Positions 1 to 64,000 of a DNA stretch of 64,000 nt are shown in pieces (the stretch's first letter is position 1; each line of letters starts with the position of its first letter). The stretch comes from Actinoplanes sp. L3-i22 (lineage in GTDB: Bacteria > Actinomycetota > Actinomycetes > Mycobacteriales > Micromonosporaceae): NCBI RefSeq assembly GCF_019704555.1, contig NZ_AP024745.1, positions 10,088,501 through 10,152,500 on the forward strand, given 5' to 3'. The position numbers were made by a program, and so were the translations under genes. The notes beneath the pieces are model-generated. The model made no database searches. It worked only from the letters and a program-made list of their open reading frames with translations, and was not told the DNA's origin.

Positions 1-1363
1 CCCGCCCGAGCAGCCGGGCGGCGAGCAGCCCGACCGCGAGCGCCACCAGCGCCGGGGCGGCCGCGTCCACGCCCACCACCGGGCTGCCGGACCGGGCCTG
101 GAACAGCGCGGCGGCGGCGATCGCCAGCAGCACCGCGTCGGCGAGGACCGGCCACCACGGATTACCGGGGCCGCCGGCCGGCCGCAGCAGGGCCGCCACC
201 GGCTTGCCGAGCAGGGCCGCCTCGACCGCGGCCAGCACCGCGAGGCCGCCGAGCAGGACCGCGCCGGCCGCGATCGCGGACCAGGTCAGCGCCGCCGACC
301 GGTCACCGGCGGCCGGAACGCCGCCGGCCAGCGCCCGGGCCAGCAGCCAGCCGGCCGGGGCGCCGAGCAGCACGCCGAGCGCGAGCGGCACCAGGTGCTG
401 GCCCCAGGCCAGTCGCAGGGTGCCCGCCCGGCTGACCCCCCGCAGCTTGAGCAGGGCGGCGTCGGAGCGCCGGTCGCGGGAGGTGTAGCGCCCGGCCAGG
501 CCGATCGCGAACCAGGTGAGGATCACCAGCTGCACGCCGGCGGTGAGCACGCCGCGCAGGGCGGTGGACCGGTCCCGCCGGATGGTCTCGAGCAGCGGGC
601 GGGCGCCGGTGGCCAGCCGCACCTCGGTCACGCCGAGCCGGTTGTCGGCGGCGGTCAGCTTCGCGGCCAGGTCCCGGTCGCCGCGGATCAGGTCGTCGGG
701 CAGCACCCCGTCGTAGGCCGCCGTCGCGCCCCACAGCGGCCTCGCGCGGAACGTGTCGACCGGGACGAACACCGGGTCCAGCCCGGTGGTGCCGCGGAAC
801 AGCTCGTCGCTCCAATAGGGCCCGTCGGGATCGAGCCGCTGATAGCGGGCGACCACCCGGACCGGGACCGTCCCGGAGACCACCGAGCTCTGCAGGGTCA
901 GCGTGCCGCCGGTGGTGACGCCGAGGCGACGGGCGGCCTCCTCGCTGACCGCGGCCTCGCCGGGCGCGGACGGGCACCGCCCGGTGAGCCGCACGTGGTC
1001 GCAGAACCCGTCCCGATAGTCCGTCCGCAGCTGCGGGGCGCCGGCCACCGAACGCGCGCTGAGCAGCGCGGACAGCCCGGTGACCGGATCCTTCAGGGGC
1101 AGCCGCAGGGTGTCCGGCACCTGCCGGCCCAGCTCGGCGAGCGCGGCCCGCGGATCGCCCTGGGTGTTCACGTCCCGCACCGCGGAGACGGCCCGCTCGG
1201 CCGCCCCGGACGCGGCCAGGTCGACGGTCGCGGCCCGGTCGGCCGCGGCGAACGCGAACCAGGGCCCGGCCACCGCGACCGCGGCCGCCAGCATGGCGAG
1301 AACCAGAATCGTCAGCACCTGCGCGGTCCTGGTCCGCACCGCGCCGAGCACGAGCGCGAACAT
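1..1363 (-). CDS. FtsX/MacB-type ABC transporter permease (3' end cut by window edge)
   Basis: The reading frame starts with ATG at 1363 and stays open to the window edge (454 residues visible), so the C-terminus lies outside. A signal-anchor-like hydrophobic segment at about residues 10-35 is followed by a roughly 220-residue extracytoplasmic domain and further membrane segments. The FtsX-like stretch contains RRSDAALLKLRGVSR, the cytoplasmic loop that normally contacts the ATPase. The architecture matches MacB/LolC-type permeases, which use ATP hydrolysis for mechanical transmission or efflux across the envelope rather than classical import. The cognate ATPase gene lies 102 bp upstream on the same strand, so they probably form one operon. 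The substrate is unknown. Confidence 0.8.
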   Translation of the reverse strand, partial: MFALVLGAVRTRTAQVLTILVLAMLAAAVAVAGPWFAFAAADRAATVDLAASGAAERAVSAVRDVNTQGDPRAALAELGRQVPDTLRLPLKDPVTGLSALLSARSVAGAPQLRTDYRDGFCDHVRLTGRCPSAPGEAAVSEEAARRLGVTTGGTLTLQSSVVSGTVPVRVVARYQRLDPDGPYWSDELFRGTTGLDPVFVPVDTFRARPLWGATAAYDGVLPDDLIRGDRDLAAKLTAADNRLGVTEVRLATGARPLLETIRRDRSTALRGVLTAGVQLVILTWFAIGLAGRYTSRDRRSDAALLKLRGVSRAGTLRLAWGQHLVPLALGVLLGAPAGWLLARALAGGVPAAGDRSAALTWSAIAAGAVLLGGLAVLAAVEAALLGKPVAALLRPAGGPGNPWWPVLADAVLLAIAAAALFQARSGSPVVGVDAAAPALVALAVGLLAARLLGR

Positions 1364-1465
1364 CCGGCCTCCCCGTGGTCATCGGGGAGGTTACGCGCTC
1401 AACGCGCTCCGTGGTGACCGGAAGTTTCGGCCTGTGGACAACTCGGGAACGCGCCTTGTGGACAA

Positions 1466-2110
1466 CTAGGAGCGCGCCCAGGTCGCGACGCCGTCGGCCA
1501 GGTGCACCTCGCGGTCGCACGCGGCGGCCGCCTCCGGGTCGTGGGTGGCCAGCACGACGGTGGCGCCCCGGGCCGCCTCGGCCCGCAGCAGCTCCAGCAC
1601 CTTCTGCCGGTTCGCCGCGTCCAGCTCGCTGGTCACCTCGTCGGCCAGCACCACCACGCCCTGCAGCGCCAGCCCGCGGGCGATCGCGGCGCGCTGCTGC
1701 TGCCCGCCGGAGAGCTCCTCGATCAGCTGGTTGGCCTGCCCGGCGAGGCCCACGGCGGCCAGCGAGTCGGCGGTCCGGCGGCGGGCGTCGGCCGGCGAGC
1801 CGCCGGTGGCGATCACCGCGACGGACACGTTCTCGGCCGCGGTGAGGATCGCGGCCAGCCCGTTCTCCTGCGGGATCAGCACCACGCCGCGCCCGACCGC
1901 GGTGTCCCGGTCGCCCAGCGGCGCGCCGTCCACCGTGACGCTGCCGGCGCGCGGGGCCAGCAGCCCAGCCATCGCACTGAGCAGGGTGGTCTTGCCGGCT
2001 CCGGAAGTTCCGGTGACGGCCAGCACCTCGCCGGGGCGGGCGGTCACGGTCACGTCGCGGAGCACCGGGTCGCCGTCGCCGTACCCCAGATCAACCGATG
2101 TCAGGTTCAT
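1466..2110 (-). CDS. ABC transporter ATP-binding protein (LolD/MacB type)
   Basis: A 214-residue single-domain ATPase. Walker A is GTSGAGKTTL, the signature is LSGGQQQRAAIARG, and Walker B is VVLADEVTSELD. The order and short length fit the LolD/MacB subfamily that powers FtsX-type permeases. I chose the ATG at 2110 because GGGGG sits about 9 nt upstream; a TTG seven codons earlier would place that purine run inside the gene. It precedes the FtsX-type permease ending at the window edge and is probably cotranscribed with it. What the pair exports is not visible. Confidence 0.9.
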   Translation of the reverse strand: MNLTSVDLGYGDGDPVLRDVTVTARPGEVLAVTGTSGAGKTTLLSAMAGLLAPRAGSVTVDGAPLGDRDTAVGRGVVLIPQENGLAAILTAAENVSVAVIATGGSPADARRRTADSLAAVGLAGQANQLIEELSGGQQQRAAIARGLALQGVVVLADEVTSELDAANRQKVLELLRAEAARGATVVLATHDPEAAAACDREVHLADGVATWARS

Positions 2111-2143
2111 GGATTCACTACCCCCGATCAACCCGGGACGCTA

Positions 2144-3139
2144 CTACAGCCAGCCCCGCTTCTTCAGGTAGAAGTAGAGCGTGGTCGCGAGGACCACGAT
2201 CAGCACCGTGCTCTGCACGAAACCCCAGGGCTGCTGATAGCCGGGATAGGGCAGGTTCTGCCCGAAGTAACCGGTCAGCGCGGTCGGTACGGCGATGATC
2301 GCGGCCCAGGCGGCGAGCTTGCGGGTGATGTCGTTGAGGATGTTGCTCTGCTCGTTGAGGTCGGCGTCGAGCAGCTCGGTGATCCGGGTCAGCGAGTGCT
2401 CGATCGACTCCAGGGCCCGCTCGGCGTGGTCCTCGACGTCGCGGTAGTACGGCCGCAGGCTGTCGTCGACCAGGTCACCGTCCGGCCGGAGGATCTCGGC
2501 GACCACGTCCTCCATCGGGGCGACCGCGCGGCGCAGCTGGGCCAGGGTGCGGCGCAGGGCGAAACCGTGCATCCGCACCGGGCGGGGCGCACCGCCCTCG
2601 CCGAGCATGGCGTCCTCGATCGTGTCCATCGCCTCGTCGATCCGCCGCGCGGCGTCGTACTGGCTGTCGACGACCACGTCGAAAAGTCCGTACAGAAGGA
2701 AATTGATTCCGCCGGAGGCGGCCAGTTCTGGATCTTGATCCCAGCGATTCGCCAGCTTCTCGACGTCGCCCTCGTCCTTGTGCACGGTGATCAGCACCCG
2801 CTTGGTGACGAAGGCGCTGATCTCCACCTTGTGCGGCTTCTCCTCCGCGTGCGGGACCGCGACCGCGTAGACGTTGACGAACAGGTGGTCCGGGTACCGG
2901 TCGAGTTTGGGCCGCTCGTGGGCGGCGAGGGCGTCCTCGATGGCCAGCGGGTGCAGGCCGTACTCGGCGCCGACGGTGGCGAGGTCCGCCGCGGTCGGCT
3001 CCAGCAGGTCGAGCCAGGCCACCGCGTCCGGATCGTCGCGCAGGTGGGCGGCGAGGTCGCCGTACCCGAAATTCTGCTCGATCACCTGGCCCCCGGAGTA
3101 GAGACGGGTCTGCGTGGGACAGGAGAGCGCGGTGGTCAC
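2144..3139 (-). CDS. CorA-family divalent cation transporter, GMN motif variant
   Basis: 331 residues with CorA architecture: a large soluble N-terminal funnel domain rich in charged helices, then two C-terminal membrane helices ending in a basic tail (KKRGWL). The family's pore signature after TM1 is normally GMN; here it reads FGQNLPYPG, so methionine is replaced by glutamine. The rest of the loop resembles the NxPYPG version seen in some actinobacterial members. CorA proteins are pentameric Mg2+/Co2+ channels in the inner membrane. The start is GTG at 3139. Ion selectivity cannot be deduced with the altered motif. Confidence 0.85.
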   Translation of the reverse strand: MTTALSCPTQTRLYSGGQVIEQNFGYGDLAAHLRDDPDAVAWLDLLEPTAADLATVGAEYGLHPLAIEDALAAHERPKLDRYPDHLFVNVYAVAVPHAEEKPHKVEISAFVTKRVLITVHKDEGDVEKLANRWDQDPELAASGGINFLLYGLFDVVVDSQYDAARRIDEAMDTIEDAMLGEGGAPRPVRMHGFALRRTLAQLRRAVAPMEDVVAEILRPDGDLVDDSLRPYYRDVEDHAERALESIEHSLTRITELLDADLNEQSNILNDITRKLAAWAAIIAVPTALTGYFGQNLPYPGYQQPWGFVQSTVLIVVLATTLYFYLKKRGWL

Positions 3140-3197
3140 CGCCCCACTATGCCCGGGCGGAAACCGGGCGGAAACCCGGCGCGGCCTACCATGAGCC

Positions 3198-3914
3198 GTG
3201 ACTTGGCTCGATCAGCTCCTGACCGCGTTCTACACCGCCAAATGGCAGGTGACGCCGGATCAGGCGATCTACTGGCGGGAGATCGTCGGCAACGCCTTCG
3301 GCCTCGGCTCGGCGCTGTTCGGCCTGCGCCGCAGCGCGTGGGCCTGGCCGGTCGGGATCGTCGGCAACGTCCTGCTGTTCACCGTGTTCCTCGGGCAGGC
3401 GGTCGGCAACGATCAGGGCACGCCGCTCTACGGCCAGGCCGCGCGCCAGGTGTTCTTCCTGGTCACCAGCGTCTACGGCGCGTGGCGCTGGCGCCGCAAC
3501 CGGCAGCTCGGCCTCGGCGCCGCGGTGCTCCCGCACTGGGCCGGGCACCGGCAGCGGCTCGTCCTGATCCCGGCCGCGCTGCTCGCGGTGGCCCTCTGCT
3601 TCGTCGTGTTCCGCCAGGTCGGCGCGGGTTTCCCGGTCCCCTGGTGGTATTACCTGGCGGACTCCTGGATCTTCGTCGGGTCGATCCTGGCGACGTACGC
3701 GATGGCCCGCGGCTGGGTCGAGTTCTGGCTCTGCTGGATCGCCGTCGACCTGGTCGGCGTCCCCGAGCTGCTGCACTTCGGCTACTACCCGTCAGCGGTG
3801 CTCTACGCGGTCTACGCCGGCTTCGTGATCTGGGGTTTCCTGGTCTGGCTGCGGATCTCCCGGCTGCCGCGCCCGCCGGTTCAGGACAAGGTGCACGCAC
3901 ACGCCGGCAATTAG
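3198..3914 (+). CDS. pnuC: nicotinamide riboside transporter, PnuC family
   Basis: 238 residues, mostly membrane helices, with the PnuC-type segment WPVGIVGNVLLF near residue 50 and the C-terminal helix with YYPSAVLYAVYAGF. PnuC proteins facilitate uptake of nicotinamide riboside for the NAD salvage pathway, with trapping by an intracellular kinase. No kinase or NadR-like gene is adjacent. The start is GTG at 3198; the nearby ATG at 3191 is out of frame. The 3' end overlaps the convergent BenE-like gene by about 120 bp. Confidence 0.85.
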   Translation: MTWLDQLLTAFYTAKWQVTPDQAIYWREIVGNAFGLGSALFGLRRSAWAWPVGIVGNVLLFTVFLGQAVGNDQGTPLYGQAARQVFFLVTSVYGAWRWRRNRQLGLGAAVLPHWAGHRQRLVLIPAALLAVALCFVVFRQVGAGFPVPWWYYLADSWIFVGSILATYAMARGWVEFWLCWIAVDLVGVPELLHFGYYPSAVLYAVYAGFVIWGFLVWLRISRLPRPPVQDKVHAHAGN

Positions 3915-5012
3915 GCCCCAGAACGCCGAGCCGACGTGTGCCACGGTCATCCCGGACGCGGTCGCCGCGAGCGTGACCAGGGCGCCCTCCCGGGCCGGCC
4001 GGTCGTCGAGCGCGCCGGCCAGACTGGCCAGCAGCGCGCCGAGCAGGGCCACCCCGCAGACCGCCGCGACCAGCGGCTTCGGCAGCGCGGTGAAGAAGCC
4101 GACCAGGCCCGTCCCGAGGAAACCGCAGAGCAGGTAGAAGAAGCCACAGGCGACGCCGGCGACGTACCGTAAGCGGGGGTTGGGGTGTGCTTGTTCGCCG
4201 GTGCAGATCGCCGCGGTGATCGCGGCGAGGTTGATGCCATGACTGCCGAACGGCGCGAGCAGCACCGAGACGACCCCGGTGCTGCCCAGCAGCAGTCGAT
4301 CGTCCGGTTGATACCCGCTCACCCGCAGCACGGCCAGGCCCGGCGCGTTCTGCCCGGCCATCGTCACGATCAGCAGCGGCAGACCGACGCTGACCAGCGC
4401 GGACCAGTTCAGCGTCGGCACCGTCAGATGCGGCAGGGTCAGCTCCGCGGAGACCCCGCCGAGGTGCAGCTCACGCTGGAGCGCGGCGACCAGCGAGCCG
4501 GCGCCCAGCGCCAGCAGCACCGCGTAGTTCGGCAAAAATCGCCGGCCCAGGAAGTACGCCACCAGCACCGACCCGACCACCGCGGGCGCGCCCGGGAGCT
4601 GCCGGAACGCGTCCAGCGCGAACGGCAGCAGGATGCCGGCCAGCATCGCCGAGATGATCCCCTGCGGAACCTTCGCGAGGATCCGGCCGAACAGCCCGGA
4701 GAAACCTAGGATCGTCATCCCGACCGCGGCGAACAGGAACGCGCCGACGGCGTCCGAGTACTTGTAGGCGCTCAGCGAGCCGACCAGCAGCGCCGCACCC
4801 GGCGTCGAGAAGGCGGTGATCACCGGCATCTTCGTGACCAGGCTCAACACAAGTCCGGACAGGCCGCTGCCGATGGCGATGGCCCAGACCCACGAGGTGG
4901 TCTGGGCCTCGGTCAGGTGCGCGGCCGACGCGGCGGTGAGGACCACCGCGAACGGGCCGGAGAACGAGACCAGGACGGCGACGAGTCCCGCCACGATTGC
5001 GCTTGGTTTCAC
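3792..5012 (-). CDS. benE: benzoate/H+ symporter, BenE family
   Basis: A 406-residue polytopic protein with about 12 hydrophobic segments. The N-terminus (ATTSWVWAIAIGSG-type region preceded by SFSGPFAVVLTAA) and the segment KMPVITAFSTPGAALL are typical of BenE. Characterised members import benzoate with protons; no benzoate catabolism genes are nearby, so the substrate is uncertain. The GTG start at 5012 is the last base pair of a 36-nt near-perfect palindrome, which may control its translation. The C-terminal 40 residues are polar and overlap the 3' end of the convergent pnuC. Confidence 0.85.
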   Translation of the reverse strand: MKPSAIVAGLVAVLVSFSGPFAVVLTAASAAHLTEAQTTSWVWAIAIGSGLSGLVLSLVTKMPVITAFSTPGAALLVGSLSAYKYSDAVGAFLFAAVGMTILGFSGLFGRILAKVPQGIISAMLAGILLPFALDAFRQLPGAPAVVGSVLVAYFLGRRFLPNYAVLLALGAGSLVAALQRELHLGGVSAELTLPHLTVPTLNWSALVSVGLPLLIVTMAGQNAPGLAVLRVSGYQPDDRLLLGSTGVVSVLLAPFGSHGINLAAITAAICTGEQAHPNPRLRYVAGVACGFFYLLCGFLGTGLVGFFTALPKPLVAAVCGVALLGALLASLAGALDDRPAREGALVTLAATASGMTVAHVGSAFWGLIAGVCVHLVLNRRARQPGDPQPDQETPDHEAGVDRVEHR

Positions 5013-5047
5013 CTCAGGAGTCGACCACGGGTGGCCGACTCCTGAGG
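5012..5047 (-). promoter_or_regulatory. 36-nt palindrome abutting the benE start codon
   Basis: The arms 5012-5023 and 5036-5047 are perfectly complementary over 12 bp, and the 12-nt loop itself contains CCAC/GTGG. On the minus strand the hairpin lies between the stop of the DHA2 exporter (5057-5059) and benE, and its last base is the G of the benE GTG start. There is no T-tract after it, so it looks more like an RNA element that can hide the start region, or a protein operator, than a classical terminator. Confidence 0.6.
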
Positions 5048-5056
5048 ACCCGCCTG

Positions 5057-6487
5057 TCAGACCATCTCAAGCACAGGGACCACGGTGTCCTGCTCGATCG
5101 GCTTCGCCTTGCGCAGCATCCAGAGGCTGAGCGGGACCCCGACCAGGATCAGGATCGCGGCGACCACCATCGCCCACTGGTAACCGACCAGGTAGCGGTG
5201 CAGTTCGGTGCCGGTCGAGGCGCCGGCCCGGTTGCTCAGGATCGCGCCCAGCACGGTCACCCCGAGCAGGCCGAAGACCTCGCGGGAGACGTTCAGCATG
5301 CCGGAGGCGATGCCGGCCCGCTCGCTCGGCAGCGCGCCGAGCACCACGTTGCTCAGCGGGATCAGCAGACCGCCGCCGACGCCGTAGAGGGCGAACCAGG
5401 GCAGCAGGTCGAGGTAGTGGGTGCCCTCGCCGTACTGGGCGATCCCGAGGATCGAGCCGCCCATCACCAGAAGACCGAAAGCGGTCACCCGGGCCACGCC
5501 GAAGCGGGCCTCCAGACGCGGGGCCAGGACGGCGCCGACCGCGGTGATCAGTGCGAGCGGCACGAAGCCGGCGCCCGCCTCGGTCGGCGAGAAGCCGAGC
5601 ACGTTCTGCAGGTAGATCGCCATGTAGAAGTAGATGCCGAAGACCCCGAAGGCCCACAACCCCATGGCCAGCAGACCGCCCGTGAACATGCGCAAGCGGA
5701 AGAAGGCCAAATTCACCATCGAGTCCTCGGTACGGCTCTGCTGCACCACAAACGCAGTGGCAGCCACCGCCGCGACCGCGAACGATCCCAGGATCAGTCC
5801 GGAGGTCCAGCCCTTGGCGTCGCCCTCGATCAGGGCGTAGGTGAGCGCGAACAGCGCGACCGAGGACGTGACCAGGCCGATCGGGTCCATCTTTTTAAAA
5901 ACGGATTTTTCGTGATTCTTAGTGATGCCGCGCGGCATGGTGATCATCGCGAGCGCGAACGTCGCCACGCCGATCGGCAGGTTGATCAGGAAGATCCAGC
6001 CCCACGAGACGTGCTCGGCGAGCACCCCGCCGGTCAGCGGGCCGACCGCGAGGGCGAGCGCGCCGACCGCGCCCCAGATGCCGATCGCGGTGCCGCGCTC
6101 CTTCGGGTCCGGGAAGAGCTCCTGGATCAGCGCGAGCGCCGCGGGGGACAGCAGCGCGGCGCCGATGCCCTGCAGCGCCCGGGCGCCGATCAGCAGCTCC
6201 TGGCCGCCGGCCAGACCGGCCGCGAGCGAGGCGACCGTGAAGATCCCCAGCCCGGAGAGGAAGACCACCCGGTGGCCGACCACGTCGCCGAGGCGGCCAC
6301 CGGCCAGCAGCAGACCGGCGAAGACCAGGATGTACGCGCTGGTGATCCACTCCAGGCCGGAGATGCTCAGGCCCAGCTCCCGCTGAATGCTCGGCAACGC
6401 CACGTTCACCACGTTGTTGTCCAGGTACGTCATGAAGGTGCCGAGCGCCACCGCGACCAGCGCCCACCACCGACGGTTCTTCTCCAT
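5057..6487 (-). CDS. DHA2-family MFS drug exporter (EmrB/QacA type)
   Basis: 476 residues with about 14 membrane helices, the size of the DHA2 family. The TM1 region FMTYLDNNVVNVALPSIQ carries the D..VVNVALP signature, followed by ISGLEWITSAYIL and the loop GGRLGDVVGHR. These exporters use the proton gradient to remove drugs or natural products. I prefer ATG 6487, preceded by AGGGGGAG; an in-frame ATG at 6535 would add 16 residues encoded within the operator cluster. It is divergent from a TetR regulator gene, an arrangement in which the exporter is usually repressed and induced by its substrate. Confidence 0.93.
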   Translation of the reverse strand: MEKNRRWWALVAVALGTFMTYLDNNVVNVALPSIQRELGLSISGLEWITSAYILVFAGLLLAGGRLGDVVGHRVVFLSGLGIFTVASLAAGLAGGQELLIGARALQGIGAALLSPAALALIQELFPDPKERGTAIGIWGAVGALALAVGPLTGGVLAEHVSWGWIFLINLPIGVATFALAMITMPRGITKNHEKSVFKKMDPIGLVTSSVALFALTYALIEGDAKGWTSGLILGSFAVAAVAATAFVVQQSRTEDSMVNLAFFRLRMFTGGLLAMGLWAFGVFGIYFYMAIYLQNVLGFSPTEAGAGFVPLALITAVGAVLAPRLEARFGVARVTAFGLLVMGGSILGIAQYGEGTHYLDLLPWFALYGVGGGLLIPLSNVVLGALPSERAGIASGMLNVSREVFGLLGVTVLGAILSNRAGASTGTELHRYLVGYQWAMVVAAILILVGVPLSLWMLRKAKPIEQDTVVPVLEMV

Positions 6488-6509
6488 CGCTCCCCCTACG
6501 CCTTCGCTT

Positions 6510-6567
6510 GTACAGCGTACTTGTACGACGTACATGTACCTCGTACATGAGACCTGTACGTTGTATG
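6510..6567. promoter_or_regulatory. cluster of GTAC-N3-GTAC operators between MFS exporter and tetR
   Basis: Four units of GTAC-N3-GTAC(T) lie in the 88-bp divergent intergenic region, centred near 6515, 6528, 6541 and 6561. The third is the best: CATGTAC and GTACATG are perfect 7-bp arms around CTC (6533-6549), and the second has 5-bp arms TGTAC/GTACA. Centre spacings are 13, 13 and 20 bp. They are the obvious binding sites for the TetR protein encoded on the right, covering promoters in both directions. Confidence 0.75.
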
Positions 6568-6575
6568 GTTGTCAA

Positions 6576-7241
6576 GTGACTCCAGCGGAACGACTCAGCA
6601 AGGCGACCGTCGCCGAGCGCGCCCTGCGCCTCGCCGACGAGGAGGGCCTGGACGCCATCACCATCCGACGCCTGGCCAAGGAGCTGGGCGTCACCCCGAT
6701 GGCGCTGTACTGGCATTTCAAGAACAAGGACGAGCTGCTGCTCGGGGTCGTCGACTACGTGCTCAGCGACGTCCGGTCGGACCGGACGGCCGGCGATCCG
6801 TGGCAGAAACAGCTCCGCGCGATCCTGGAGACTGTGATCGGCGTCATGCGCGCGCACCCGTCGCTGCCGGACCTGCTGCACTCCACCGACAAGACCCAGA
6901 CGCCCAACTTCACCCGCGCGACCAACGACACGCTGGCCCTGCTCGGCGCCGCGGGGTTCGACGTCGAGGAGTCGTACTGGATCGCGATGTACCTGCTGAA
7001 CGGCGCGATGGGGCTGGTCGGCGGCCAGCCGGACTGCCCGGCGAGCGTCCCGGCCGACCAGGCCGACGAGTGGCGCCGGCAGAAACGCGTCCAGCTGGAA
7101 TGCCTGCCGGCCGACCGGTTCCCGATGATGATCGAGTTCGCCAAGACGTACCGGCGGGCGCCGGACGTCGAGCGGTACTACGCGTTCGGGCTGGACCTGC
7201 TGATCTCCGGGGTGGAGTCGATGGCGGAACGCCGCCCTTGA
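6576..7241 (+). CDS. TetR-family transcriptional regulator
   Basis: 221 residues. The N-terminal helix-turn-helix contains ITIRRLAKELGVTPMALYWH (about residues 29-48), followed by FKNKDELL; the remainder is an all-helical ligand-binding domain resembling the TetR_C family of true TetR proteins. The start is GTG at 6576; longer in-frame extension would run through the operator cluster. It is divergent from the DHA2 exporter and very probably represses that gene and itself, with the exporter substrate or a relative as inducer. Confidence 0.9.
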   Translation: MTPAERLSKATVAERALRLADEEGLDAITIRRLAKELGVTPMALYWHFKNKDELLLGVVDYVLSDVRSDRTAGDPWQKQLRAILETVIGVMRAHPSLPDLLHSTDKTQTPNFTRATNDTLALLGAAGFDVEESYWIAMYLLNGAMGLVGGQPDCPASVPADQADEWRRQKRVQLECLPADRFPMMIEFAKTYRRAPDVERYYAFGLDLLISGVESMAERRP

Positions 7242-7305
7242 TCTTCGTCCGCTCTTAACCCCGGCTGCCCCGGCGATCCACCCGCTGCCGATTGGCTGGA
7301 TCGTC

Positions 7306-8919
7306 ATGCGGGGGACACAAACACTGACGGCAGCCGTTCTGTGCGTCGTGACAGCCATGTCGTACGAATCGCCGGCCTACGCCGGCACGGCCACCCAGCT
7401 CACCGGAGGCGGTGACACGGTCGCCGCCACCGCGGTCGATCAATGGGCGGCCGAACTCGGCATGACCGGGCTCCGGATCAACTACAACGGTGTCGGCTCG
7501 CGGGCCGGCCTGACCCAGTTCGGCAGCGACCTGACCGATTTCGCGGTCACCGACGTTCCGTTCGACACACCGCCGGCGCGACCGTTCGCCTACGTGCCGA
7601 TGGTCGGCGACGCGGTCGACCTGGCGTACACCGTGACCGCCGGAGGACGGCGCCTGACCGATCTACGGCTGTCCGAGCCGGCCCTCGCCGGGATCTTCAC
7701 CGGAACCATCACCCGATGGAACGACCCGGCGATCGCCGCCGACAACCCCGGCGTGGCGCTGCCCGGCGAGGTGATCCGTCCGGTGATCCGATCCGACGCC
7801 AACGGCACCACGCTCGCGTTCACCTCCTGGCTGGCGGCGCGCCGCCCGGCCGCCTGGGCCGACTACTGCGGCCGGGCCGGGCAGACCACGCCCTGCGGGC
7901 CGACCAGCCTCTATCCGTACGCCGGGGGCGACTTCACCGCGCTGGCCGGAGCCCAGAACAGCGCCGGCTTCGCCCGGGAGACCGAGGGCGCGATCGCGTA
8001 CGTCGACCACCACACCGCCCGGGCGATCGGCAACCGGGTCGCCCGGATCGGCAACGCCGCCGGCATCCCCACGGCCCCGGCCGCGACAAGCATCGCGATC
8101 GGACTCACCCGGGCCGGCGTCGCCACCGACGGGACGGCCGATCTCCAGCCGGTCTACGCCAACCCGGACCCGCGGGCCTATCCCCTGGCCTACTACCACT
8201 CCCTGGTCGTACCCACCGCTACCAGCGCCCGGTTCCCCGCGGCGGCCGGCGGCGCCCTGACCCGCTTCGGCGGCTTCGCGATCTGCGCCGGGCAGGAACA
8301 GGTCGACCAACTCGGGTATGCGCCGCTCCCGATCAACCTGACCAGGGCGGCCATCGACCGGCTCGGCCGGGTGCCCGGCGCCGACCCGGCCGCGCTGCAG
8401 CTCTCGACCTGCGCCAACCCGACGTTCCGGCCGGACGGGACCACGATCCTGGACACCGCGCCGTACCCGCCGTCGCCGGACCTCACCGAGCTGATCACCA
8501 CGACCGTGGAGGCCGGCACACTCACCGTCTCGGTCGAGACCGGGGACGTCGTGCTGCCCGCTCCGGTCCTCACCGCGGACGGCGAAGCACTCACCACCTC
8601 CGGCGACATCCGGACGGTCACGGTCACCGACACCCGCGCCGGCAACCCCGGATGGAACGTCAGCGGCCAGATCACCGACTTCACCGACGGTGCCGCGCAC
8701 ACCATCCCGGCCGAGCGCCTCGCCTGGACCCCGGCGGTGGTCGACCACCTGCCGTTCCAGCACGTGACGGCCGGGCCGGGCGCCGTGCTGGGCCGGCCCG
8801 CCACGCTCGGCTCCGGCGACAACGGCACCGCCCGGCTGGGCGCGCATATCGTCCTGAACGCGCCGACCGAGACCCTGCCCGGCACTTACTCGGCCCTGCT
8901 GACCTTCACGGCCATCTAG
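7306..8919 (+). CDS. secreted PstS-like phosphate-binding protein with WxL-like C-terminal domain
   Basis: 537 residues with a signal peptide (cleavage near residue 26). Residues 28-390 resemble PstS: GGGDTVAATAVDQW, then NYNGVGSRAGL, SDANGTTLAFTSWL and a late YPLAYYHSL segment, the phosphate-binding fold of Pst systems. PstS is normally a lipoprotein next to pstCAB; here there is no lipobox Cys and no transporter nearby. Residues 400-537 form a second domain with VTDTRAGNPGWNVSGQITDF and a later RLAWTP, a W-x-(V/I/L) pattern also found in the phosphatase at 15698-17659. That points to a wall-bound rather than transport role (inference). Start is ATG at 7306. Confidence 0.75.
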   Translation: MRGTQTLTAAVLCVVTAMSYESPAYAGTATQLTGGGDTVAATAVDQWAAELGMTGLRINYNGVGSRAGLTQFGSDLTDFAVTDVPFDTPPARPFAYVPMVGDAVDLAYTVTAGGRRLTDLRLSEPALAGIFTGTITRWNDPAIAADNPGVALPGEVIRPVIRSDANGTTLAFTSWLAARRPAAWADYCGRAGQTTPCGPTSLYPYAGGDFTALAGAQNSAGFARETEGAIAYVDHHTARAIGNRVARIGNAAGIPTAPAATSIAIGLTRAGVATDGTADLQPVYANPDPRAYPLAYYHSLVVPTATSARFPAAAGGALTRFGGFAICAGQEQVDQLGYAPLPINLTRAAIDRLGRVPGADPAALQLSTCANPTFRPDGTTILDTAPYPPSPDLTELITTTVEAGTLTVSVETGDVVLPAPVLTADGEALTTSGDIRTVTVTDTRAGNPGWNVSGQITDFTDGAAHTIPAERLAWTPAVVDHLPFQHVTAGPGAVLGRPATLGSGDNGTARLGAHIVLNAPTETLPGTYSALLTFTAI

Positions 8920-8962
8920 CATCGGACCTCGGAACATGACGTTCATGGAGGAGGTCCGATGC
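8919..8962 (+). promoter_or_regulatory. hairpin covering the RBS and start codon of the aminotransferase gene
   Basis: The arms 8919-8930 and 8951-8962 are perfectly complementary over 12 bp. A smaller inner stem GAAC/GTTC (8932-8935 with 8941-8944) fills the loop. The left arm begins with the last base of the upstream TAG stop; the right arm includes part of the Shine-Dalgarno GGAGGAGG and the ATG at 8959. A ribosome finishing the upstream gene would open the stem, so it could couple translation of the two genes; it could also be an operator. Confidence 0.6.
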
Positions 8963-10164
8963 GGCAGGCGCAGCGGCTGAAGAGTGTCCGGTACGACATC
9001 CGCGGCCCGGTGCTGAAGCGCGCCCAGGAACTGGAGGCCGCCGGCCACCGGATCCTCAAGCTCAACCTGGGCAACCCGGCGCCGTGGGGCCTGGCCACGC
9101 CCGAGCCGATCGTCGCCGACGTGGTGCAGAACATCGTGGCCGCTCAGGGCTACAGCGACGCGCGCGGCATCTACTCCGCCCGGGTCGCCGTCGCCCAGCA
9201 CTACCAGACCCTCGGCGTGCCGAGCGTCCAGCCGGACGACGTGCTGCTCGGCAACGGGGTCTCCGAGCTGATCGTGATGGTGCTGCAGGCGCTGCTGGAC
9301 ACCGGCGACGAGGTGCTGGTGCCGAGCCCGGACTATCCGCTCTGGACCGGCGCGGTCAACCTGTGCAGCGGCCGGGCGGTGCACTACCGCTGCGACGAGA
9401 GCGCGGACTGGGCCCCGGACCTGGAACACATCGAGTCCCGGATCACCGACCGCACCCGCGCCCTCGTGGTGATCAACCCGAACAACCCGACCGGCGCGGT
9501 CTACTCCAAGGACATCCTGCTCGGCATGATCGAGCTCGCCCGCAAACACGGCCTGCTGATCTTCGCCGACGAAATCTACGACAAGATTGTGTACGACGGA
9601 GCCACGCACCACACGCTCGCCGCCCTCGCGCCGGACGTGCCGGTGGTCAGCATGGGCGGCCTGTCGAAGGTCTACCGGGCCGCCGGCTTCCGCTCCGGCT
9701 GGCTCGCGACCAGCGGTTTCAACAGCCCCGACTCGGACTACCTGGACGGGCTCCAGCTGCTCGCCAACATGCGCGTCTGCCCGAACGTCCCGGCCCAGCA
9801 CGCGATCCAGACCGCACTCGGCGGCTACCAGAGCATCGACGAGCTGACCCGCCCCGGCGGCCGCCTCCTCGAACAGCGCGACCACGCCTGGCGCGCCCTG
9901 GTCGACATCCCCGGCGTCGACTGCGTGAAGCCGGCCGGCGCCCTCTACCTCTTCGCCCGCCTCGACCCGGCCATCCACAAGATTCACGACGACGAACGCC
10001 TGGTCATCGACCTGCTCGAACAGCAGCACCTGCTGATCTCCCACGGCTCCGGCTTCAACCTCGACACCCCGGACCACCTCCGCCTGGTCTTCCTGGCCCC
10101 CACCGACGTCCTCACCGACGCCACCACCCGAATCCGAACCTTCCTCTCCACCTACCACCAGTAG
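8959..10164 (+). CDS. alaA: class I PLP-dependent aminotransferase (AlaA-like alanine transaminase)
   Basis: 401 residues, the size of E. coli AlaA. Recognisable elements are NLGNPAPWG near the N-terminus, the NPNNPTGAVYS loop, DEIYDKIVYDG, and the PLP lysine K237 in GGLSKVYRAAGFRSGW, which is the AlaA-type version of the motif. The expected reaction is glutamate + pyruvate to alanine + 2-oxoglutarate. The start ATG at 8959 has an extended Shine-Dalgarno (GGAGGAGG) and lies within the stem of a hairpin that starts at the stop codon of the preceding gene, 39 bp upstream. Its metabolic link to that secreted protein is unclear. Confidence 0.88.
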   Translation: MRQAQRLKSVRYDIRGPVLKRAQELEAAGHRILKLNLGNPAPWGLATPEPIVADVVQNIVAAQGYSDARGIYSARVAVAQHYQTLGVPSVQPDDVLLGNGVSELIVMVLQALLDTGDEVLVPSPDYPLWTGAVNLCSGRAVHYRCDESADWAPDLEHIESRITDRTRALVVINPNNPTGAVYSKDILLGMIELARKHGLLIFADEIYDKIVYDGATHHTLAALAPDVPVVSMGGLSKVYRAAGFRSGWLATSGFNSPDSDYLDGLQLLANMRVCPNVPAQHAIQTALGGYQSIDELTRPGGRLLEQRDHAWRALVDIPGVDCVKPAGALYLFARLDPAIHKIHDDERLVIDLLEQQHLLISHGSGFNLDTPDHLRLVFLAPTDVLTDATTRIRTFLSTYHQ

Positions 10165-10508
10165 CCCCGCCGGCCGCTCCCCGCCGGCCGCTCCCCACCG
10201 TTCCCGCCCGGCCGCTCCCCGCCGTTCCCGCCCGGCCGCTGCCCGCCAGGTGGCGCCACACCCTGCCCAGACGACCCCGCGCGGCCGCGCCACCCCACAC
10301 CGCGGCCTGCCGTTCCACGGCGATGGCCTGCCAGGCGGCGGGGCTGCCAGGCCATGCCCCGCGTGGCGACCCAGCGCGGGGCATGGCCTGGCCGCGCCTG
10401 GCCCCTCACACCCGCCGCGCCGAGGACGCCTATTCCACAGGCGTGAAGCCCGCACCCGCCGACCGGGCTCGCGCACCACCGCGCCCGGGCAGCTCGCGCG
10501 GGCCGGCT
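10165..10508. repeat. intergenic region with CCG-rich degenerate tandem repeats
   Basis: 344 bp between convergent stop codons. Immediately after the aminotransferase stop, a 14-19 bp unit built on CCGCCGGCCGCTCCC / CCGTTCCCGCCCGGCCGCT is repeated about five times up to about 10250. The rest is GC-rich with several GGCCATGCC-like inverted segments. I see no plausible gene. Confidence 0.55.
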
Positions 10509-11177
10509 TCACCCTGGCTGGGTCAGCTTCGGCCCGGTCAGGTTGTTGTCCCGGACCCAGTTGGTGATCGCGACCCGATTCGGCAGTCCGAGCTTGCTCT
10601 GGATGCCTGCCACATGCCCTTTCACCGTGCTGAGCGAGATGAACAGCGCCGCGGCAATCTCCTGATTGGTCCGCGCCTGGGCGATCTGGCACGCCACCGC
10701 CAGCTCCCGATCGGTCAACCGATGCCGAACCGGCCCAACCGCCGGCCGGCTCGCGGTCAACTGCCGAACGAGCCGAACGGCCACCGACGGCGAAAGCAGC
10801 GTCTCCCCCCGATGCGCTGCCCGGACCCCTTCCAGCAGCAGCTGCGCGCCCGAATCCTTGAGCACGAACCCGAGCGCACCGGCATGCAACGCCCCGTCGA
10901 CATACTCATCCTCGCCGAACGTGGTGACCACCAGCACCCGCATCGGATCCCGGACCCCGGGCCCGGCCAGCGCCCGAGTCACCTCGACGCCGTCCATGAC
11001 GGGCATCCGGATGTCGACCAGGCAGACGTCCGGCCGCAGCCGCCGCGCCATCGCCAGCGCCTCCACCCCGTCCGCGGCCTCGCCGATCACCTCGATGTCC
11101 GGCTCGTTGTCCAGGATCACCCGAAGCCCCCGCCGGATGACCTCCTGGTCATCAGCGATCAGAACCCTGATCGTCAT
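10509..11177 (-). CDS. NarL/LuxR-family response regulator
   Basis: 222 residues. The receiver domain has DD at residues 9-10, the phospho-acceptor D55 in CLVDIRMPVMDG, and the conserved lysine in FVLKDSGAQ. The C-terminal LuxR helix-turn-helix contains LTDRELAVACQIAQARTNQE and STVKGHV. The ATG at 11177 has GGAGGG five bases upstream. It lies downstream of the histidine kinase, separated by 228 bp of tandem repeats. The likely target is the divergent ABC transporter operon. Confidence 0.93.
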   Translation of the reverse strand: MTIRVLIADDQEVIRRGLRVILDNEPDIEVIGEAADGVEALAMARRLRPDVCLVDIRMPVMDGVEVTRALAGPGVRDPMRVLVVTTFGEDEYVDGALHAGALGFVLKDSGAQLLLEGVRAAHRGETLLSPSVAVRLVRQLTASRPAVGPVRHRLTDRELAVACQIAQARTNQEIAAALFISLSTVKGHVAGIQSKLGLPNRVAITNWVRDNNLTGPKLTQPG

Positions 11178-11206
11178 CGGTCCCTCCACCGCTGTCGCTC
11201 AATAGC

Positions 11207-11408
11207 TCGCCACCGCCAGACCCTCCGCGACGAGCCGACCACCAGGCATCCGCCACCAGCGAGACCTCGGTGACCACCCGTCCGCCCATCCACGACCGGC
11301 GAGACCTCGATGACCGACCGTCCGACCAGCCGCCACCGGCAAAGGCCTCGACGAGCAGCCGTCCGGGCATCCGCCACCAGCGAGACCTCGGTGACCATCT
11401 GTCCGTCA
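11207..11408. repeat. five degenerate tandem copies of a ~40-bp unit between kinase and regulator genes
   Basis: Units begin near 11207, 11247, 11287, 11327 and 11368. The first and last good copies share 32 identical bases (11245-11276 and 11366-11397). The core is GCCACCAGCGAGACCTCGGT. Because 40 is not a multiple of three and all frames are interrupted or shift, it is unlikely to be coding. The array begins essentially at the stop codon of the kinase gene (11406). Confidence 0.7.
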
Positions 11409-12536
11409 GTCGTAGCCGGTCGGCAGAGTCGCGGCGACCAACCATCCCGTGCCGTCGCGTGGACCGGCCTGGAGCGTGCCGCCCAGGGCCTCCACCCGCT
11501 CACGCATGCCGATCAGACCGTATCCCCCGCGGCGGCTCGATCGCCCGCCCGGCGGCCCGTCATCCGCGATCCGCACATGCACGCCGCCGTCGCCGTCCTC
11601 GCTGACCGAGACGGTCACCTCGCGTGCCTGCGGCGCGTGCTGGGCGATGTTCGTCAGCGACTCCTGCACCACCCGGTGCACCGTGCCCGCCACCTCCGGC
11701 GGCCAGGCGCCAACCGCCTCCGGCAGGTCGAGCCGCACCGGCGGCCCATGCCGCTCGAACCGTTGAACCAGCGCACGCACCTGCTCCGGCGCCGGCCGCC
11801 GGGACATCCCGTCGCCGTCGTCACGGAGCAGCCCGACCACTCGCCGGATCGCGTTCAGCGCCTCCGACCCGGCGCTCTCGATCTCCGCCAGTGAACCGTC
11901 CAACTCCTCGGGCCGGGTCCGCGCCAGGATCCGCGCGCTCTCGGCCTGCAGCACCAGGCCGGTCAGGTGATGAGCCGCCATGTCGTGCAGCTCGCGGGCC
12001 AGTTGCAGGCGCTCCTCACTGCGTACCCTCGCCTCGGTCTCTTTCCTGGTGGCATCCGCCAACCGCAGGGCCAGGCCGGTCGCGACCGCGCCGGCGAAGC
12101 CGAACGCGTTCAGCGCGGCCACCACGTTGACCTCGCCGCCCACCGGCTGGCTGGCCAGGAAGACCACCACGACCAGGGTCAGGGCACCGGCGGTGACGGC
12201 GGCGGCTTTCGAATACGCACCCCGGCGCACCACCATCCCGACCAGCACCGCGAGCGCGAGAATGCCGGCCGGACCGGGCTCGCGTGGCAGCCCCGCGAGG
12301 TTAGCGACCAGGACCGCGCCCATCGCCAGCACCAGGCCGAGGGTGGCCGCCGCGACCGGTTTCCGCCGCCGCGCCAGCGCGATCGCGCCCAGGCACAGGC
12401 CCATCGCGGCGCCGAACAGCCAATACCACCCACCCCAGCTGGTCGCGATCGCCGCAGCGGTCAGCACCACCGCGGTCACCACCGCGGCGGCAAGTCCGAG
12501 CTCGGTGAGCCGTCTGCGCATCTCCACAGCGGACAC
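11406..12536 (-). CDS. sensor histidine kinase (HisKA_3 / DesK-NarX type)
   Basis: 376 residues: five or six membrane helices in the first 150 residues without a sizeable extracellular loop, then a HisKA_3 dimerisation domain with the phospho-acceptor histidine in RELHDMAAHHLTG, and an HATPase_c domain with QESLTNIAQHA, ADDGPPGG and GYGLIGMRERVEALGG. Such intramembrane-sensing kinases pair with LuxR-type regulators, and the regulator gene lies just downstream. Start choice is uncertain: GTG 12536 has no clear Shine-Dalgarno and ATG 12521 has GGAG directly adjacent. Confidence 0.92.
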   Translation of the reverse strand: MSAVEMRRRLTELGLAAAVVTAVVLTAAAIATSWGGWYWLFGAAMGLCLGAIALARRRKPVAAATLGLVLAMGAVLVANLAGLPREPGPAGILALAVLVGMVVRRGAYSKAAAVTAGALTLVVVVFLASQPVGGEVNVVAALNAFGFAGAVATGLALRLADATRKETEARVRSEERLQLARELHDMAAHHLTGLVLQAESARILARTRPEELDGSLAEIESAGSEALNAIRRVVGLLRDDGDGMSRRPAPEQVRALVQRFERHGPPVRLDLPEAVGAWPPEVAGTVHRVVQESLTNIAQHAPQAREVTVSVSEDGDGGVHVRIADDGPPGGRSSRRGGYGLIGMRERVEALGGTLQAGPRDGTGWLVAATLPTGYD

Positions 12537-12565
12537 GGTACGTCGGCGCGGAGGCCGCCGTACCG
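12536..12565. promoter_or_regulatory. interrupted palindrome between the two-component system and the ABC genes
   Basis: CGGTAC (12536-12541) and GTACCG (12560-12565) are inverted, with an inner CGGC/GCCG pair (12544-12547, 12554-12557). It sits in the roughly 100-bp divergent region upstream of both operons and is a candidate binding site for the LuxR-type regulator. The left edge touches the longest possible kinase start. Confidence 0.4.
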
Positions 12566-12634
12566 GCCGAAAGTACTGCTCACCCCTTCTTTGGAAGGGT
12601 GTGCGCGGCCTCCCCGATCAGCACGATTATCGGC

Positions 12635-13354
12635 ATGTCCTCCTTGCTCAAGGCCACCGGCCTCACCAAGCGATACGGCAAGCACCTCGCCCTGACCGAC
12701 TGCGACCTCGACGTTCCGGCCGGCCGCGTGACCGGCCTGGTCGGGCCGAACGGCGCCGGCAAGTCCACTCTGCTGCAGCTCGCCTGCGGCCTGATCGAGC
12801 CCACCGCGGGCACGCTGGAGGTGCTCGGCGGCCGGCCCGGCGCGACCGCCGCCCACCTGGCCCGGGTCGGCTTCGTCGCGCAGGACACCCCGGTCTATGC
12901 CTCTCTTACTGTCGAGGAGCACCTGCGCCTCGGCGCCCGCCTCAATCCCCGCTGGGATGCCGGCCTCGCGCGCCGCCGGGTGGAGCGTTCCGGCCTGCGC
13001 CCGGGGCAGAAGGCCGGTCGCCTCTCCGGCGGCCAGCGCGCCCAGCTCGCGCTGACGCTGGCCGTCGCCAAGCGTCCCGAGCTGCTGATCCTCGACGAGC
13101 CGGCGGCCGCGCTCGATCCGCTCGCACGGGACGCGTTCCTGCGTGACCTGCTGGAGTCGGTGGCGGAGCTGGGCGCGTCCGCGGTGCTCTCGTCACACCT
13201 GCTCGGCGATGTCGAGCGGGTCTGTGACCACCTGATCGTCCTGGCCGGTGGCCGGGTCCGGGTGGCCGGCGACGTCGACGCCCTGGTCACCGGGTCGACC
13301 TCGCTCGAGACCCTGGTGCTCGACCACCTGAAGCGGGCGGAGGCGATCCGATGA
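12635..13354 (+). CDS. ABC transporter ATP-binding protein
   Basis: 239 residues. Walker A is GPNGAGKSTLL, the signature is LSGGQRAQLALTLAV, Walker B is LLILDEPAAALDP, followed by the H-loop SSHLL. It belongs to the CcmA/BcrA-like group that works with ABC-2 permeases. ATG 12635 fits the family N-terminus; no Shine-Dalgarno is visible, but GATTAT lies at 12625-12630, so a leaderless mRNA is possible. The stop overlaps the start of the permease gene by four bases. It is divergent from the kinase/regulator pair, a common layout for drug- or envelope-stress-induced exporters. Confidence 0.92.
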   Translation: MSSLLKATGLTKRYGKHLALTDCDLDVPAGRVTGLVGPNGAGKSTLLQLACGLIEPTAGTLEVLGGRPGATAAHLARVGFVAQDTPVYASLTVEEHLRLGARLNPRWDAGLARRRVERSGLRPGQKAGRLSGGQRAQLALTLAVAKRPELLILDEPAAALDPLARDAFLRDLLESVAELGASAVLSSHLLGDVERVCDHLIVLAGGRVRVAGDVDALVTGSTSLETLVLDHLKRAEAIR

Positions 13355-14292
13355 TCTGGCTGAGCTGGCGACAGTTCCGCGCCCAGGCCCTCGTCGCGGC
13401 CGTCGCGCTGATCCTCCTCCTGGGCTATCTGGTGATGCTCGGCCGGCAGATCCGGGACGGCGACTACTCCGGCGCCGAGCTGCGGGAGCATTTCCAGGGC
13501 CGGGTCTATCTGCTGGACGCGGTGCCGCTGCTGACACCCGCGCTGATCGGGCTGTTCTGGGGCGCCCCGCTGGTCGCCCGGGAGTTGGAGACCGGCACGC
13601 ATCGCCTGGCGTGGAACCAGAGCGTCACCCGACGCCGCTGGCTGGCCGTCAAGCTGTTGCTCGTCGGGTTCGCCGCGCTGGTCGCCGGGGCGCTGGTGAG
13701 CGCGTCGCTGACGTGGGCGGCCAGTCCGCTCGATCAGTTCACGGGAGACCGATTTTCCACGATCTTCTTCGGTACGCGGAATCTCGCGCCCGCGGCGTAC
13801 GGGATCTTCGCTCTGGTCCTGGGGGTGGTCGTCGGTCTTCTGATCCGGCGGACGGTTCCTGCCATGGCCCTCACCCTGCTGGTCCTCGTGGTGACACAAA
13901 CCCTGACGCCGAATCTGGTCCGCCCCCACCTGTTGCCTGCCGAGCACATGTCCGCGCCGGTCACCGCCGAGGTGGTGCGGAATCTGAGCTTCCTCGGGCA
14001 GCAGCCGGAGATCTCCGGGCTGAAGGTGCCCGGCGCCTGGGTGATCAGCACGAGCGAGCTACGGACCGCCGACGGCTTGCGGGTCGGGGCGGACGCCTAC
14101 GGCAAGTGCGTGGCGGGCTCGTTCGACAAGGCGGCGGACTGCCTGGGCGCGCTGAACCTGCACGTCGACGTCGACTATCAGCCGACGGGTCGCTATTGGA
14201 CGTTCCAATGGCTGGAGTCCGGCCTCTATCTGGGCCTGGCGCTGCTGCTGGCGGCGCTCGGCCTGTGGCGAATCCGTCGGGCGGCGCACTGA
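13351..14292 (+). CDS. ABC-2 type transporter permease
   Basis: 313 residues with about six membrane helices and an extracellular stretch between the last two. TM2 is followed by GTHRLAWNQSVTRRRWLAVKL, a pattern found in actinobacterial ABC-2 permeases of the GTHRLAWTQSVTR type. It starts in an ATGA overlap with the ATPase gene, indicating translational coupling. It forms the membrane half of an exporter probably controlled by the divergent two-component system. A GC-rich hairpin follows 33 bp after the stop. Confidence 0.88.
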   Translation: MIWLSWRQFRAQALVAAVALILLLGYLVMLGRQIRDGDYSGAELREHFQGRVYLLDAVPLLTPALIGLFWGAPLVARELETGTHRLAWNQSVTRRRWLAVKLLLVGFAALVAGALVSASLTWAASPLDQFTGDRFSTIFFGTRNLAPAAYGIFALVLGVVVGLLIRRTVPAMALTLLVLVVTQTLTPNLVRPHLLPAEHMSAPVTAEVVRNLSFLGQQPEISGLKVPGAWVISTSELRTADGLRVGADAYGKCVAGSFDKAADCLGALNLHVDVDYQPTGRYWTFQWLESGLYLGLALLLAALGLWRIRRAAH

Positions 14293-14324
14293 CCGAAAGA
14301 GCACACCCGGAAACGCGCACTCGA

Positions 14325-14351
14325 GGGCGCGCACGTCAGCAGTGCGCGCCC
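14325..14351 (+). terminator. hairpin downstream of the ABC-2 permease gene
   Basis: GGGCGCGCAC (14325-14334) and GTGCGCGCCC (14342-14351) form a perfect 10-bp stem with a 7-nt loop. There is no T-run, as is common for actinobacterial terminators. It lies 33 bp after the permease stop. Confidence 0.6.
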
Positions 14352-14401
14352 GCAAGACACGCAGGAAAGCAGTTGCCCGGCCCGCGCACGAGGCGCGGAC
14401 C

Positions 14402-14525
14402 GGGCCGGGCCGGGGATCAGGCCGGGCCGGGGATCAGGCCGGGCCGGGGATCAGGCCGGGCCGGGGATCAGGCCGGGCCGGGGATCAGGCCGGGCCGGGG
14501 ATCAGGCCGGGCCGGGGATCAGGCC
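14402..14525. repeat. seven perfect tandem copies of a 17-bp GC-rich repeat
   Basis: The unit GGGCCGGGGATCAGGCC is repeated seven times; the GATC cores start at 14415, 14432, 14449, 14466, 14483, 14500 and 14517. The last copy contains the TGA stop of the minus-strand WxLIP-like gene. Each unit begins and ends with GGCC, so neighbouring units can pair into hairpins. There are no spacers, so it is not a CRISPR array. Confidence 0.9.
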
Positions 14526-15619
14526 TTCTCGGCCGATTCGAGGGAGGAGGAGTCGTGGGAATCATCGGACGACGGGGACGGCGCCTGCTCGGCCTTTTCC
14601 TTCAGGGCCTGCTCGACCGCCTCCGCAATGCGGGTCTCCTCGCGGGACTTGCGGCGCCTCTTGTTGCGGCGCAGCAGCCAGATGAGCGCGATCACGGCCG
14701 CGATCAGGACGATCAGCAGCACCGTCAGCGTCCACGGCAACGCCCACACGTGGGTGGTCGCGGAGACCGTGGCGAGGGCTGTCGTGGAGCCGGAGTCGTC
14801 GGTGACCAGCGGGGTCAGCGTGGCGGTCGCGGTGAGCAGGACGGCCGGGGCCACGCCGTGCACCGGCACGGACACCTTCCAGCTCTCGCCGGGCAGCAGC
14901 TCCGGGGGCGCGGCGATCGCGCTCGCGTCGGTGCGCAGCCAGCCGAACGGGCCGGAGATCGACACGGCCTGCTTCGCGGACTCGACCGCGTTGCCGGTGT
15001 TGTGGATCGTGTAGGTGACCGCCGCGTCGCCCTTGGCGAAGGCCGCGCCGGACCAGTCGACCTTGAGGTCCTCGACGGCGAGCGCGGGCACGAGGTCGCC
15101 GCCGACCCGCAGCTTTATCTTGATGCCGAGGCGGCGCTCGACGTTGACCTGCGCGGTCGCGTCGGGCGCGGTCAGCGAGGTGACGATGCCGCCGACGTAG
15201 TCACCGGGCGTCGCGTTGGCCGGGACGGTGACCTTGAACGGCACCTCGACGACCTTGCCGGCCGGGACGGTGACCGCGGCGGTGTCCGCCGTGACCCAGA
15301 CGCCGATGCCCTTCGACTGCTTGTCCCGGGCGAGCAGGTCGAGCTGCCCGGCCGAGGTGGTGAGCCCGTCCGCGGCGTAGACCTCGAGCTTGAGCGGGGT
15401 GGTCCCCTTGTTCGCGACGACCAGGCCGTCCTCCGCCGAGCCGCCCGGGTTCACGGAGTAGCTGAAGCTGGAGCGGTCGTTGCCGTACGTGTTGGAGGCG
15501 GTCCGGACCGCCCAGGTGACGTCGTTGCCCTCGGCCAGGGCGGGAGTGGCGTTGAAGCCGACGACCGCGGACGCGGCTACCAGGAAAGCGGTGGCCCGCC
15601 CGGCGAGACTGAGACGCAT
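14519..15619 (-). CDS. WxLIP/DUF916-like membrane-anchored surface protein
   Basis: 366 residues. Signal peptide to about residue 29; residues 32-160 resemble the peptidoglycan-binding DUF916 half of WxL-interacting proteins (NPGGSAEDGLVVANKG, then VPANATPGDYVGGIV); residues 165-285 form a second beta-rich domain; a membrane helix lies at about 295-316, followed by basic RRNKRRRK and an acidic-serine cytoplasmic tail. In Firmicutes such proteins hold WxL-domain proteins at the wall. It lies 79 bp downstream of a phosphatase carrying a WxL-like domain, so it is a plausible anchor for it. Start ATG 15619 has GAGGA seven bases upstream; its stop lies in the 17-bp repeat array. Confidence 0.7.
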   Translation of the reverse strand: MRLSLAGRATAFLVAASAVVGFNATPALAEGNDVTWAVRTASNTYGNDRSSFSYSVNPGGSAEDGLVVANKGTTPLKLEVYAADGLTTSAGQLDLLARDKQSKGIGVWVTADTAAVTVPAGKVVEVPFKVTVPANATPGDYVGGIVTSLTAPDATAQVNVERRLGIKIKLRVGGDLVPALAVEDLKVDWSGAAFAKGDAAVTYTIHNTGNAVESAKQAVSISGPFGWLRTDASAIAAPPELLPGESWKVSVPVHGVAPAVLLTATATLTPLVTDDSGSTTALATVSATTHVWALPWTLTVLLIVLIAAVIALIWLLRRNKRRRKSREETRIAEAVEQALKEKAEQAPSPSSDDSHDSSSLESAEKA

Positions 15620-15647
15620 GTCAAATTCCTCGAGGGGGTACGGCGGA

Positions 15648-15677
15648 GCGGGCACCGCTTCGAAAAGCGGCGCCCGC
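15648..15677 (-). promoter_or_regulatory. intercistronic hairpin between phosphatase and WxLIP-like genes
   Basis: Arms 15648-15660 and 15665-15677 pair over 13 positions with one mismatch around a CGAA-type tetraloop. It lies 20 bp after the phosphatase stop and 28 bp before the next start, without a T-run. It could partly terminate transcription or protect mRNA ends, giving different amounts of the two proteins. Confidence 0.55.
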
Positions 15678-15697
15678 CCCAACTTCCGGTCGAACGA

Positions 15698-17659
15698 TCA
15701 GCTGCTCAGCGCGGTGATCGTCAGGGTGGTGCGGTAGTTGCCCTTGTCGACGCTGTCCGGGACCTTGAAGTTCAGGGACGCCCCGAGCGTCGCCGAGCCA
15801 CGGAGGTGGCCCTGCGCGGCCGAACCCAGCACGCTGGACTCGGCGAGACCCTTGCCGTTGTCGACACCGTTCGCGACAGCGGGGCCGGGGTTCGCGCCGG
15901 CACCGGAGGACACCAGGTACGGCGTCCAGCCCAGAGCCGAGCCGGCGATGGTCTTGTCGGCGTCCTTGAAGTCGCCCACGTTGGCCGAGATCGACCACGG
16001 GGAGAGGGTGCGCCGGCTGTCCGTCACCTTGATCGGGTTGAGCTTGCCGTCCGCGGAGAGGTTGTACGCCGCGTCCTCGGTGGCGGTGCCCAGGTCGACG
16101 AGGCCGTTCTGACCGTCGATCGTCCAGCCGAACTCGCCCGGCGCCAGCGTCGGGACGTTCACCTGGATGTCCTGGTTGTCACCGTGGTACGGGTGCACCG
16201 TCACCTTGTCGACGACCGTGCCCACGGCCTTGTCCGAGCCGTTGGTGCACGAGCTGCCCAGCTCCACCGCGGCGTTCGGGGCGGCGCAGGTGCCGCTCCG
16301 GACGTCCGCGACGACCAGCTTGTCGTTGCGGACCTGGACCTTGACGTACGACCGCACGTGCTCCTGGTTCTGCACGGAGTTGTACCAGTAGTTCTCCGGC
16401 TTCAGCGGGTCGGCGCCGTTGCCCGCGCCGCTGGTGCCGCTGGAGTCCGGAGCGGTGATGTCGTAGTACTTGGAACCCGAGGCCGAGTTCGCGGTCACGT
16501 ACAGCACACCGCCGGGGCCGGCGAACACGTCGGCCTGGCCGGGCTGCTCGGTCGGGTCGGCCTTCTGGCCGTTCTTGATCAGGTAGCTGCGGGTGTACAC
16601 ATGGTCGTGGCCCTGCAGAACCAGGTCGACACCGAGCTTCGAGAAGGTCGTCGGGAAGTCCACCCGGCGAACCTTGTTGTCCGCGTCCTTGGCGTGCGCC
16701 GCGGCCGAGTAGATCGAGTGGTGGTAGACCAGCACGGTCCACTTCGCGTCGCCGCCGTGCTTGTTGACGACGTCGGTCACGTACGCGACGTGCGCCGCGT
16801 CGCCGCCACCCTTGGTGCTGTCGTAGGAGTTGCTGTTCAGGTCGATGAACAGCGTGTCCTTGTAGATGTACCAGTAGTCGCCGCCGGACGTGGTGGCGCC
16901 GGAGCTGTCGGCGTAGTAGGCCGCCGACCGGTCGGTGTTCGGGGTGTACAGGTGCTGCTCGTACGCCTTGCCACCGACGTCGTGGTTACCGATGGTCGCG
17001 GCCCACGGGTACTGACGCAGCTTGTCGGACGCCAGGAAGGCGTTCCACTGCGACTCCGTGTTCGCGGTCTCGACCTGGTCGCCACCGGAGACCAGCAGCT
17101 CGGCGTTGGGGTTCGCGGTGGTCGACACGGCCAGCGTGTCCTCCCAGCCGGCCTGGTCCTTCGCCACGTTGCCGGAGGCCCCGATCTGCGGGTCGCCGTA
17201 GAACAGGAAGTCGTAGTCGCCCTCGAAGTTCTGCGTCTTGAACTCGTACGTCGACGACCAGGCACCGACGGCGCCCACCCGGTACGTGTACGCGGTGTTC
17301 TCCTGCAGACCCGACACGGTCGCGTGCCGGTTGTACCCACCGCTGGTGGCGATGTTGGCCGCACCGGCCGCGGCGAAGGTCACGGCGTTCGCCGGGAAAT
17401 CGCCGTTGACCAGGGAGGCGGTCGGGGCGACCTGGACCTGCTGCGCGGTGTCCACGCTGGAGTACCAGGTCACGATGCGCTGCGCCTCGTTGGCGCCCAC
17501 ACCGAGGATGATCGCGGAGACGGAGCTGTCCGCCGCGACCGCAGGGGTGACAAGACCGCTGCCGAGGGCGACGGCCATGCCGAGGAAGACCGCGGTGGCC
17601 CCTGCGGCCACGCGGTTCCGAGCAAGCCCGGAAGCCTGCTTCGAGTGATTGGTTCTCAT
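15698..17659 (-). CDS. secreted purple-acid-type metallophosphatase with WxL-like C-terminal domain
   Basis: 653 residues. Signal peptide to about residue 43; an FN3-like N-terminal domain (about 45-142) as in purple acid phosphatases; a metallophosphoesterase domain with all metal-binding motifs: GDPQ (155-158), GGDQ (192-195), GNHD (224-227), HH (313-314) and GHDHVYTR (350-357). Residues 490-653 carry VTDSRRTLSPWSISANVGDF and LGWTP, matching the C-terminus of the PstS-like protein at 7306-8919. It probably releases phosphate from organic esters at the cell surface. The promoter region has PHO-box-like repeats, and the WxLIP-like gene follows in the same direction. Confidence 0.85.
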   Translation of the reverse strand: MRTNHSKQASGLARNRVAAGATAVFLGMAVALGSGLVTPAVAADSSVSAIILGVGANEAQRIVTWYSSVDTAQQVQVAPTASLVNGDFPANAVTFAAAGAANIATSGGYNRHATVSGLQENTAYTYRVGAVGAWSSTYEFKTQNFEGDYDFLFYGDPQIGASGNVAKDQAGWEDTLAVSTTANPNAELLVSGGDQVETANTESQWNAFLASDKLRQYPWAATIGNHDVGGKAYEQHLYTPNTDRSAAYYADSSGATTSGGDYWYIYKDTLFIDLNSNSYDSTKGGGDAAHVAYVTDVVNKHGGDAKWTVLVYHHSIYSAAAHAKDADNKVRRVDFPTTFSKLGVDLVLQGHDHVYTRSYLIKNGQKADPTEQPGQADVFAGPGGVLYVTANSASGSKYYDITAPDSSGTSGAGNGADPLKPENYWYNSVQNQEHVRSYVKVQVRNDKLVVADVRSGTCAAPNAAVELGSSCTNGSDKAVGTVVDKVTVHPYHGDNQDIQVNVPTLAPGEFGWTIDGQNGLVDLGTATEDAAYNLSADGKLNPIKVTDSRRTLSPWSISANVGDFKDADKTIAGSALGWTPYLVSSGAGANPGPAVANGVDNGKGLAESSVLGSAAQGHLRGSATLGASLNFKVPDSVDKGNYRTTLTITALSS

Positions 17660-17738
17660 CGGTGTCCGTTCCTTGTTCCGGATGAGAGAGATGGCTTCCC
17701 GCTGAGAAAGTTCTGGGAAGCGAGATCAAGCTGGCCTC

Positions 17739-17771
17739 GCCGGATGAACCGGGAGTTAACAAGATCAAGAG
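17739..17771 (-). promoter_or_regulatory. PHO-box-like direct repeats upstream of the phosphatase gene
   Basis: Read on the minus strand, three adjoining 11-mers are CTCTTGATCTT, GTTAACTCCCG and GTTCATCCGGC. The last fits the Streptomyces PhoP direct-repeat consensus G(G/T)TCAYYYR(G/C)G at 10 of 11 positions. The repeats lie about 80-112 nt upstream of the start codon. A closely similar set is found upstream of the HupE-like gene. Confidence 0.65.
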
Positions 17772-17796
17772 CGACGGTGGCACCCACCGGAAGACC

Positions 17797-19002
17797 TCAG
17801 CCCTGCGTGATCCGCTGCACGAACCAGATCAGCCCCATCACGGACACACCGGCCGAAATGATTCCGGTGGTCCACAGGCCGGCCCGGGGTGACCTACGTC
17901 GCAGGACGATGAGCAGCGGAAAGACCAGAGCGATGAGACTCAGTTGGACGGTCTCGATGCCCACGTTGAACACGAGCAGAGACCAGAGCAACGTCCAGGA
18001 GAACGCCTCGTCGATGCCGAGTGCCCCGGCGAAGCCGAGACCGTGCACCAGACCGAAGCAGAACACCACGCCGAGGCGGATCCACCCGGCCCGGTCGAGG
18101 CTGAAGTGCCCGCCGCCGCTCTCCAGGTCGGCGACGTGAACGCCGTGCTGCCGCAGCCGCCACAGGTGCCAGGCGGCGACGACGGCGATGGACAGCGCGA
18201 TGATCGGCTCCACGACCGCGGCCGGTGCGTCGACCAGACCCAGCGCGGCCAGCATGAACGTGACCGAGTGCGCCGCGGTGAACGCGGTGGCGGCCAGCAC
18301 GATCTCGCGCAGCCGTCGCGAGCCGGCGATCAGCGCCAGCAGGAACAGGATGTGGTCGATACCGGTCAGCAGATGCTCCGCGCCGAGCAGGAAGAACTCA
18401 CCGAACCGCTGCTCCCACGACTGCCCGGTGGAGAAGCTCGGCTGGCCGGTGTCGAGCGCGGCACTACCGGTGCGACCGTCCAGTTCGTACGTGACGATGG
18501 TTTTCGCGCCCTTGATGTAGGTCTCGCTGTCCGGAAAGAGCGCACTGCGCACCTCGTGCGCGTCCGAGGCCTTCGGGCAGGTCCAATCCAGGATCAGGGT
18601 GGCGTACGGGACGGCCTCCCGCACGCCCGTCGTGAAGTCCCCCACCGGCGACGCCACGCAGTCCACGCCCGCCGACCGCACGCCGAACCGCTCGGTGACG
18701 TAGCGGACCGCGGAGTCCCGGTGCGCGTTCAGCGCCGTGCCCATCGCCGCGTCGTCCTCGGCCTCGAACGCGTCCGTGCCGGCCCGGAACAGCGGGTCGT
18801 CCTTCTCGTAGTCCGCGGCCGAGACGATGAACAGGTCGTACTCCAGCTCTACCGAAGTCCGGACGTGACCCGCGTCTCCCGCGGTCACGTCGACGTAGAC
18901 GGTCGAGCTGAAGCCGTGGGCGAGCACCGGCCCGGCACTCAGGAGGACGGTCGCCGTGGCGGCGACCCCCAGGACGGCGGCGGCAATGACACGGCGCAAC
19001 AC
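17797..19002 (-). CDS. HupE/UreJ-like membrane protein with secreted N-terminal domain
   Basis: 401 residues from GTG 19002, which has GAAGGAG six bases upstream. A signal peptide (to about residue 28, ending VLAHG) precedes a roughly 170-residue extracytoplasmic domain, then the HupE/UreJ_2 membrane domain with GAEHLLTGIDHILF, TAAHSVTF, FGLVHGLGFA and FNVGIE. Histidines and acidic residues in these helices bind metal in HupE-type Ni2+ permeases. The repeats upstream resemble PHO boxes and no hydrogenase or urease genes are near, so a nickel role is doubtful. A link with phosphate starvation is inference from the promoter only. Confidence 0.75.
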   Translation of the reverse strand: MLRRVIAAAVLGVAATATVLLSAGPVLAHGFSSTVYVDVTAGDAGHVRTSVELEYDLFIVSAADYEKDDPLFRAGTDAFEAEDDAAMGTALNAHRDSAVRYVTERFGVRSAGVDCVASPVGDFTTGVREAVPYATLILDWTCPKASDAHEVRSALFPDSETYIKGAKTIVTYELDGRTGSAALDTGQPSFSTGQSWEQRFGEFFLLGAEHLLTGIDHILFLLALIAGSRRLREIVLAATAFTAAHSVTFMLAALGLVDAPAAVVEPIIALSIAVVAAWHLWRLRQHGVHVADLESGGGHFSLDRAGWIRLGVVFCFGLVHGLGFAGALGIDEAFSWTLLWSLLVFNVGIETVQLSLIALVFPLLIVLRRRSPRAGLWTTGIISAGVSVMGLIWFVQRITQG

Positions 19003-19040
19003 GGTGGCTCCTTCAGATATGGCCTGAGCACCGTGCACGC

Positions 19041-19073
19041 CGTCGGTGAACAAGATCAAGACGGTAGGCGAAC
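19041..19073 (-). promoter_or_regulatory. PHO-box-like direct repeats upstream of the HupE-like gene
   Basis: On the minus strand three contiguous 11-mers read GTTCGCCTACC, GTCTTGATCTT and GTTCACCGACG. The outer two fit the Streptomyces PhoP direct-repeat consensus at 9-10 of 11 positions. They end 38 nt before the GTG start. The middle unit and the start of the next (CTTGATCTTGTT) are identical to the region upstream of the phosphatase gene. Confidence 0.65.
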
Positions 19074-19165
19074 CGCTGGCGACAAGGTGTTCCCGCCCTC
19101 TTGAAAAGGCCCGGATCCGGTGTAGGAAGGGGCGTCACCACCCCCCACCACGAGGCAGATTCCCC

Positions 19166-19828
19166 TTGCGCCACCCGTTCCGGGCCGTCGCCGTTCTCGC
19201 CGCGGCCGCCATGCTGATCACCGGGTGCGGCTCCGGCGACGACTGGTCCGAGCCGCACGCCGCGCCGACCCCGATCGGCTCCCTCGCCCCGGGTTTCCTG
19301 GCGCCCTCGGCCAGCCCCGCGCCGGAGAGCACGATCACGCCCGCGCCGGGTTCGTGGTCCGGTGTGCACCCGCCCGCCGGCTACCGGGTGGTGCTGCTCA
19401 CCGTCGGCGACGACGCGCCGACAAAGGCGCTGGTCACCGCCGTGAAATCATGGGCCGAAGCCGAAAAAGCCGATTTGCGGACGATCAATGCCAGCGCTCA
19501 TGATCCGGTCCCGGGGATCAGTGCGGCGGTCGGCCTCAACCCGGATCTGATCGTCAGCGCCGGTGACTCCCTGGTCGACCCGCTGGCCCTGGTCACCGCC
19601 AGCCACCTGGACCAGCAGTTCCTGGTCGTCGGCGCCGAGCTGGCCGAGCCCACCGCGAACGTCACCGCCACCGACTGGGCCGGCGCGTCGTTCCGCGGCG
19701 AGGGCCTGGGGTCGGCCACCAGCTACGACCCGGCGTCGTTCACCGCCGAGCGCTGCGACAACGCCATCCGCGCGGGCGTCGCCGCCGTCCTCCACAACGT
19801 CACCGGCGTCATCGTCTGGCTCAGCTAG
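19166..19828 (+). CDS. BMP-family-like lipoprotein
   Basis: 220 residues from TTG 19166 (GAGG about 9 nt upstream). The N-terminus RHPFRAVAVLAAAAMLITGC is a lipoprotein signal with lipobox ITGC. After a proline-rich linker, residues 70-220 resemble half of a basic-membrane-protein/periplasmic binding fold (VVLLTVGDD, then LNPDLIVSAGDSLVDPL). These bind nucleosides or other small ligands, but the domain is short for the family and there is no permease nearby, so ligand and role are unknown. Confidence 0.65.
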   Translation: MRHPFRAVAVLAAAAMLITGCGSGDDWSEPHAAPTPIGSLAPGFLAPSASPAPESTITPAPGSWSGVHPPAGYRVVLLTVGDDAPTKALVTAVKSWAEAEKADLRTINASAHDPVPGISAAVGLNPDLIVSAGDSLVDPLALVTASHLDQQFLVVGAELAEPTANVTATDWAGASFRGEGLGSATSYDPASFTAERCDNAIRAGVAAVLHNVTGVIVWLS

Positions 19829-19896
19829 CTCGGCAAGAACAATGTGGACGGACAACCGTCCGGCCGGCGCAAGGCCGACCGGACGATCCCTCCTAC

Positions 19897-20085
19897 GCCG
19901 GCGCAAAACCGGCCACATGCGGTGAGAAACCCAGGCCGGCTCGAAACCAGCCGGCCACATGCGGTGAGAAACCCAGGCCGGCTCGAAACCGGCCGGCCAC
20001 GTGCAGGGAGAACCTAGGCCGGCTCGAAACCGGCCGGCCACGTGCAGGGAGAACCTAGGCCGGCTCGAATCCGGCCACGTGCAGC
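19897..20085. repeat. 41-42 bp tandem repeats overlapping the 3' end of the S8/S53-like protease gene
   Basis: GGCTCGAA cores start at 19938, 19980, 20021 and 20062, giving four units of 41-42 bp plus a partial copy near 19900. The rightmost unit contains the last codons and the TAG stop of the protease gene, so the array looks like repeated duplication of the gene's 3' end into the non-coding flank. Confidence 0.8.
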
Positions 20086-22898
20086 GAGAACGCCCGGATC
20101 GACCCAACGTCCGACCCGGCCCGGTCAGCCACGTGGAACGTCCACGTCCCGTCAACCGGCGACACCCGCAGATCGGCCAACGGATCCGCCGGCCGCCACG
20201 AGCCCGTGAACGGCGCGTTCGCCGACGACGCGGAACTGAACGGCGTAGCCGCGGCATCGTCGAACACCACCTGGCACAGGTTGTTCCCGCCACCCCCGGT
20301 CCGGGCGAACAGCGTCGCGGTCCGGCCGTCCGGCCCGGTCAACGTGCCGACCAGGTCACCGACGAAGGTGTGATCGAGGCCGACCGTAGCCGAAGCCGTG
20401 TCGGTCGAGCACGCCGTGCCGTCGATCGAGAAGGTCAGCGACGACGCGTACCCGACCCCGCTGACGGCCACCGTGGCCGAGATCCCGGTCGGGTCGTTGT
20501 CCGGAATCGCGACCGGCGGCCCGGCATAGGCGAAGTCGGTCACGGCCGTCGCGGGTTGACCGGTCGGCACCACCACGGTGCTGCTGGTCGGCGACAGGAA
20601 CCCGGCGAACGAGATCTTCACGGTCAGCCGGACCGGCTTGCCGAGCGGATATCCGGCGGCCAGTTTCAGCGTGAAGTTCTTCGACTTCGTGGCGCCCGCG
20701 GCGAGGTTCCCGTACGACGCGGCGTGCGGCGTGACGGTCGCCCGCGCGTCGTCGGCGTCGACGACCACGCTGACCCCGGTCGCCGTACCGTCGCCGATGT
20801 TGATCGCCGGAAGCGCGACCGTCGCGTTCTCCCCCGGCTCCAGATAGGCGTCGCCGTCCCCGGTGACCGGGGTGACCGTCGGCGTGCCCGCTTTGACCAG
20901 CGGCTGCGGGGTGGCGCCGGTGTTGCGCAGCAGCAGGTCGGCCCGGACCACGCCGTTGCCGGTGCGGTTGTCGTAGCCGGTGGGGGCCAGGTCGAGGGCG
21001 GTCCCGGTGAGCGCGGAACGGATCTCCGCGTTGGTCATCCCGGGGTTGCCGGAGAGCGCGAGCGCGGCGATCGCGGCGGCGTGCGGCGCGGCGGCCGAGG
21101 TACCGAAGAACGGCGCGAAGTCGGGGATCGAGGTCAGCACCCCGTCGGCCGCGGTGATCTCCGGCTTGTTCCGGACCGAGCCGCCGGTCGAGCTGAAGTT
21201 CCCGGGGGTCAGCGGGGTCCCGTCGGCGTTGAAGAAGACCCGCCGCGGCCCGTCCGAGGTGAACCGTTCCGGCTTGGTCTGCTTGGTGAAGACGTTCGGG
21301 TACGGCCCGGCCGGGTTCGGCGGGTCGCCGTCCTCCAGGTCGAACGGCAGCGGCGCGGCGGCCGGCGCCGCGGCGACCGAGAACGCGCCCACGGCGGCGC
21401 TGTGCCCCCGGGTGATGCCGGGCGTCGAGAATGCCTTGAGCGTCCCGTCGGGCGAGTCCGCGAACCGGCCACGGAACACGCTGAGCTGGAAGTACCGGTC
21501 GGCGCCGGAGTACTTCACCACGGCCAGCTTCTGGTTGCTCCCGGCTCCGGTGGCGAGGATCTCGAACGGATCGTCGTTGCCGTCCTGGGTGTCCTGGGAG
21601 AAGTCGGAGACGTTCCCGGCGGCGTCGATCAGGTAGAGGTCGTAGTCGTTGGCCGACGCGCCGAGCGGGTCCGCCCACCAGAGCGCGGTCACGCAGTTCG
21701 CGCTGCCCGGCGAGAGCGGGTCGAAGACCTGCACGCCGGCGCCCGGGTCGAAGTCGTGCGCCTCGCCGGCGAACTTGCCGATCCCCCTACCGGAGGCGGC
21801 GAAGTCGCCCTCCCAGTTGCCGGCGGTCCCGTCGAGCGTGTTGCCCTCGTTGCCGGCCGAGCTGAAGTAGAAGCCGCCGTCGGCGATCACGGCGTTGACC
21901 GCCTGCGCGGGCAGGCCGTCCTGGAACGGGCTCTCGTGGTAGTACACGACGTCGTCCACGATGATGTCGCAGCCGGCGGTGAACCGCAGCGCCCGGATGT
22001 TCTCCGCGAAGCTCGCCTCGCTGGTGAACGCGGTGGCGAAGCCGAGCTTCGCGTTCGGCACCAGGTCGTGGATGATCTCCAGCATCGCGGTGCCCTCGTC
22101 GCCGTCGCCCTCCTGGCCGGTGAGCACGTCGAGGTCGGCCGGCAGGTCGCCGCTGGCCTGGGACGCGGCGAGCGAGTCGACGCCGTCGGAGAGCGCGCAG
22201 ACCTTCACGCCGGTGCCGGTGACCTTGTATCTGGTGCGCGCGGTGTCGGCGGCGTGCGTGCGGTCGCCCTCGGAGACGACCGAGCCCTGGTCGGCCGCGA
22301 CCGCGGCGATCTTCGCCGTGGCGGCCCGCACCGCGCCCTCGACCCGGGCCTCCCGGGTCTCCTTCGACTCCGCGGCGGGCCTGCTCCGCAGATCGGTCTC
22401 GTGTGCGCTGATCAGGCCGTGCGCGATGCTGACCCCGGTCACGTCGGACCAGCCGGCGATCGTGGTCAGGGCGCCCAGCGGCGCTTCGACGAGCACCGTC
22501 CCGGTCGCCGCGGACGGGTACCGGATGCCGGCGCCCACCTTGCGCAGCCGGCCGAGCAGGTCGTCGCCGATCTTCGCGGCGTGCACCTCGACCCGGGTGG
22601 TGCCGGACTTGGTGACCTCGACGCCGGTGCCCAGCCGGGGCAGCGCGCTCGCCGCGACCTTGCCGCTCCGCTGCCGCAGCTCGACGGCGAGCCGGCTGTC
22701 CAGCTTCCGCTCGGCGCCGGACAGTGACTTCTTCAGGTCCTGCAATGCCGCGATCTGCCCATATGCCCGATCAGTGACATCTTCTGGTCCCTTCGCGCCG
22801 GCTCCCTGCGCCCCGATGCCCACCACCAGCATCCCGGCCGCACATCCGATCACCACACGCCGCAGTCCACGTCCTCTAGCTCCCAAGACATCCCCCAC
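20055..22898 (-). CDS. secreted subtilase-clan protease with Glu at the usual His position
   Basis: 947 residues with a signal peptide (about 1-35) and a 170-residue propeptide-like region. The catalytic domain (about 225-660) has D238 in ALSDGVDS, the oxyanion N350 in SSAGNEGN and nucleophile S601 in FFGTSAAAPHAAA. Where S8 proteases have HGTHVA, this reads DEGTAMLEIIHD, so Glu268 replaces histidine, recalling the Ser-Glu-Asp triad of sedolisins (S53). The C-terminus has a CARDB-like beta domain (about 690-800) and a P/homoB-like domain (about 830-947). GTG 22898 is the longest start; TTG 22886, preceded by GGGGG, is an alternative. It is probably exported. Confidence 0.8.
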   Translation of the reverse strand: MGDVLGARGRGLRRVVIGCAAGMLVVGIGAQGAGAKGPEDVTDRAYGQIAALQDLKKSLSGAERKLDSRLAVELRQRSGKVAASALPRLGTGVEVTKSGTTRVEVHAAKIGDDLLGRLRKVGAGIRYPSAATGTVLVEAPLGALTTIAGWSDVTGVSIAHGLISAHETDLRSRPAAESKETREARVEGAVRAATAKIAAVAADQGSVVSEGDRTHAADTARTRYKVTGTGVKVCALSDGVDSLAASQASGDLPADLDVLTGQEGDGDEGTAMLEIIHDLVPNAKLGFATAFTSEASFAENIRALRFTAGCDIIVDDVVYYHESPFQDGLPAQAVNAVIADGGFYFSSAGNEGNTLDGTAGNWEGDFAASGRGIGKFAGEAHDFDPGAGVQVFDPLSPGSANCVTALWWADPLGASANDYDLYLIDAAGNVSDFSQDTQDGNDDPFEILATGAGSNQKLAVVKYSGADRYFQLSVFRGRFADSPDGTLKAFSTPGITRGHSAAVGAFSVAAAPAAAPLPFDLEDGDPPNPAGPYPNVFTKQTKPERFTSDGPRRVFFNADGTPLTPGNFSSTGGSVRNKPEITAADGVLTSIPDFAPFFGTSAAAPHAAAIAALALSGNPGMTNAEIRSALTGTALDLAPTGYDNRTGNGVVRADLLLRNTGATPQPLVKAGTPTVTPVTGDGDAYLEPGENATVALPAINIGDGTATGVSVVVDADDARATVTPHAASYGNLAAGATKSKNFTLKLAAGYPLGKPVRLTVKISFAGFLSPTSSTVVVPTGQPATAVTDFAYAGPPVAIPDNDPTGISATVAVSGVGYASSLTFSIDGTACSTDTASATVGLDHTFVGDLVGTLTGPDGRTATLFARTGGGGNNLCQVVFDDAAATPFSSASSANAPFTGSWRPADPLADLRVSPVDGTWTFHVADRAGSDVGSIRAFSLHVAGFEPA

Positions 22899-23093
22899 TG
22901 ACGAACATCGATTCGATGCTCGTGAATGTTAGTTGCCTTCAGAGATCAACAGAACGTGTAACAGCCGATCACTCTCGGTCTTAACAATCAAGATCCGATG
23001 ATGTACGGACATAGCCCCGTGAACCGGAACACCCACGGATCACGGATCCCCACCAGCGGCGAGACCCGGCAAACCACCCCGAGCCGGCGGGTC

Positions 23094-23540
23094 CTAGGCG
23101 GGAGCCGGCGGATCCTGGGCGAGCCCGCGGAAGACCGCGCCGCAGACGTCGAGGCAGTGCGCCAGCACCACATCCGCGGGTAGCAGCTCGGTCGTGGTGA
23201 ACACGAAGGCCTCCCGGTCGACCCGCTCGACCGAGTCGACGATCGGCGCCGCGGCCAGCGTCTCCTCGAAGACATCGGTGCCCGGGTTGGACAGGTCGAA
23301 CCAGATCAGTGCCTCGTCGCCGAAGCTCAGCCCCCACTCCAGGCCGTCGGAGGTGCTCAGGCCCAGCGAGTGCGGCAGGTAGGCGAGCGCCGGATCCCGC
23401 GGCAGCCGGGCCAGCGCCTCGGCCACCACCGGGCGCCCGGCCAGCGCGTCGCCTGCCCAGAAGTGCCAGCCCTCGCTGCCGGGGCGCGATTCGACACCGT
23501 CGACCGCCCAGCCCGGACGCGAACGTCGTAACCAGCTCAT
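23094..23540 (-). CDS. small acidic protein, candidate immunity protein for the upstream toxin
   Basis: 148 residues, no signal peptide, no membrane segment, acidic (DGLEWGLSFGDEALIWFDLS, then GTDVFEETLAAAP). I do not recognise a family. It starts 55 bp after the stop of a secreted protein with a nuclease-like C-terminus and runs in the same direction. Position, size, acidity and cytoplasmic location suit an immunity protein that neutralises that toxin. Start ATG 23540 has only a weak Shine-Dalgarno. It could also be an unrelated small protein. Confidence 0.55.
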   Translation of the reverse strand: MSWLRRSRPGWAVDGVESRPGSEGWHFWAGDALAGRPVVAEALARLPRDPALAYLPHSLGLSTSDGLEWGLSFGDEALIWFDLSNPGTDVFEETLAAAPIVDSVERVDREAFVFTTTELLPADVVLAHCLDVCGAVFRGLAQDPPAPA

Positions 23541-23559
23541 CGGCTCACTATCGGGTAAG

Positions 23560-23585
23560 GGGGCCCGGTGTCGCCACCGGGCCCC
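23560..23585 (-). promoter_or_regulatory. hairpin between toxin-like gene and candidate immunity gene
   Basis: GGGGCCCGGT (23560-23569) and ACCGGGCCCC (23576-23585) form a perfect 10-bp stem with a 6-nt loop, without a following T-run. It may reduce read-through or stabilise mRNA between the two genes. Confidence 0.55.
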
Positions 23586-23595
23586 GCGGTCGGGG

Positions 23596-25755
23596 TCAGG
23601 GGTAGAACGAGCCGTTCGACGGGTAGATCTTGAACGGGATCCGCTTGGTCCGCAGACAGTCGAGCAGGTCCTGCGGGATGTCCAGGGTGCCGTCGGCGCC
23701 CGGCAGGAAGTGCCACAAAACGTCGTCCACCTTGCCGTTGTCCAGCGCCCACCGGTCCTGCTCGCACTGCTTCAGGTAGCCGGTCTTGTTGTCCTTGCTC
23801 GGGTGCGGGCGACCGGTCTTCACCTCGTGCAGCTTGAGCGGCGGCCCGGTCTCCAGGAAGTCCGGCTCGCGGGCCGCGTTCGGGAACGGCACCCCGCCGG
23901 TCTCGAACCGCGCGTCCTTGCCGATCTTGCCGGGGACGTTCCCGAGGATCTCCTCGATGACGTACTTCTCGCCGGCCTTCCAGCCGCGGATCCACGGGAT
24001 CGCGGCGGGCGGCGGCGTGACCGCCGAGGTCAGCGCGTCGGCCAGCCGGTTCAGGCTGTTCTTGCCGTTGGCCGCCATCCGCAGAATGATGTTGTCGGCG
24101 AAGCCCGCGTCGGTGAACCGGCCGTACCGGCCGACCATGATGGTCTTGAGCGTGAGGATCTTGACGCTGTCCGAGATCTTGCTGTACTTCGCGACGAACG
24201 TGGCGACCTTGTCCAGCCGGTGCAGGTACTTGGCCACGAACTTGGCCGCCTTACCGGGGATCGCGACCGCGTCACCGACGTAGGGGACCAGCCCCATCAC
24301 CGACAGCCCGGCGCCGACCCAGTCCTGATTGATCAGACCGGCGATGGTGTCCCGCAGGTCCGCCAGGCCACCGAGGACCCAGCCGACCACCGGGATCAGG
24401 CTCAGCCCGCCGGAGCACAGGTAGCCCGACAGCCACGCCATCGAGTCCTTCGGCTTGAAATCACCGGCGATCAAACCCACCACAAAATCGCTGACGTACG
24501 TCCATTTGCTGACCCGCTCGTCGGCGACCGTCGGGTCCAGTCCCTGGTCCTCGGCGTGCGCCACCTCGTAGGCGTCGGCGATCGCGTCCCCGTCGGTGTC
24601 GGCCGACAGCGGATCGGTGTAGTAGTCGCTGATCTCCACCAGGTCGCTGAGCCCGTCCCCGTCGGAGTCCGGGTTCGCGGGATCGGTCCCGGTGTCGTCG
24701 ACCTCGGTCCCGTCGAGGATGCCGTCCCCGTCGGTGTCGGTGTCGGTCGGCGTGGTCGGCACCGGCGAGGTCGGCTCGCTGACCGGCGGCGGCGGGTTGT
24801 CCGCCACCAGCGGGTTCCGGCCCTGGGCCACCTCGGCGCCGTCGGCCAGCCCGTCCCCGTCGGTGTCCGGATCGGTCAGTTTCGTGCCGAGCTCCTGCTC
24901 GCGCAGGTTGGTCAGGCCGTCGCCGTCGGCGTCCTCGGCCCCGTCGGTCACGCCGTCGCCGTCGGAGTCCGGGTTGTTCGGCCGGGTGAACGTCGCGAGC
25001 TGCTCGATCTCGGTGAGGTCGGTCAGCCCGTCGCCGTCCGAGTCGGCGACCAGCGGGCTCGAGCCGAACCGCAGCTCGGTCACGTCCACCACGCCGTCGG
25101 CGTCGTGGTCGCCCTCGTAGGTGATCCCGAACCGGCCGAGCACCGCGAAGCCGTTCTTCCAGCTCTCCGCGGCGTACTCGGTGGCGTCCTCCGGGTCGGC
25201 CTCGCCGAGCTGCTCGTCGGCGTTCTTGAGCGCCTTCTTCGCCTTCGTCAGGTCGGCCTGCGCGTCGGCGAGACCGGCGGGCGCCGGCGGCGCCGGGCTG
25301 ATCACGGTCCACGGCCCGACGATCGCCTGGGCGTCCTGCACGGACGCGTCGGCGAGCAGCCGGACCCCGGTCAGCGACGAGACCAGCGCGTCCAGGTACG
25401 GCTGCTTCTCGTCGGCGTCGTCCTCGAGCTCGTCCAGCAGCTCGCCGAGGTTGCCGAACGCCTTCTTCGCGTCGGTCGCGGTCTTGAGCCGGGCCCCGTC
25501 GAAGTACCGGGTGTCCAGGTCGTCGACGACCGGCTGGAGCTTCTCCCGGGTGTCCTCGCTGTCGAAGTACGGCGCGACCCGGGTGGTCGCGTCGCGGACG
25601 TAGGTGGGCGCGTCCCGGGTGTACTTCGCGGCCGGGATCTTCTTGACCGCGGTCTCCCAGTCCAGGTCGGCCGCGTACGCGGGTGACGCGACCAGGAAGG
25701 TCGAGACCAGGGCGGCGACGGACCCGAGGATCCCCGCCTTTCGGGCAGCACGCAT
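23596..25755 (-). CDS. secreted polymorphic-toxin-like protein: calcium repeats plus PD-(D/E)xK-type nuclease tail
   Basis: 719 residues; ATG 25755 has GGGGAGG five bases upstream. Signal peptide to about residue 29; a helical region (30-210); thrombospondin type-3-like Ca2+-binding repeats of DSDGDGxxD type (about 215-400); a hydrophobic pre-toxin-like segment (425-510, with LSLIPVVGWVLGGLAD and GLVPYVGDAVAIPGKAAK); and a C-terminal 130-residue domain with REPDF (630-634), LHEVKTG (642-648) and Q663-x-x-x-R, the pattern of restriction-endonuclease-fold toxins. It probably acts on nucleic acid of competing cells (inference). The next gene is a possible immunity protein. Confidence 0.7.
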   Translation of the reverse strand: MRAARKAGILGSVAALVSTFLVASPAYAADLDWETAVKKIPAAKYTRDAPTYVRDATTRVAPYFDSEDTREKLQPVVDDLDTRYFDGARLKTATDAKKAFGNLGELLDELEDDADEKQPYLDALVSSLTGVRLLADASVQDAQAIVGPWTVISPAPPAPAGLADAQADLTKAKKALKNADEQLGEADPEDATEYAAESWKNGFAVLGRFGITYEGDHDADGVVDVTELRFGSSPLVADSDGDGLTDLTEIEQLATFTRPNNPDSDGDGVTDGAEDADGDGLTNLREQELGTKLTDPDTDGDGLADGAEVAQGRNPLVADNPPPPVSEPTSPVPTTPTDTDTDGDGILDGTEVDDTGTDPANPDSDGDGLSDLVEISDYYTDPLSADTDGDAIADAYEVAHAEDQGLDPTVADERVSKWTYVSDFVVGLIAGDFKPKDSMAWLSGYLCSGGLSLIPVVGWVLGGLADLRDTIAGLINQDWVGAGLSVMGLVPYVGDAVAIPGKAAKFVAKYLHRLDKVATFVAKYSKISDSVKILTLKTIMVGRYGRFTDAGFADNIILRMAANGKNSLNRLADALTSAVTPPPAAIPWIRGWKAGEKYVIEEILGNVPGKIGKDARFETGGVPFPNAAREPDFLETGPPLKLHEVKTGRPHPSKDNKTGYLKQCEQDRWALDNGKVDDVLWHFLPGADGTLDIPQDLLDCLRTKRIPFKIYPSNGSFYP

Positions 25756-25866
25756 GAAGCCTCCCCCGTGTGCGTCACCGGAGGTCGGTGACCGCTGGGC
25801 AGACTATCGATGGGCCTGAATGCGTGCAATAGAGCTAGATAAATATGAAAATGAGCTCGGCGGGGG

Positions 25867-27114
25867 TCAGGACGCGGGCGGGGTGTCGTCGGCAGCGGCG
25901 TCGGTGGCGGCGGTCGCCGGTGGCGCGTCCGCGTCGTCGGCGAACCTGCGGTCCGGGTCGCGGGTCAGGTTCTCGCCGGTCGCGGCGTCGAAGACGTGCA
26001 TCCGTTCCGGGTCGAACCACAGGTCGGCCTTCGTGCCGGAGCGGATCCGGCTGGAGGCGTCCAGGGCGACGACCAGCTGGGTGCGCATCTGCTCGCTGTC
26101 GAGCTCGCGTTCCAGCTCCTCGAGCCGCTGGGTGATCTCCGGCGGCGCGCTGTACGGGACGTACGCGTACAGCTGGTTGCCCAGCCACTCGGTGACGTCG
26201 ACCTCCGCGGTGAACGCCTGCCCCCGGGCCCGCACCCGGCTGTCCACCAGGCCGGCGTCCTCGAAGTGCTCGGGACGCAGGCCGATGATCACCAGTTCCC
26301 GTTCGCCGACCTTCCGCAGCCGCGGGCTGGACGCGGCGACCGTCCCGAACGGCGTCTCGATCCGGCCCTTCCGGAACCGCCCGGGCATGAAGTTCATCGG
26401 CGGCGACCCGATGAAACCGGCCACGAACAGGTTCGCCGGCTCCTCGTACAGCTGGTGTGCCGTGCCGACCTGCTGCAGGACGCCCTTGCGCAGCACCGCG
26501 ATCCGGTCGCCGAGGGTCATCGCCTCGGTCTGGTCGTGGGTGACGTAGACCGTCGTCGTGCCCAGCCGGCGCTGCATCCGGGCGATCTCGGTGCGCATCT
26601 GCCCGCGCAGCTTCGCGTCCAGGTTCGACAGCGGCTCGTCGAAGAGGAACGCGTCGGCCTTGCGGACGATCGCCCGGCCCATCGCGACGCGCTGGCGCTG
26701 CCCGCCGGAGAGGTTCGCCGGCCGGCGTTCCAGGTGCTCGGTGAGCTGGAGCAGGGACGCGGCGTGGGTGACCTGTTCGCGGACCTCCTCCTCGGGCGCC
26801 TTGCGGAGCCGCAGCGGGAACGCGATGTTCTCGTAGACGGTCAGGTGCGGGTACAGCGCGTAGTTCTGGAACACCATGGCGAGGTTGCGGTCCCGGGGCG
26901 CCTTCTTGTTCACCCGGGTCTCGCCGATGATCATGTCGCCCGAGGTGATGTCCTCCAGGCCGACGATCATGCGGAGCAGGGTGGACTTGCCGCACCCGGA
27001 CGGGCCCACCAGGATGATGAACTCGCCGTCGGCGATGTCCAGGCTGACGTTGTCGACGGCCTGGAAGCCGTCGCCGTACCGCTTGACGATGTTCCGCATG
27101 GTGATGGCGGCCAT
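25867..27114 (-). CDS. ugpC: sugar ABC transporter ATP-binding protein (UgpC/MsmK type)
   Basis: 415 residues. Walker [13 protein letters not shown]-loop [15 protein letters not shown], signature [15 protein letters not shown], Walker [16 protein letters not shown] and H-loop VTHDQ are all MalK-family. The C-terminal TOBE/regulatory region includes [10 protein letters not shown]. It energises the two permeases upstream in the same operon. The C-terminal 40 residues are alanine/aspartate-rich. In many actinomycetes one MsmK serves several importers; here it is encoded with its own permeases. Confidence 0.95.
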
Positions 27115-27133
27115 GAACTCGTCCTCCCCCAGT

Positions 27134-27973
27134 TCAGCCCTTGACGGCGCCGGCGGTGAGGCCGGCCATGATCCGGCGCTGGAAGATCAGCACCAGGATG
27201 ACGACGGGAATCGTCACGACCACCGAGGCGGCCATGATGTACGTGATCGGCGACTCGAACTGCGACGCGCCGGTGAAGAACGACAGCGCGGCCGGCACCG
27301 TGCGGGCCCGGTCGGTCGAGGTCAGCGAGATCGCCAGCAGGAACTCGTTCCAGCAGAAGAAGAACGTCAGGATCGCCGTGGTGAACACGCCGGGCGCGGC
27401 CAGCGGCACGATCACCTTGCGGAACGCCTGCCAGGCGGTGGCCCCGTCGACCTGGGCGGCCTGCTCCATCTCCCAGGGGATCTGCCGGAAGAACGCCGAC
27501 ATGGTCCAGATCGACAGCGGCAGGGCGAACGTCAGGTACGGGATGATCAACCCGATCCAGGTGTCGTAGATGCCCAGGTTGCGCCACATGTTGAAGAGCG
27601 GGCCGACGAGCGCGGCCTGCGGGAACATCGCGATCGCCAGGGCCATCGAGAGCAGGAACTTCTTGCCGGGGAACGTCATCCGGGCGATCGCGTACGCGGC
27701 GAACATCGCGATCACCACCGCGAGCCCGGTGGCGATCAGGGCGATCCCGACCGAGTTGCGCAGCGCGCTGGTGAACAGCGAGTCGGCGAAGACCGTCCGG
27801 TAGTTGTCCCACACCCAGGTCTTCGGGAAGAACGTCGGCGTCCCGCCGCGGAACGTGTCCGGGTCCTTGAACGACAGCGAGACCATCCAGAGCAGCGGGA
27901 ACAGCGCCCAGACCAGGATCAGCAGACCCCCGACGGTCCACCAGCCGCTGACCCGGCGATCCGTCGCCATCAC
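27134..27973 (-). CDS. carbohydrate ABC transporter permease (MalG-like)
   Basis: 279 residues with six membrane helices. The EAA loop, which docks to the ATPase, appears as [26 protein letters not shown]. The N-terminus [17 protein letters not shown] and the middle [16 protein letters not shown] match the LacG/MalG group. It overlaps the stop of the upstream permease by four bases, so the two are translationally coupled. The substrate is likely a sugar or glycoside, but no hydrolase gene is adjacent. Confidence 0.95.
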
Positions 27974-28902
27974 TGATCACCTCGAACCTGGGAGAGATCG
28001 GTGCGGAAGCCCTTGACGAAGATGAACGCGATCACCACGACGGTGAGGAAGAGCAGCACCGAGACGGCCGAGCCGGCGCCCATGTTGACCAGCGTGACGT
28101 TCTGCCGGTAGGCCAGGAACGAGAGCGTCTCGGTGTCGTTCGCGCCGCGGGTCATGATGAACGGGTTGTCGAAGATCCGCCACGCGTCCAGCGTGCGGAA
28201 CAGCAGCGCGACCATGATGGCCGCCTTCATGTTCGGCAGCGTCACCCGCCAGAGCCGCTGCCACGCGGTGGCGCCGTCGACCCGGGCCGCCTCCTGGTAC
28301 TCCTCCGGCACCTGCACCAGCCCGGCGAGCAGCAGCAGCGAGATGAACGGCGTGGTCTTCCAGATCTCGGACAGCACGATCACGAACAGCGCCGACCAGC
28401 GCTGGCCGAAGAAGTTGAAGGTGCCCAGCCCGAGCCACTGGTTCACGAAACCCGAGTCCAGCTGGAAGGCGAACTGCCAGATGTACGCGGAGACGACCGT
28501 GACGATCCCGTACGGGATCAGGATCCCGGTGCGGACCAGCGACCGGCCCCGGACGATCCGGTACATCACGAACGCGAACGCGAAGCCGAGCACCAGTTCG
28601 ACCGCGACGCTGACCACCGTGATGATCAGCGTGGTGCCGAAGTCGGTCCACCACACCGGGTCGGTCAGCACGGTGCCGTAGTTGCGCAGCCCGACGAACT
28701 CGCGCCCGGCCGGGTCGGTCAGCCGGTAGTTGTAGAGCGACAGCACCACCGCGTAGATCAGCGGATAGGCGGTCACGAACACCATGACCAGGAACGCCGG
28801 TGCCGACAGGGTCAGCCCCAGCCGCCGTTCGCGCCGGGCACGGTCGGTGATCTCGGCGGGTTCCGGTGCCGGTGGAGCGACCCGGACCTCGGTCAGCGCC
28901 AT
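27970..28902 (-). CDS. carbohydrate ABC transporter permease (MalF/UgpA-like)
   Basis: 310 residues with six membrane helices after a polar 30-residue N-terminus. The EAA loop is [26 protein letters not shown]. The segment APAFLVMVFVTAYPLIYAVVLS is the typical first helix of UgpA/LacF proteins. It is the second gene of the importer operon, 18 bp after the binding-protein gene, and overlaps the MalG-like gene by four bases. Confidence 0.95.
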   Translation of the reverse strand: MALTEVRVAPPAPEPAEITDRARRERRLGLTLSAPAFLVMVFVTAYPLIYAVVLSLYNYRLTDPAGREFVGLRNYGTVLTDPVWWTDFGTTLIITVVSVAVELVLGFAFAFVMYRIVRGRSLVRTGILIPYGIVTVVSAYIWQFAFQLDSGFVNQWLGLGTFNFFGQRWSALFVIVLSEIWKTTPFISLLLLAGLVQVPEEYQEAARVDGATAWQRLWRVTLPNMKAAIMVALLFRTLDAWRIFDNPFIMTRGANDTETLSFLAYRQNVTLVNMGAGSAVSVLLFLTVVVIAFIFVKGFRTDLSQVRGDQ

Positions 28903-28920
28903 GCGGATGCTCCTCTCAGC

Positions 28921-30240
28921 TCACAGCAGCCGTTTGCCCTGCAGGACATCGGACATGAAGGTCGCGGACTCCTCGGGCGTCGCGGGCGCGGTGACGTCGG
29001 TGGCCGGGTGCCAGGTGATCTGCACCGAGGTGGAGACGTCGTTGTAGTACGGCGTGATCGGCCGCGGCCCGGCGTCGTTGATCGACTGACGGATCACCTC
29101 GGCCATCGGGTACGCCTTGCGTACCCCCGGATCGTCGTACGCCGCCCCGCGCGCCGCGGGATTGCCGGCGTCCAGCATGTACGCGATGGTGTTCGGCAGC
29201 GAGGTGACGCAACGGACCAGGTCCAGGGCCTGTTCGGGGTACTTGGTGAAGGCGCCGACGGTCAGGTTGATGCCGCCCAGCGGCGGCTTGCTCGGCAGGC
29301 CGGCGGCCATCCGCGGGTACCGGGCCCAGCCGATGTCGTCGAGCACGTCCTGGGTGATGCCGCCGGACGCGACCGACTCCTTCGCGGCGTTGTACACGTA
29401 CGGCCAGTTGACCATGAAGCCGCCGGACGAGCCCTGGAAGGCCGAGCGGGCCTCCTCCTCGCCCATCGTCGACATGGCCGGTGGCGCCGCCGCCGACCGG
29501 GCCAGGTCACCGATCACCCGGGCCGCCTCGTCGCCGGCCGGCCCGGCGATCTGCGGCTTGGCGTCCTTGCCGGCCTCCACGTCACCGAGGATCTCGCCGC
29601 CCGCCGACGCCACCAGCGCGTTGATCCAGACCATGTAGCCCTCGTAGCGGTTGGCCTGCACCCCGATCACCTTGTGCTGGCCGACCGCCGCGCTGATCAT
29701 CGCGTCCCAGGTGAAACTGGTCGCGGCCGGATCGACACCGGCGGCCCGGGCGACCGACTTGCGGTACCAGAGCAGCTGCGTGTTGGCCCAGAACGGCGCG
29801 GCGACCAGCTGGTCCTTCCAGTACGCGGTCTGCAGCGGGCCGCGCAGCACGTCCTTGGTCAGCGTCGCGGCGTCCGCCGGGTCGAACGGCCGCAGGAATC
29901 CGGCGTTGGCGAACTCCGCGACGAACGGCGGGTCGAGACTCATCACGTCGATCGAACTGTCCTTGGCCGCCAGCCGCCGGACCAACTGCTCCCGCTGCTG
30001 GGACGCGTCGTTCGGCAGCACCTGGACGTCGACCCGGTACGACCCGCCGGCGTCGGCCGCGCATCGCTCGGCGAGCCGGCCCTGCCCGCCGTTGTCGGGG
30101 TTGATGTACCAGGTGATGACCGGGACACCGCTGTCGTCGCCGCAGGCCGTCAGCAGGCCGGCGGCCAGGGCGAGGACGGTTGCCGCGGCGAGACGGCGTC
30201 TGCCCCGTCCCCCGCGGGTATCGACTGCATGGCCGGCCAC
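28921..30240 (-). CDS. extracellular sugar-binding lipoprotein (family 1 SBP)
   Basis: 439 residues from GTG 30240 (GGGGAGG five bases upstream). The signal ends in the lipobox LLTAC, followed by GDDSGVPVITWYINPDNGG. Later segments such as GFLRPFD, APFWANTQLLWYRK and GGFMVNWPYVYNAA are typical of family 1 carbohydrate-binding proteins. Lipid-anchored outside the membrane, it delivers substrate to the two permeases encoded directly downstream. It is the first gene of the operon; a 16-bp palindrome lies upstream. Confidence 0.92.
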   Translation of the reverse strand: MAGHAVDTRGGRGRRRLAAATVLALAAGLLTACGDDSGVPVITWYINPDNGGQGRLAERCAADAGGSYRVDVQVLPNDASQQREQLVRRLAAKDSSIDVMSLDPPFVAEFANAGFLRPFDPADAATLTKDVLRGPLQTAYWKDQLVAAPFWANTQLLWYRKSVARAAGVDPAATSFTWDAMISAAVGQHKVIGVQANRYEGYMVWINALVASAGGEILGDVEAGKDAKPQIAGPAGDEAARVIGDLARSAAAPPAMSTMGEEEARSAFQGSSGGFMVNWPYVYNAAKESVASGGITQDVLDDIGWARYPRMAAGLPSKPPLGGINLTVGAFTKYPEQALDLVRCVTSLPNTIAYMLDAGNPAARGAAYDDPGVRKAYPMAEVIRQSINDAGPRPITPYYNDVSTSVQITWHPATDVTAPATPEESATFMSDVLQGKRLL

Positions 30241-30542
30241 GCGCGCCTCCCCGGACAAACTCAGCACCGGGGATCTCGCCGTCTGGCGACGACATCGTCG
30301 CGGTGGTGGTCCCCGATCGTGTGCCGCGACGCGCGTGCCGCGCCTCATCCCACAGGAATGAAACGCGGGTCGATGTCTGTGCGCCTACTTCCGCTGGCAC
30401 ACCAGATCGACGGACCGGTCCGACGAGGCGGCCCTGCTCCCGTGCGAACCTCGACAACGCCGCCGACCGCACGGCCACCCACGGCGAGGAATGCGCGAAG
30501 TGGGCCCGCCACCGGCCCTGACCACCTGCCCGGGTCCTGGAC
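30241..30542. other. intergenic region upstream of the sugar importer operon
   Basis: 302 bp between the sugar-binding protein start and the TetR stop. It holds the 16-bp palindrome at 30286-30301 and a weaker CCCCGG/CCGGGG pair (30249-30254, 30267-30272). I see no gene here. Confidence 0.5.
30286..30301. promoter_or_regulatory. 16-bp palindrome upstream of the sugar importer operon
   Basis: GCGACGA and TCGTCGC are perfect 7-bp arms around CA. It lies 46-61 nt upstream of the binding-protein start, a usual place for a LacI- or TetR-type operator. The cognate regulator is not known; the adjacent TetR gene is one candidate. Confidence 0.45.
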
Positions 30543-31220
30543 CTACTGCCGGGCGCTCAACGACGGCGGATCGATGTTCAACCGGGACGCGACCGCGGCG
30601 ATCAGGCGGACCCGCGCCTCGGAGACGCTGATCCGCGACTTGCGGGAGTAGCACTGCGCCGCCAGCCCGTCGACCAGCGCCGCCGTCTCGATCGCGAACG
30701 CGACCGGGTCGGCGCAGGTGAAGACGCCCAGTTCGGTGCCGCGTTCGGCGATCTCCCGCAGCGCGCCACGCCAACCGTCGTAGTGGGTGTTCATCCATTC
30801 GCCGTAGGAGTCCTCCCGGGACGCCGCGGCCCAGAAGTCCAGCCAGATCAGCCAGTGCCGGCGGGTGTCCGCGTTGTCCTCGAACATGCCGGCGAGGAAG
30901 GTGAACAGCTGCGCCACCGGGTCGTCGGAGTCGCGGACGCTCTCCTGCAACGGCACGTAGAAGTCCGCGGTCTCCGCTTTGATCACCTCCCAGAGCACCT
31001 CGTCGAGGCTGCGGAAGTGGTAGACGATCGTGCCGGGCGAGACCGAGCAGGCCGCCGAGATGTCCCGGACCTTGACGTTGAACAGCCCCTTGTCGGCGAT
31101 CAGGTCACGGGCCGACTCGATCACCAGCCGGCGCCGGACCTCGGTGGGGTGCCGCTGGCGCTCGGCCTCGGGCTTCGCCTTCGCTCTCGGCCGGCCGGAA
31201 CCGCTTGCGTCGGTCACCAC
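30543..31220 (-). CDS. TetR/AcrR-family regulator (BetI-like C-terminus)
   Basis: 225 residues. After a basic N-terminal extension, the helix-turn-helix reads VKVRDISAACSVSPGTIVYHF (first 20 residues VKVRDISAACSVSPGTIVYH). The C-terminal domain, with LIWLDFWAAASRE and IETAALVDGLAAQ, resembles the BetI/TetR_C_6 group. The start is GTG 31220 or the adjacent GTG 31217. It lies 31 bp downstream of the CocE/S15 hydrolase gene in the same direction, at the end of the peptide importer operon, so it may be an autoregulator of that operon; the sugar importer downstream is an alternative target. Confidence 0.88.
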   Translation of the reverse strand: MVTDASGSGRPRAKAKPEAERQRHPTEVRRRLVIESARDLIADKGLFNVKVRDISAACSVSPGTIVYHFRSLDEVLWEVIKAETADFYVPLQESVRDSDDPVAQLFTFLAGMFEDNADTRRHWLIWLDFWAAASREDSYGEWMNTHYDGWRGALREIAERGTELGVFTCADPVAFAIETAALVDGLAAQCYSRKSRISVSEARVRLIAAVASRLNIDPPSLSARQ

Positions 31221-31251
31221 AGATGGAACCCTTCTGTTGTCCCGTGCGGCG

Positions 31252-33282
31252 TCATACCGAGGAACGATCGATGTCTGTCACGTAGGTCCGTTCGAACCAG
31301 ACGATATCCCCCAGCGTGGCCCGGACCTCGTTGGACAACCGGAAGTGGGTGGCGGTGGCGGTGATCACCGAGCTGGTGTCGATGGTGACCCGCCAGTCGC
31401 CGCGTTCCAGGCCGATCGTCCATTGCGACTCGGCGGTCGCCGACAGCGGATCGTCCCCGGCGATGGTGTACCGCTCCAGCGCGGACTCCCGGTAGGTCAG
31501 CCCGTCGGGGAAGGTGCGGTTGCCGCCGTAGTTCGGGTCGACGGTCAGCACCCACCGCTCGGACTCCGGCTCGTAGCGGACCTCCCGCTCGGGCCGGACC
31601 GCCGGCGGCGGACCGGCCACGATCGCCAGCGGTGCGGCCTGCTCGGGCTCACCGAATCCGGGATGCGGCCGGTCCAGAGCCGCCGGGGCCAGGTCACCGA
31701 CCACGAGTTCGCTGGCCGCCGGGTCCACGGTGACCGCCACCCGGGCGCCGTGCGGCCACACCCACGGCCAGTACGTCGTGGACAGCGCCACCCGCAGCCG
31801 GTGCCCGGCCGGGACCGTCCACCCGATCGCGGTCAGGTCGAACGTCACGTCCGTCCACTCCCCCGGGGTGAGCTCGTCGGCCCGGTCCATGCCGTCCCGG
31901 CGGGCCAGGTTCAGGGCGCCGCGGGTGATCAGCGTGGACGAGCCGTCGGGCGCCACGTCGCAGAGCCGGGCCACCACGTTGGCCCGTGGACCGCTGGCGG
32001 CGACCCGCAGCCGCAGCCGGGGGAAACCGAGGATGTTGAGGTCCTCCGCCAGCGGCGGGGTGTCGAAGACGACCGACCGGCCGTCCTCGGCGCGCTGGTC
32101 CGGCGGCAGGTCGGAGCGGTTGCCGAACGGGAACCACCGGCCGGCGTCCACCCCGGTGTGCTGCGGCGTGTCGACGAGCACCAGCCCGTCCGGGCCCGCG
32201 GCCAGGGTGCGGGTGTCCCGGGCCAGGTTGAAGACCCGGTCGGGCACCTCGGCGGACGGCCAGCCGGGCAACGCGACCCAGGTCCCGGGCCGTTCCGGGT
32301 AGTGCGTCGCCGGCCGGGCCGAGTCCTGCTGGTAGACGTGCAGCGGCGGCTCGTCCATCACCCCGTTGTCGGCGTCCTTGAGCCAGTGGTCCCACCAGCG
32401 CAGCGTCTCCTGCAGGAAGCCGATGGTCGGGCCCGGGGTGCGCGCGATGTCCGGGTACTGGTGCGACCACGGACCGATCAGCCCGCGGCACGGCGCGTCC
32501 AGGTTCTCCATCAAACGCAAAACCGCATTACGGTACGGGTCCGCCCAGCCCCCGACCGCGAGCACCGCCGCCTCGATCCGGGAGTAGTCCTCGCCGACCG
32601 ACCCGTGCCGCCAGTAGTCGTCACGTTCCTGGTGCGACATCCAGATCTCGGCGTACGGCCGGAGCGCCTCCAGCCGTTCCCGCCACATCGGCTCCCACGC
32701 GTCACCGACCCGCCACGGGGCCGGCGGCCGGCTCTGGAAGGCGAGCATGGTGGCCGACCAGGCGGCCATGTCGATGCCGAGCAGCGCGCCACCGTAGTAG
32801 TGCACGTCGTCGGCGTACCGGTCGTCGGTGGAGCAGACGGTGACGATCGCCTTGAGCGCCGCGGGCCGTTCGGCGGCGACCTGCAGCGCGTTGAATCCGC
32901 CCCAGGAGATGCCGAACATGCCGACCTTGCCGGTCGACCACTGCTGCGCGGCCAGCCAGGCGATCACGTCGACGCCGTCCTGCTGCTCCTGCGCGTGGTA
33001 CTCGTCGAGCATGACGCCTTCGGAGTCGCCGCTGCCGCGGATGTCGACGCGGACCGAGGCGTACCCGTGGCCGGCGTACCAGGGATGCCGCTGCGCGTCC
33101 CGGGGCGCCGTCCAGTCACCCCGGCGGTACGGCAGGTACTCCAGCAGCACCGGCACCGGATTCCGGTCCGCGTCGTCGGGCAGCCAGATGGTGGCGGCCA
33201 GCCGGGTCCCGTCCCGCATCGGGATCCACACGTGCTCCCGGACGGTGACGGTCCGGGGGAACTCGGTGGCGATTCTCATCAT
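31252..33282 (-). CDS. CocE/NonD-family alpha/beta hydrolase (S15 Xaa-Pro peptidase-like)
   Basis: 676 residues without a signal peptide. The hydrolase domain has VRVDIRGSGDSEG, nucleophile Ser in FGISWGGFN, catalytic Asp in VGGWADPYRN and His in GPWSHQYPD, followed by a C-terminal jelly-roll-like domain (GPRANVVARLCDVAPDGSS). The family includes Xaa-Pro dipeptidyl peptidases, cocaine esterase and beta-lactam acylases. The start ATG 33282 overlaps the stop of the dipeptide-importer ATPase gene (ATGA), so a peptide or acylated-amide substrate brought in by that transporter is a reasonable inference. Confidence 0.88.
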   Translation of the reverse strand: MMRIATEFPRTVTVREHVWIPMRDGTRLAATIWLPDDADRNPVPVLLEYLPYRRGDWTAPRDAQRHPWYAGHGYASVRVDIRGSGDSEGVMLDEYHAQEQQDGVDVIAWLAAQQWSTGKVGMFGISWGGFNALQVAAERPAALKAIVTVCSTDDRYADDVHYYGGALLGIDMAAWSATMLAFQSRPPAPWRVGDAWEPMWRERLEALRPYAEIWMSHQERDDYWRHGSVGEDYSRIEAAVLAVGGWADPYRNAVLRLMENLDAPCRGLIGPWSHQYPDIARTPGPTIGFLQETLRWWDHWLKDADNGVMDEPPLHVYQQDSARPATHYPERPGTWVALPGWPSAEVPDRVFNLARDTRTLAAGPDGLVLVDTPQHTGVDAGRWFPFGNRSDLPPDQRAEDGRSVVFDTPPLAEDLNILGFPRLRLRVAASGPRANVVARLCDVAPDGSSTLITRGALNLARRDGMDRADELTPGEWTDVTFDLTAIGWTVPAGHRLRVALSTTYWPWVWPHGARVAVTVDPAASELVVGDLAPAALDRPHPGFGEPEQAAPLAIVAGPPPAVRPEREVRYEPESERWVLTVDPNYGGNRTFPDGLTYRESALERYTIAGDDPLSATAESQWTIGLERGDWRVTIDTSSVITATATHFRLSNEVRATLGDIVWFERTYVTDIDRSSV

Positions 33283-35132
33283 TCGGCTCCTACGGTGCCG
33301 CGCGACGCGAGTTCGGTCACCTCGGCGTGGCAGCGGATGGTGTGGGTGTCGGTGACCTGGAGGGCCGGGGGCGTGTTCGTCCGGCACACGTCCCGGACGA
33401 TCGGGCAGCGGCTGGCGAACGCGCACCCGTGCTCGGGCGGCGCGTCCGGGATCTCGTCCTGCCGGGGCGGCGCGACCGCGGCGTGGTCGTCCCCGAGCTC
33501 GATCACCGCGTCCAGCAGGATCCGGGTGTACGGGTGGCACACCGCGCCGAAGATGTCGTCCACCCGCCCGCGTTCCACCACCCGGCCCAGATAGAGCACC
33601 ACGATCCGGTCGGCGACCGCGCGGACCACGGCCAGGTCGTGGGTGATGAACAGGACGCCGAGGCCCTTCTCCCGGGAGAGCCGGTCCATCAGCCGCAGGA
33701 TCGACGACTGCACCGACACGTCCAGCGCCGACACGATCTCGTCGGCCAGGACCAGGCTCGGTTCGGCGGCCATCGCGCGAGCGATGCCGACCCGCTGCCG
33801 CTGGCCGCCGGAGAGCTGCCCGGGGAGCCGTTCGGCGTAGCCGGCGGCCAGGTCGACCTCGGCGAGCGCGGACTCCACCGACCGGCCGCGGATGTCGAAC
33901 AGACGCAGCGGACGGTTGACGCTGTCCCGGACGGTCCGGCGCGGGTTGAGCGAGGTGTCGGCGTTCTGGAAGATGAACTGCACGGCCTGGCGTACGTCCC
34001 GGGTGCGCTTGGCCACGGTCGGTGCCAGCGGGGTGTCGCCGCCGAGGGTGAGGGTGCCCGCCTCGTGGCGTTGCAGGCCGGCGACCACGTTCGCGATCGT
34101 CGACTTGCCGGAGCCGGATTCGCCGACCAGCGCGACGATCTCGCCCGCGGACACGTCCAGGTCGACGTCCTGGACGGTGGGACCGGTTCCCGGGACGTGT
34201 CTGGGCCGGTAGTCGACGCTCAGGCCACGGATCTCGAGCACGGTGGCCGTTTCGGTGGGCGGCTGCCGTACCAGCAAGGGGGTTTCGGTCTGCTCTTCGC
34301 CCCGGTCAATGGCCGCGTCGTCGAGGCTCGGCGGGATGCCCGGCACGGCGATCCGCGGGACGCTGGCGATCAACCCCCGGGTGTACGGGTGTCGCGGGCC
34401 GCTCAGCACGTCCCGGGTCGGGCCGGACTCGACGATCCGGCCCCGGCGCAGCACGGCGATGTGGGTGCACATCCGGTCGATCACGCCGAGGTCGTGGCTG
34501 ACCAGGACCATCGACATGCCGAGTTCGCGGTGCAGCCGGGACAGCGTGTCCAGGATCGCGGCCTGGGTGACCACGTCCAGGCCGGTGGTCGGCTCGTCCA
34601 GGACCAGCAGCGACGGGCGGGCGGCCAGCGCCATCGCGATGCCGATGCGCTGCTGCTGCCCGCCGGAGAACTGGTGCGGGTACCGGTCCAGGGCGGCCGC
34701 CGGGTTCGGCAGCCGGACCATCCGGAGAAGTTCCTCGGCCCGATCCCGCCGCTGTTTGCGGGTGGCCTTGCCGTCCTTGGCGAAGGCCTCGGCGAGCTGG
34801 TCCACGATCCGCATGGTCGGGGTCAGCGCGGCGCCGGCGTTCTGCGGCACCATCGCGACGGTGGTGGACCGGAACTCGCGCAGCTGCCGGCCCGTGAGCC
34901 CGAACACGTCGCGGCCCTCGACCGTGACGGTCCCGGAGGAGATGAACGACGAGGTCCGCAGCGCGGCGAGCAGGGTTCCGGCCAGGGTGGACTTGCCGGA
35001 GCCCGACTCGCCCACCAGGCCCAGCACGTCGCCGCGGCCGAGGCTCAGGGTCACCTCGCTGAGCACGTCGACCTGGCCGCTCCCGGAGGTGTAGGAGACG
35101 CCCAGGTCCTTGATGTCGACGACGGCCGTCAT
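33279..35132 (-). CDS. fused dipeptide/oligopeptide ABC ATPase (DppD-DppF type)
   Basis: 617 residues with two complete nucleotide-binding domains. The first has GESGSGKSTLAG and FSGGQQQRIGIAMAL; the second has GESGSGKSTIANV and [15 protein letters not shown]. The C-terminal Cys-containing stretch HGCAFASRCPIV is the oligopeptide-ATPase (oligo_HPY-like) extension. In many bacteria these are two proteins, DppD and DppF; the fusion is common in actinobacteria. It overlaps the upstream permease stop by four bases and the downstream hydrolase start by four. Confidence 0.95.
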   Translation of the reverse strand: MTAVVDIKDLGVSYTSGSGQVDVLSEVTLSLGRGDVLGLVGESGSGKSTLAGTLLAALRTSSFISSGTVTVEGRDVFGLTGRQLREFRSTTVAMVPQNAGAALTPTMRIVDQLAEAFAKDGKATRKQRRDRAEELLRMVRLPNPAAALDRYPHQFSGGQQQRIGIAMALAARPSLLVLDEPTTGLDVVTQAAILDTLSRLHRELGMSMVLVSHDLGVIDRMCTHIAVLRRGRIVESGPTRDVLSGPRHPYTRGLIASVPRIAVPGIPPSLDDAAIDRGEEQTETPLLVRQPPTETATVLEIRGLSVDYRPRHVPGTGPTVQDVDLDVSAGEIVALVGESGSGKSTIANVVAGLQRHEAGTLTLGGDTPLAPTVAKRTRDVRQAVQFIFQNADTSLNPRRTVRDSVNRPLRLFDIRGRSVESALAEVDLAAGYAERLPGQLSGGQRQRVGIARAMAAEPSLVLADEIVSALDVSVQSSILRLMDRLSREKGLGVLFITHDLAVVRAVADRIVVLYLGRVVERGRVDDIFGAVCHPYTRILLDAVIELGDDHAAVAPPRQDEIPDAPPEHGCAFASRCPIVRDVCRTNTPPALQVTDTHTIRCHAEVTELASRGTVGAE

Positions 35133-35977
35133 CCGGCGATCTCCTTCATCCGGTCCACTCCGAGGCTCTTGGCGAGCCCGTCGGAGGCGAGGTTGAGCCC
35201 GACGATCAGGGTCGCCAGTGACACCATCGGCGCGACGGTGGCGAGCGGTACCAGCCCCATCAGGCTGCGGTTCTCCGCGACCATCAGGCCCCAGTCGGGG
35301 GTCGGCGGGTTCGCGCCGAACCCGAGGAACGACAGGGAGCTGATCAGCAACAGCACCCAGGAGGCGCGCATCGCGAACTCCACCAGGACCACGTCGAGGA
35401 TGTTCGGGAGCACCTCGCGGAAGAGGATGTGGAAGGCGCCCTCGCCGCGGGCGCGGGCGGCGGTGACGAAGTCCCGGGGCAGCACGTCCATCGCCGCGGC
35501 CCGGACGATCCGGATCACTCCGCCGGTGTAGACCACCACGATCGCCATGATCAGCACCCAGGTGCCGGAGCCGAGGACGGTCACCACCACGAGCAGCGAC
35601 AGGATGGCCGGTACGGCCAGGATCGAGTCGAGGACCCGGGTGATCAGGTTGTCCAGCCGGCCGCCGTGGTAGGCGGCGATCCCGGCGATGACCGTGCCGA
35701 GCAGGACCACCAGCGCGGTCGCGGTCAGGCTGGTGGTCAGCGCGTACCGGCCGCCGTACAGGGTCCGGGAGAGGATGTCGCGGCCCAGCGTGTCGGTGCC
35801 CAGCGGGTACGCCCCGCCAGGCAGTTGCAGGACCGCGGCCGGGTCGTTGACGACCGGGTCGTACCCGGCCAGCACCGGGGCCAGGATCGCGAGCACCAGG
35901 TGGATCAGCACCAGGGCGAACCCGATGGTGGCGGACTTGGACCGCAGGATGGAACGGACCAGCCGGGTGGCGGTCAT
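35129..35977 (-). CDS. dipeptide ABC transporter permease (DppC-like)
   Basis: 282 residues with an N-terminal helix, an extracellular loop containing YPLGTDTLGRDILSRTLYGGR, a hallmark of DppC/OppC, then five helices. The EAA loop is VTAARARGEGAFHILFREVLPN. It pairs with the DppB-like permease; coding sequences overlap by four bases at both ends, so the transporter genes are translationally coupled. Confidence 0.95.
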   Translation of the reverse strand: MTATRLVRSILRSKSATIGFALVLIHLVLAILAPVLAGYDPVVNDPAAVLQLPGGAYPLGTDTLGRDILSRTLYGGRYALTTSLTATALVVLLGTVIAGIAAYHGGRLDNLITRVLDSILAVPAILSLLVVVTVLGSGTWVLIMAIVVVYTGGVIRIVRAAAMDVLPRDFVTAARARGEGAFHILFREVLPNILDVVLVEFAMRASWVLLLISSLSFLGFGANPPTPDWGLMVAENRSLMGLVPLATVAPMVSLATLIVGLNLASDGLAKSLGVDRMKEIAG

Positions 35978-36933
35978 CGCACTCTCCTCGGGTAGCGCAG
36001 ACGCGGGTTGAGCAGGATGGCCGCGAGGTCGGCGAGCAGGTTGCAGACCACGTACGTCACCGCGCTGAGCACCGCGATCAGCAGGATGACCGGCAGATCC
36101 CGGTTCTGCACCGAGCGGATCATCAGGGTGCCCAGGCCGGGGTAGTTGAAGATGCTCTCGACCACCACGACGCCACCGATCAGCCAGGCCACGTTCATGG
36201 CGATGACGTTCAGGGTGGGCAGGATGGCGCTCGGCACCACGTGCCGCAGGATCAGCCGGGCCGGGGCCACCCCTTTGAGGCGGGCGGTCCGGACGAAGTC
36301 GGTCTCCATCACGTCGATGACCGACGTCCGCATCATCCGGATGATGTACGCCGCCGACACCAGCACCAGGGCCAGCGACGGCAGCGCCATCGACGGGAGC
36401 AGCTGGCCGATGGTCGCGTTCGACCCGGCGGTGACCACGGCCGGGAACACCGGAAACGTGATCGCCAGGAGCAGCACCAGCAGGGTGGCCACGATGAACT
36501 CGGGCACGCTCATCCCGACCAGCGCCAGCGTGGAGATCACCGAGTCCGGCCAGCGGTCCCGGTAGACGCCGGCGACCAGGCCGAGCACACAGGCCAGCAC
36601 GAAACCGACCAGGATCGTCACCGCGGCCAGGAACGAGGTGTTCAGCAGCGCCCGCCCGACCTCGGAGCCGACCGGATGCCCGCTGGCCAGGGAGGTGCCG
36701 AAGTCCCCGGTCACCGCGTTCCCGAACCAGCTGAGGAAGCGCTGCACCGGCGGCTGCTCCAGGCCGAGCTGGGCGCGCAGGGTGGCCACCGCCTCCGGCG
36801 TCGCGTTCTGGCCCAGGATCTGGGTGGCCGCGTCACCGGGCAGGGACTGGATCGCCACGAACACGAGCACCGCGGAGAGCAGGATCGTGACGAGCGCCCA
36901 GCCCAGCCGGGTGAGCACCATGCGGATCACCAT
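35974..36933 (-). CDS. dipeptide ABC transporter permease (DppB-like)
   Basis: 319 residues. The N-terminal MVIRMVLTRLGWALVTILLS and the loop ATPEAVATLRAQLGLEQPPV are typical of DppB/OppB. The EAA loop is VRTARLKGVAPARLILRHVVPS. It follows the substrate-binding protein gene by three bases and overlaps the DppC-like gene. Confidence 0.95.
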   Translation of the reverse strand: MVIRMVLTRLGWALVTILLSAVLVFVAIQSLPGDAATQILGQNATPEAVATLRAQLGLEQPPVQRFLSWFGNAVTGDFGTSLASGHPVGSEVGRALLNTSFLAAVTILVGFVLACVLGLVAGVYRDRWPDSVISTLALVGMSVPEFIVATLLVLLLAITFPVFPAVVTAGSNATIGQLLPSMALPSLALVLVSAAYIIRMMRTSVIDVMETDFVRTARLKGVAPARLILRHVVPSAILPTLNVIAMNVAWLIGGVVVVESIFNYPGLGTLMIRSVQNRDLPVILLIAVLSAVTYVVCNLLADLAAILLNPRLRYPRRVR

Positions 36934-36936
36934 CGG

Positions 36937-38526
36937 CTATGCCACCAGGCCGATGGCGAGGTAGTCGAACTCGAAGCCGTGCTCCCGGTACCCGGCGACG
37001 TTCTTGCTGATCCCGACCAGCCGGTCGGCGAAGAACGGGGTCAGCACCGCGCCGTCGTCGACCAGGATCTTCTGGGCGTCCTGGTAGAGGGTTTTGCGCT
37101 TGGCCACGTCGACGGTGGCCCGGGCGGCGTCCAGGGTCTGGTCCAGCTGCGGGTTGGCGTACGCGTTCTCGTTGTACGACGACCCGGACCGGAACAGCTG
37201 GTTGAGCAGCTGGTCGATCGGCCGCCCGGTGTACCAGTAGCTGGTCATCAGCGGCTTCTTCATCCACACGTCGGTGTAGTAGGAGTCCGCGGAGGAGTTC
37301 TTCACGGTCAGGGTGATCCCGGCGCCGGCGACGCTGCCCTTGAGCGCCAGGGCCAGCGGGCTGAGCACCGAGTCGTAGCTGGAGGTGTAGATGTCCACCG
37401 CGAGCGAGGCCATGCCGGCCTGCTGGAGCAGCGACTTCGCCAGGTCCGGGTCGTAGTCCAGGCCGTAGTCGAGGTAGTAGGCGTCGGTCGGCGGGACCGG
37501 GTTGTTGCGGGCGATGGTGCCGCTGCCGTGCACGGCGAGCTGCAGCACGTCGGCCGGCTTGTACGCGTGCGCCAGCGCCTTGCGGACCAGCGGGTTACGG
37601 AACTCGGCCGAGGTGTTCAGCATCGGCACGGTGTACCACTGGGCGTTCTTGACCGCGGCGACCGTCGCGCTCGCCGAGGCCAGCACGGTCTGCGAGGTGG
37701 CGTAGTCGAGGTTGGTCTGGGAGATGAAGTCGATCTGCCCGGCCAGCAACGCGTTCACCCGGGCCTGGGTGTCCGGGATGGAGGAGAACTCGATGGTGTC
37801 GAGCTTCGCCTTGCCCCCGAAGTAGGAGTCGTTGCGGGCCACCTTGCCGGGTCCGGCGGCCTGGAACGAGACGAGCTTGAACGGGCCGGTGCCGATGCCG
37901 GTGCTGCCGATCGTGGCGGCCGAGCCGTCCGGGATGAGGTAGCAGTTGTAGCTGGTCAGCAGGCTGGCGAACTCGGCGTTCGGCGCGGACAGGGTGAAGA
38001 CGACGGTGCCGGCGTCCCGGGCCGTGACCGACTTGCCGTCGACGAAGGTGGAAAGCACCGCGGCCTGCGGGGACTTGGTCGCCGGGTCCAGGATGTGCTG
38101 GATCGAGTAGACGACGTCCTGTGCGGTGAACGACTTGCCGTCGTGCCAGGTGACCCCGGTGCGCAGGGTGAAGGTCCAGGTCTTGGCGTCCGCGGACGTC
38201 TCCCAGGAGGCGGCCAGGTCGGGCTGGACGCTGCCGGCCTCGTCGAGCTTGACCAGCCGGTTGTAGAGGGCGCCGAGATATTCGTACGCCGACAGTGAGC
38301 TGGCCGGGTCGAGCGTCTCCGCGGTCGAGGCCGGCGGCCGGGCGATCCGCAGCGTGCCGCCCTGCTTGGCGGTGCCGGTCGCCGCTCCGGAGGCGGCCGG
38401 CAGCGCCGATCCGCCACTGCCGCAGGCCGCCAGGAAGGCGGTGGACAGCACCGCCAGGCCGGAGCCGGCGAGCAGCGAGCGACGCGACAACACACCGCTG
38501 GCGGGAGTGTTCGAGCGAGCTATCAC
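36937..38526 (-). CDS. peptide ABC transporter substrate-binding lipoprotein (family 5 SBP)
   Basis: 529 residues from GTG 38526, with GGAAGGG five bases upstream. A Tat-like RRSLLAG precedes the lipobox FLAAC. The mature protein shows the family 5 pattern: AETLDPASSLSAYEYLGALYN, then DAKTWTFTLRTGVTWHDGKSF, and a late KRKTLYQDAQKILVDDG. It captures peptides or similar ligands at the cell surface for the permeases encoded next. As first gene of the run it lies behind a 126-bp divergent promoter region shared with the EamA-GAF gene. Confidence 0.92.
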   Translation of the reverse strand: MIARSNTPASGVLSRRSLLAGSGLAVLSTAFLAACGSGGSALPAASGAATGTAKQGGTLRIARPPASTAETLDPASSLSAYEYLGALYNRLVKLDEAGSVQPDLAASWETSADAKTWTFTLRTGVTWHDGKSFTAQDVVYSIQHILDPATKSPQAAVLSTFVDGKSVTARDAGTVVFTLSAPNAEFASLLTSYNCYLIPDGSAATIGSTGIGTGPFKLVSFQAAGPGKVARNDSYFGGKAKLDTIEFSSIPDTQARVNALLAGQIDFISQTNLDYATSQTVLASASATVAAVKNAQWYTVPMLNTSAEFRNPLVRKALAHAYKPADVLQLAVHGSGTIARNNPVPPTDAYYLDYGLDYDPDLAKSLLQQAGMASLAVDIYTSSYDSVLSPLALALKGSVAGAGITLTVKNSSADSYYTDVWMKKPLMTSYWYTGRPIDQLLNQLFRSGSSYNENAYANPQLDQTLDAARATVDVAKRKTLYQDAQKILVDDGAVLTPFFADRLVGISKNVAGYREHGFEFDYLAIGLVA

Positions 38527-38566
38527 GGTGACCCTTCCGAGGCGCCTAATCAAACGACTGTACAAG

Positions 38567-38590
38567 TTATTTGATGTACCGTACGAATAA
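38567..38590. promoter_or_regulatory. AT-rich imperfect palindrome upstream of the peptide importer operon
   Basis: TTATT(T)G at the left is mirrored by C(G)AATAA at the right over 24 bp, 41-64 nt upstream of the binding-protein start and within the divergent region. The AT-rich arms stand out in this genome and may be an operator, perhaps for the TetR regulator at the end of the operon, or part of a promoter. Confidence 0.4.
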
Positions 38591-38652
38591 CGCCTAGGGT
38601 TCGCAATGGCGGCCTGTAAAGATCATGTAACCGACCGGGGTGGGGAACGTCC

Positions 38653-40077
38653 GTGCAGTTGGCCTGGCTTCGTCGTCCCGGCACCCTGATGGTGATCACG
38701 TCAGCGCCCACCTACGTGGCGACCAGTGAGCTCCTGCGGGTGATCAGCCCGCTCGACCTGACCCCGGTGCGCTTCCTCGGGGCGGCCCTGGTGCTCGGGC
38801 TCTACCTGCTGATCCGGCGCCGGCGGCTGGTCGCCCGGCGCGGCGACCTGCTCCGGGCCTTCGGGGTCTCGGCGATCGGCTACGCCGCCTACGGCACCCT
38901 GCTCAACATCGGGCAGACGACGGTGCCCGCCGGGACGACGAGCCTGCTGCTGAACACGTCACCGGTCTTCGCACTGATCCTCGGCCGCCTGCTGCTCGGT
39001 GAACGGATCACACCCCGCGGCATCGCCGGGACGATCGTCGCGATGACCGGCGTGGCGATGGTCGCGGTCTTCGGCGGGGGGCGTCTCGGCCTCGGCTGGA
39101 ACGCACTGATCATCCTGTTTGCGGCCTTGATCCTCGCGCTCTACCTTATCTGGCAGCAGCCCCTGCTCAGCCGGATTCCGGCGATCGAGATGGTCTTCTG
39201 GGGCTGCCTGTGGGGTGGCCTGCTGACCCTGCCGCCGGCCCCGCTCGACCTGCACCTCGCCGCCTGGCAGGGCCGCACCTGGCTCGCGCTCGCCGTGCTC
39301 GTGCTGGTCAGCACCGCGCTCGCCTACGTGTTCTGGGCCCGGGCCCTGGCCGAGACGAGCGTCGCCGAGGGCGGCTCGCTGCTCTTCGCCGTGCCGCTGA
39401 TCTCCATCACCCTGGGCTGGCTGCTGCTCGACCAGGCCCCGACCCCGGCCGCCGTCATCGGCGGCTGCATCGCCGTCGCCGGCGTGATGCTCGTCAGCCG
39501 GTCCGCCGCTCCGCCACCACCCGCCGCCGACGACGTTCCCGCACCCCGACCCGCCCCCGCCGAGGTTCCCGTGCCCGTGCCCGTCGACGAGGCCGTCGTC
39601 GATCTCACCATCACGGCGACCGACCGCGCGGCGATCACCGCCGCCGTCGGGCGTGCCGTCGCCCAGATCGGCGCCCGGCTCGCCACCGTCTCGCTGTGGC
39701 GGCCCGGCAGCCAGGACCTGGTCCGGATCTACACCTCGATGCCCGAGGTCTACCGGCCCGGCGGCGTCTCGGCCGGCCTCGGCGCCGACTGGATCGACCA
39801 GTGCGTGGTCCGGCGGGAGTCCTACCTCACCGACGACCCGGGCGACCCGGAGTCCGACGCGTTCGAACACCACGACACCCTGGCCGCGCTGCGGCTCGGC
39901 GCGGCGATCAACGCGGTGGTGGCCCAGGACGGCCGCTTCCTCGGCTGCCTCAACCTGCTGCACAGCCCCGGCAGCTACACCGCCGCGGACCTGCGCGTCG
40001 CCGACGCGGTCGCCGCCGACCTGGCCGAGATCCTGGCCCGCCTCGCCCCGCAACCGGACCGCCGCCTGAACGCCTGA
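38653..40077 (+). CDS. EamA/DMT-family transporter fused to a C-terminal GAF domain
   Basis: 474 residues. Residues 1-283 are ten membrane helices in two EamA repeats (LLNIGQTTVPAGTTSLLLNT and ALAYVFWARALAE are characteristic). A Pro/Ala-rich linker (284-315) leads to a soluble GAF-like domain (about 316-470), with ATVSLWRPGSQDLVRIYTSM, RRESYLTDDPGD and FLGCLNLLHSPGSYTAADL. EamA proteins export metabolites or amino acids; GAF domains bind small ligands. No frame change is needed, so the fusion is real in this sequence. The start is GTG 38653. Confidence 0.85.
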   Translation: MQLAWLRRPGTLMVITSAPTYVATSELLRVISPLDLTPVRFLGAALVLGLYLLIRRRRLVARRGDLLRAFGVSAIGYAAYGTLLNIGQTTVPAGTTSLLLNTSPVFALILGRLLLGERITPRGIAGTIVAMTGVAMVAVFGGGRLGLGWNALIILFAALILALYLIWQQPLLSRIPAIEMVFWGCLWGGLLTLPPAPLDLHLAAWQGRTWLALAVLVLVSTALAYVFWARALAETSVAEGGSLLFAVPLISITLGWLLLDQAPTPAAVIGGCIAVAGVMLVSRSAAPPPPAADDVPAPRPAPAEVPVPVPVDEAVVDLTITATDRAAITAAVGRAVAQIGARLATVSLWRPGSQDLVRIYTSMPEVYRPGGVSAGLGADWIDQCVVRRESYLTDDPGDPESDAFEHHDTLAALRLGAAINAVVAQDGRFLGCLNLLHSPGSYTAADLRVADAVAADLAEILARLAPQPDRRLNA

Positions 40078-40361
40078 GCCCGGCCGGACTCACCACGGCA
40101 GCCGGCCGCACACCCCGGCCGAAATGCCGGCCGGCTCGCGCATGCTCCCGCGCGGCGGAGTCGTCGCACCTCGCCATCGAGCAGGCGGACGCCGTTCGCA
40201 TCCGGTCGGTGCCGCCGACCACCTCCGCGCGCGAGCGTGATCGGCCACGGACCGCCCGGCGATCGCGCCGGGTGCACGCTACGCCGATCTCCGGCAAACA
40301 TGACGAAAGGCCCACCGCAATGGATCATCGCGGCAGGCCTTTGCGAAGCTCAAAATACTTG
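40078..40361. other. non-coding region between EamA-GAF gene and tRNA-Val
   Basis: 284 bp. Apart from the hairpin near 40306-40342, which I assign to the tRNA on the minus strand, I see no gene or clear signal. Confidence 0.5.
40306..40342 (-). terminator. terminator of the tRNA-Val gene
   Basis: AAAGGCC and GGCCTTT are inverted around an inner CCGC/GCGG stem, with two mismatched positions between. On the minus strand the stem ends with TTTCGT, 20 bp after the tRNA 3' end. Confidence 0.6.
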
Positions 40362-40433
40362 TGGGCGATACTGGGATCGAACCAGTGACCTCTCCGGTGT
40401 GAACGGAGCGCTCTCCCGCTGAGCTAATCGCCC
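40362..40433 (-). tRNA. tRNA-Val, anticodon CAC
   Basis: The minus strand folds into a complete cloverleaf of 72 nt: acceptor GGGCGAT paired with ATCGCCC, D-stem GCTC/GAGC, anticodon stem CTCCG/CGGAG with loop TTCACAC (anticodon CAC, reading GTG), and a T-stem ACTGG/CCAGT enclosing TTCGATC. The 3' CCA is not encoded. Confidence 0.95.
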
Positions 40434-40542
40434 TCAACGAGAAGGAACTCTACCGGACGCCGAACCGCTCACGCGAATCGGGGGTTCCCGCAGGCGGGAA
40501 CGGCGATCTCGCCCGCGGCGCCGCCGACCGGCGGAAGCTGGC

Positions 40543-40950
40543 CTAATGCTTGTCGACGAAGTCCTGCCCGACCTGGATCAGGTCGATCCCGAGGCTGAGC
40601 CGTACCGCGAAGTACACGATCGCGGCCACGAAGACCATGCCGACGACGCCGATCAGCCCGCGCATCGGCAGGCTCTGCCGGCCGATCCACTGCGTCCAGT
40701 TCTTCACGTGCCGCTTGGTGAACGCGAGCAGGTTCTTCGCCCAGACGAACTCGACGGCCAGGATGGCCAGGCCGAGGATCACGATGGCCCACCCCGGCCC
40801 GGGGAACGGGATCAGCACGATGCCGACGGCGACGACCAGGCCACCCAGCACCCCGACGCCGATCTTCAGAGCGAGCCGCCCGGTGGGAGTGGAACGGATA
40901 CGGTCGAGCAGACGCACGTCAGTAGCCTTCACGTCCGGTTTTACACCCAT
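40543..40950 (-). CDS. PGPGW-motif membrane protein (TIGR02611-like)
   Basis: 135 residues with three predicted membrane helices. The helix hairpin around residues 45-65 contains IPFPGPGWAIVILGLAILA, the PGPGW family signature; a basic cytoplasmic loop (FTKRHVKNW) and a C-terminal helix follow. The family is widespread in actinobacteria and its function is not known. It is a single gene next to tRNA-Val. Confidence 0.85.
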   Translation of the reverse strand: MGVKPDVKATDVRLLDRIRSTPTGRLALKIGVGVLGGLVVAVGIVLIPFPGPGWAIVILGLAILAVEFVWAKNLLAFTKRHVKNWTQWIGRQSLPMRGLIGVVGMVFVAAIVYFAVRLSLGIDLIQVGQDFVDKH

Positions 40951-41226
40951 TTCATCCCCCAGTGTCCCGGGGCCCCGTCACCGCCCGGGACGAATGGACG
41001 TTACCGGAGTAAGTCAACTGCTGGACCACCCGACGCCGGGCGGAACCGAGTACATGGGCAGAACAGGACAAGATATCTAATTGCGTCCTGGGCGGAGAGG
41101 TTTTCGGAACCGTCTTCCCACTACTGGGTGAGATCAGCGTATGGCGGAGCGTAACGACAGGGATCACCTGAGTATGGGAAACGCGGGGTTCACCAGCCTC
41201 GCAGCGGTGCCGGGGGGAGTTCGTCC

Positions 41227-41658
41227 ATGAGTACCATTCGTCCAACGACCGTCGAGGTCGAGACCTCGCTGCGGCTCGTAGCACCAGACGCGACGGCACT
41301 GCCGGTGCGCGCCAGTCTGCGCTACGACCCGGCGGACCCTTATGCGGTCCATGTGTTGTTCCACGCGGAATCAGCCGGTGGGGAAGCCGTGAGCTGGTCA
41401 TTCGCTAGGGAACTGCTGGTTACCGGGCTCGACGAGCCGGCTGGTATCGGCGACGTCCGGGTGTGGCCGTGGGCCACGCCGCGGGGGGATTTCGTCGCGC
41501 TGGCGTTGTCGTCACCTGACGGCAACGCGCTGTTCGAAGTGCCGCGCAGTGTCCTCGTCCGATTCCTGCGGCGCACCTATGTGGTGGTGCCGCGTGGACG
41601 GGAATCAGAGCATCTGGACGTGGATGCGGCGGTCAACCGCCTGCTCGCCGGTAGGTGA
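41227..41658 (+). CDS. ssgB: SsgA-family sporulation/cell-division regulator, SsgB-like
   Basis: 143 residues. The pattern LRYDPADPYAVHVLFH, then WSFARELLVTGLDEPAGIGDV and VWPW is the SsgA-like family core; similarity to SsgB is closest in length and in the RYDPADPYAVH segment. In Streptomyces SsgB recruits FtsZ to sporulation septation sites. The family occurs only in morphologically differentiating actinomycetes, which is the main taxonomic clue in this window. ATG 41227 has GGGGGAG six bases upstream. A strong terminator follows. Confidence 0.92.
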   Translation: MSTIRPTTVEVETSLRLVAPDATALPVRASLRYDPADPYAVHVLFHAESAGGEAVSWSFARELLVTGLDEPAGIGDVRVWPWATPRGDFVALALSSPDGNALFEVPRSVLVRFLRRTYVVVPRGRESEHLDVDAAVNRLLAGR

Positions 41659-41685
41659 CAGGCAGTCCCACTGGAAAGCGGCCAA

Positions 41686-41730
41686 GGGCGACCCGTACGG
41701 ACACTGCCGGTCCGTGCGGGTCGCCCTTTA
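41686..41730 (+). terminator. strong terminator after the ssgB-like gene
   Basis: Arms 41686-41702 and 41710-41726 form a 17-bp stem with one G-T wobble and a 7-nt loop, followed by TTTAT. Confidence 0.85.
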
Positions 41731-41868
41731 TCCGGGGGAAAAGTCTGGATCTCCGAAAAGGAATCGGAATCGGACGTATAGCGAATACCGAGCCACTAAT
41801 CGGACAAATAGCCCGGTCGGTGCGGTAAGGGATGCGTTAACGGCCATCGACGGTTACCGTCAGGCACG

Positions 41869-42750
41869 ATGCCAGCACTCATTCATCGCGCTGAGCGCGC
41901 GCCAGCCAGTACACCGCCCGACTGGGCGGGGGTCGGTGCTTGCGCCCTGCCGGTGGTGGCGGGATCCGCCACCGGGTTACTCGAGTGCCACGCGCTCGTG
42001 CTGACCACCACGGGGCCCTTGCATGCCGACGTAGATTTCACCTCCTACCTGGCCGGGCCGGGAACGCTCCTCTGGGTGCGTCCGGGTCAGGCCGTCCACT
42101 TCGAGACGGGCAGTCCACCGCCGGACACCGCCACGGTCGTGTTCCGGCCGGGGCTGTTCGGGCCGGAGGAACTTCCCGGGCTGTTCCCGGACGATCCGGA
42201 TGGGCCGGGGCGGTCACCGCTCGTCCTGCCGGACCCGGAAGTCTTCCGCGCCGCGTTCGACCACCTCGCGGCCGACGCCGCGGGGCCGCCGGGCCGGATC
42301 GCCGCCGCCCTGCTGCACCATCAGCTGGCCGCACTGCTGTTGCGGATCCGGCTGCTGGACGGCTCGGGTGACGATCCGGGCAACGTCGAGACCCGCACGT
42401 TCGAGCGGTTCCGGCGACGCCTGGAGGACGGTTATCCGCACAGCCGCCGGGTCGAGGACTACGCGGCCGAGCTGGGTTGCTCGGTGCGCACCCTGACCCG
42501 GGCCAGCCTCGCGGTGACCGGGCGGACCGCCAAACAGGTGGTCGACGACCGGGTGGCCCTGCAGGCCCGCCGGCTCCTCGCCGCCACCGAGCTGTCGGTG
42601 GCGGAGGTGGGTCGCAGCCTGGGGTTCGGGGAGCCGACCAACTTCGGGCGGTTCTTCCACCGGGAGACCGGACTCAGCCCGGGGCACTTCCGGGGCGGGC
42701 CACCCGACCCACCCGGGGGCATCCCCGGACCGCGACTGCCCACTGACTGA
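41869..42750 (+). CDS. AraC-family transcriptional regulator
   Basis: 293 residues. The N-terminal half is a cupin-like sensing domain (LLWVRPGQAVHFETGSPP). The C-terminal AraC domain has two helix-turn-helices: VEDYAAELGCSVRTLTRASL and LSVAEVGRSLGFGEPTNFGR, then FFHRETGLSPGHFR. Such regulators often control catabolic or efflux genes. No obvious target is next to it; the Rrf2 gene follows 66 bp later in the same direction. Confidence 0.9.
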   Translation: MPALIHRAERAPASTPPDWAGVGACALPVVAGSATGLLECHALVLTTTGPLHADVDFTSYLAGPGTLLWVRPGQAVHFETGSPPPDTATVVFRPGLFGPEELPGLFPDDPDGPGRSPLVLPDPEVFRAAFDHLAADAAGPPGRIAAALLHHQLAALLLRIRLLDGSGDDPGNVETRTFERFRRRLEDGYPHSRRVEDYAAELGCSVRTLTRASLAVTGRTAKQVVDDRVALQARRLLAATELSVAEVGRSLGFGEPTNFGRFFHRETGLSPGHFRGGPPDPPGGIPGPRLPTD

Positions 42751-42755
42751 GGGTT

Positions 42756-42779
42756 AATTCCCACATCGCCCTGGGGTAT
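42756..42779. promoter_or_regulatory. AATTCC-N13-GG palindrome upstream of the Rrf2 gene
   Basis: AATTCC (42756-42761) and GGTAT (42775-42779) flank 13 bases, with CCCA/TGGG inverted inside. Rrf2-family regulators bind CC-N13-GG type sites with AT-rich flanks. It ends 37 nt before the Rrf2 start and shares AATTCC-N13-GG with the palindrome at 60460-60480. Confidence 0.45.
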
Positions 42780-42816
42780 GTGCATCCCGGATGCGACGAG
42801 GGGGCAGAATAGTCGC

Positions 42817-43272
42817 GTGCAGATCTCCGCGCGCGGCGACTATGCGGTCCGGGCAGCGCTCAGTTTGGCGCAGGCCTACCCGGCACTGATGTCCGCCCAG
42901 GCCATTGCCCAGGACCAGGAAATGCCCCGCAAGTTCCTCGAGGCGGTGCTCGCCGATCTACGCCGCGCCGGGGTGGTGCGGGCGCAGCGAGGTGCCGAGG
43001 GTGGGTACACGCTGTCCCACCCACCACGGGACGTGACGATCGGCCAGATTCTCCGGGCGGTCGACGGACCGCTCGCCGGTGTGCGCGGCCTCCGTCCGGA
43101 GGAGACGCAGTACACCGGCGCCGCGGAGAACCTGCCGAACCTCTGGGTCGCGGTGCGTGCCGCGGTCCGCGAGGTGGTCGACGAGGTGAGTCTCGCCGAG
43201 TTGATCAGCGGCCGGATGCCCGCGCACGTCCGCAAACTGACGACGCGCCCGGACGCGTGGCAACCGCGCTGA
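42817..43272 (+). CDS. Rrf2-family transcriptional regulator without cluster cysteines
   Basis: 151 residues from GTG 42817. The winged-helix N-terminus QISARGDYAVRAALSLAQ and the wing RAQRGAEGGYTLSHPPRDVT are typical of Rrf2. The three Cys residues that bind an Fe-S cluster in IscR/NsrR are absent, as in CymR-type members that sense through partners or ligands. A CC-N13-GG palindrome upstream suggests autoregulation. A similar palindrome lies upstream of the winged-helix gene at 59870-60403. Confidence 0.9.
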   Translation: MQISARGDYAVRAALSLAQAYPALMSAQAIAQDQEMPRKFLEAVLADLRRAGVVRAQRGAEGGYTLSHPPRDVTIGQILRAVDGPLAGVRGLRPEETQYTGAAENLPNLWVAVRAAVREVVDEVSLAELISGRMPAHVRKLTTRPDAWQPR

Positions 43273-43351
43273 GACGCTGACGTTTGTCGAAACGTCTGAT
43301 CGGGAATCGTGCTGTCATCGCACAGCTGTTCCCCCCGAAGGAGACGTTCCG

Positions 43352-43537
43352 ATGGGCCTCGTATTCCGTAGCCGCAAGAAGTTCGGTCCGCTGATCCTGA
43401 ACTTCACCGAGAACGGTTACTCGTCGTGGAGCTTCAAGATCGGCCGCTGGTCCTGGAACTCCAAGACCCGCGCGCACCGCGTCGACCTGCCCGGCCCGCT
43501 GTCCTGGAAGCAGGACAAGTCCCGGTCCAAGTCATGA
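43352..43537 (+). CDS. DUF4236-family small protein
   Basis: 61 residues with AAGGAG eight bases before ATG 43352. The N-terminus MGLVFRSRKKFGPLILNF, followed by SSWSFKIGRWSWNS, matches the short beta-rich DUF4236 family, in which a basic RxRKxxGP start and a later serine/tryptophan stretch are usual. It is strongly basic. The function is unknown. Its last six bases overlap the end of the convergent TcmP-like gene. Confidence 0.8.
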   Translation: MGLVFRSRKKFGPLILNFTENGYSSWSFKIGRWSWNSKTRAHRVDLPGPLSWKQDKSRSKS

Positions 43538-44416
43538 CGCGCTGATCAGCACGTCCCCGCCGAGCCGGCCGGTCGCCGGGTCGCGGGTGACCGTGCCGGC
43601 GTCGAGCATCAGGTGCAGAACCCGGTTCGCGTCGGCCGCTCGATAGACCGTCTCGGTCAGCGTGAACGTACGCAGGTCGCTGACCGTCGCCGCACCCACC
43701 TCGGCCAGGTGCGCCAGGATCTCCCGGCGCAACGGGCCGGGGTGCGGCTGCAGCGAGATGTCGATCAGGTGCCGTTCCGGGTCGCCCGGGTCGCGCAACC
43801 GCACCCCGGCGAACTCGTCGACGGCCCAGAGCGCCTCCTTGAACTGCTCCAGGCTCTTGCCCGACGCGGTCGCGAACACCACCACCTCACCGGGCTCCTC
43901 GCCGACGGCCAGCTCCGCCGCGGTGAGCAACGGGAACGCGTCCCGATAGGGCTCCACCGGCGAGCCCGCCGGCAACACCAGCAGCGCCTCCCCCGGCCGG
44001 CCTTCGGCCAGGGCCGTCACGGTGGCCACGGCGGGCGGTTCACTCGCGCTCCCGGCATCGAGAAAACCCAGCGTGGGTACGCCTTTGGCCCCGGCGGCCC
44101 GGAGCGCGACCTCGGCCGGAGCCCCGATGGCGAGAACGGACAGCCCCGCCCCCGCGCCGGCCTGGCGCTGAACCTCGGCGAGCCGGGCAGTGATTGTCGT
44201 CATGTCGTCACCGACGGCCACCATGAACAGTTCCCGGCCACGGGCCAGATCGGGCAGATCGGCGAGCACCCGGACCGCCGCCTCGGCCGTCGCCCCGGCG
44301 TCCACGTCGGCGTATCCGTGCAGATAGATGGCGCGGCGCCCACGATGCAGCGCGGCCGGCGCCCACGCTTCGAGGTGCCGGATCAGCAGTTCGCGTTTGA
44401 CCGTCGTGACAGACAT
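43532..44416 (-). CDS. TcmP-like (three-Cys-motif partner) protein
   Basis: 294 residues. The start VKRELLIRHLEAWAPAAL, the following RAIYLHGYADVDAG, then FKEALWAVDEFAGVRLRD and a C-terminal winged-helix-like segment resemble three-Cys-motif partner proteins (TcmP), which usually have VK-HELL-YL-W and VDGFAGPG. The glycine-rich part of the second motif is changed, so it may be an inactive relative. TcmP proteins often neighbour a Cys-rich Gp37/Gp68 partner in defence-like loci; none is visible here. Moderate confidence. Confidence 0.45.
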   Translation of the reverse strand: MSVTTVKRELLIRHLEAWAPAALHRGRRAIYLHGYADVDAGATAEAAVRVLADLPDLARGRELFMVAVGDDMTTITARLAEVQRQAGAGAGLSVLAIGAPAEVALRAAGAKGVPTLGFLDAGSASEPPAVATVTALAEGRPGEALLVLPAGSPVEPYRDAFPLLTAAELAVGEEPGEVVVFATASGKSLEQFKEALWAVDEFAGVRLRDPGDPERHLIDISLQPHPGPLRREILAHLAEVGAATVSDLRTFTLTETVYRAADANRVLHLMLDAGTVTRDPATGRLGGDVLISAS

Positions 44417-44493
44417 GCGGAAGTTCTACCCCGTCCCCTCGGTACCGGCCGTCACACCCCAAGACTTGTACCTAGGGTATTCGTCCGAGCACT

Positions 44494-46002
44494 ATGAGAT
44501 ACGTGGCTCCTCCGCTCGCCGAACTCACCGCCCAGGCACAGACCCTCTCGTCAGCCGGCGATCTCACGGGCGCCCGGGCCGTTCTCGCGGACGTCCTGCG
44601 CACCGCCGACGCCGATCCCCGCCGCGCCACCGCCGAGCTGGCGGTCGCCGCCGCCCTCTTCGCCCGGGTCCTGATCGCGCTCGGTGACCCGCAGTCGGCC
44701 CGGCTCTGGGCCGCCTTCGCGCACGCCGCCGAGGAGCAGTTGCACGGCCGGAACGACGAGCGCACCGTCGCCGCGGCCGCCACCCACGCCGCGGTCCTGC
44801 ACCGCATCGGACAGTACGGCCGGGCCGCCCTGGTCTATCACGACCTGGTCGGCGCGCTGGCCCATCTGGACGACCCGGAGTCGGCACGGGTGCTGGCCGC
44901 CGAGGCCGACCTGGCCACCGCCGAGCACGCGGCCGGGCACTGTGCCGCCGCCCGCGCCCGGCTGACCGGCGCGTGGCGGCGCCACCAGCGCCTCTTCGGG
45001 GAGTCCGCGCCGGCCGGCATCAAGATGCTGGCCCGGCTCGGCGCGATGGAGCGCGAGTGCGGGCGGGACGCGGCGTCCCGCGACCACCTGGCCACCGCGC
45101 TGCGCCTGAGCCGGGAGCACCTGCCCGCCGACCATCCGCTGGCCCGCCAGGCGGCCGCGCTGGTCGAGGGCGAGCGCTCGGGCCGGCACACCTGCGGGCG
45201 GATGACCCGGCCGGGCCGGGACGACGACACCGAGCTGCGGCCCGGCGGCTTCCGGCCGTTCCCGCGCCGCCCCACCGTGCCCGACCCGGGCGGGCGCAAG
45301 CCGAGCACGAAGTACCCGCCGAAGCCGGACGACACGTTCGACGACGCCACCCAGCCCCCACCGGACAATCTGACCACCGATCCCAACGGCACGGTCTACC
45401 AGCAGCCGTTCTACCTGAGCGACCTGAACCTGCCGGGGGACCCGATCGGCCGGCACGCGCGGGCCGACACCCCGCCACCCCTGCCCGGCTACCGCGCACC
45501 CGACTACGGACCGGTCGGCACCGCCCACGCGTCCACCGCCGAGCCGGCGCCGAACAGTCCGGCCGCCCGGCGCGGCGGCCACCCGGCGCTGCTCGCGGCG
45601 GCCCTGGCCGGCGGCGTCGCGGTCGCCGCCGCCGTGGTGATCATGACGCTGCCGGACGCGGACGGCGCCACCACCCCGCAGGCCGCCCCGTCGGTGCCCG
45701 GCAAACCGACCCTGTTCAGCGCCGGCCCGGGCGCGCCCGGCTCGCCGGACCGGGTGACCCTGCGGGACAACGGCGCCAGCGTGTCGCTGAACTGGGTCTA
45801 CCCGGCCGCGGCGAAGGGGCCGGTGGTGATCTCCGGCGGCCGGTCCGGGCAGCCGCCGAGCGAGTTCCAGCGGCTCGCCGCCGGCGCCGTCGGCTACGAG
45901 GTCTACAACCTGAACGAGCGGCAGGACTACTGCTTCACCGTCGCGGTGCAGCCGCCGGCCGGCAAGCTCGTCTCCTCCGCCCCGGTCTGCACCGCCCGGT
46001 GA
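44494..46002 (+). CDS. TPR protein with membrane helix and FN3-like C-terminal domain
   Basis: 502 residues. Residues 1-230 are alanine-rich helices in TPR-like pairs (ARAVLADVLRTADADPRRAT, then ATAEHAAGHCAAARARLTGA). A Pro/Gly/Asp-rich linker (235-355) leads to one membrane helix (about 364-386) and an outside beta domain (LNWVYPAAAKGPVVI, then YEVYNLNERQDYCFTVAV), FN3-like. It may transmit or scaffold across the membrane, with TPRs inside. No family name is recognised. The gene lies 92 bp upstream of a TPR-GGDEF gene. Confidence 0.65.
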   Translation: MRYVAPPLAELTAQAQTLSSAGDLTGARAVLADVLRTADADPRRATAELAVAAALFARVLIALGDPQSARLWAAFAHAAEEQLHGRNDERTVAAAATHAAVLHRIGQYGRAALVYHDLVGALAHLDDPESARVLAAEADLATAEHAAGHCAAARARLTGAWRRHQRLFGESAPAGIKMLARLGAMERECGRDAASRDHLATALRLSREHLPADHPLARQAAALVEGERSGRHTCGRMTRPGRDDDTELRPGGFRPFPRRPTVPDPGGRKPSTKYPPKPDDTFDDATQPPPDNLTTDPNGTVYQQPFYLSDLNLPGDPIGRHARADTPPPLPGYRAPDYGPVGTAHASTAEPAPNSPAARRGGHPALLAAALAGGVAVAAAVVIMTLPDADGATTPQAAPSVPGKPTLFSAGPGAPGSPDRVTLRDNGASVSLNWVYPAAAKGPVVISGGRSGQPPSEFQRLAAGAVGYEVYNLNERQDYCFTVAVQPPAGKLVSSAPVCTAR

Positions 46003-46094
46003 GCCGCGCAACCGCATCGCACCCGGACGGGACCCGCCCTGCCACCGTGGAGCCGGATTCTTGGCCGTCACGGCGACTACAGGAAGTAGGGACA

Positions 46095-47675
46095 GTGACG
46101 ACCGATACGGCGAACTGTGTCCCCACCGCGCTCGACGAGCTCGGTGCCCTCGAGGCCGCCGTCGCGGAGCTCGAGAGCCGGTCCAACTCGCAGTTCCGGA
46201 CCGTGCGGGATCCGGCCGCCGAGCTCCGTCGCCGGGCCGGTGAGCTCGGCGCGGACGAGCTCTGCCAGCGCGCCGACCTGCTGCTCGCCTCGGTCGACCT
46301 GCGGGAGGGCCGGATCGGCGAGGGCGGCCAGACCGCGCACCGGGTGCAGGCCTGGGCCGAGCAGCACAACTCGCCGTACCTGCTGGCCCGGGCGCACCGC
46401 CAGCTCTCCCTGTTCTACCGGTACGTCGGCGACTCCGCCGACGGGCTCAAGCACGCCGTGCAGGCCGTCGCGCACATGGACGACGAGTGGCCGGTCACCA
46501 TGCGTACCCAATTGTTGATGTCCTTGTCGGTGGCGCTGGAGGAGTCCGGGTCGCGGGCCGAGGGCGACCGGCGGGCGCGGGAGGCCCTCGCGCTCACCAA
46601 GGCCGACGGCGACCAGGAGATGACCATCCTGGCGCTGAACAACATGGTCTACAGCGCGTATGAGAACGAGGACGAGGCGACCGCCCGCTCGCTGGTCGCC
46701 GAGATGCACGAGCTCCAGGCCCGCACCGGGCACCGGTTCGGGGCGAACGAGCTGGACACGATGGCCCGCGTCGAGCTGCTCGGCGGGCACTACGACGAGG
46801 TGGAGGCGCTGCTCACCCCGGTGCTGGCCGACCTGGTCGCGGCGAACGAGGGCGACGCGATCGCCGAGTGCCAGCTGACCCTGGCGCTGGCCCGCCGGCT
46901 GGCCGGGCGGTACGCCGAGGCGCAGGCCGCGCTCGACGCCAACCTGCGGCTCTGCCAGGACCGTGGGCTGGCCGCGGTCCGGGCCCGGATCCGCGAGGAG
47001 CAGGCCGCGCTGTACGCCGCGACCGGCCGCTTCGCCGAGGCGTACGAGGAGCACCGCGCCTTCCACACCGAGAACACCGCCCTGCTCTCCGCGCAGCGGG
47101 ACGCCCGGGCCCGCGCGCTGCAGGCCGTCTTCGAGGCGAACGAGGCGCGCCGGGCCAGCGAGCACTTCCGCGAGATGGCTCACCGCGACGCGCTCACCGG
47201 TCTGTACAACCGGCGGTACGTCAACGAGCGGCTGCCCGCCCTGCTGGGCGAGGCGGCCGGCGGTCACGGCCCGCTCTCGATCGCAATCATCGACCTGGAC
47301 CACTTCAAGCGGGTCAACGACACGCTCTCGCACGCCACCGGCGACACCGTGCTGCAACAGGTGGCCGAGCTGCTGGAGGAGGCGGCGCCCGGGCTGGCCC
47401 TCGCCGCCCGGATGGGCGGCGAGGAGTTCCTGCTGGTCTTCCCGGGGGTCGGCGCGGAGGACGCGGCGATCCGCTGCGAGCGCCTGCGGCTGCGGATCCG
47501 GGCGCACGCCTGGGGTCCGATCACCGGCAGCCTGCCGGTGACCACCAGCATCGGGGTCACCACGTCCAGCGACGGGCACGGCACGCCGGCGTCGCTGCTC
47601 GCCCAGGCCGACCGCAACCTCTACGCCGCCAAGCGCGGCGGCCGCGACCGCGTCGTCGGTGACCTGGTCATCTGA
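46095..47675 (+). CDS. TPR-domain diguanylate cyclase (GGDEF)
   Basis: 526 residues from GTG 46095. Residues 40-340 are TPR-like helices (SPYLLARAHRQLSLFYRYVG, then QEMTILALNNMVYSAYENED). The GGDEF domain (about 365-526) has DALTGLYNRRYVNERL, DLDHFKRVND and the active-site motif GGEEF (441-445). The inhibitory I-site RxxD expected just before it is absent (PGLALAARM), so product inhibition may be weak. It is cytoplasmic, without membrane segments. In actinomycetes c-di-GMP controls development through BldD, which fits the presence of ssgB in the window. Confidence 0.9.
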   Translation: MTTDTANCVPTALDELGALEAAVAELESRSNSQFRTVRDPAAELRRRAGELGADELCQRADLLLASVDLREGRIGEGGQTAHRVQAWAEQHNSPYLLARAHRQLSLFYRYVGDSADGLKHAVQAVAHMDDEWPVTMRTQLLMSLSVALEESGSRAEGDRRAREALALTKADGDQEMTILALNNMVYSAYENEDEATARSLVAEMHELQARTGHRFGANELDTMARVELLGGHYDEVEALLTPVLADLVAANEGDAIAECQLTLALARRLAGRYAEAQAALDANLRLCQDRGLAAVRARIREEQAALYAATGRFAEAYEEHRAFHTENTALLSAQRDARARALQAVFEANEARRASEHFREMAHRDALTGLYNRRYVNERLPALLGEAAGGHGPLSIAIIDLDHFKRVNDTLSHATGDTVLQQVAELLEEAAPGLALAARMGGEEFLLVFPGVGAEDAAIRCERLRLRIRAHAWGPITGSLPVTTSIGVTTSSDGHGTPASLLAQADRNLYAAKRGGRDRVVGDLVI

Positions 47676-47702
47676 CCGGGTCCGGCGATCGGCGCGCGGC
47701 GG

Positions 47703-48212
47703 TTACTCGCCGACCGCGCCGACCGCCAGTTCGACGACCACGTCCAGGTGGCCGACGTGCCGGGCGTACTCCTGGACCAGGTGGAACAGGATGCGCTCCA
47801 GGGTGGGCGGCTCGGCGCCGTCCCAGCGCGGGCCCGGCTGCCCGACCGCGCTCAGCGGATTCTTCGCGAGCACCTCGTCGGTGTGCGCGCCCTGGGCCCG
47901 CAGCGCGTCGGCCAGCTCGGTGAAGGACTCGTCCGGGGCGACGTACCAGCGGTCGACGTTGCGGTCGCCCCACGGGTCGTCGAACGCCACGCCCTCGAAT
48001 CCCCACTCGATCCAGCGCAATTCGACGTACCGAAGATGTTTGACCAGCTCGACCGGGGTCCAGCCGGAAGGTAAGCGGCTGGTCCGCCGCTCCCCCTCGG
48101 GGAGCGCGGACGTCTTGGCGAGCAGCGTTTCGCGGAAGTACGACAGGTAGCCCGCGAAGACGTCGGCGGTGCCGGCGGCGGCGCGGGTCGGCGACGGGAA
48201 CTCGATCGTCAT
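47703..48212 (-). CDS. DinB-family protein (DUF664, mycothiol-dependent enzyme-like)
   Basis: 169 residues. TPVELVKHLRYVELRWIEWG carries the first metal-binding His, and ERILFHLVQEYARHVGHLDV carries the two C-terminal His in HxxxH spacing, as in DinB/DUF664 four-helix bundles. Actinobacterial members include mycothiol-dependent thiol-transferases; the substrate is unknown. It is divergent from the ammonium transporter gene. Confidence 0.9.
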   Translation of the reverse strand: MTIEFPSPTRAAAGTADVFAGYLSYFRETLLAKTSALPEGERRTSRLPSGWTPVELVKHLRYVELRWIEWGFEGVAFDDPWGDRNVDRWYVAPDESFTELADALRAQGAHTDEVLAKNPLSAVGQPGPRWDGAEPPTLERILFHLVQEYARHVGHLDVVVELAVGAVGE

Positions 48213-48273
48213 GCCGCGAGTATGCGGGGTGGACCGGCGCGACGCCCGGCCGGATCACCGTGGCGACGTGCTT

Positions 48274-48311
48274 GTAACACGTCAGAAACGCACGGGAGCC
48301 CGGACCGAAAC
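48274..48311 (+). promoter_or_regulatory. GlnR-box-like site upstream of the ammonium transporter gene
   Basis: GTAAC (48274-48278), six bases, GAAAC (48285-48289), six bases, GAGCC (48296-48300), six bases, GAAAC (48307-48311). The spacing is exactly that of the actinobacterial GlnR box gTnAC-N6-GaAAC-N6-gTnAC-N6-GaAAC; three of the four elements match. It ends 23 nt before the amt start. Confidence 0.75.
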
Positions 48312-48334
48312 CGATCACCGCGACGCTGACCCGC

Positions 48335-49618
48335 ATGCCCGATCGACTGAACTCCGGGGACACCGCCTGGCTGCTGGTCAGCGCCGCGCTGGTGCTGCTG
48401 ATGATCCCCGGCCTGGCGCTGTTCTACGGCGGCATGGTGCGGATCAAGAGCACCCTGAACATGCTGATGATGACGTTCGCCTGCCTGAGCGTGGTCAGCG
48501 TGATCTGGGTGACCTACGGCTACTCGCTGGCGTTCGGGCCGGACACCGGGCACGGCCTGATCGGGGACCTGAGCCTGGCCGGGATGGCCGGCATCGGGCC
48601 GGACTCGGTCACCGGGTCGACGCCCACGCTGGTCTTCGCGGCCTTCCAGATGATGTTCGCGATCATCACGGCCGCCCTGCTCAGCGGCGCGATCGCGGAC
48701 CGGGCCAAGTTCAGCACCTGGGTGGTCTTCGTGGCGATCTGGGTGACCGTGGTCTACGCGCCGATCGCGCACTGGGTGTTCAGCCCGGACGGCTGGATCA
48801 CCCAGCACCTGCGGATCCTGGACCTGGCCGGCGGCACCGTCGTGGAGATCAACTCCGGGGCGTCCGGCCTGGCCCTGGCGATCGTGCTCGGGCACCGGAT
48901 GGGCTTCCGCTCGGAGCCGATGCGCCCGCACAGCCTGCCGCTGGTCGTGCTCGGCGCGGGCCTGCTCTGGTTCGGCTGGTTCGGCTTCAACGCCGGGTCG
49001 GCGCTCGCCGCGAACGGCTCGGCCGGGCTGGCGTTCTTCAACACCCAGGCGTCCGGGGCGGCCGGGATCGCCGGCTGGCTGCTCGTCGAACGGCTCCGGG
49101 ACGGGCACGCGACCACGCTGGGCGCCGCGTCCGGGGCGGTGGCCGGGCTGGTCGCGATCACGCCGGCGTGCGGGTCGGTGAACCCGTTCTGCGCGCTGCT
49201 GATCGGGGTGGCGGCCGGCGCGCTCTGCGGGTACGTGGTCGGCCTCAAGCACCGCCTCGGCCTGGACGACTCGCTGGACGTGGCCGGGGTCCACGGGGTC
49301 GGCGGCTTCCTCGGCACGATCCTGATCGGCCTGCTCGCCACGGCGACCGCGACCGGCGGGCCGCGCGGGCTGTTCTTCGGCGGCGGGTTCGGGCTGTTCG
49401 GCCGGCAGGCGCTGGCCGCGGTCACGGTCGCGCTCTTCGCCTTCGCGGCGACCTGGCTGATCGCGACGGCGCTGAACCGGACGATCGGGTTCCGGGTCAC
49501 CCCGGAGGACGAGCACGGCGGCCTGGACCTGGCGCTGCACGGCGAGTCGGCGTACGACCTGGGCGTGGCCGCCCACAGCAGCGGCCACCCGACCCGACCG
49601 GCCACCGCCCCGCACTGA
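48335..49618 (+). CDS. amt: ammonium transporter, Amt family, with Glu in the twin-His position
   Basis: 427 residues with eleven membrane helices. The family signature is present as LDLAGGTVVEINSGASGLAL and the second pore histidine as H320 in VAGVHGVGGFLGT. At the first twin-His position (H168 in E. coli AmtB) there is E171. The trimeric protein should bring NH4+ into the cell under nitrogen limitation. Unlike most actinobacterial amtB genes, no glnK or glnD follows. A GlnR-box-like site precedes it. The start is ATG 48335. Confidence 0.95.
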   Translation: MPDRLNSGDTAWLLVSAALVLLMIPGLALFYGGMVRIKSTLNMLMMTFACLSVVSVIWVTYGYSLAFGPDTGHGLIGDLSLAGMAGIGPDSVTGSTPTLVFAAFQMMFAIITAALLSGAIADRAKFSTWVVFVAIWVTVVYAPIAHWVFSPDGWITQHLRILDLAGGTVVEINSGASGLALAIVLGHRMGFRSEPMRPHSLPLVVLGAGLLWFGWFGFNAGSALAANGSAGLAFFNTQASGAAGIAGWLLVERLRDGHATTLGAASGAVAGLVAITPACGSVNPFCALLIGVAAGALCGYVVGLKHRLGLDDSLDVAGVHGVGGFLGTILIGLLATATATGGPRGLFFGGGFGLFGRQALAAVTVALFAFAATWLIATALNRTIGFRVTPEDEHGGLDLALHGESAYDLGVAAHSSGHPTRPATAPH

Positions 49619-49653
49619 GTGGTGCCGCGCCGGCGGATCCGCGCGGCGAACCG

Positions 49654-50430
49654 TCAGATGTCCAGGTCGAGGCGGACCGGGTAGTGGTCGGAGGCGTGCT
49701 CGGTGGGGCCGCCGCGCAGCACCCGCATGTCGTGGGCGGTCGTCGCGATCGCCGGCGTGGCCAGCACGTAGTCCAGGCGCATCCCGCCGAACTCGCGCCC
49801 GCCGCCCTGCGTGGTCGGCACGGTCCGCCCGTCGCCGTCACCGGCCGTGGTCCACAGGTCGGTCATCCCGAAGGCGGCCACCGCCCGGGTGTCCACCGTC
49901 CCGTCCCGGTGCAGGTGGCGTTTGCGGAACAGCGCGGGCTGGCTGGCCAGCGCCGCGGTGTGGTCGGCGACCGGGTCGAGCCCGTTCAGATCACCGGCGA
50001 CGACGACCCGGTCGCCGCGGACATAGCGCGCGGCCAGCCAGCGTGCCTCCCGCATCCGCCGGTACGGCGCGAACGGGTTCAGATGCGCGCTGATCACGGT
50101 CACCGGCCCGGAGCCGGTCGACACCACCGCCACCGCCGCGGCGTGGTGCAGCCGCCACGTGACGCTCGCCGTGTGGGTGATCCGCAGCGGATCGCGGACC
50201 AGCACCGCCACCGGCATCCCGAGGCCGGACCGGGCCAGGAACGGGGTCATCCCGACCGCCCCGGCCAGCTCGGTCATCCGCCGCCCGTCGTTGCGGGTGA
50301 AGTCGCGCAGCTCCTGCAGGGTGAGGATGTCCGGCTTCTCGGCGGTGATCACCTCGGCGATGGCCGGCAGGCGGAAGCGCTGCCCGCGGTCCACCCCGCC
50401 GGTCTTGATGTTCCACGTCATGAAGCGCAT
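49654..50430 (-). CDS. endonuclease/exonuclease/phosphatase (EEP) family protein
   Basis: 258 residues. The EEP motifs are MTWNIKTGG at the start, LQELRDF, ISAHLNPFAP, VVAGDLNGLD, RLDYVLA and ASDHYPV at the end, giving the full set of metal and catalytic residues. Family members are DNases, sphingomyelinases and phosphoinositide phosphatases. It has no signal peptide. ATG 50430 overlaps the stop of the tandem PAP2 gene by one base, so translation is coupled. The neighbourhood (DAG kinase, PAP2) favours a phosphodiester lipid substrate, but this is inference. Confidence 0.88.
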   Translation of the reverse strand: MRFMTWNIKTGGVDRGQRFRLPAIAEVITAEKPDILTLQELRDFTRNDGRRMTELAGAVGMTPFLARSGLGMPVAVLVRDPLRITHTASVTWRLHHAAAVAVVSTGSGPVTVISAHLNPFAPYRRMREARWLAARYVRGDRVVVAGDLNGLDPVADHTAALASQPALFRKRHLHRDGTVDTRAVAAFGMTDLWTTAGDGDGRTVPTTQGGGREFGGMRLDYVLATPAIATTAHDMRVLRGGPTEHASDHYPVRLDLDI

Positions 50431-51899
50431 CAGGCGTCCACCAGCTGCCGGTTCTCCACCGCTGCCTCCTTCGCGGTGACCGCGTGGGCGTTCGGCCGGA
50501 CCACGAACCAGAGCGTGGTCAGCCAGGCCGCGGCGAGCAGGCACGCGCCGAGCACGTCGGTCGGGTGGTGCATGCCACGGTACATCCGGGACGTCGCGAC
50601 CCCGAGCGGCATCACCACCGCGAGCACCGGGAAGATCCAGCGCCACGGCTGCCGGAGCCGGGCGGTCACGATGATCGCGATCGTGACCCACAGGCAGATC
50701 GTCGCGGCGATGTGCCCGGACGGGAACGACGAGGTGGGCATCTGCCCGTCCAGCTGCTCGACCCCGGGCCGGGGCCGGCCGACCGCGGCGGCGCTGGTCA
50801 GGAACAGGGTCAGCTCGCCGACCATGGCCAGCACCAGGAACAGCACCGGACGCCACTGCCGCCACAGGGCCAGCGCTAGCGGGCAGAAGACCAGCGAGAT
50901 CATCAGGATCGCGTGGGTGTCCCCGGCCTTGCTCCACACCCAGCTCGCCTGGTCCAGGCCCGGCGTGCGGAACGTCTGCAGCCACCGGCAGAAACCGTCG
51001 TCCCAGCTCGGGTTCCAGTTGGTCACGGTCCAGCCGAGGCCGTAGAGCAGGCCGAACGTGAGCACCCAGCCGACCAGGAGCTCCGCGCCCTTGACCCACG
51101 GGTGCGGCAGCACCGCCTGCTCGGCCGGCGTGAGCTCGAGGTCGTGGGCGGCCTCCGGTTCGAGGCCGTCGTGCAGGACGTGCTCGGCGGAGTGGCCGGC
51201 CTCCCGGCGCCAGACCCGGAAGGCGTACGCGGTCGTGCTGATCCACGCGATCCCGAGCAGCCAGCCGGCCAGCACGTCGGAGAGGAAGTGCACGCCGAGT
51301 GCGATCCGGCTGAACCCGATCAGCACCACGATCAGGGCAAAAAACCCCAGGAACAAAGGCCTCCACCGATTTCGTACGCCGGGGAGCAGCACCAGGGCGA
51401 GCATCCCGTAGACGATCATCGAGCCCAGCGCGTGCCCGCTCGGGAAGCTGTTCCCCGGGGCGTGCGCGACCGGCGACTCCAGCACCGGCCGGACCCGCCC
51501 GACCAGCGTCTTCAGCGACGGGTCCAGGATCATCGCCCCGACCCCGGTGATCACCAGGTAGAGCGCGAGCCGCGGCCGCCGCCGGATCAGCAGCATCGTG
51601 ACCACCACGGCGACCAGCGAGGTCATGAAGACCCGCCCGCCGAACGTGGAGATCTGCTGGAGGATCTTCACCTTCGTCGCGGAGCCGGCGACCTGATGGT
51701 TCAGGCCCTCGGCGACCGCGTGGTCCAGGTCCTGCAGCGGCGTCCAGTGGAACCGCACCAGCAGCAGGAGCGCGGCGAAGCCCAGCCCGACCGCGATCAC
51801 CGCGATCAGGCCGAGCACGCTGCGCCCGGCGAAATGCCGGACCGGGGCCCAGCCGGCGCGTTCCACCACGCGGTTGTCTTGGTTCTTCGGGTCGGACAC
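50430..51899 (-). CDS. membrane protein with two fused PAP2 phosphatase domains
   Basis: 489 residues. Domain 1 (about 70-225) has KTLVGRVRP (130-138), PSGH (153-156) and SRIALGVHFLSD (H204). Domain 2 (about 275-465) has VGRPRP (373-378), PSGH (393-396) and SRMYRGMHHPTD (H445). The phosphatase triad is therefore complete in both, but the lysine of KX6RP is missing in the second. PAP2 proteins dephosphorylate phosphatidate, prenyl diphosphates or similar lipids. GTG 51899 has GGGAG eight bases upstream. Two PAP2 units in one chain are unusual. Confidence 0.85.
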   Translation of the reverse strand: MSDPKNQDNRVVERAGWAPVRHFAGRSVLGLIAVIAVGLGFAALLLLVRFHWTPLQDLDHAVAEGLNHQVAGSATKVKILQQISTFGGRVFMTSLVAVVVTMLLIRRRPRLALYLVITGVGAMILDPSLKTLVGRVRPVLESPVAHAPGNSFPSGHALGSMIVYGMLALVLLPGVRNRWRPLFLGFFALIVVLIGFSRIALGVHFLSDVLAGWLLGIAWISTTAYAFRVWRREAGHSAEHVLHDGLEPEAAHDLELTPAEQAVLPHPWVKGAELLVGWVLTFGLLYGLGWTVTNWNPSWDDGFCRWLQTFRTPGLDQASWVWSKAGDTHAILMISLVFCPLALALWRQWRPVLFLVLAMVGELTLFLTSAAAVGRPRPGVEQLDGQMPTSSFPSGHIAATICLWVTIAIIVTARLRQPWRWIFPVLAVVMPLGVATSRMYRGMHHPTDVLGACLLAAAWLTTLWFVVRPNAHAVTAKEAAVENRQLVDA

Positions 51900-51934
51900 G
51901 GCACGCTCCCAATGGGGTCGGGGGTGCCGCGTTC

Positions 51935-52939
51935 TTACCCCGTGGAGTCGGTCGGTACACCGGCCGTGCGTTGCGCGGGCACGTCGTGGCCGGGCTCCCA
52001 CTGGTCCGGCTGGGCCGGTCTCGCCCCGACCCGGCGGGCCTCCAGCTGCGCGGCGAACGCCAGACCCAGGAAGAACGCCAGGCCGGTCAGGTTCGCCCAG
52101 AGCAGCAGCGCCATCATCGCGGTGAGCGGGCCGTAGGTCGCCCCGAAGCTCCCGCTGACCCGGATGTACCCGGCCAGCAGCAGGCTCGCCAGCCACCACA
52201 GCACGGTCGCCACCACCGCGCCGAACAGCAGCCAGGACAGCGCCGGCTGCTTGCGCCGCGGCGAGTGCCTGAACAGCGTGCCGACCGCGTAGACGATCAG
52301 CACCAGGCTCACCGGCCAGCGCACCACGTCCCACCCGACCCGGAGCCAGCCCGGGAGGTCGAATCGGTGCTCGGCCGACTCCCCGGCGGCCCGCCCGGCC
52401 ACCAGGATCAGGAACCCGAACAGCGCCGGCAGCCCGGCGGTGAACGCCAGCACCGCGGCCCGGGTGTACTTCTGCAGCGCCGGCCGGTCCCGCTCGACGC
52501 CGTAGATGCGGTTGGCGCCGCGCTCGACCTGGGCCATCGCGGTGGTCAGCGCGACCAGCCCGGTGATCAGACCGAGCACCAGGGCCAGCTCACCGGCGTC
52601 CTCGGTGCGCTCGTCGTCCATCAGCAGCTCGCGGACCAGCGGCTCGCTGGCACCCGGGGTGAGCGCGATGACGGTGTCCGCGACCACCTCGCCGCCGGAC
52701 TCGGCGCCCAGGTCGGTGGCGAGGCCGGAGAGGGCGATCAGGAACGGGACGATGGCCAGGCAGAGCTGCAGCGCGAAGGCGCGCGAGTGGCTGAAGCCGT
52801 CGCCGTAGCGGAACCGGATGAACGCGTCCCGCAGCAACGGCCAGCCGCCGTAGTTCCGCAGCGCCAGGTAGGCGTCGTCGGCGGAGAGCTCGTCCCCGGC
52901 CATGGTCCTGGTCTCGGGGACCGGTTCGGTGCTGCTCAC
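51935..52939 (-). CDS. YihY/BrkB-family inner membrane protein
   Basis: 334 residues with six membrane helices. FSHSRAFALQLCLAIVPFLIALSG, then LITGLVALTTAMAQVERGANRIYGVERDR and ATYGPLTAMMALLLWANLTG are the conserved blocks of the family (the first and second exceed one motif; the key parts are LCLAIVPFLIAL and GANRIYGVERDR). The function is unsettled; a role in lipid or envelope handling has been suggested for relatives. GTG 52939 overlaps the DAG-kinase-like stop by four bases, and the PAP2 gene starts 35 bp after its stop. Confidence 0.9.
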   Translation of the reverse strand: MSSTEPVPETRTMAGDELSADDAYLALRNYGGWPLLRDAFIRFRYGDGFSHSRAFALQLCLAIVPFLIALSGLATDLGAESGGEVVADTVIALTPGASEPLVRELLMDDERTEDAGELALVLGLITGLVALTTAMAQVERGANRIYGVERDRPALQKYTRAAVLAFTAGLPALFGFLILVAGRAAGESAEHRFDLPGWLRVGWDVVRWPVSLVLIVYAVGTLFRHSPRRKQPALSWLLFGAVVATVLWWLASLLLAGYIRVSGSFGATYGPLTAMMALLLWANLTGLAFFLGLAFAAQLEARRVGARPAQPDQWEPGHDVPAQRTAGVPTDSTG

Positions 52940-53910
52940 TGGACCTTGGCCCGTTTCGCGACCGCCGCGGCGTCGTAGGCCAGGTCCGGGTCCGCGTCGG
53001 GTTGCGGCACACAGAGCAGAAGAGCCTTATGGCGTACGGAAATCTTCATCGCCTTGCCCGACGCGATCAGATCCCCGTCCAACTGCCGCGGCTGCGCGTG
53101 ATTGCTGTAGATCTCCACCCGGGACGCGGTGAACGTCTCCATCCGCGGCACCCGTTCCCGCCGGCTGGCCACCCCGGCGATCAGGCGCGCCCAGGAGAAC
53201 AGCCCATCCGGGCTGATGATCGCCACGTCGAGCCGCCCGTCGTCGGGCACCGCCCGCTTCAACAGGTGCACCCCGCCCTGCAGCCGGCCCACGTTGCCGG
53301 CGATCACGCTCTGCGCCCGGCGCGGCATCGGGGCGCCGCCGTCCAGCCGGATCCGCACCCGCATCGGCCGGTCCAGCAGGTGCTTGGCCGCCCCGAACAG
53401 GTACGCCGGCCAGCCGATGTGCTTCTTCGCCCGCTCGGACGTGTCCTGCAGCATCATCGCGTCGAAGCCCATCCCGGCCATCACCACGAAGTACTGATCG
53501 CCGAGCACGCCCACGTCGATCCGCCGGCGGCCGCCCTCGATCGCCACCTGCACCCCGGTCGCCGGGTCGGTGCCCAGCCCCAGGTTCGCCGCGAGCAGGT
53601 TCCCGGTCCCGGCCGGCAGCACCGCGAGCGCCACGTCGGTGCCGGTCAGCGCGGTCACCACGGCGGTCACCGTGCCGTCGCCGCCGCACGCGAAGACCAG
53701 CTCGGCGCCCTCGGCGACGGCCCGCTTGGCCTGGCCGCGGCCCGGGTCCTCCGGGGTCGTCTCGAACCACTGCGGCTCCGGCCACCCGGCCCGGTTCAAG
53801 GTGGCCCGCAGGGTGTTCCGGAGCTGACCGGGATCGGTCACTTTGGCCGGGTTCACCACAACGGCCGAACGAGGTCCTGTCACGGCCACAGTTTGCCCGA
53901 GCAACGTCAC
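52936..53910 (-). CDS. diacylglycerol/lipid kinase family protein
   Basis: 324 residues. The catalytic glycine-rich motif is FACGGDGTVTAVV (GGDGT), preceded by AVVVNPAKV and followed by PAGTGNLLAANLGL, matching DAGK_cat proteins (DgkB/YegS/sphingosine kinase fold). The C-terminal beta-domain includes RLDVAIISPDG and QLDGDLIASG. Such enzymes phosphorylate diacylglycerol or related lipids at the membrane surface. It heads the four-gene run to the EEP gene. The start GTG 53910 lacks a clear Shine-Dalgarno; a later GTG is possible. Confidence 0.9.
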   Translation of the reverse strand: MTLLGQTVAVTGPRSAVVVNPAKVTDPGQLRNTLRATLNRAGWPEPQWFETTPEDPGRGQAKRAVAEGAELVFACGGDGTVTAVVTALTGTDVALAVLPAGTGNLLAANLGLGTDPATGVQVAIEGGRRRIDVGVLGDQYFVVMAGMGFDAMMLQDTSERAKKHIGWPAYLFGAAKHLLDRPMRVRIRLDGGAPMPRRAQSVIAGNVGRLQGGVHLLKRAVPDDGRLDVAIISPDGLFSWARLIAGVASRRERVPRMETFTASRVEIYSNHAQPRQLDGDLIASGKAMKISVRHKALLLCVPQPDADPDLAYDAAAVAKRAKVQ

Positions 53911-53935
53911 AGCTGCGACTCAGGAATCAATCCGC

Positions 53936-53960
53936 CCCGGGAAGGGCACACTTTCCCGGG
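53936..53960 (+). promoter_or_regulatory. inverted repeat ending on the DUF1990 start codon
   Basis: CCCGGGAA (53936-53943) and TTCCCGGG (53953-53960) are perfect 8-bp arms. The loop holds the purine run GGG and the last base is the G of the GTG start. It could be an RNA hairpin affecting translation or an operator in the divergent region. Confidence 0.4.
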
Positions 53961-54460
53961 TGACCCGCTTGACGTACCCCGAGATCGGCCTGACCCGCAC
54001 CGGACCGCTGCCGGACGGCTACCGCCACCTGCGCTATCGGACCCGACTGGGCTCCGGCGCGGCCGTCTTCGCCACCGCCGGCGAGGCGGTCCTGACCTTC
54101 CGGATGCACCGCGCCACCGGCGCGCGAGTCCGCACCGCCGCCGGGCGTGCCGCGCCCGGCGTCCCGCTCACCATCGGCCTCGGCCCGGTCAGCGCCCCCT
54201 GCGAGATCGTCTGGATCACCCAGACGGACGACAAGATCGGATTTGGGTACGGAACGCTGCCCGGTCACCCGGCCACGGGTGAGGAGGCGTTCGTCGTGGA
54301 ACGCGACGAGCACGACGACGTGTGGTTCGCGGCGACCGCGTTCAGCCGCCCGGCCGGCGCCCTGATGCGACTGGCCGGGCCGTTCGCGGTGCTGGTCCAG
54401 CAGGCCTACGCACGCCGGTGCGGACAGGTGCTGCGGCGGCTGGGTACCGTGAGCCGGTGA
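53960..54460 (+). CDS. DUF1990-family protein
   Basis: 166 residues. TYPEIGLTRTGPLPDGYRHL at the start and CEIVWITQTDDKIGFGYGTL, then GHPATGEEAFVVERD match DUF1990, a family found in plants and actinobacteria with no firm function, possibly ligand-binding. GTG 53960 sits at the end of an inverted repeat. Its stop overlaps the start of the UlaG-like gene (GTGA), so the two are coupled. Confidence 0.85.
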   Translation: MTRLTYPEIGLTRTGPLPDGYRHLRYRTRLGSGAAVFATAGEAVLTFRMHRATGARVRTAAGRAAPGVPLTIGLGPVSAPCEIVWITQTDDKIGFGYGTLPGHPATGEEAFVVERDEHDDVWFAATAFSRPAGALMRLAGPFAVLVQQAYARRCGQVLRRLGTVSR

Positions 54461-55233
54461 GCACGACATCGGTCACCTGGTGGGGACACAGCACCGTCTG
54501 GCTCGCCGACTCCGGGGTCACCCTGCTCACCGACCCGGTGCTCACCGACCGGCTGGCCCACCTCAAGCGGATGGCCGGGCCGGCGCCCCGGCTGCCCGGT
54601 GCGCCGGACGCGATCCTGCTCTCCCACCTGCACGCCGACCACTTCCACGTGGCGTCGATCAAGGCCGTACCGGGAAATCCGATTTTGATCGTGCCGCGCG
54701 GCGCCGCCGCCTTCGCCGCGAAAGCACTCGGCCCGGCCATCGCGAAGCGATGCGTCGAGGTCGGCGTCGGCGACGAGGTCGAGGTCGGCGCGGTCCGCGT
54801 GCGCGCCGTCCCGGCGCGGCACGACGGCGGACGCGGTCCGTGGTCCAGGGAGCGGGCCGAGGCCATCGGCTTCGTGGTCGAGGGCAACACCAAGATCTGG
54901 TACGCCGGGGACACCGGCCTCTTCGAGCAGATGCACGACCTCGGACCGCTCGACCTGGCGCTCCTGCCGGTCGGCGGCTGGGGCCCGACCCTGGGCTCGC
55001 ACGGTCACCTGGACGCGGCCGACGCGGCCGAGGCGCTGCGCCGGGTGAAGGCGTCCTGGGCGGTGCCGGTGCACTACGGGACGCTCTGGCCGATCGGGAT
55101 GGGGCGGGTCCGGCAGCACATGTTCGCCGGGCCCGGCCCGCGGTTCGCCGAGCTGGCCGCGCGCACCTCGCCGGACGCCCGGGTCCGGGTGCTGGCGCAG
55201 GGCGAGACGCTGACCCTGGGACCGGCCGCGTGA
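54457..55233 (+). CDS. metallo-beta-lactamase-fold hydrolase (UlaG-like)
   Basis: 258 residues. The start VTWWGHSTVWL, LLTDPVL, the metal motif LSHLHADHFH (HxHxDH) and WYAGDTGL, then VPVHYGTLWP are typical of UlaG/YtnP-like metal-dependent hydrolases. It has no signal peptide. The substrate is not deducible; relatives include L-ascorbate-6-phosphate lactonase and N-acylphosphatidylethanolamine-hydrolysing phospholipase D. It overlaps DUF1990 and DedA genes by four bases at each end. Confidence 0.9.
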   Translation: MSTTSVTWWGHSTVWLADSGVTLLTDPVLTDRLAHLKRMAGPAPRLPGAPDAILLSHLHADHFHVASIKAVPGNPILIVPRGAAAFAAKALGPAIAKRCVEVGVGDEVEVGAVRVRAVPARHDGGRGPWSRERAEAIGFVVEGNTKIWYAGDTGLFEQMHDLGPLDLALLPVGGWGPTLGSHGHLDAADAAEALRRVKASWAVPVHYGTLWPIGMGRVRQHMFAGPGPRFAELAARTSPDARVRVLAQGETLTLGPAA

Positions 55234-55814
55234 TCGCCACGCTGGGCGCGCTGGCCTGGCTCTTCGCCGTGGTCTGCTTCGGCGCCATCATCCCGATCGT
55301 GCCGACCGGGGCGGCGGTCAGCGGCGCCGCCGCGCTCGCCTTCCACGAACACCATCCGGTCACCATCGTCCTGGTGGTGGCGGCCGGCGCGGCCGGCGCC
55401 TACCTCGGCGACCTGGCGATGTACGCGATGTGCCGGCTCGGCGGCGAGCAGCTCGCCCGGCGGCTGCGCTGGCTGCGTGACGAGGAACACCTGGCCGGGG
55501 TGAAGGACCGGCTCAAACAGCGGCAGGTCCCGGTGCTGCTGGTGTCCCGGCTGATCCCGGGCGGCCGGGTCCCGGTGCTGCTCGCCGCGGCGTTCCTCGG
55601 CCTGTCCTGGCGCACGTTCGTGGTCGCCAACCTGCCGGCCTGCGCGCTCTGGGCCACCGTCTACGCCGGCATCGGCGTGGCCGGCGGCTCGATCTTCCCC
55701 CAGCCGTGGCAGGGCATCGTCGCCGCGGTCGCGCTGATCCTGGTGGTCAACCAGGCCATCTCCTGGTGGACCAAGCGCCGGGCGGCGGCAACAACTCGAG
55801 GGGCTAGTACTTGA
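55230..55814 (+). CDS. DedA-family membrane protein
   Basis: 194 residues. VPTGAAVSGAAALAF near the start, GAYLGDLAMYAMCRLGG and VSRLIPGGRVPVLLAAAFLG are the DedA/SNARE-associated motifs (the conserved R in the re-entrant loop is present). DedA proteins take part in undecaprenyl-phosphate and phospholipid translocation. GTG 55230 overlaps the UlaG-like stop. The 3' end overlaps the convergent beta-lactamase-like gene by 11 bp. Confidence 0.9.
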   Translation: MIATLGALAWLFAVVCFGAIIPIVPTGAAVSGAAALAFHEHHPVTIVLVVAAGAAGAYLGDLAMYAMCRLGGEQLARRLRWLRDEEHLAGVKDRLKQRQVPVLLVSRLIPGGRVPVLLAAAFLGLSWRTFVVANLPACALWATVYAGIGVAGGSIFPQPWQGIVAAVALILVVNQAISWWTKRRAAATTRGAST

Positions 55815-56706
55815 GGTAGGTCCGGGTCATCTTGACCGCCTTCTCGATCACTTTCTCGCCGTCCGCCTGCGTCTTGTGCAGGTGCGAGAGGACCGCGATC
55901 GAGACGTCCACGTCGTCACCGGTGATCCGGCCCACCGAGTTCACGATCCACAACCCGTTCTCGGTCGAGCGGTCCAGCCAGCCGTTCTTCACGGTGAACT
56001 CCTCGCCCGGCTGCGCCACCGCCGGGACGCCCCACTGCTGGGTCTCGTTGACCGTGCTCATCAGGGTGTGCGCGTACGCCCGGCCCTTCGCGGCGATCGG
56101 GCTCTTCTCCGCGACCAGCTGGGACAACAGCTTCACCTGGTCCTTGACCGTGGTCCGGGTCAGACCCCAGGAGCTGTTCACGGTGGTGCCGGTCAGGCCC
56201 AGCCGCTTGTCACACTTCTGGATCGCGGTCTGCTTGCCGAGGCTCTTGAACAGCGCCGTGGTCGCGTTGTTGTCGCTGTTGCGGATCATGTTCTTGGCGT
56301 TCGTGTCCTCGGTCGAGGTGAGCTTGCGACCCTGATCCTGAGCGGTCAGCAGCAGGCACGCGAGCACCTGCACCTTCACCACGCTGGCGGTCTCGTACTT
56401 CTCGTCGCCGCGGTAGGCGTAGAGCTCCCCGGTCTTCTTGTCCAGCACCGCGACCGAGAACTCCGGAACCGTCGCCGCGTACTTCGCCAGGGCCGCGTCC
56501 AGCGCCTTCACCTGCTTGGCGCGCGCGGCCTTCGCCAGCTCCTCCGGGCTCGGCCCGGTCGGTGTCGGCGAGGCCGCCGACGTGCTGCCGGTCAGGAACG
56601 TGGCGGCGGCGCTGTCACTGCCGATCACCCCTTTGGCCAGCAAGGCCACACCTCCCAGGACGATGACGACCGCCACTGACAGAAACCACTTCGGGGAACC
56701 TCGCAC
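55804..56706 (-). CDS. beta-lactamase-like serine hydrolase, membrane-anchored
   Basis: 300 residues from GTG 56706. KWFLSVAVVIVLGGVALL is a signal anchor without a lipobox; an Ala/Pro linker follows. The domain has SVVK (SxxK) in ETASVVKVQVL, SDN in IRNSDNNAT, and VKNGW where class A beta-lactamases have K(T/S)G. It is related to class A beta-lactamases and penicillin-binding proteins; the altered third motif makes true lactamase activity uncertain. GTG 56784 is a longer possible start. Confidence 0.75.
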   Translation of the reverse strand: MRGSPKWFLSVAVVIVLGGVALLAKGVIGSDSAAATFLTGSTSAASPTPTGPSPEELAKAARAKQVKALDAALAKYAATVPEFSVAVLDKKTGELYAYRGDEKYETASVVKVQVLACLLLTAQDQGRKLTSTEDTNAKNMIRNSDNNATTALFKSLGKQTAIQKCDKRLGLTGTTVNSSWGLTRTTVKDQVKLLSQLVAEKSPIAAKGRAYAHTLMSTVNETQQWGVPAVAQPGEEFTVKNGWLDRSTENGLWIVNSVGRITGDDVDVSIAVLSHLHKTQADGEKVIEKAVKMTRTYLKY

Positions 56707-56879
56707 CAGAGCATGATGCCCTCTCCGCGCCCCTCCTGGTGACGTCCATGACTGTGAATCATCCACGAATATCCGAATTTCCACGGTCCGCCCCGTCCCC
56801 GCTACGGTCCGTCACCGCTGTGGTCCGCACCAACCGCGCATCAGGTGTTGGGCCGGCCGCTGGAGGGCAGAATGAAGAT

Positions 56880-57941
56880 ATGGCGTCCCTGCTGTACCGA
56901 GCAGTCCAAGTGTCCCGAGCCGCGCTGGCCGCGCCGGCTGTCGCCGCCGACCTCACCCGCGCCGCGATCGGCCAGGTGATCGAGACCGCCGGCGCCGTCG
57001 CGACCGTGCCGGTCCGCGCGCTGGGCCTGCTCAGCCAGGCAGAACTCCTGGTCAACCGGGCCGGGCTGGCGGTCGGCCAGGTCGAGGAGCTGATCCAGCG
57101 GGTGACCGCGGTGACCACCGCGGCGGAGAGCACGATCACCGAGGTCCGCACGATCACCGCCGGAGCCGGCGCCACCATGGCCGAGGTCCGCACCATCACC
57201 GGCACGGTCGAGGCGCTGCTCGGCGACGTCCGGGCGATCAGCACGGCCGCCGCGATCACGGTCGAGGAGGCCGGCGCCATCTCCAACGCGGCCGGCGAGG
57301 TGGTCCGCCGGGCCGCCGGCACCGCCGACGCGGCCGGCACCATCGTGATCGAGGCCGGTTCGCTCACCACCTCGGCCGCCGAGATCGTCGCCGAGGCGGG
57401 CGCGGTCAGCGCCGCGGCCCGCACCATCGTCACCGAGGCCGGCACGGTCAGCACGGCCGCCCGCGACCTGGTGACCGAGGCGGGCGCGATCAGCGGCGCC
57501 GCCCGTGACCTGGTCAGCGAGGCCGGCACGGTCAGCACGGCCGCGCGTGACCTGGTGACCGAGGCGGGCGCGGTCGCCGGCCGGGCGTCGTCCGTGGTCG
57601 CCCGCGCCGACCAGGCCGCCGAGGTCGCCACCGAGCTGCTCGGCGAATACGCGCCGACGCTCCGCAAGGCCGCCCCGCTGGCCGGCCGCTTCGTCGACGA
57701 GCTCACCCCGGACGAGGTCACCGCCGCGATCCGGATGGTCGACCAGCTCCCGGCCCTGCGCGACCACATGATCGACGACGTGATGCCGCTGCTCAACAAG
57801 CTCGACCAGGTCGGCCCGGACCTGCACAAGCTCCTCGCCGTCACCGAGGACCTCCACCTGGCGATCGCCGGCCTCCCCGGCCTGAAACTCCTCCGCCGCC
57901 GCGGCGAGGAACGCACCGAGGACCACCACATCAAGTCATGA
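56880..57941 (+). CDS. alanine-rich protein with 14-residue helical repeats
   Basis: 353 residues, Ala/Val/Thr/Glu-rich, without signal peptide. Residues 95-250 consist of repeats of about 14 residues, such as AARDLVTEAGTVST, AARDLVTEAGAISG and AARDLVSEAGTVST, predicted to form a long amphipathic helix. The C-terminal 90 residues are a different helical domain (DELTPDEVTAAIRMVDQLPA, then DDVMPLLNKLDQVGPDLHKL). The pattern resembles phasin- or apolipoprotein-like proteins that lie on lipid surfaces, but I recognise no family. ATG 56880 has GGAGGG upstream. Confidence 0.7.
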   Translation: MASLLYRAVQVSRAALAAPAVAADLTRAAIGQVIETAGAVATVPVRALGLLSQAELLVNRAGLAVGQVEELIQRVTAVTTAAESTITEVRTITAGAGATMAEVRTITGTVEALLGDVRAISTAAAITVEEAGAISNAAGEVVRRAAGTADAAGTIVIEAGSLTTSAAEIVAEAGAVSAAARTIVTEAGTVSTAARDLVTEAGAISGAARDLVSEAGTVSTAARDLVTEAGAVAGRASSVVARADQAAEVATELLGEYAPTLRKAAPLAGRFVDELTPDEVTAAIRMVDQLPALRDHMIDDVMPLLNKLDQVGPDLHKLLAVTEDLHLAIAGLPGLKLLRRRGEERTEDHHIKS

Positions 57942-58643
57942 TCAGGCGGTTGTCCACAGCGGCGCGCTGTCCACAGGCCACCGACCTGATCTTCCGGATT
58001 TCCGCCACACTGGTCAGCGGATCTTCCCCCAGGGCGGGTGGGTTGTGACGTTGGCCCCTGCCTCGCGGCGCCACCAGCACGCGGCGCCACGATCAGGCAA
58101 CGGCACGGCGCCGGTGCTGCTCACCACGACCCGGCACCACCAGCACGTGGCGCCACGATCGGGCAGCGGCACGGCGCCAACGCCGCTCGCCACGACCTGA
58201 CAGACGGCCCGGCTGCCCGCCGGGCAACGTCGCCATCGCTGCCCGCTGCGGCCCGCGGGTGGTCATTGTCCTGGACACCGCCTCCGGCCACGGTTCCAGC
58301 CGGTGCCCACTTCGGGCGCAGGCTCGGGATCGCGGGCCGGGCGCGGGATTGTGGCGGGCGGGCGTGGCTGCCGCCGTACCCGGGAATGGGTTTGCGGCGG
58401 GGCCGCGACCGCGACCCCGCCGCGCGGACCTTGCGCACCGGACGACCCTGCGTCGGAGAGTGGACTTCGGACAAAGTCACGTTCCTGCCGGCCGGTGACG
58501 CGAAGGCCGAATGTGGCCGGCCTCCCGAGCGACGATCGCGCTCGTGGAGTGGCGGCCGAGGGCCGGCCCTCAGAGTGAGGACCGGCCTCTCGGTTGAGCG
58601 ATCGAGCGGTTGAGCGATCGAGCGGTTGAGCGGTGGGTCAGGG
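57942..58643. repeat. 702-bp non-coding region with two kinds of repeats
   Basis: Two copies of a roughly 66-bp unit starting near 58071 and 58137 (core GCGCCACGATC..GCACGGCGCC) lie about 130 bp after the helical-repeat gene. Close to the protease stop, GGTTGAGCGATCGAGC is repeated with 16-bp period at about 58592-58632. The middle has frames without typical codon use, so I see no gene. Confidence 0.6.
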
Positions 58644-59684
58644 TCAGAAGACCGAGACGCCGTAGACGCTCAGGGGCTCTACGACCGGCTGGAAGTAGGT
58701 GACGCCGCCCGAGCTGCAGTTCCCGCTGCCGCCGGAGGTGAGGCCGAGGGCGGTGGTGCCGGAGTAGAGCGAGCCGCCGCTGTCGCCGGGCTCGGCGCAG
58801 ACGGTGGTCCGGATGAGGCCGGAGACGGAGCCCTCCGAGTAGTTGACCGTGCTGTTCAGCGCGGTGACCCGGCCGGAGTGGATGCCCGTCGTGGAGCCGC
58901 GGCGGTAGACGGTCGCGCCGACCGCCGGGGTGCCGGCCGAGGTGATGTCCTGCGAGCCGACCGCGCCGCTGATGGTGACCGACGTGGTCGTGTAGCGCAC
59001 GATGCCGTAGTCGTTGCCCGGGAAGCTGGTGCCGGCCCGCGTGCCCAGCGTGGTGGACCCGTTGGTCCAGGTGGCGCCGATGTTGGTGCAGTGGCCCGCG
59101 GTCAGGAAGTACTTCGTCCCGGAGCTGCTCTGCACGTTGAAGCCGAGCGAGCAGCGCGCGCCGCTCACGTAGATCGCGTCGCCGCCGGAGATCCGGGTGC
59201 TGATCTTGCCGGCGATGGTCTCGATCCGGGCGCTGTCGCCGAGCTTCGCGACGGTCGCCTTGACCGCGGCCAGCTTGGCGCCGGTGATGCTCTCGTCGAC
59301 GCTGACCACGACCTGGTTGGTGACCGGGTCGACGGCGAAGGCCGTGCCGGGCGTCTTCAGGTTCGTCTTCAGGCTGGCGTCCGCCGCCGCGAGGGTCGCG
59401 CCGCTGCGGGCGACGTAGCGCGGGGTGGCACCGGAGGCCGTCACCTCGGCCGCGGTGGCCGCGTCGGTGACGTTGACCACCAGCTTGCCGGAGGAGTCGA
59501 GGTAGGACCCGGCGTCGCGGGTGCCCAACTGGCTGTCCAACTTACTGGCAAGTGCGGACGGCGCGAAGGACGCGTCAGCCACGGCCGGGGCCGCCGAGGC
59601 GGGGGACGTGACGGCCATGACGCTGCCCGCGAGAATGCCGACCGCCATGCCGACGATCGGTCGGCGAAGCTTCGGGTTGAGCAC
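58644..59684 (-). CDS. secreted S1 serine protease (streptogrisin/alpha-lytic type)
   Basis: 346 residues from GTG 59684 (GGAGG five bases upstream). Signal peptide to about residue 30, then a propeptide (about 35-165) of the alpha-lytic protease type, which helps folding and is then removed. The mature domain starts near ISGGDAIYV with His in FLTAGHCTN, Asp in GNDYGIVRY and Ser in [12 protein letters not shown], and cysteine pairs as in streptogrisins. It is an extracellular chymotrypsin-like peptidase. The start of the mature part matches other actinomycete members. Confidence 0.93.
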
Positions 59685-59869
59685 GGTTCCTCCCAGGGGG
59701 ATTGGGTAGGTGGCATACCGGTCCGGCATGCCAGTGCTCGCAAGTATTCAAAGTGATCGATGATGCCGCAAGGACCGGCCAATCTGGCACAATAGTGATC
59801 AAGTCACTGCTGACCTGCGGAAACCCGCTCCCCATAGCCTTGGCGCTATGACCCTTTCGGGATGAACCA

Positions 59870-60403
59870 TCACCGTTCCAGTACGGCGATGGGCGCGTCA
59901 TCGGCCAGCCGGTAGCCCAGCCCGTACACCGTCGTGATCAGCTCCGGATCGTCCAGCTTGGTCCGCAGCCGGCTCACGTGCACGTCCACGGTCCGGTTCG
60001 TGGTGTGCCGGTGACCCCACACGTGGGTGAGCAGCTGGGTCCGGCTGAACACCTGGCGCGGGTGCTGGGCCAGGAAGAGGAGCAGGTCGTACTCCAGGCG
60101 GCTGAGGTCGAGACGCCGGCCGGCGCGCAGCGCGGTACGGGCCCGCGGGTCCAGCACGATCTCACCGTCCCGCCCGGCCACCACCTCCGGCAGATCCACC
60201 TCGACCGCGGCGCCCGGCCCGGCCGCGTCGACCAGCTCGCGCAGCGCGGCCAGCACCCGGTCCCGCCCACCGGCGCCACCGGCGATGCTGATCGTCACGG
60301 TCACCGGCGCCTCCACCGGCGCGCCCTCCGGCAGATCGGGCACCGGGCGCAGCCCCGGGCGGGTGTGGGTGGCGCGCGGGTGGGCGATGGCGAGCGCGGA
60401 CAT
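59870..60403 (-). CDS. OmpR/PhoB-type winged-helix regulator without receiver domain
   Basis: 177 residues from ATG 60403 (GAGGAG six bases upstream). Residues 80-177 are an OmpR-type DNA-binding domain: LDLSRLEYDLLLFLAQHPRQ, FSRTQLLTHVWG, RTVDVHVSRLRTKL and ITTVYGLGYRL. The N-terminal 75 residues (PVTVTISIAGGAGGRDRVL) do not form a receiver and have no phospho-acceptor Asp in the right context. It must respond in another way, or act constitutively. A 17-bp palindrome lies 61-77 nt upstream, and an FMN reductase gene is divergent. Confidence 0.88.
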   Translation of the reverse strand: MSALAIAHPRATHTRPGLRPVPDLPEGAPVEAPVTVTISIAGGAGGRDRVLAALRELVDAAGPGAAVEVDLPEVVAGRDGEIVLDPRARTALRAGRRLDLSRLEYDLLLFLAQHPRQVFSRTQLLTHVWGHRHTTNRTVDVHVSRLRTKLDDPELITTVYGLGYRLADDAPIAVLER

Positions 60404-60751
60404 GTGCGACTCCTCAGACGGCGACGGCCACCGGATCCGGCGGCGCTTGGCAAGGATATAATTCCTATCTGTTAGATAGGCATACCGCATGCTAGTCATG
60501 CTCGCCACATCACACCAGGCCCCACACCGCGCGATCCGCCCCGATCCGGCCCCGGCTAGGCGCTTCGCGACCGTCCTAGCTGGCCCTACACCCACTTCCC
60601 CGATATTTTTACTAGGATTTGGGACTGTCGTTGACCAATGCCTGTCGACCCCCCAGGGTGAGGCAGGTAGAGAAGTTCTCAACTGGTGGACATCTGAGGG
60701 AGAGGAGGCGCGGCGCATCACGGGCCGCACCGGTCCCGCGCCGCGAAACCG
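60404..60751. other. divergent intergenic region between winged-helix and FMN reductase genes
   Basis: 348 bp, clearly AT-richer than its neighbours. It contains the 17-bp palindrome at 60464-60480, a TATAAT at 60457-60462 (plus strand), and GCTAGG/CCTAGC (60555-60560, 60575-60580). A long leader before the FMN reductase start is possible. No gene is convincing. Confidence 0.5.
60460..60480. promoter_or_regulatory. perfect 17-bp palindrome with AATT flank
   Basis: CCTATCT (60464-60470) and AGATAGG (60474-60480) are perfect arms around GTT, with AATT on the left. The AATTCC-N13-GG form equals that upstream of the Rrf2 gene at 42756. It lies between the divergent winged-helix and FMN reductase genes, so it can control both. 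Confidence 0.65.
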
Positions 60752-61231
60752 ATGACTGCAATCGTTGTGGTGTCCGGCAATCCCCGCGCCGGGTCCCGGA
60801 CCTCGGCCCTGGCCATCGCGGTCGGCGAGGCGATCGCCGCCCGGCTCGGCGCGGCCACGCCCGCCGTGATCGAGGTGGGCGAGCTCGGCGCCGGCCTGCT
60901 GACCAAGGGCGACGAGCCGACCGCCGCCGCGGTGGCCGCGCTCGCCGGGGCGGACCTGCTGGTGGTGGCGACCCCGACGTACAAGGGCAGCTACACCGGG
61001 CTGCTCAAGGTGCTGCTCGACCAGCTGCCGAACCAGGGCCTGGCCGGGAAGCGGGCGGTGCCGGTGGTGACCGCCGGGATCGCGCCGCAGGCCGCCGCCG
61101 CCGAGGCGCTGCTCCGGCAGCTGCTGGTGGAGCTCGGGGCGACGGTCCTCCAGCCCGGCCTGCCGGTGGTCGAGGCCGACCTGCCGGAGACGGCGGAGAT
61201 CGCCCAGAAGTACGCCGCGGCCGCCCTGTAA
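60752..61231 (+). CDS. NADPH-dependent FMN reductase (SsuE/MsuE-like)
   Basis: 159 residues with flavodoxin-like fold: VVVSGNPRAGSRTSALA binds FMN phosphate, and VVATPTYKGSYTGLLKVLLDQL is the typical FMN_red segment of SsuE/MsuE-type enzymes. They supply reduced FMN to two-component monooxygenases, often for sulfonate sulfur. No monooxygenase gene is adjacent. ATG 60752 follows a long AT-richer leader, and a good terminator follows. Confidence 0.9.
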   Translation: MTAIVVVSGNPRAGSRTSALAIAVGEAIAARLGAATPAVIEVGELGAGLLTKGDEPTAAAVAALAGADLLVVATPTYKGSYTGLLKVLLDQLPNQGLAGKRAVPVVTAGIAPQAAAAEALLRQLLVELGATVLQPGLPVVEADLPETAEIAQKYAAAAL

Positions 61232-61247
61232 CGCCGCACGAAGCCGG

Positions 61248-61284
61248 CCGCCGCGCCCGGATCGCTCCCGGGCGCGGCGGTTTT
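61248..61284 (+). terminator. intrinsic terminator of the FMN reductase gene
   Basis: A perfect 13-bp stem (61248-61260 with 61268-61280) with a 7-nt loop is followed by TTTT. Confidence 0.9.
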
Positions 61285-61304
61285 CGCAGCTCAGAACCGT
61301 CAGG

Positions 61305-62993
61305 TCAGACCTGCGCGGGATCCACCTGGAGGGTGAACGCCGCGGTCGCCGCGCCACCCCAGGTGTCGGTGAACCGGACGGTGAACGTCGTCGTCCCGGC
61401 CGTCATCGGCGCCCCGCTGATCTCCCCGGTGCCCGCGTCCAGCGCCAGGCCGGCCGGCAGCGCGCCGTCGGTCACCGACCAGGTGCCGGCCCGGCCGTCC
61501 GCGGTGCGCAGCTGGGCCGAGTAGGCCACGTCGGCCTCGCCCTCGGGCAGCTCGGCGGTGTCGATCACCGGGACGCCGGCCGTCACCGGGATCACGATCA
61601 CCCGGGTGACCGCCTGCGGCACGTAGTCGGTGAACCGCACGGTCACCGCGAAGTCGCCGGGCGCCTCCGGGACGCCACTGATCACGCCCGCGCCGCTCAA
61701 CGACAAACCCGCCGGCATGCTGCCGGAGACCAAAGACCATGTTCCCGTACGGCCGGACTTCAGCGCGAGCCGAGCGGAGTAGTCGGCGCCGACCGTCCCG
61801 GCGGCGGTGCGCGCGGTCGCGATCACCGGCTTGGCGGGCGGCGCCGTGACGAAGAGCAGCCGGTTCGGCGAGCCCTTGCGGTCGGTGACCTTCCCGGTGG
61901 TGGCGTTCGCCACGAGCTTCGCGCGGACCTGCGACGGGGTCAGGCCCGGGCTCGCGTCCAGGAGCAGCGCGGCCGCGCCGGCGACGTGCGGGGACGCCAT
62001 CGAGGTACCGCTGTAGACGGCCGAGGCGGTATTGCTGTTCGCCACCGACGACCGGATGTTCACGCCGGGCGCGAAGATGTCGACCAGGCCGCCGTAGTTG
62101 GAGAAGAAGGCCCGCTTGTCCTTGCTGTCGGTGGCGCCCACGGTGATCGCCGCGGGCACGTCGGCCGGGCTGCTCCAGACCGCGCTGGTGTCCTCGTTCC
62201 CGGCCGCCACCACGTAGGTCACCCCGGACGCGATCGAGTCCTCCACCGCCAGGTCCAGCGACGGGCTGTTCTCGCCGCCCATGCTCATGTTCGCGACGGC
62301 CGGCTTGACCGCGTTCCGGGTCACCCAGTCCACGCCGTCGATCACGTCGGAGATGTAGCCGCCGCCGTCGCAGTCCAGTACCCGGACGGCGACCAGCCGC
62401 ACGTTCTTGGCCACCCCGTAGTGGGTGCCGCCGATCGTGCCGGCCACGTGCGTGCCGTGCCCGTTGCAGTCCGCGGCGTTGCTGTCGTCGTCGGCGAAGT
62501 CGTAGCCGTACGACGCCCGGCCGCCGAACTCCTGGTGGGTGATCCGGATCCCGGTGTCGATCACGTACGCGTGCACCGACGAGCCGTCGTCGGTCGGCGT
62601 GTACGTCTTGGACAGCTTGGCCGTCCGCTGGTCGATCCGGTCCAGTCCCCAGCCCGGGCTCTTCTGGGTCGTCGCGATGTGGATCCGCCGGTCCTGCTCG
62701 ACCGAGCGCACCGCCGGGTCGGCGGCCAGCCTGCGGGCCTGCGCGGCGGTCATCTCGGCGGCGTAGCCGGAGATCGCCCGGAACGTGTGCAGCACCTTGC
62801 CGGACCCGAGGGCGTGCACGCTCGGGCCGGTCCCCCGGTTCTTCATCGTGACGATGTACCGCCCGGGCACCGCACCGGGCGCATCCGCCCCGATCACCGT
62901 GCCGGCGGCAAACGCGGGAGCAGCGGGCGCCGCGAGAGCGGCCGAGGCGGCAACCGCCGAGGTCAGGAAGGCACCGAAGGTCCACTTTCGCAT
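61305..62993 (-). CDS. secreted subtilisin-like serine protease (S8) with two Ig-like domains
   Basis: 562 residues from ATG 62993. Signal peptide to about residue 29, I9-type propeptide (PGRYIVTMKN to about 105), and an S8 domain with Asp in AYVIDTGI, His in NGHGTHVAGTI, Asn in VVAAGNED and Ser in YSGTSMASPHVAG. Two C-terminal putative-Ig (He_PIG-like) repeats follow (about 385-470 and 475-560), each with GTWS and LPAGL/MPAGL plus ISG-P. It is a proteinase K/thermitase-like extracellular peptidase; the repeats may bind surfaces. Confidence 0.93.
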   Translation of the reverse strand: MRKWTFGAFLTSAVAASAALAAPAAPAFAAGTVIGADAPGAVPGRYIVTMKNRGTGPSVHALGSGKVLHTFRAISGYAAEMTAAQARRLAADPAVRSVEQDRRIHIATTQKSPGWGLDRIDQRTAKLSKTYTPTDDGSSVHAYVIDTGIRITHQEFGGRASYGYDFADDDSNAADCNGHGTHVAGTIGGTHYGVAKNVRLVAVRVLDCDGGGYISDVIDGVDWVTRNAVKPAVANMSMGGENSPSLDLAVEDSIASGVTYVVAAGNEDTSAVWSSPADVPAAITVGATDSKDKRAFFSNYGGLVDIFAPGVNIRSSVANSNTASAVYSGTSMASPHVAGAAALLLDASPGLTPSQVRAKLVANATTGKVTDRKGSPNRLLFVTAPPAKPVIATARTAAGTVGADYSARLALKSGRTGTWSLVSGSMPAGLSLSGAGVISGVPEAPGDFAVTVRFTDYVPQAVTRVIVIPVTAGVPVIDTAELPEGEADVAYSAQLRTADGRAGTWSVTDGALPAGLALDAGTGEISGAPMTAGTTTFTVRFTDTWGGAATAAFTLQVDPAQV

Positions 62994-63091
62994 ACCCGCC
63001 GAGATCGGTCGCCGGCCCGCCCGGTTGAGCCGTGCACCGTTCTGCCCCCGAGCTGCCCCATTCCTGCTGCGCCGCTCCCGGTATTCCGGGC

Positions 63092-63125
63092 AAAAAGAAA
63101 AGGCCCACCCCGGATGGGGTGGGCC
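63092..63125 (-). terminator. rRNA operon terminator
   Basis: GGCCCACCCC and GGGGTGGGCC (63102-63111, 63116-63125) form a perfect 10-bp stem with a 4-nt loop, followed on the minus strand by TTTTCTTTTT. It lies 17 bp after the 5S gene. Confidence 0.95.
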
Positions 63126-63141
63126 TAATCTGTAAGTTGAG

Positions 63142-63257
63142 TCCGGCGGCGTCCTACTCTCCCACACCCTCCCGAGTGCAGTACCATCGGCGCTGGAGGG
63201 CTTAGCTACCGGGTTCGGAATGTGACCGGGCGTTTCCCCTCCGCTATGACCACCGTA
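63142..63257 (-). rRNA. rrf: 5S ribosomal RNA
   Basis: The minus strand has GGTGGTCATAGCGG at its start, CCGAACCCGGTAGCTAAGCC in the middle and GGGAGAGTAGGACGCCGCC at its end, the universal 5S blocks. The ends are estimated to within a few bases. Confidence 0.93.
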
Positions 63258-63355
63258 ACAACGGTCAGCGGTAGAACAAACCAGCAACCCGACTCTTACG
63301 AATCAGGGTGGTTGTTCGTTTGCTGTGAATCACACAGTGGACGCAAGTAAAATGT

Positions 63356-64000
<645 letters not shown>

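Follow-up and report, generated by a model that had tools for sequence, protein, structure and literature searches.

Does an actinobacterium hold phosphate-scavenging proteins at its surface with a clip of the WxL type? The question is raised by a 64-kb stretch (the window) of the 12.0-Mb, single-contig genome of Actinoplanes sp. L3-i22, for which a first-pass annotation had proposed that a PstS-like protein, a phosphatase and a WxLIP-like anchor form one phosphate-linked surface module. Our results suggest that the phosphatase is the centre of a unit of its own, which is probably a starvation-controlled surface phosphatase unit with a WxL-type clip. The anatomy of this unit is conserved, and we hold this conclusion with more confidence than the mechanism.

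The unit lies on the minus strand, with the gene order Ang-2/HupE, then metallophosphatase-WxL, then WxLIP/DUF916. The first gene (17797..19002; start GTG at 19002 picked by eye) encodes an Ang-2-type protein with a signal peptide, an N-terminal-His domain and a HupE/UreJ_2 permease; it is the third member of the unit and was absent from the first-pass annotation. A PHO-box-like direct repeat, GTTAACTCCCG-GTTCATCCGGC (17739..17760, minus strand), stands ~80 bases before the ATG of the second gene (15698..17659), which encodes a secreted, purple-acid-phosphatase-like metallophosphatase (PF16656, PF00149) with a C-terminal WxL-like domain (15701..16222; residues 480-653, the modelled segment). 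The WxLIP gene (14519..15619; start ATG at 15619 picked by eye) adjoins it and encodes a signal peptide, a DUF916 Ig domain, a second Ig domain, a C-terminal membrane helix and a basic tail. Directly after this gene is a 17-base tandem repeat of 7.2 perfect copies (14403-14525).

The PstS-like protein (P0001; 7306..8919, PF12849), also with a C-terminal WxL-like domain (8449..8916; residues 382-537), is encoded on the plus strand as an orphan fusion outside the phosphatase unit. A single operon of PstS and phosphatase is ruled out by the opposite strands, the distance of 6 kb and the unrelated intervening genes (an aminotransferase, a two-component pair and ABC transporter genes). The genes placed together in this region are indeed there, with the correction that phosphatase and WxLIP are on the minus strand, but the proposal that the two WxL-like proteins form one module is not supported: full-length P0001 was found in its own genome only (1/67 congeners), and no WxLIP (DUF916) gene adjoins the fusion. 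The 9-mer CTTGATCTT has only three copies in the window, at 7237-7245 (+), 17761-17769 (-) and 19052-19060 (-), directly preceding PstS-WxL, phosphatase-WxL and Ang-2 (0.08 expected, but spotted by eye first). Its longer form, CTTGATCTTSKT, has 29 copies genome-wide and 1 in a backward control, while the density of CTTGATCTT in other loci of this genome, 1.8 per 64 kb, is that of a moderately common element; as an element common to the three genes it is suggestive only.

The C-terminal ends of PstS-WxL and phosphatase-WxL are homologous to each other (BLASTP, 28% over 190 columns, E=1e-10). Both also match the WxL family PF13731 with scores (14.6 and 16.2 bits, respectively) that stay under the 25-bit cut-off of this family. 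We call these domains WxL-like because of these scores, while three paralogues from this genome score above the cut-off (46.1, 29.6 and 28.5 bits), and on sequence grounds we regard them as a divergent branch; four other domains of the genome are 30, 55, 35 and 30% identical to that of PstS-WxL. In Firmicutes, the first Trp motif of WxL domains has Asp(W-8) and Arg(W-6) (PMC9772566; here and below, cited papers are represented by parts of their text), and the second, distal motif is YXXX(L/I/V)TWXLXXXP (PMC5817068). All of our 48 aligned rows keep Asp(W-8), Arg(W-6) and the first Trp, one of them with a different spacing, and the residue at W+2 is L in 20, V in 17, A in 7 and I in 4. At the distal-motif position, none of the 48 rows has a Trp, with L/I/V/F instead. 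The WxL layout described earlier holds for the first motif (Asp/Arg/Trp), but the 'L-WTP' stretch (LGWTP) is not the second Firmicutes motif. A PDB sequence search for a WxL structure gave weak matches only, taken for chance, and no WxL chain; the 50 rows listed for the WxL model do not include the 9i25 WxL chain, which excludes nothing.

The partner protein is clearer, with a PF06030 score of 38.6 bits (cut-off 27.3) and, as in the WxLIP family, two Ig-like domains followed by a C-terminal membrane helix; its initial description as a DUF916/WxLIP-like membrane protein was correct. The WxLIP motif NQIDKxxxYFDLK (PMC10599100) was not seen in its sequence. A WxL-like profile built from five domains of this genome has matches in 75 of the 121 Micromonosporaceae genomes sampled (25/44 genera) and, across the phylum, in 21/296 genomes (16/199 genera); these searches score the best first-pass candidates (up to 29 per genome in the family and 11 in the phylum), and misses are possible. 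With up to 17 candidates scored per genome, a WxLIP profile found 79 of the 121 genomes, among them 75/75 of those with WxL (Fisher p=2.5e-28, with genomes treated as independent though they are not). These results support the presence, in an actinobacterium, of WxL-like domains together with a WxLIP as their partner.

We then compared 105 neighbourhoods, consisting of 100 loci from among the matches listed (strongest first, a non-random choice), the window and four further loci of the same genome. Of their 109 WxL genes, 99 have a WxLIP gene no more than 2 kb away in the same orientation: 18/18 with phosphatase cargo, 19/19 with HtaA, 16/16 in Pst operons, 46/53 with other cargo and 0/3 PstS fusions. 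Ten of the 109 have no WxLIP nearby; among them, in the 'other' group, is L078, a short ORF whose match to the phosphatase is weak (58 bits). At 8.792-8.795 Mb of our genome (L013), WxL and WxLIP lie near ABC transporter genes that look, by reading, like the branched-chain amino-acid type, one ATPase being PF00005. The N-terminal parts of 39 further WxL-like proteins include Big_3_5 (10/39), glycosyl hydrolase 18 (2/39) and PBP_like_2 (2/39).

Two of these cargo types were absent from the first-pass annotation. One is a Pst operon at 1.038-1.051 Mb (L157, L012), a one-strand gene run with PstC (231.8 bits, cut-off 196.45), PstS (212 bits, cut-off 205), PstB (343.6 bits, cut-off 343.2), PstA (by reading), a membrane protein, a sortase, a WxLIP, an Ig-WxL protein above the Pfam cut-off and two proteins (805 and 370 aa) whose PstS-type matches are weak (48.4 and 25.9 bits). 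Loci of this type hold 16 of the 109 WxL genes, and at least 9/67 congeners have PstS and WxL no more than ~7 kb apart. P0001 itself is a PstS-type binding protein, as first annotated (PF12849, 105.8 bits, over the cut-off; PDB PstS, E=2.5e-28; TIGR00975, 162.8 bits, under the 205-bit cut-off). Its PstS part is 42% identical to the operon PstS and its WxL-like domain 56% identical to that of the operon, and the fusion reads as a relative of the operon PstS joined to a WxL-like domain. The other type, judged from its domains, is a form of this clip for haem at 487-494 kb (L011), where a protein at 489 kb combines HtaA (146.6 bits) with WxL (44.9 bits) beside a WxLIP, a heme oxygenase, a binding protein and a FecCD permease. 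Homologues of this protein are accompanied by WxLIP and an HmuT-type binding protein in 19/19 cases and by heme oxygenase in 18/19.

Is the phosphatase unit under phosphate control? The repeat before the phosphatase gene matches 13/14 positions of GTTCAYY-N4-GTTCAYY, with GTTCAYY taken as the PHO-box heptamer, and is the sole site of at least 12 of 14 in the window. Such a repeat precedes 18/18 phosphatase-WxL genes in our first set, as compared to 1/19 HtaA-WxL and 0/21 HmuT genes used as controls. In a second, named set of relatives, which has species in common with the first and is not independent of it, the repeat is found before 33/65 WxL phosphatases, always on the sense strand, with 32/65 lacking one, and before 4/15 forms without WxL; by comparison, that level is reached in 1.4% of 1600 shuffled sequences and in 1.2% of 733 other windows. 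The exact pattern has two sites genome-wide, one 109 bases before the hand-picked start codon of the best PstS gene and one before a gene of no recognised identity. Allowing one mismatch raises the number to 31 sites, versus 6 in a backward control, and behind these 31 no phosphate genes were recognised beyond pstS and the phosphatase (one open frame per site, by eye). PHO boxes are composed of two 11-nt repeats (PMC7866108). PHO-box-like promoters had been suggested more widely, but the suggestion holds for the phosphatase gene only: the best repeat upstream of PstS-WxL has 10 of 14 matches, leaving a PHO box unsupported there, and in the L157 and L012 loci of this genome no site of at least 12 lies ahead of the Pst operon. 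Three findings support the phosphate link: the repeat ahead of the phosphatase, the recurrence of its motif upstream of the best pstS of the genome, and the separate Pst operon with WxL and WxLIP. PHO-type control of the phosphatase unit is probable, with PhoP as the presumed binding protein.

The phosphatase (P0003) is a metallophosphatase by its PAP N-terminal domain (PF16656, 59.8 bits) and its metallophosphoesterase domain (PF00149, 40.1 bits), both over cut-off, and matches PDB 2qfp, which we take to be the kidney-bean PAP, with E=9.7e-9. D156, D194, N225, H313, H351 and H353, presumably the metal ligands of the PAP set, are kept in 12/12 sequences. At the spacing of the presumed Tyr iron ligand of GDxxY, 12/12 have Glu, in a region where the 2qfp alignment is poor. 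Because the PAP Tyr is replaced by Glu, the earlier label of purple-acid type is sound as to metallophosphatase and unsupported as to 'purple'. The closest named match, among the matches listed, is from Actinoplanes liguriensis (94%).

From the computed homology of the domains, their co-occurrence and adjacency with WxLIP, the gene order, the conserved repeat and the WxLIP fold, we propose that in low phosphate PhoP acts on the 17739-17760 repeat and would thereby switch on phosphatase-WxL and WxLIP. Both proteins would be secreted, the WxLIP being kept in the membrane by its C-terminal helix. The sandwich of the WxL-like domain, Ig-like but incomplete, may receive a beta strand from the DUF916 domain, much as a pilin does from a fimbrial chaperone. 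The phosphatase would then sit clipped on the outside of the membrane or wall, and phosphate freed from its presumed substrate could be caught by the PstS proteins of the cell. Ang-2/HupE, encoded directly upstream, may bind and import a transition metal, and PstS-WxL may be held likewise by a WxLIP made elsewhere.

It is also conceivable, if unlikely, that the unit serves mainly transition-metal acquisition around Ang-2/HupE, with the phosphatase freeing metal or metal-binding phosphate esters and phosphate being secondary. The Ang-2-type protein scores 122.9 bits against PF13795 (cut-off 24.5), it combines a His right after the signal peptide (cleavage site by eye) with a HupE/UreJ_2 fusion, and 91/92 aligned homologues have a His next to the Ala that ends the signal peptide, the remaining one having a gap. 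Ang-2 is described as confined to Actinomycetota, with metallophosphatases and DUF916 as common neighbours, and the Microbacterium Ang-2 domain binds Cu2+ in vitro (PMC12537917). A search of genome contigs with a profile made from 12 phosphatases yielded 128 relatives; in the best 80 of these, Ang-2 is upstream in 59/65 loci with WxL on the phosphatase and in 15/15 without detected WxL. However, the strongest PHO-like repeat precedes the phosphatase, whereas that before Ang-2 is weaker (8/18 at 11 or more), which argues against this reading.

The same relatives provide the main result against the simplest reading of a WxL-type clip. WxLIP is present at 65/65 loci with WxL-bearing phosphatases, and it is also present at 13/13 checkable loci without WxL; of the other two, L252 is cut off inside the phosphatase gene by its contig end, and both L252 and L257 end before a WxLIP could show. 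Thus, WxLIP is not strictly tied to WxL on the phosphatase, and its confinement to such loci is ruled out. Of the 14 uncut short phosphatases, ten (L256, L258, L259 and L264-L270) have Leu-Gln as their last residues before a TAG stop, preceded in nine by Trp, and in several a decayed remnant lies beyond the TAG; we reject readthrough of this stop, as the sequence after it is frame-shifted or decayed in several. The other four, without the TAG, have an end that by eye much resembles the last WxL strand. Retention of WxLIP and these four ends would fit a WxLIP that binds the catalytic part of the phosphatase, or peptidoglycan, directly, the WxL-like domain being optional. We nevertheless consider this improbable, since WxL and WxLIP occur together across cargo types, and the presence of WxLIP with 19/19 HtaA-WxL genes and 16/16 Pst-operon genes points to the WxL-like domain as the common contact. 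Their sub-threshold Pfam scores and missing second-motif Trp might suggest that the two domains of the window belong to a generic Ig-like kind and resemble WxL by chance; this is highly improbable and already disfavoured by the paralogues over the cut-off, the invariant Asp/Arg/Trp and the tight co-occurrence with WxLIP.

A clip that holds the phosphatase through its WxL-like domain is the reading that we consider likely, and the natural phosphatase variants with and without this domain offer material for comparison. More tentatively, the WxL-like/WxLIP pair may be a general nutrient-scavenging clip of Actinomycetota, in which WxLIP, a membrane-tethered relative in shape of the pilus chaperones, would donate a strand to whichever cargo it holds: for phosphate a phosphatase or PstS, for haem HtaA. 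The cargoes would be interchangeable, and starvation control would be separate for each set of them. Accounts of WxL systems come mainly from Firmicutes, where they serve as platforms at the surface and for host contact; here, a clip of this type is found with phosphate and haem proteins, and its domain in 75/121 sampled family genomes suggests a general clip with its task set by the cargo.

How does this unit compare with known systems? More than 91% of WxL sequences are in Firmicutes (PMC9772566), which implies that some from elsewhere were already known; PMC4449606 assigns WxL genes to Lactobacillus and not to bifidobacteria. No title or abstract among the open-licence papers listed by our searches treated actinobacterial WxL with phosphate or haem. 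The novelty claimed for an actinobacterial phosphate version is tempered by the Ang-2 - HupE/UreJ_2 neighbourhood of PMC12537917, which has the same three gene types (Ang-2 permease, metallophosphatase and DUF916), but in the parts consulted no WxL on the phosphatase, phosphate control, Pst version or haem version is described. That neighbourhood now gains a candidate explanation, namely, starvation-controlled, non-covalent anchoring of the phosphatase. As compared to the chaperone and pilin of chaperone-usher systems (CfaA-CfaE, FimC-FimG), WxLIP differs in being membrane-anchored and presumably not releasing its client, and no usher was seen in the phosphatase unit. The closest likeness is to the WxL/WxLIP clusters of Lactobacillales and Bacillales (PMC9772566, PMC10599100; PDB 9i25, 9i1y), with which the unit shares a C-terminal WxL-like domain on secreted proteins, an adjoining DUF916 partner gene encoding two Ig domains and a membrane helix, and a first Trp motif that includes Asp(W-8) and Arg(W-6). 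It differs in having no second-motif Trp and, by reading, no small WxL protein, and in that the cargo here is a phosphatase, PstS or haem-binding domain rather than an adhesin, with PHO-like control.
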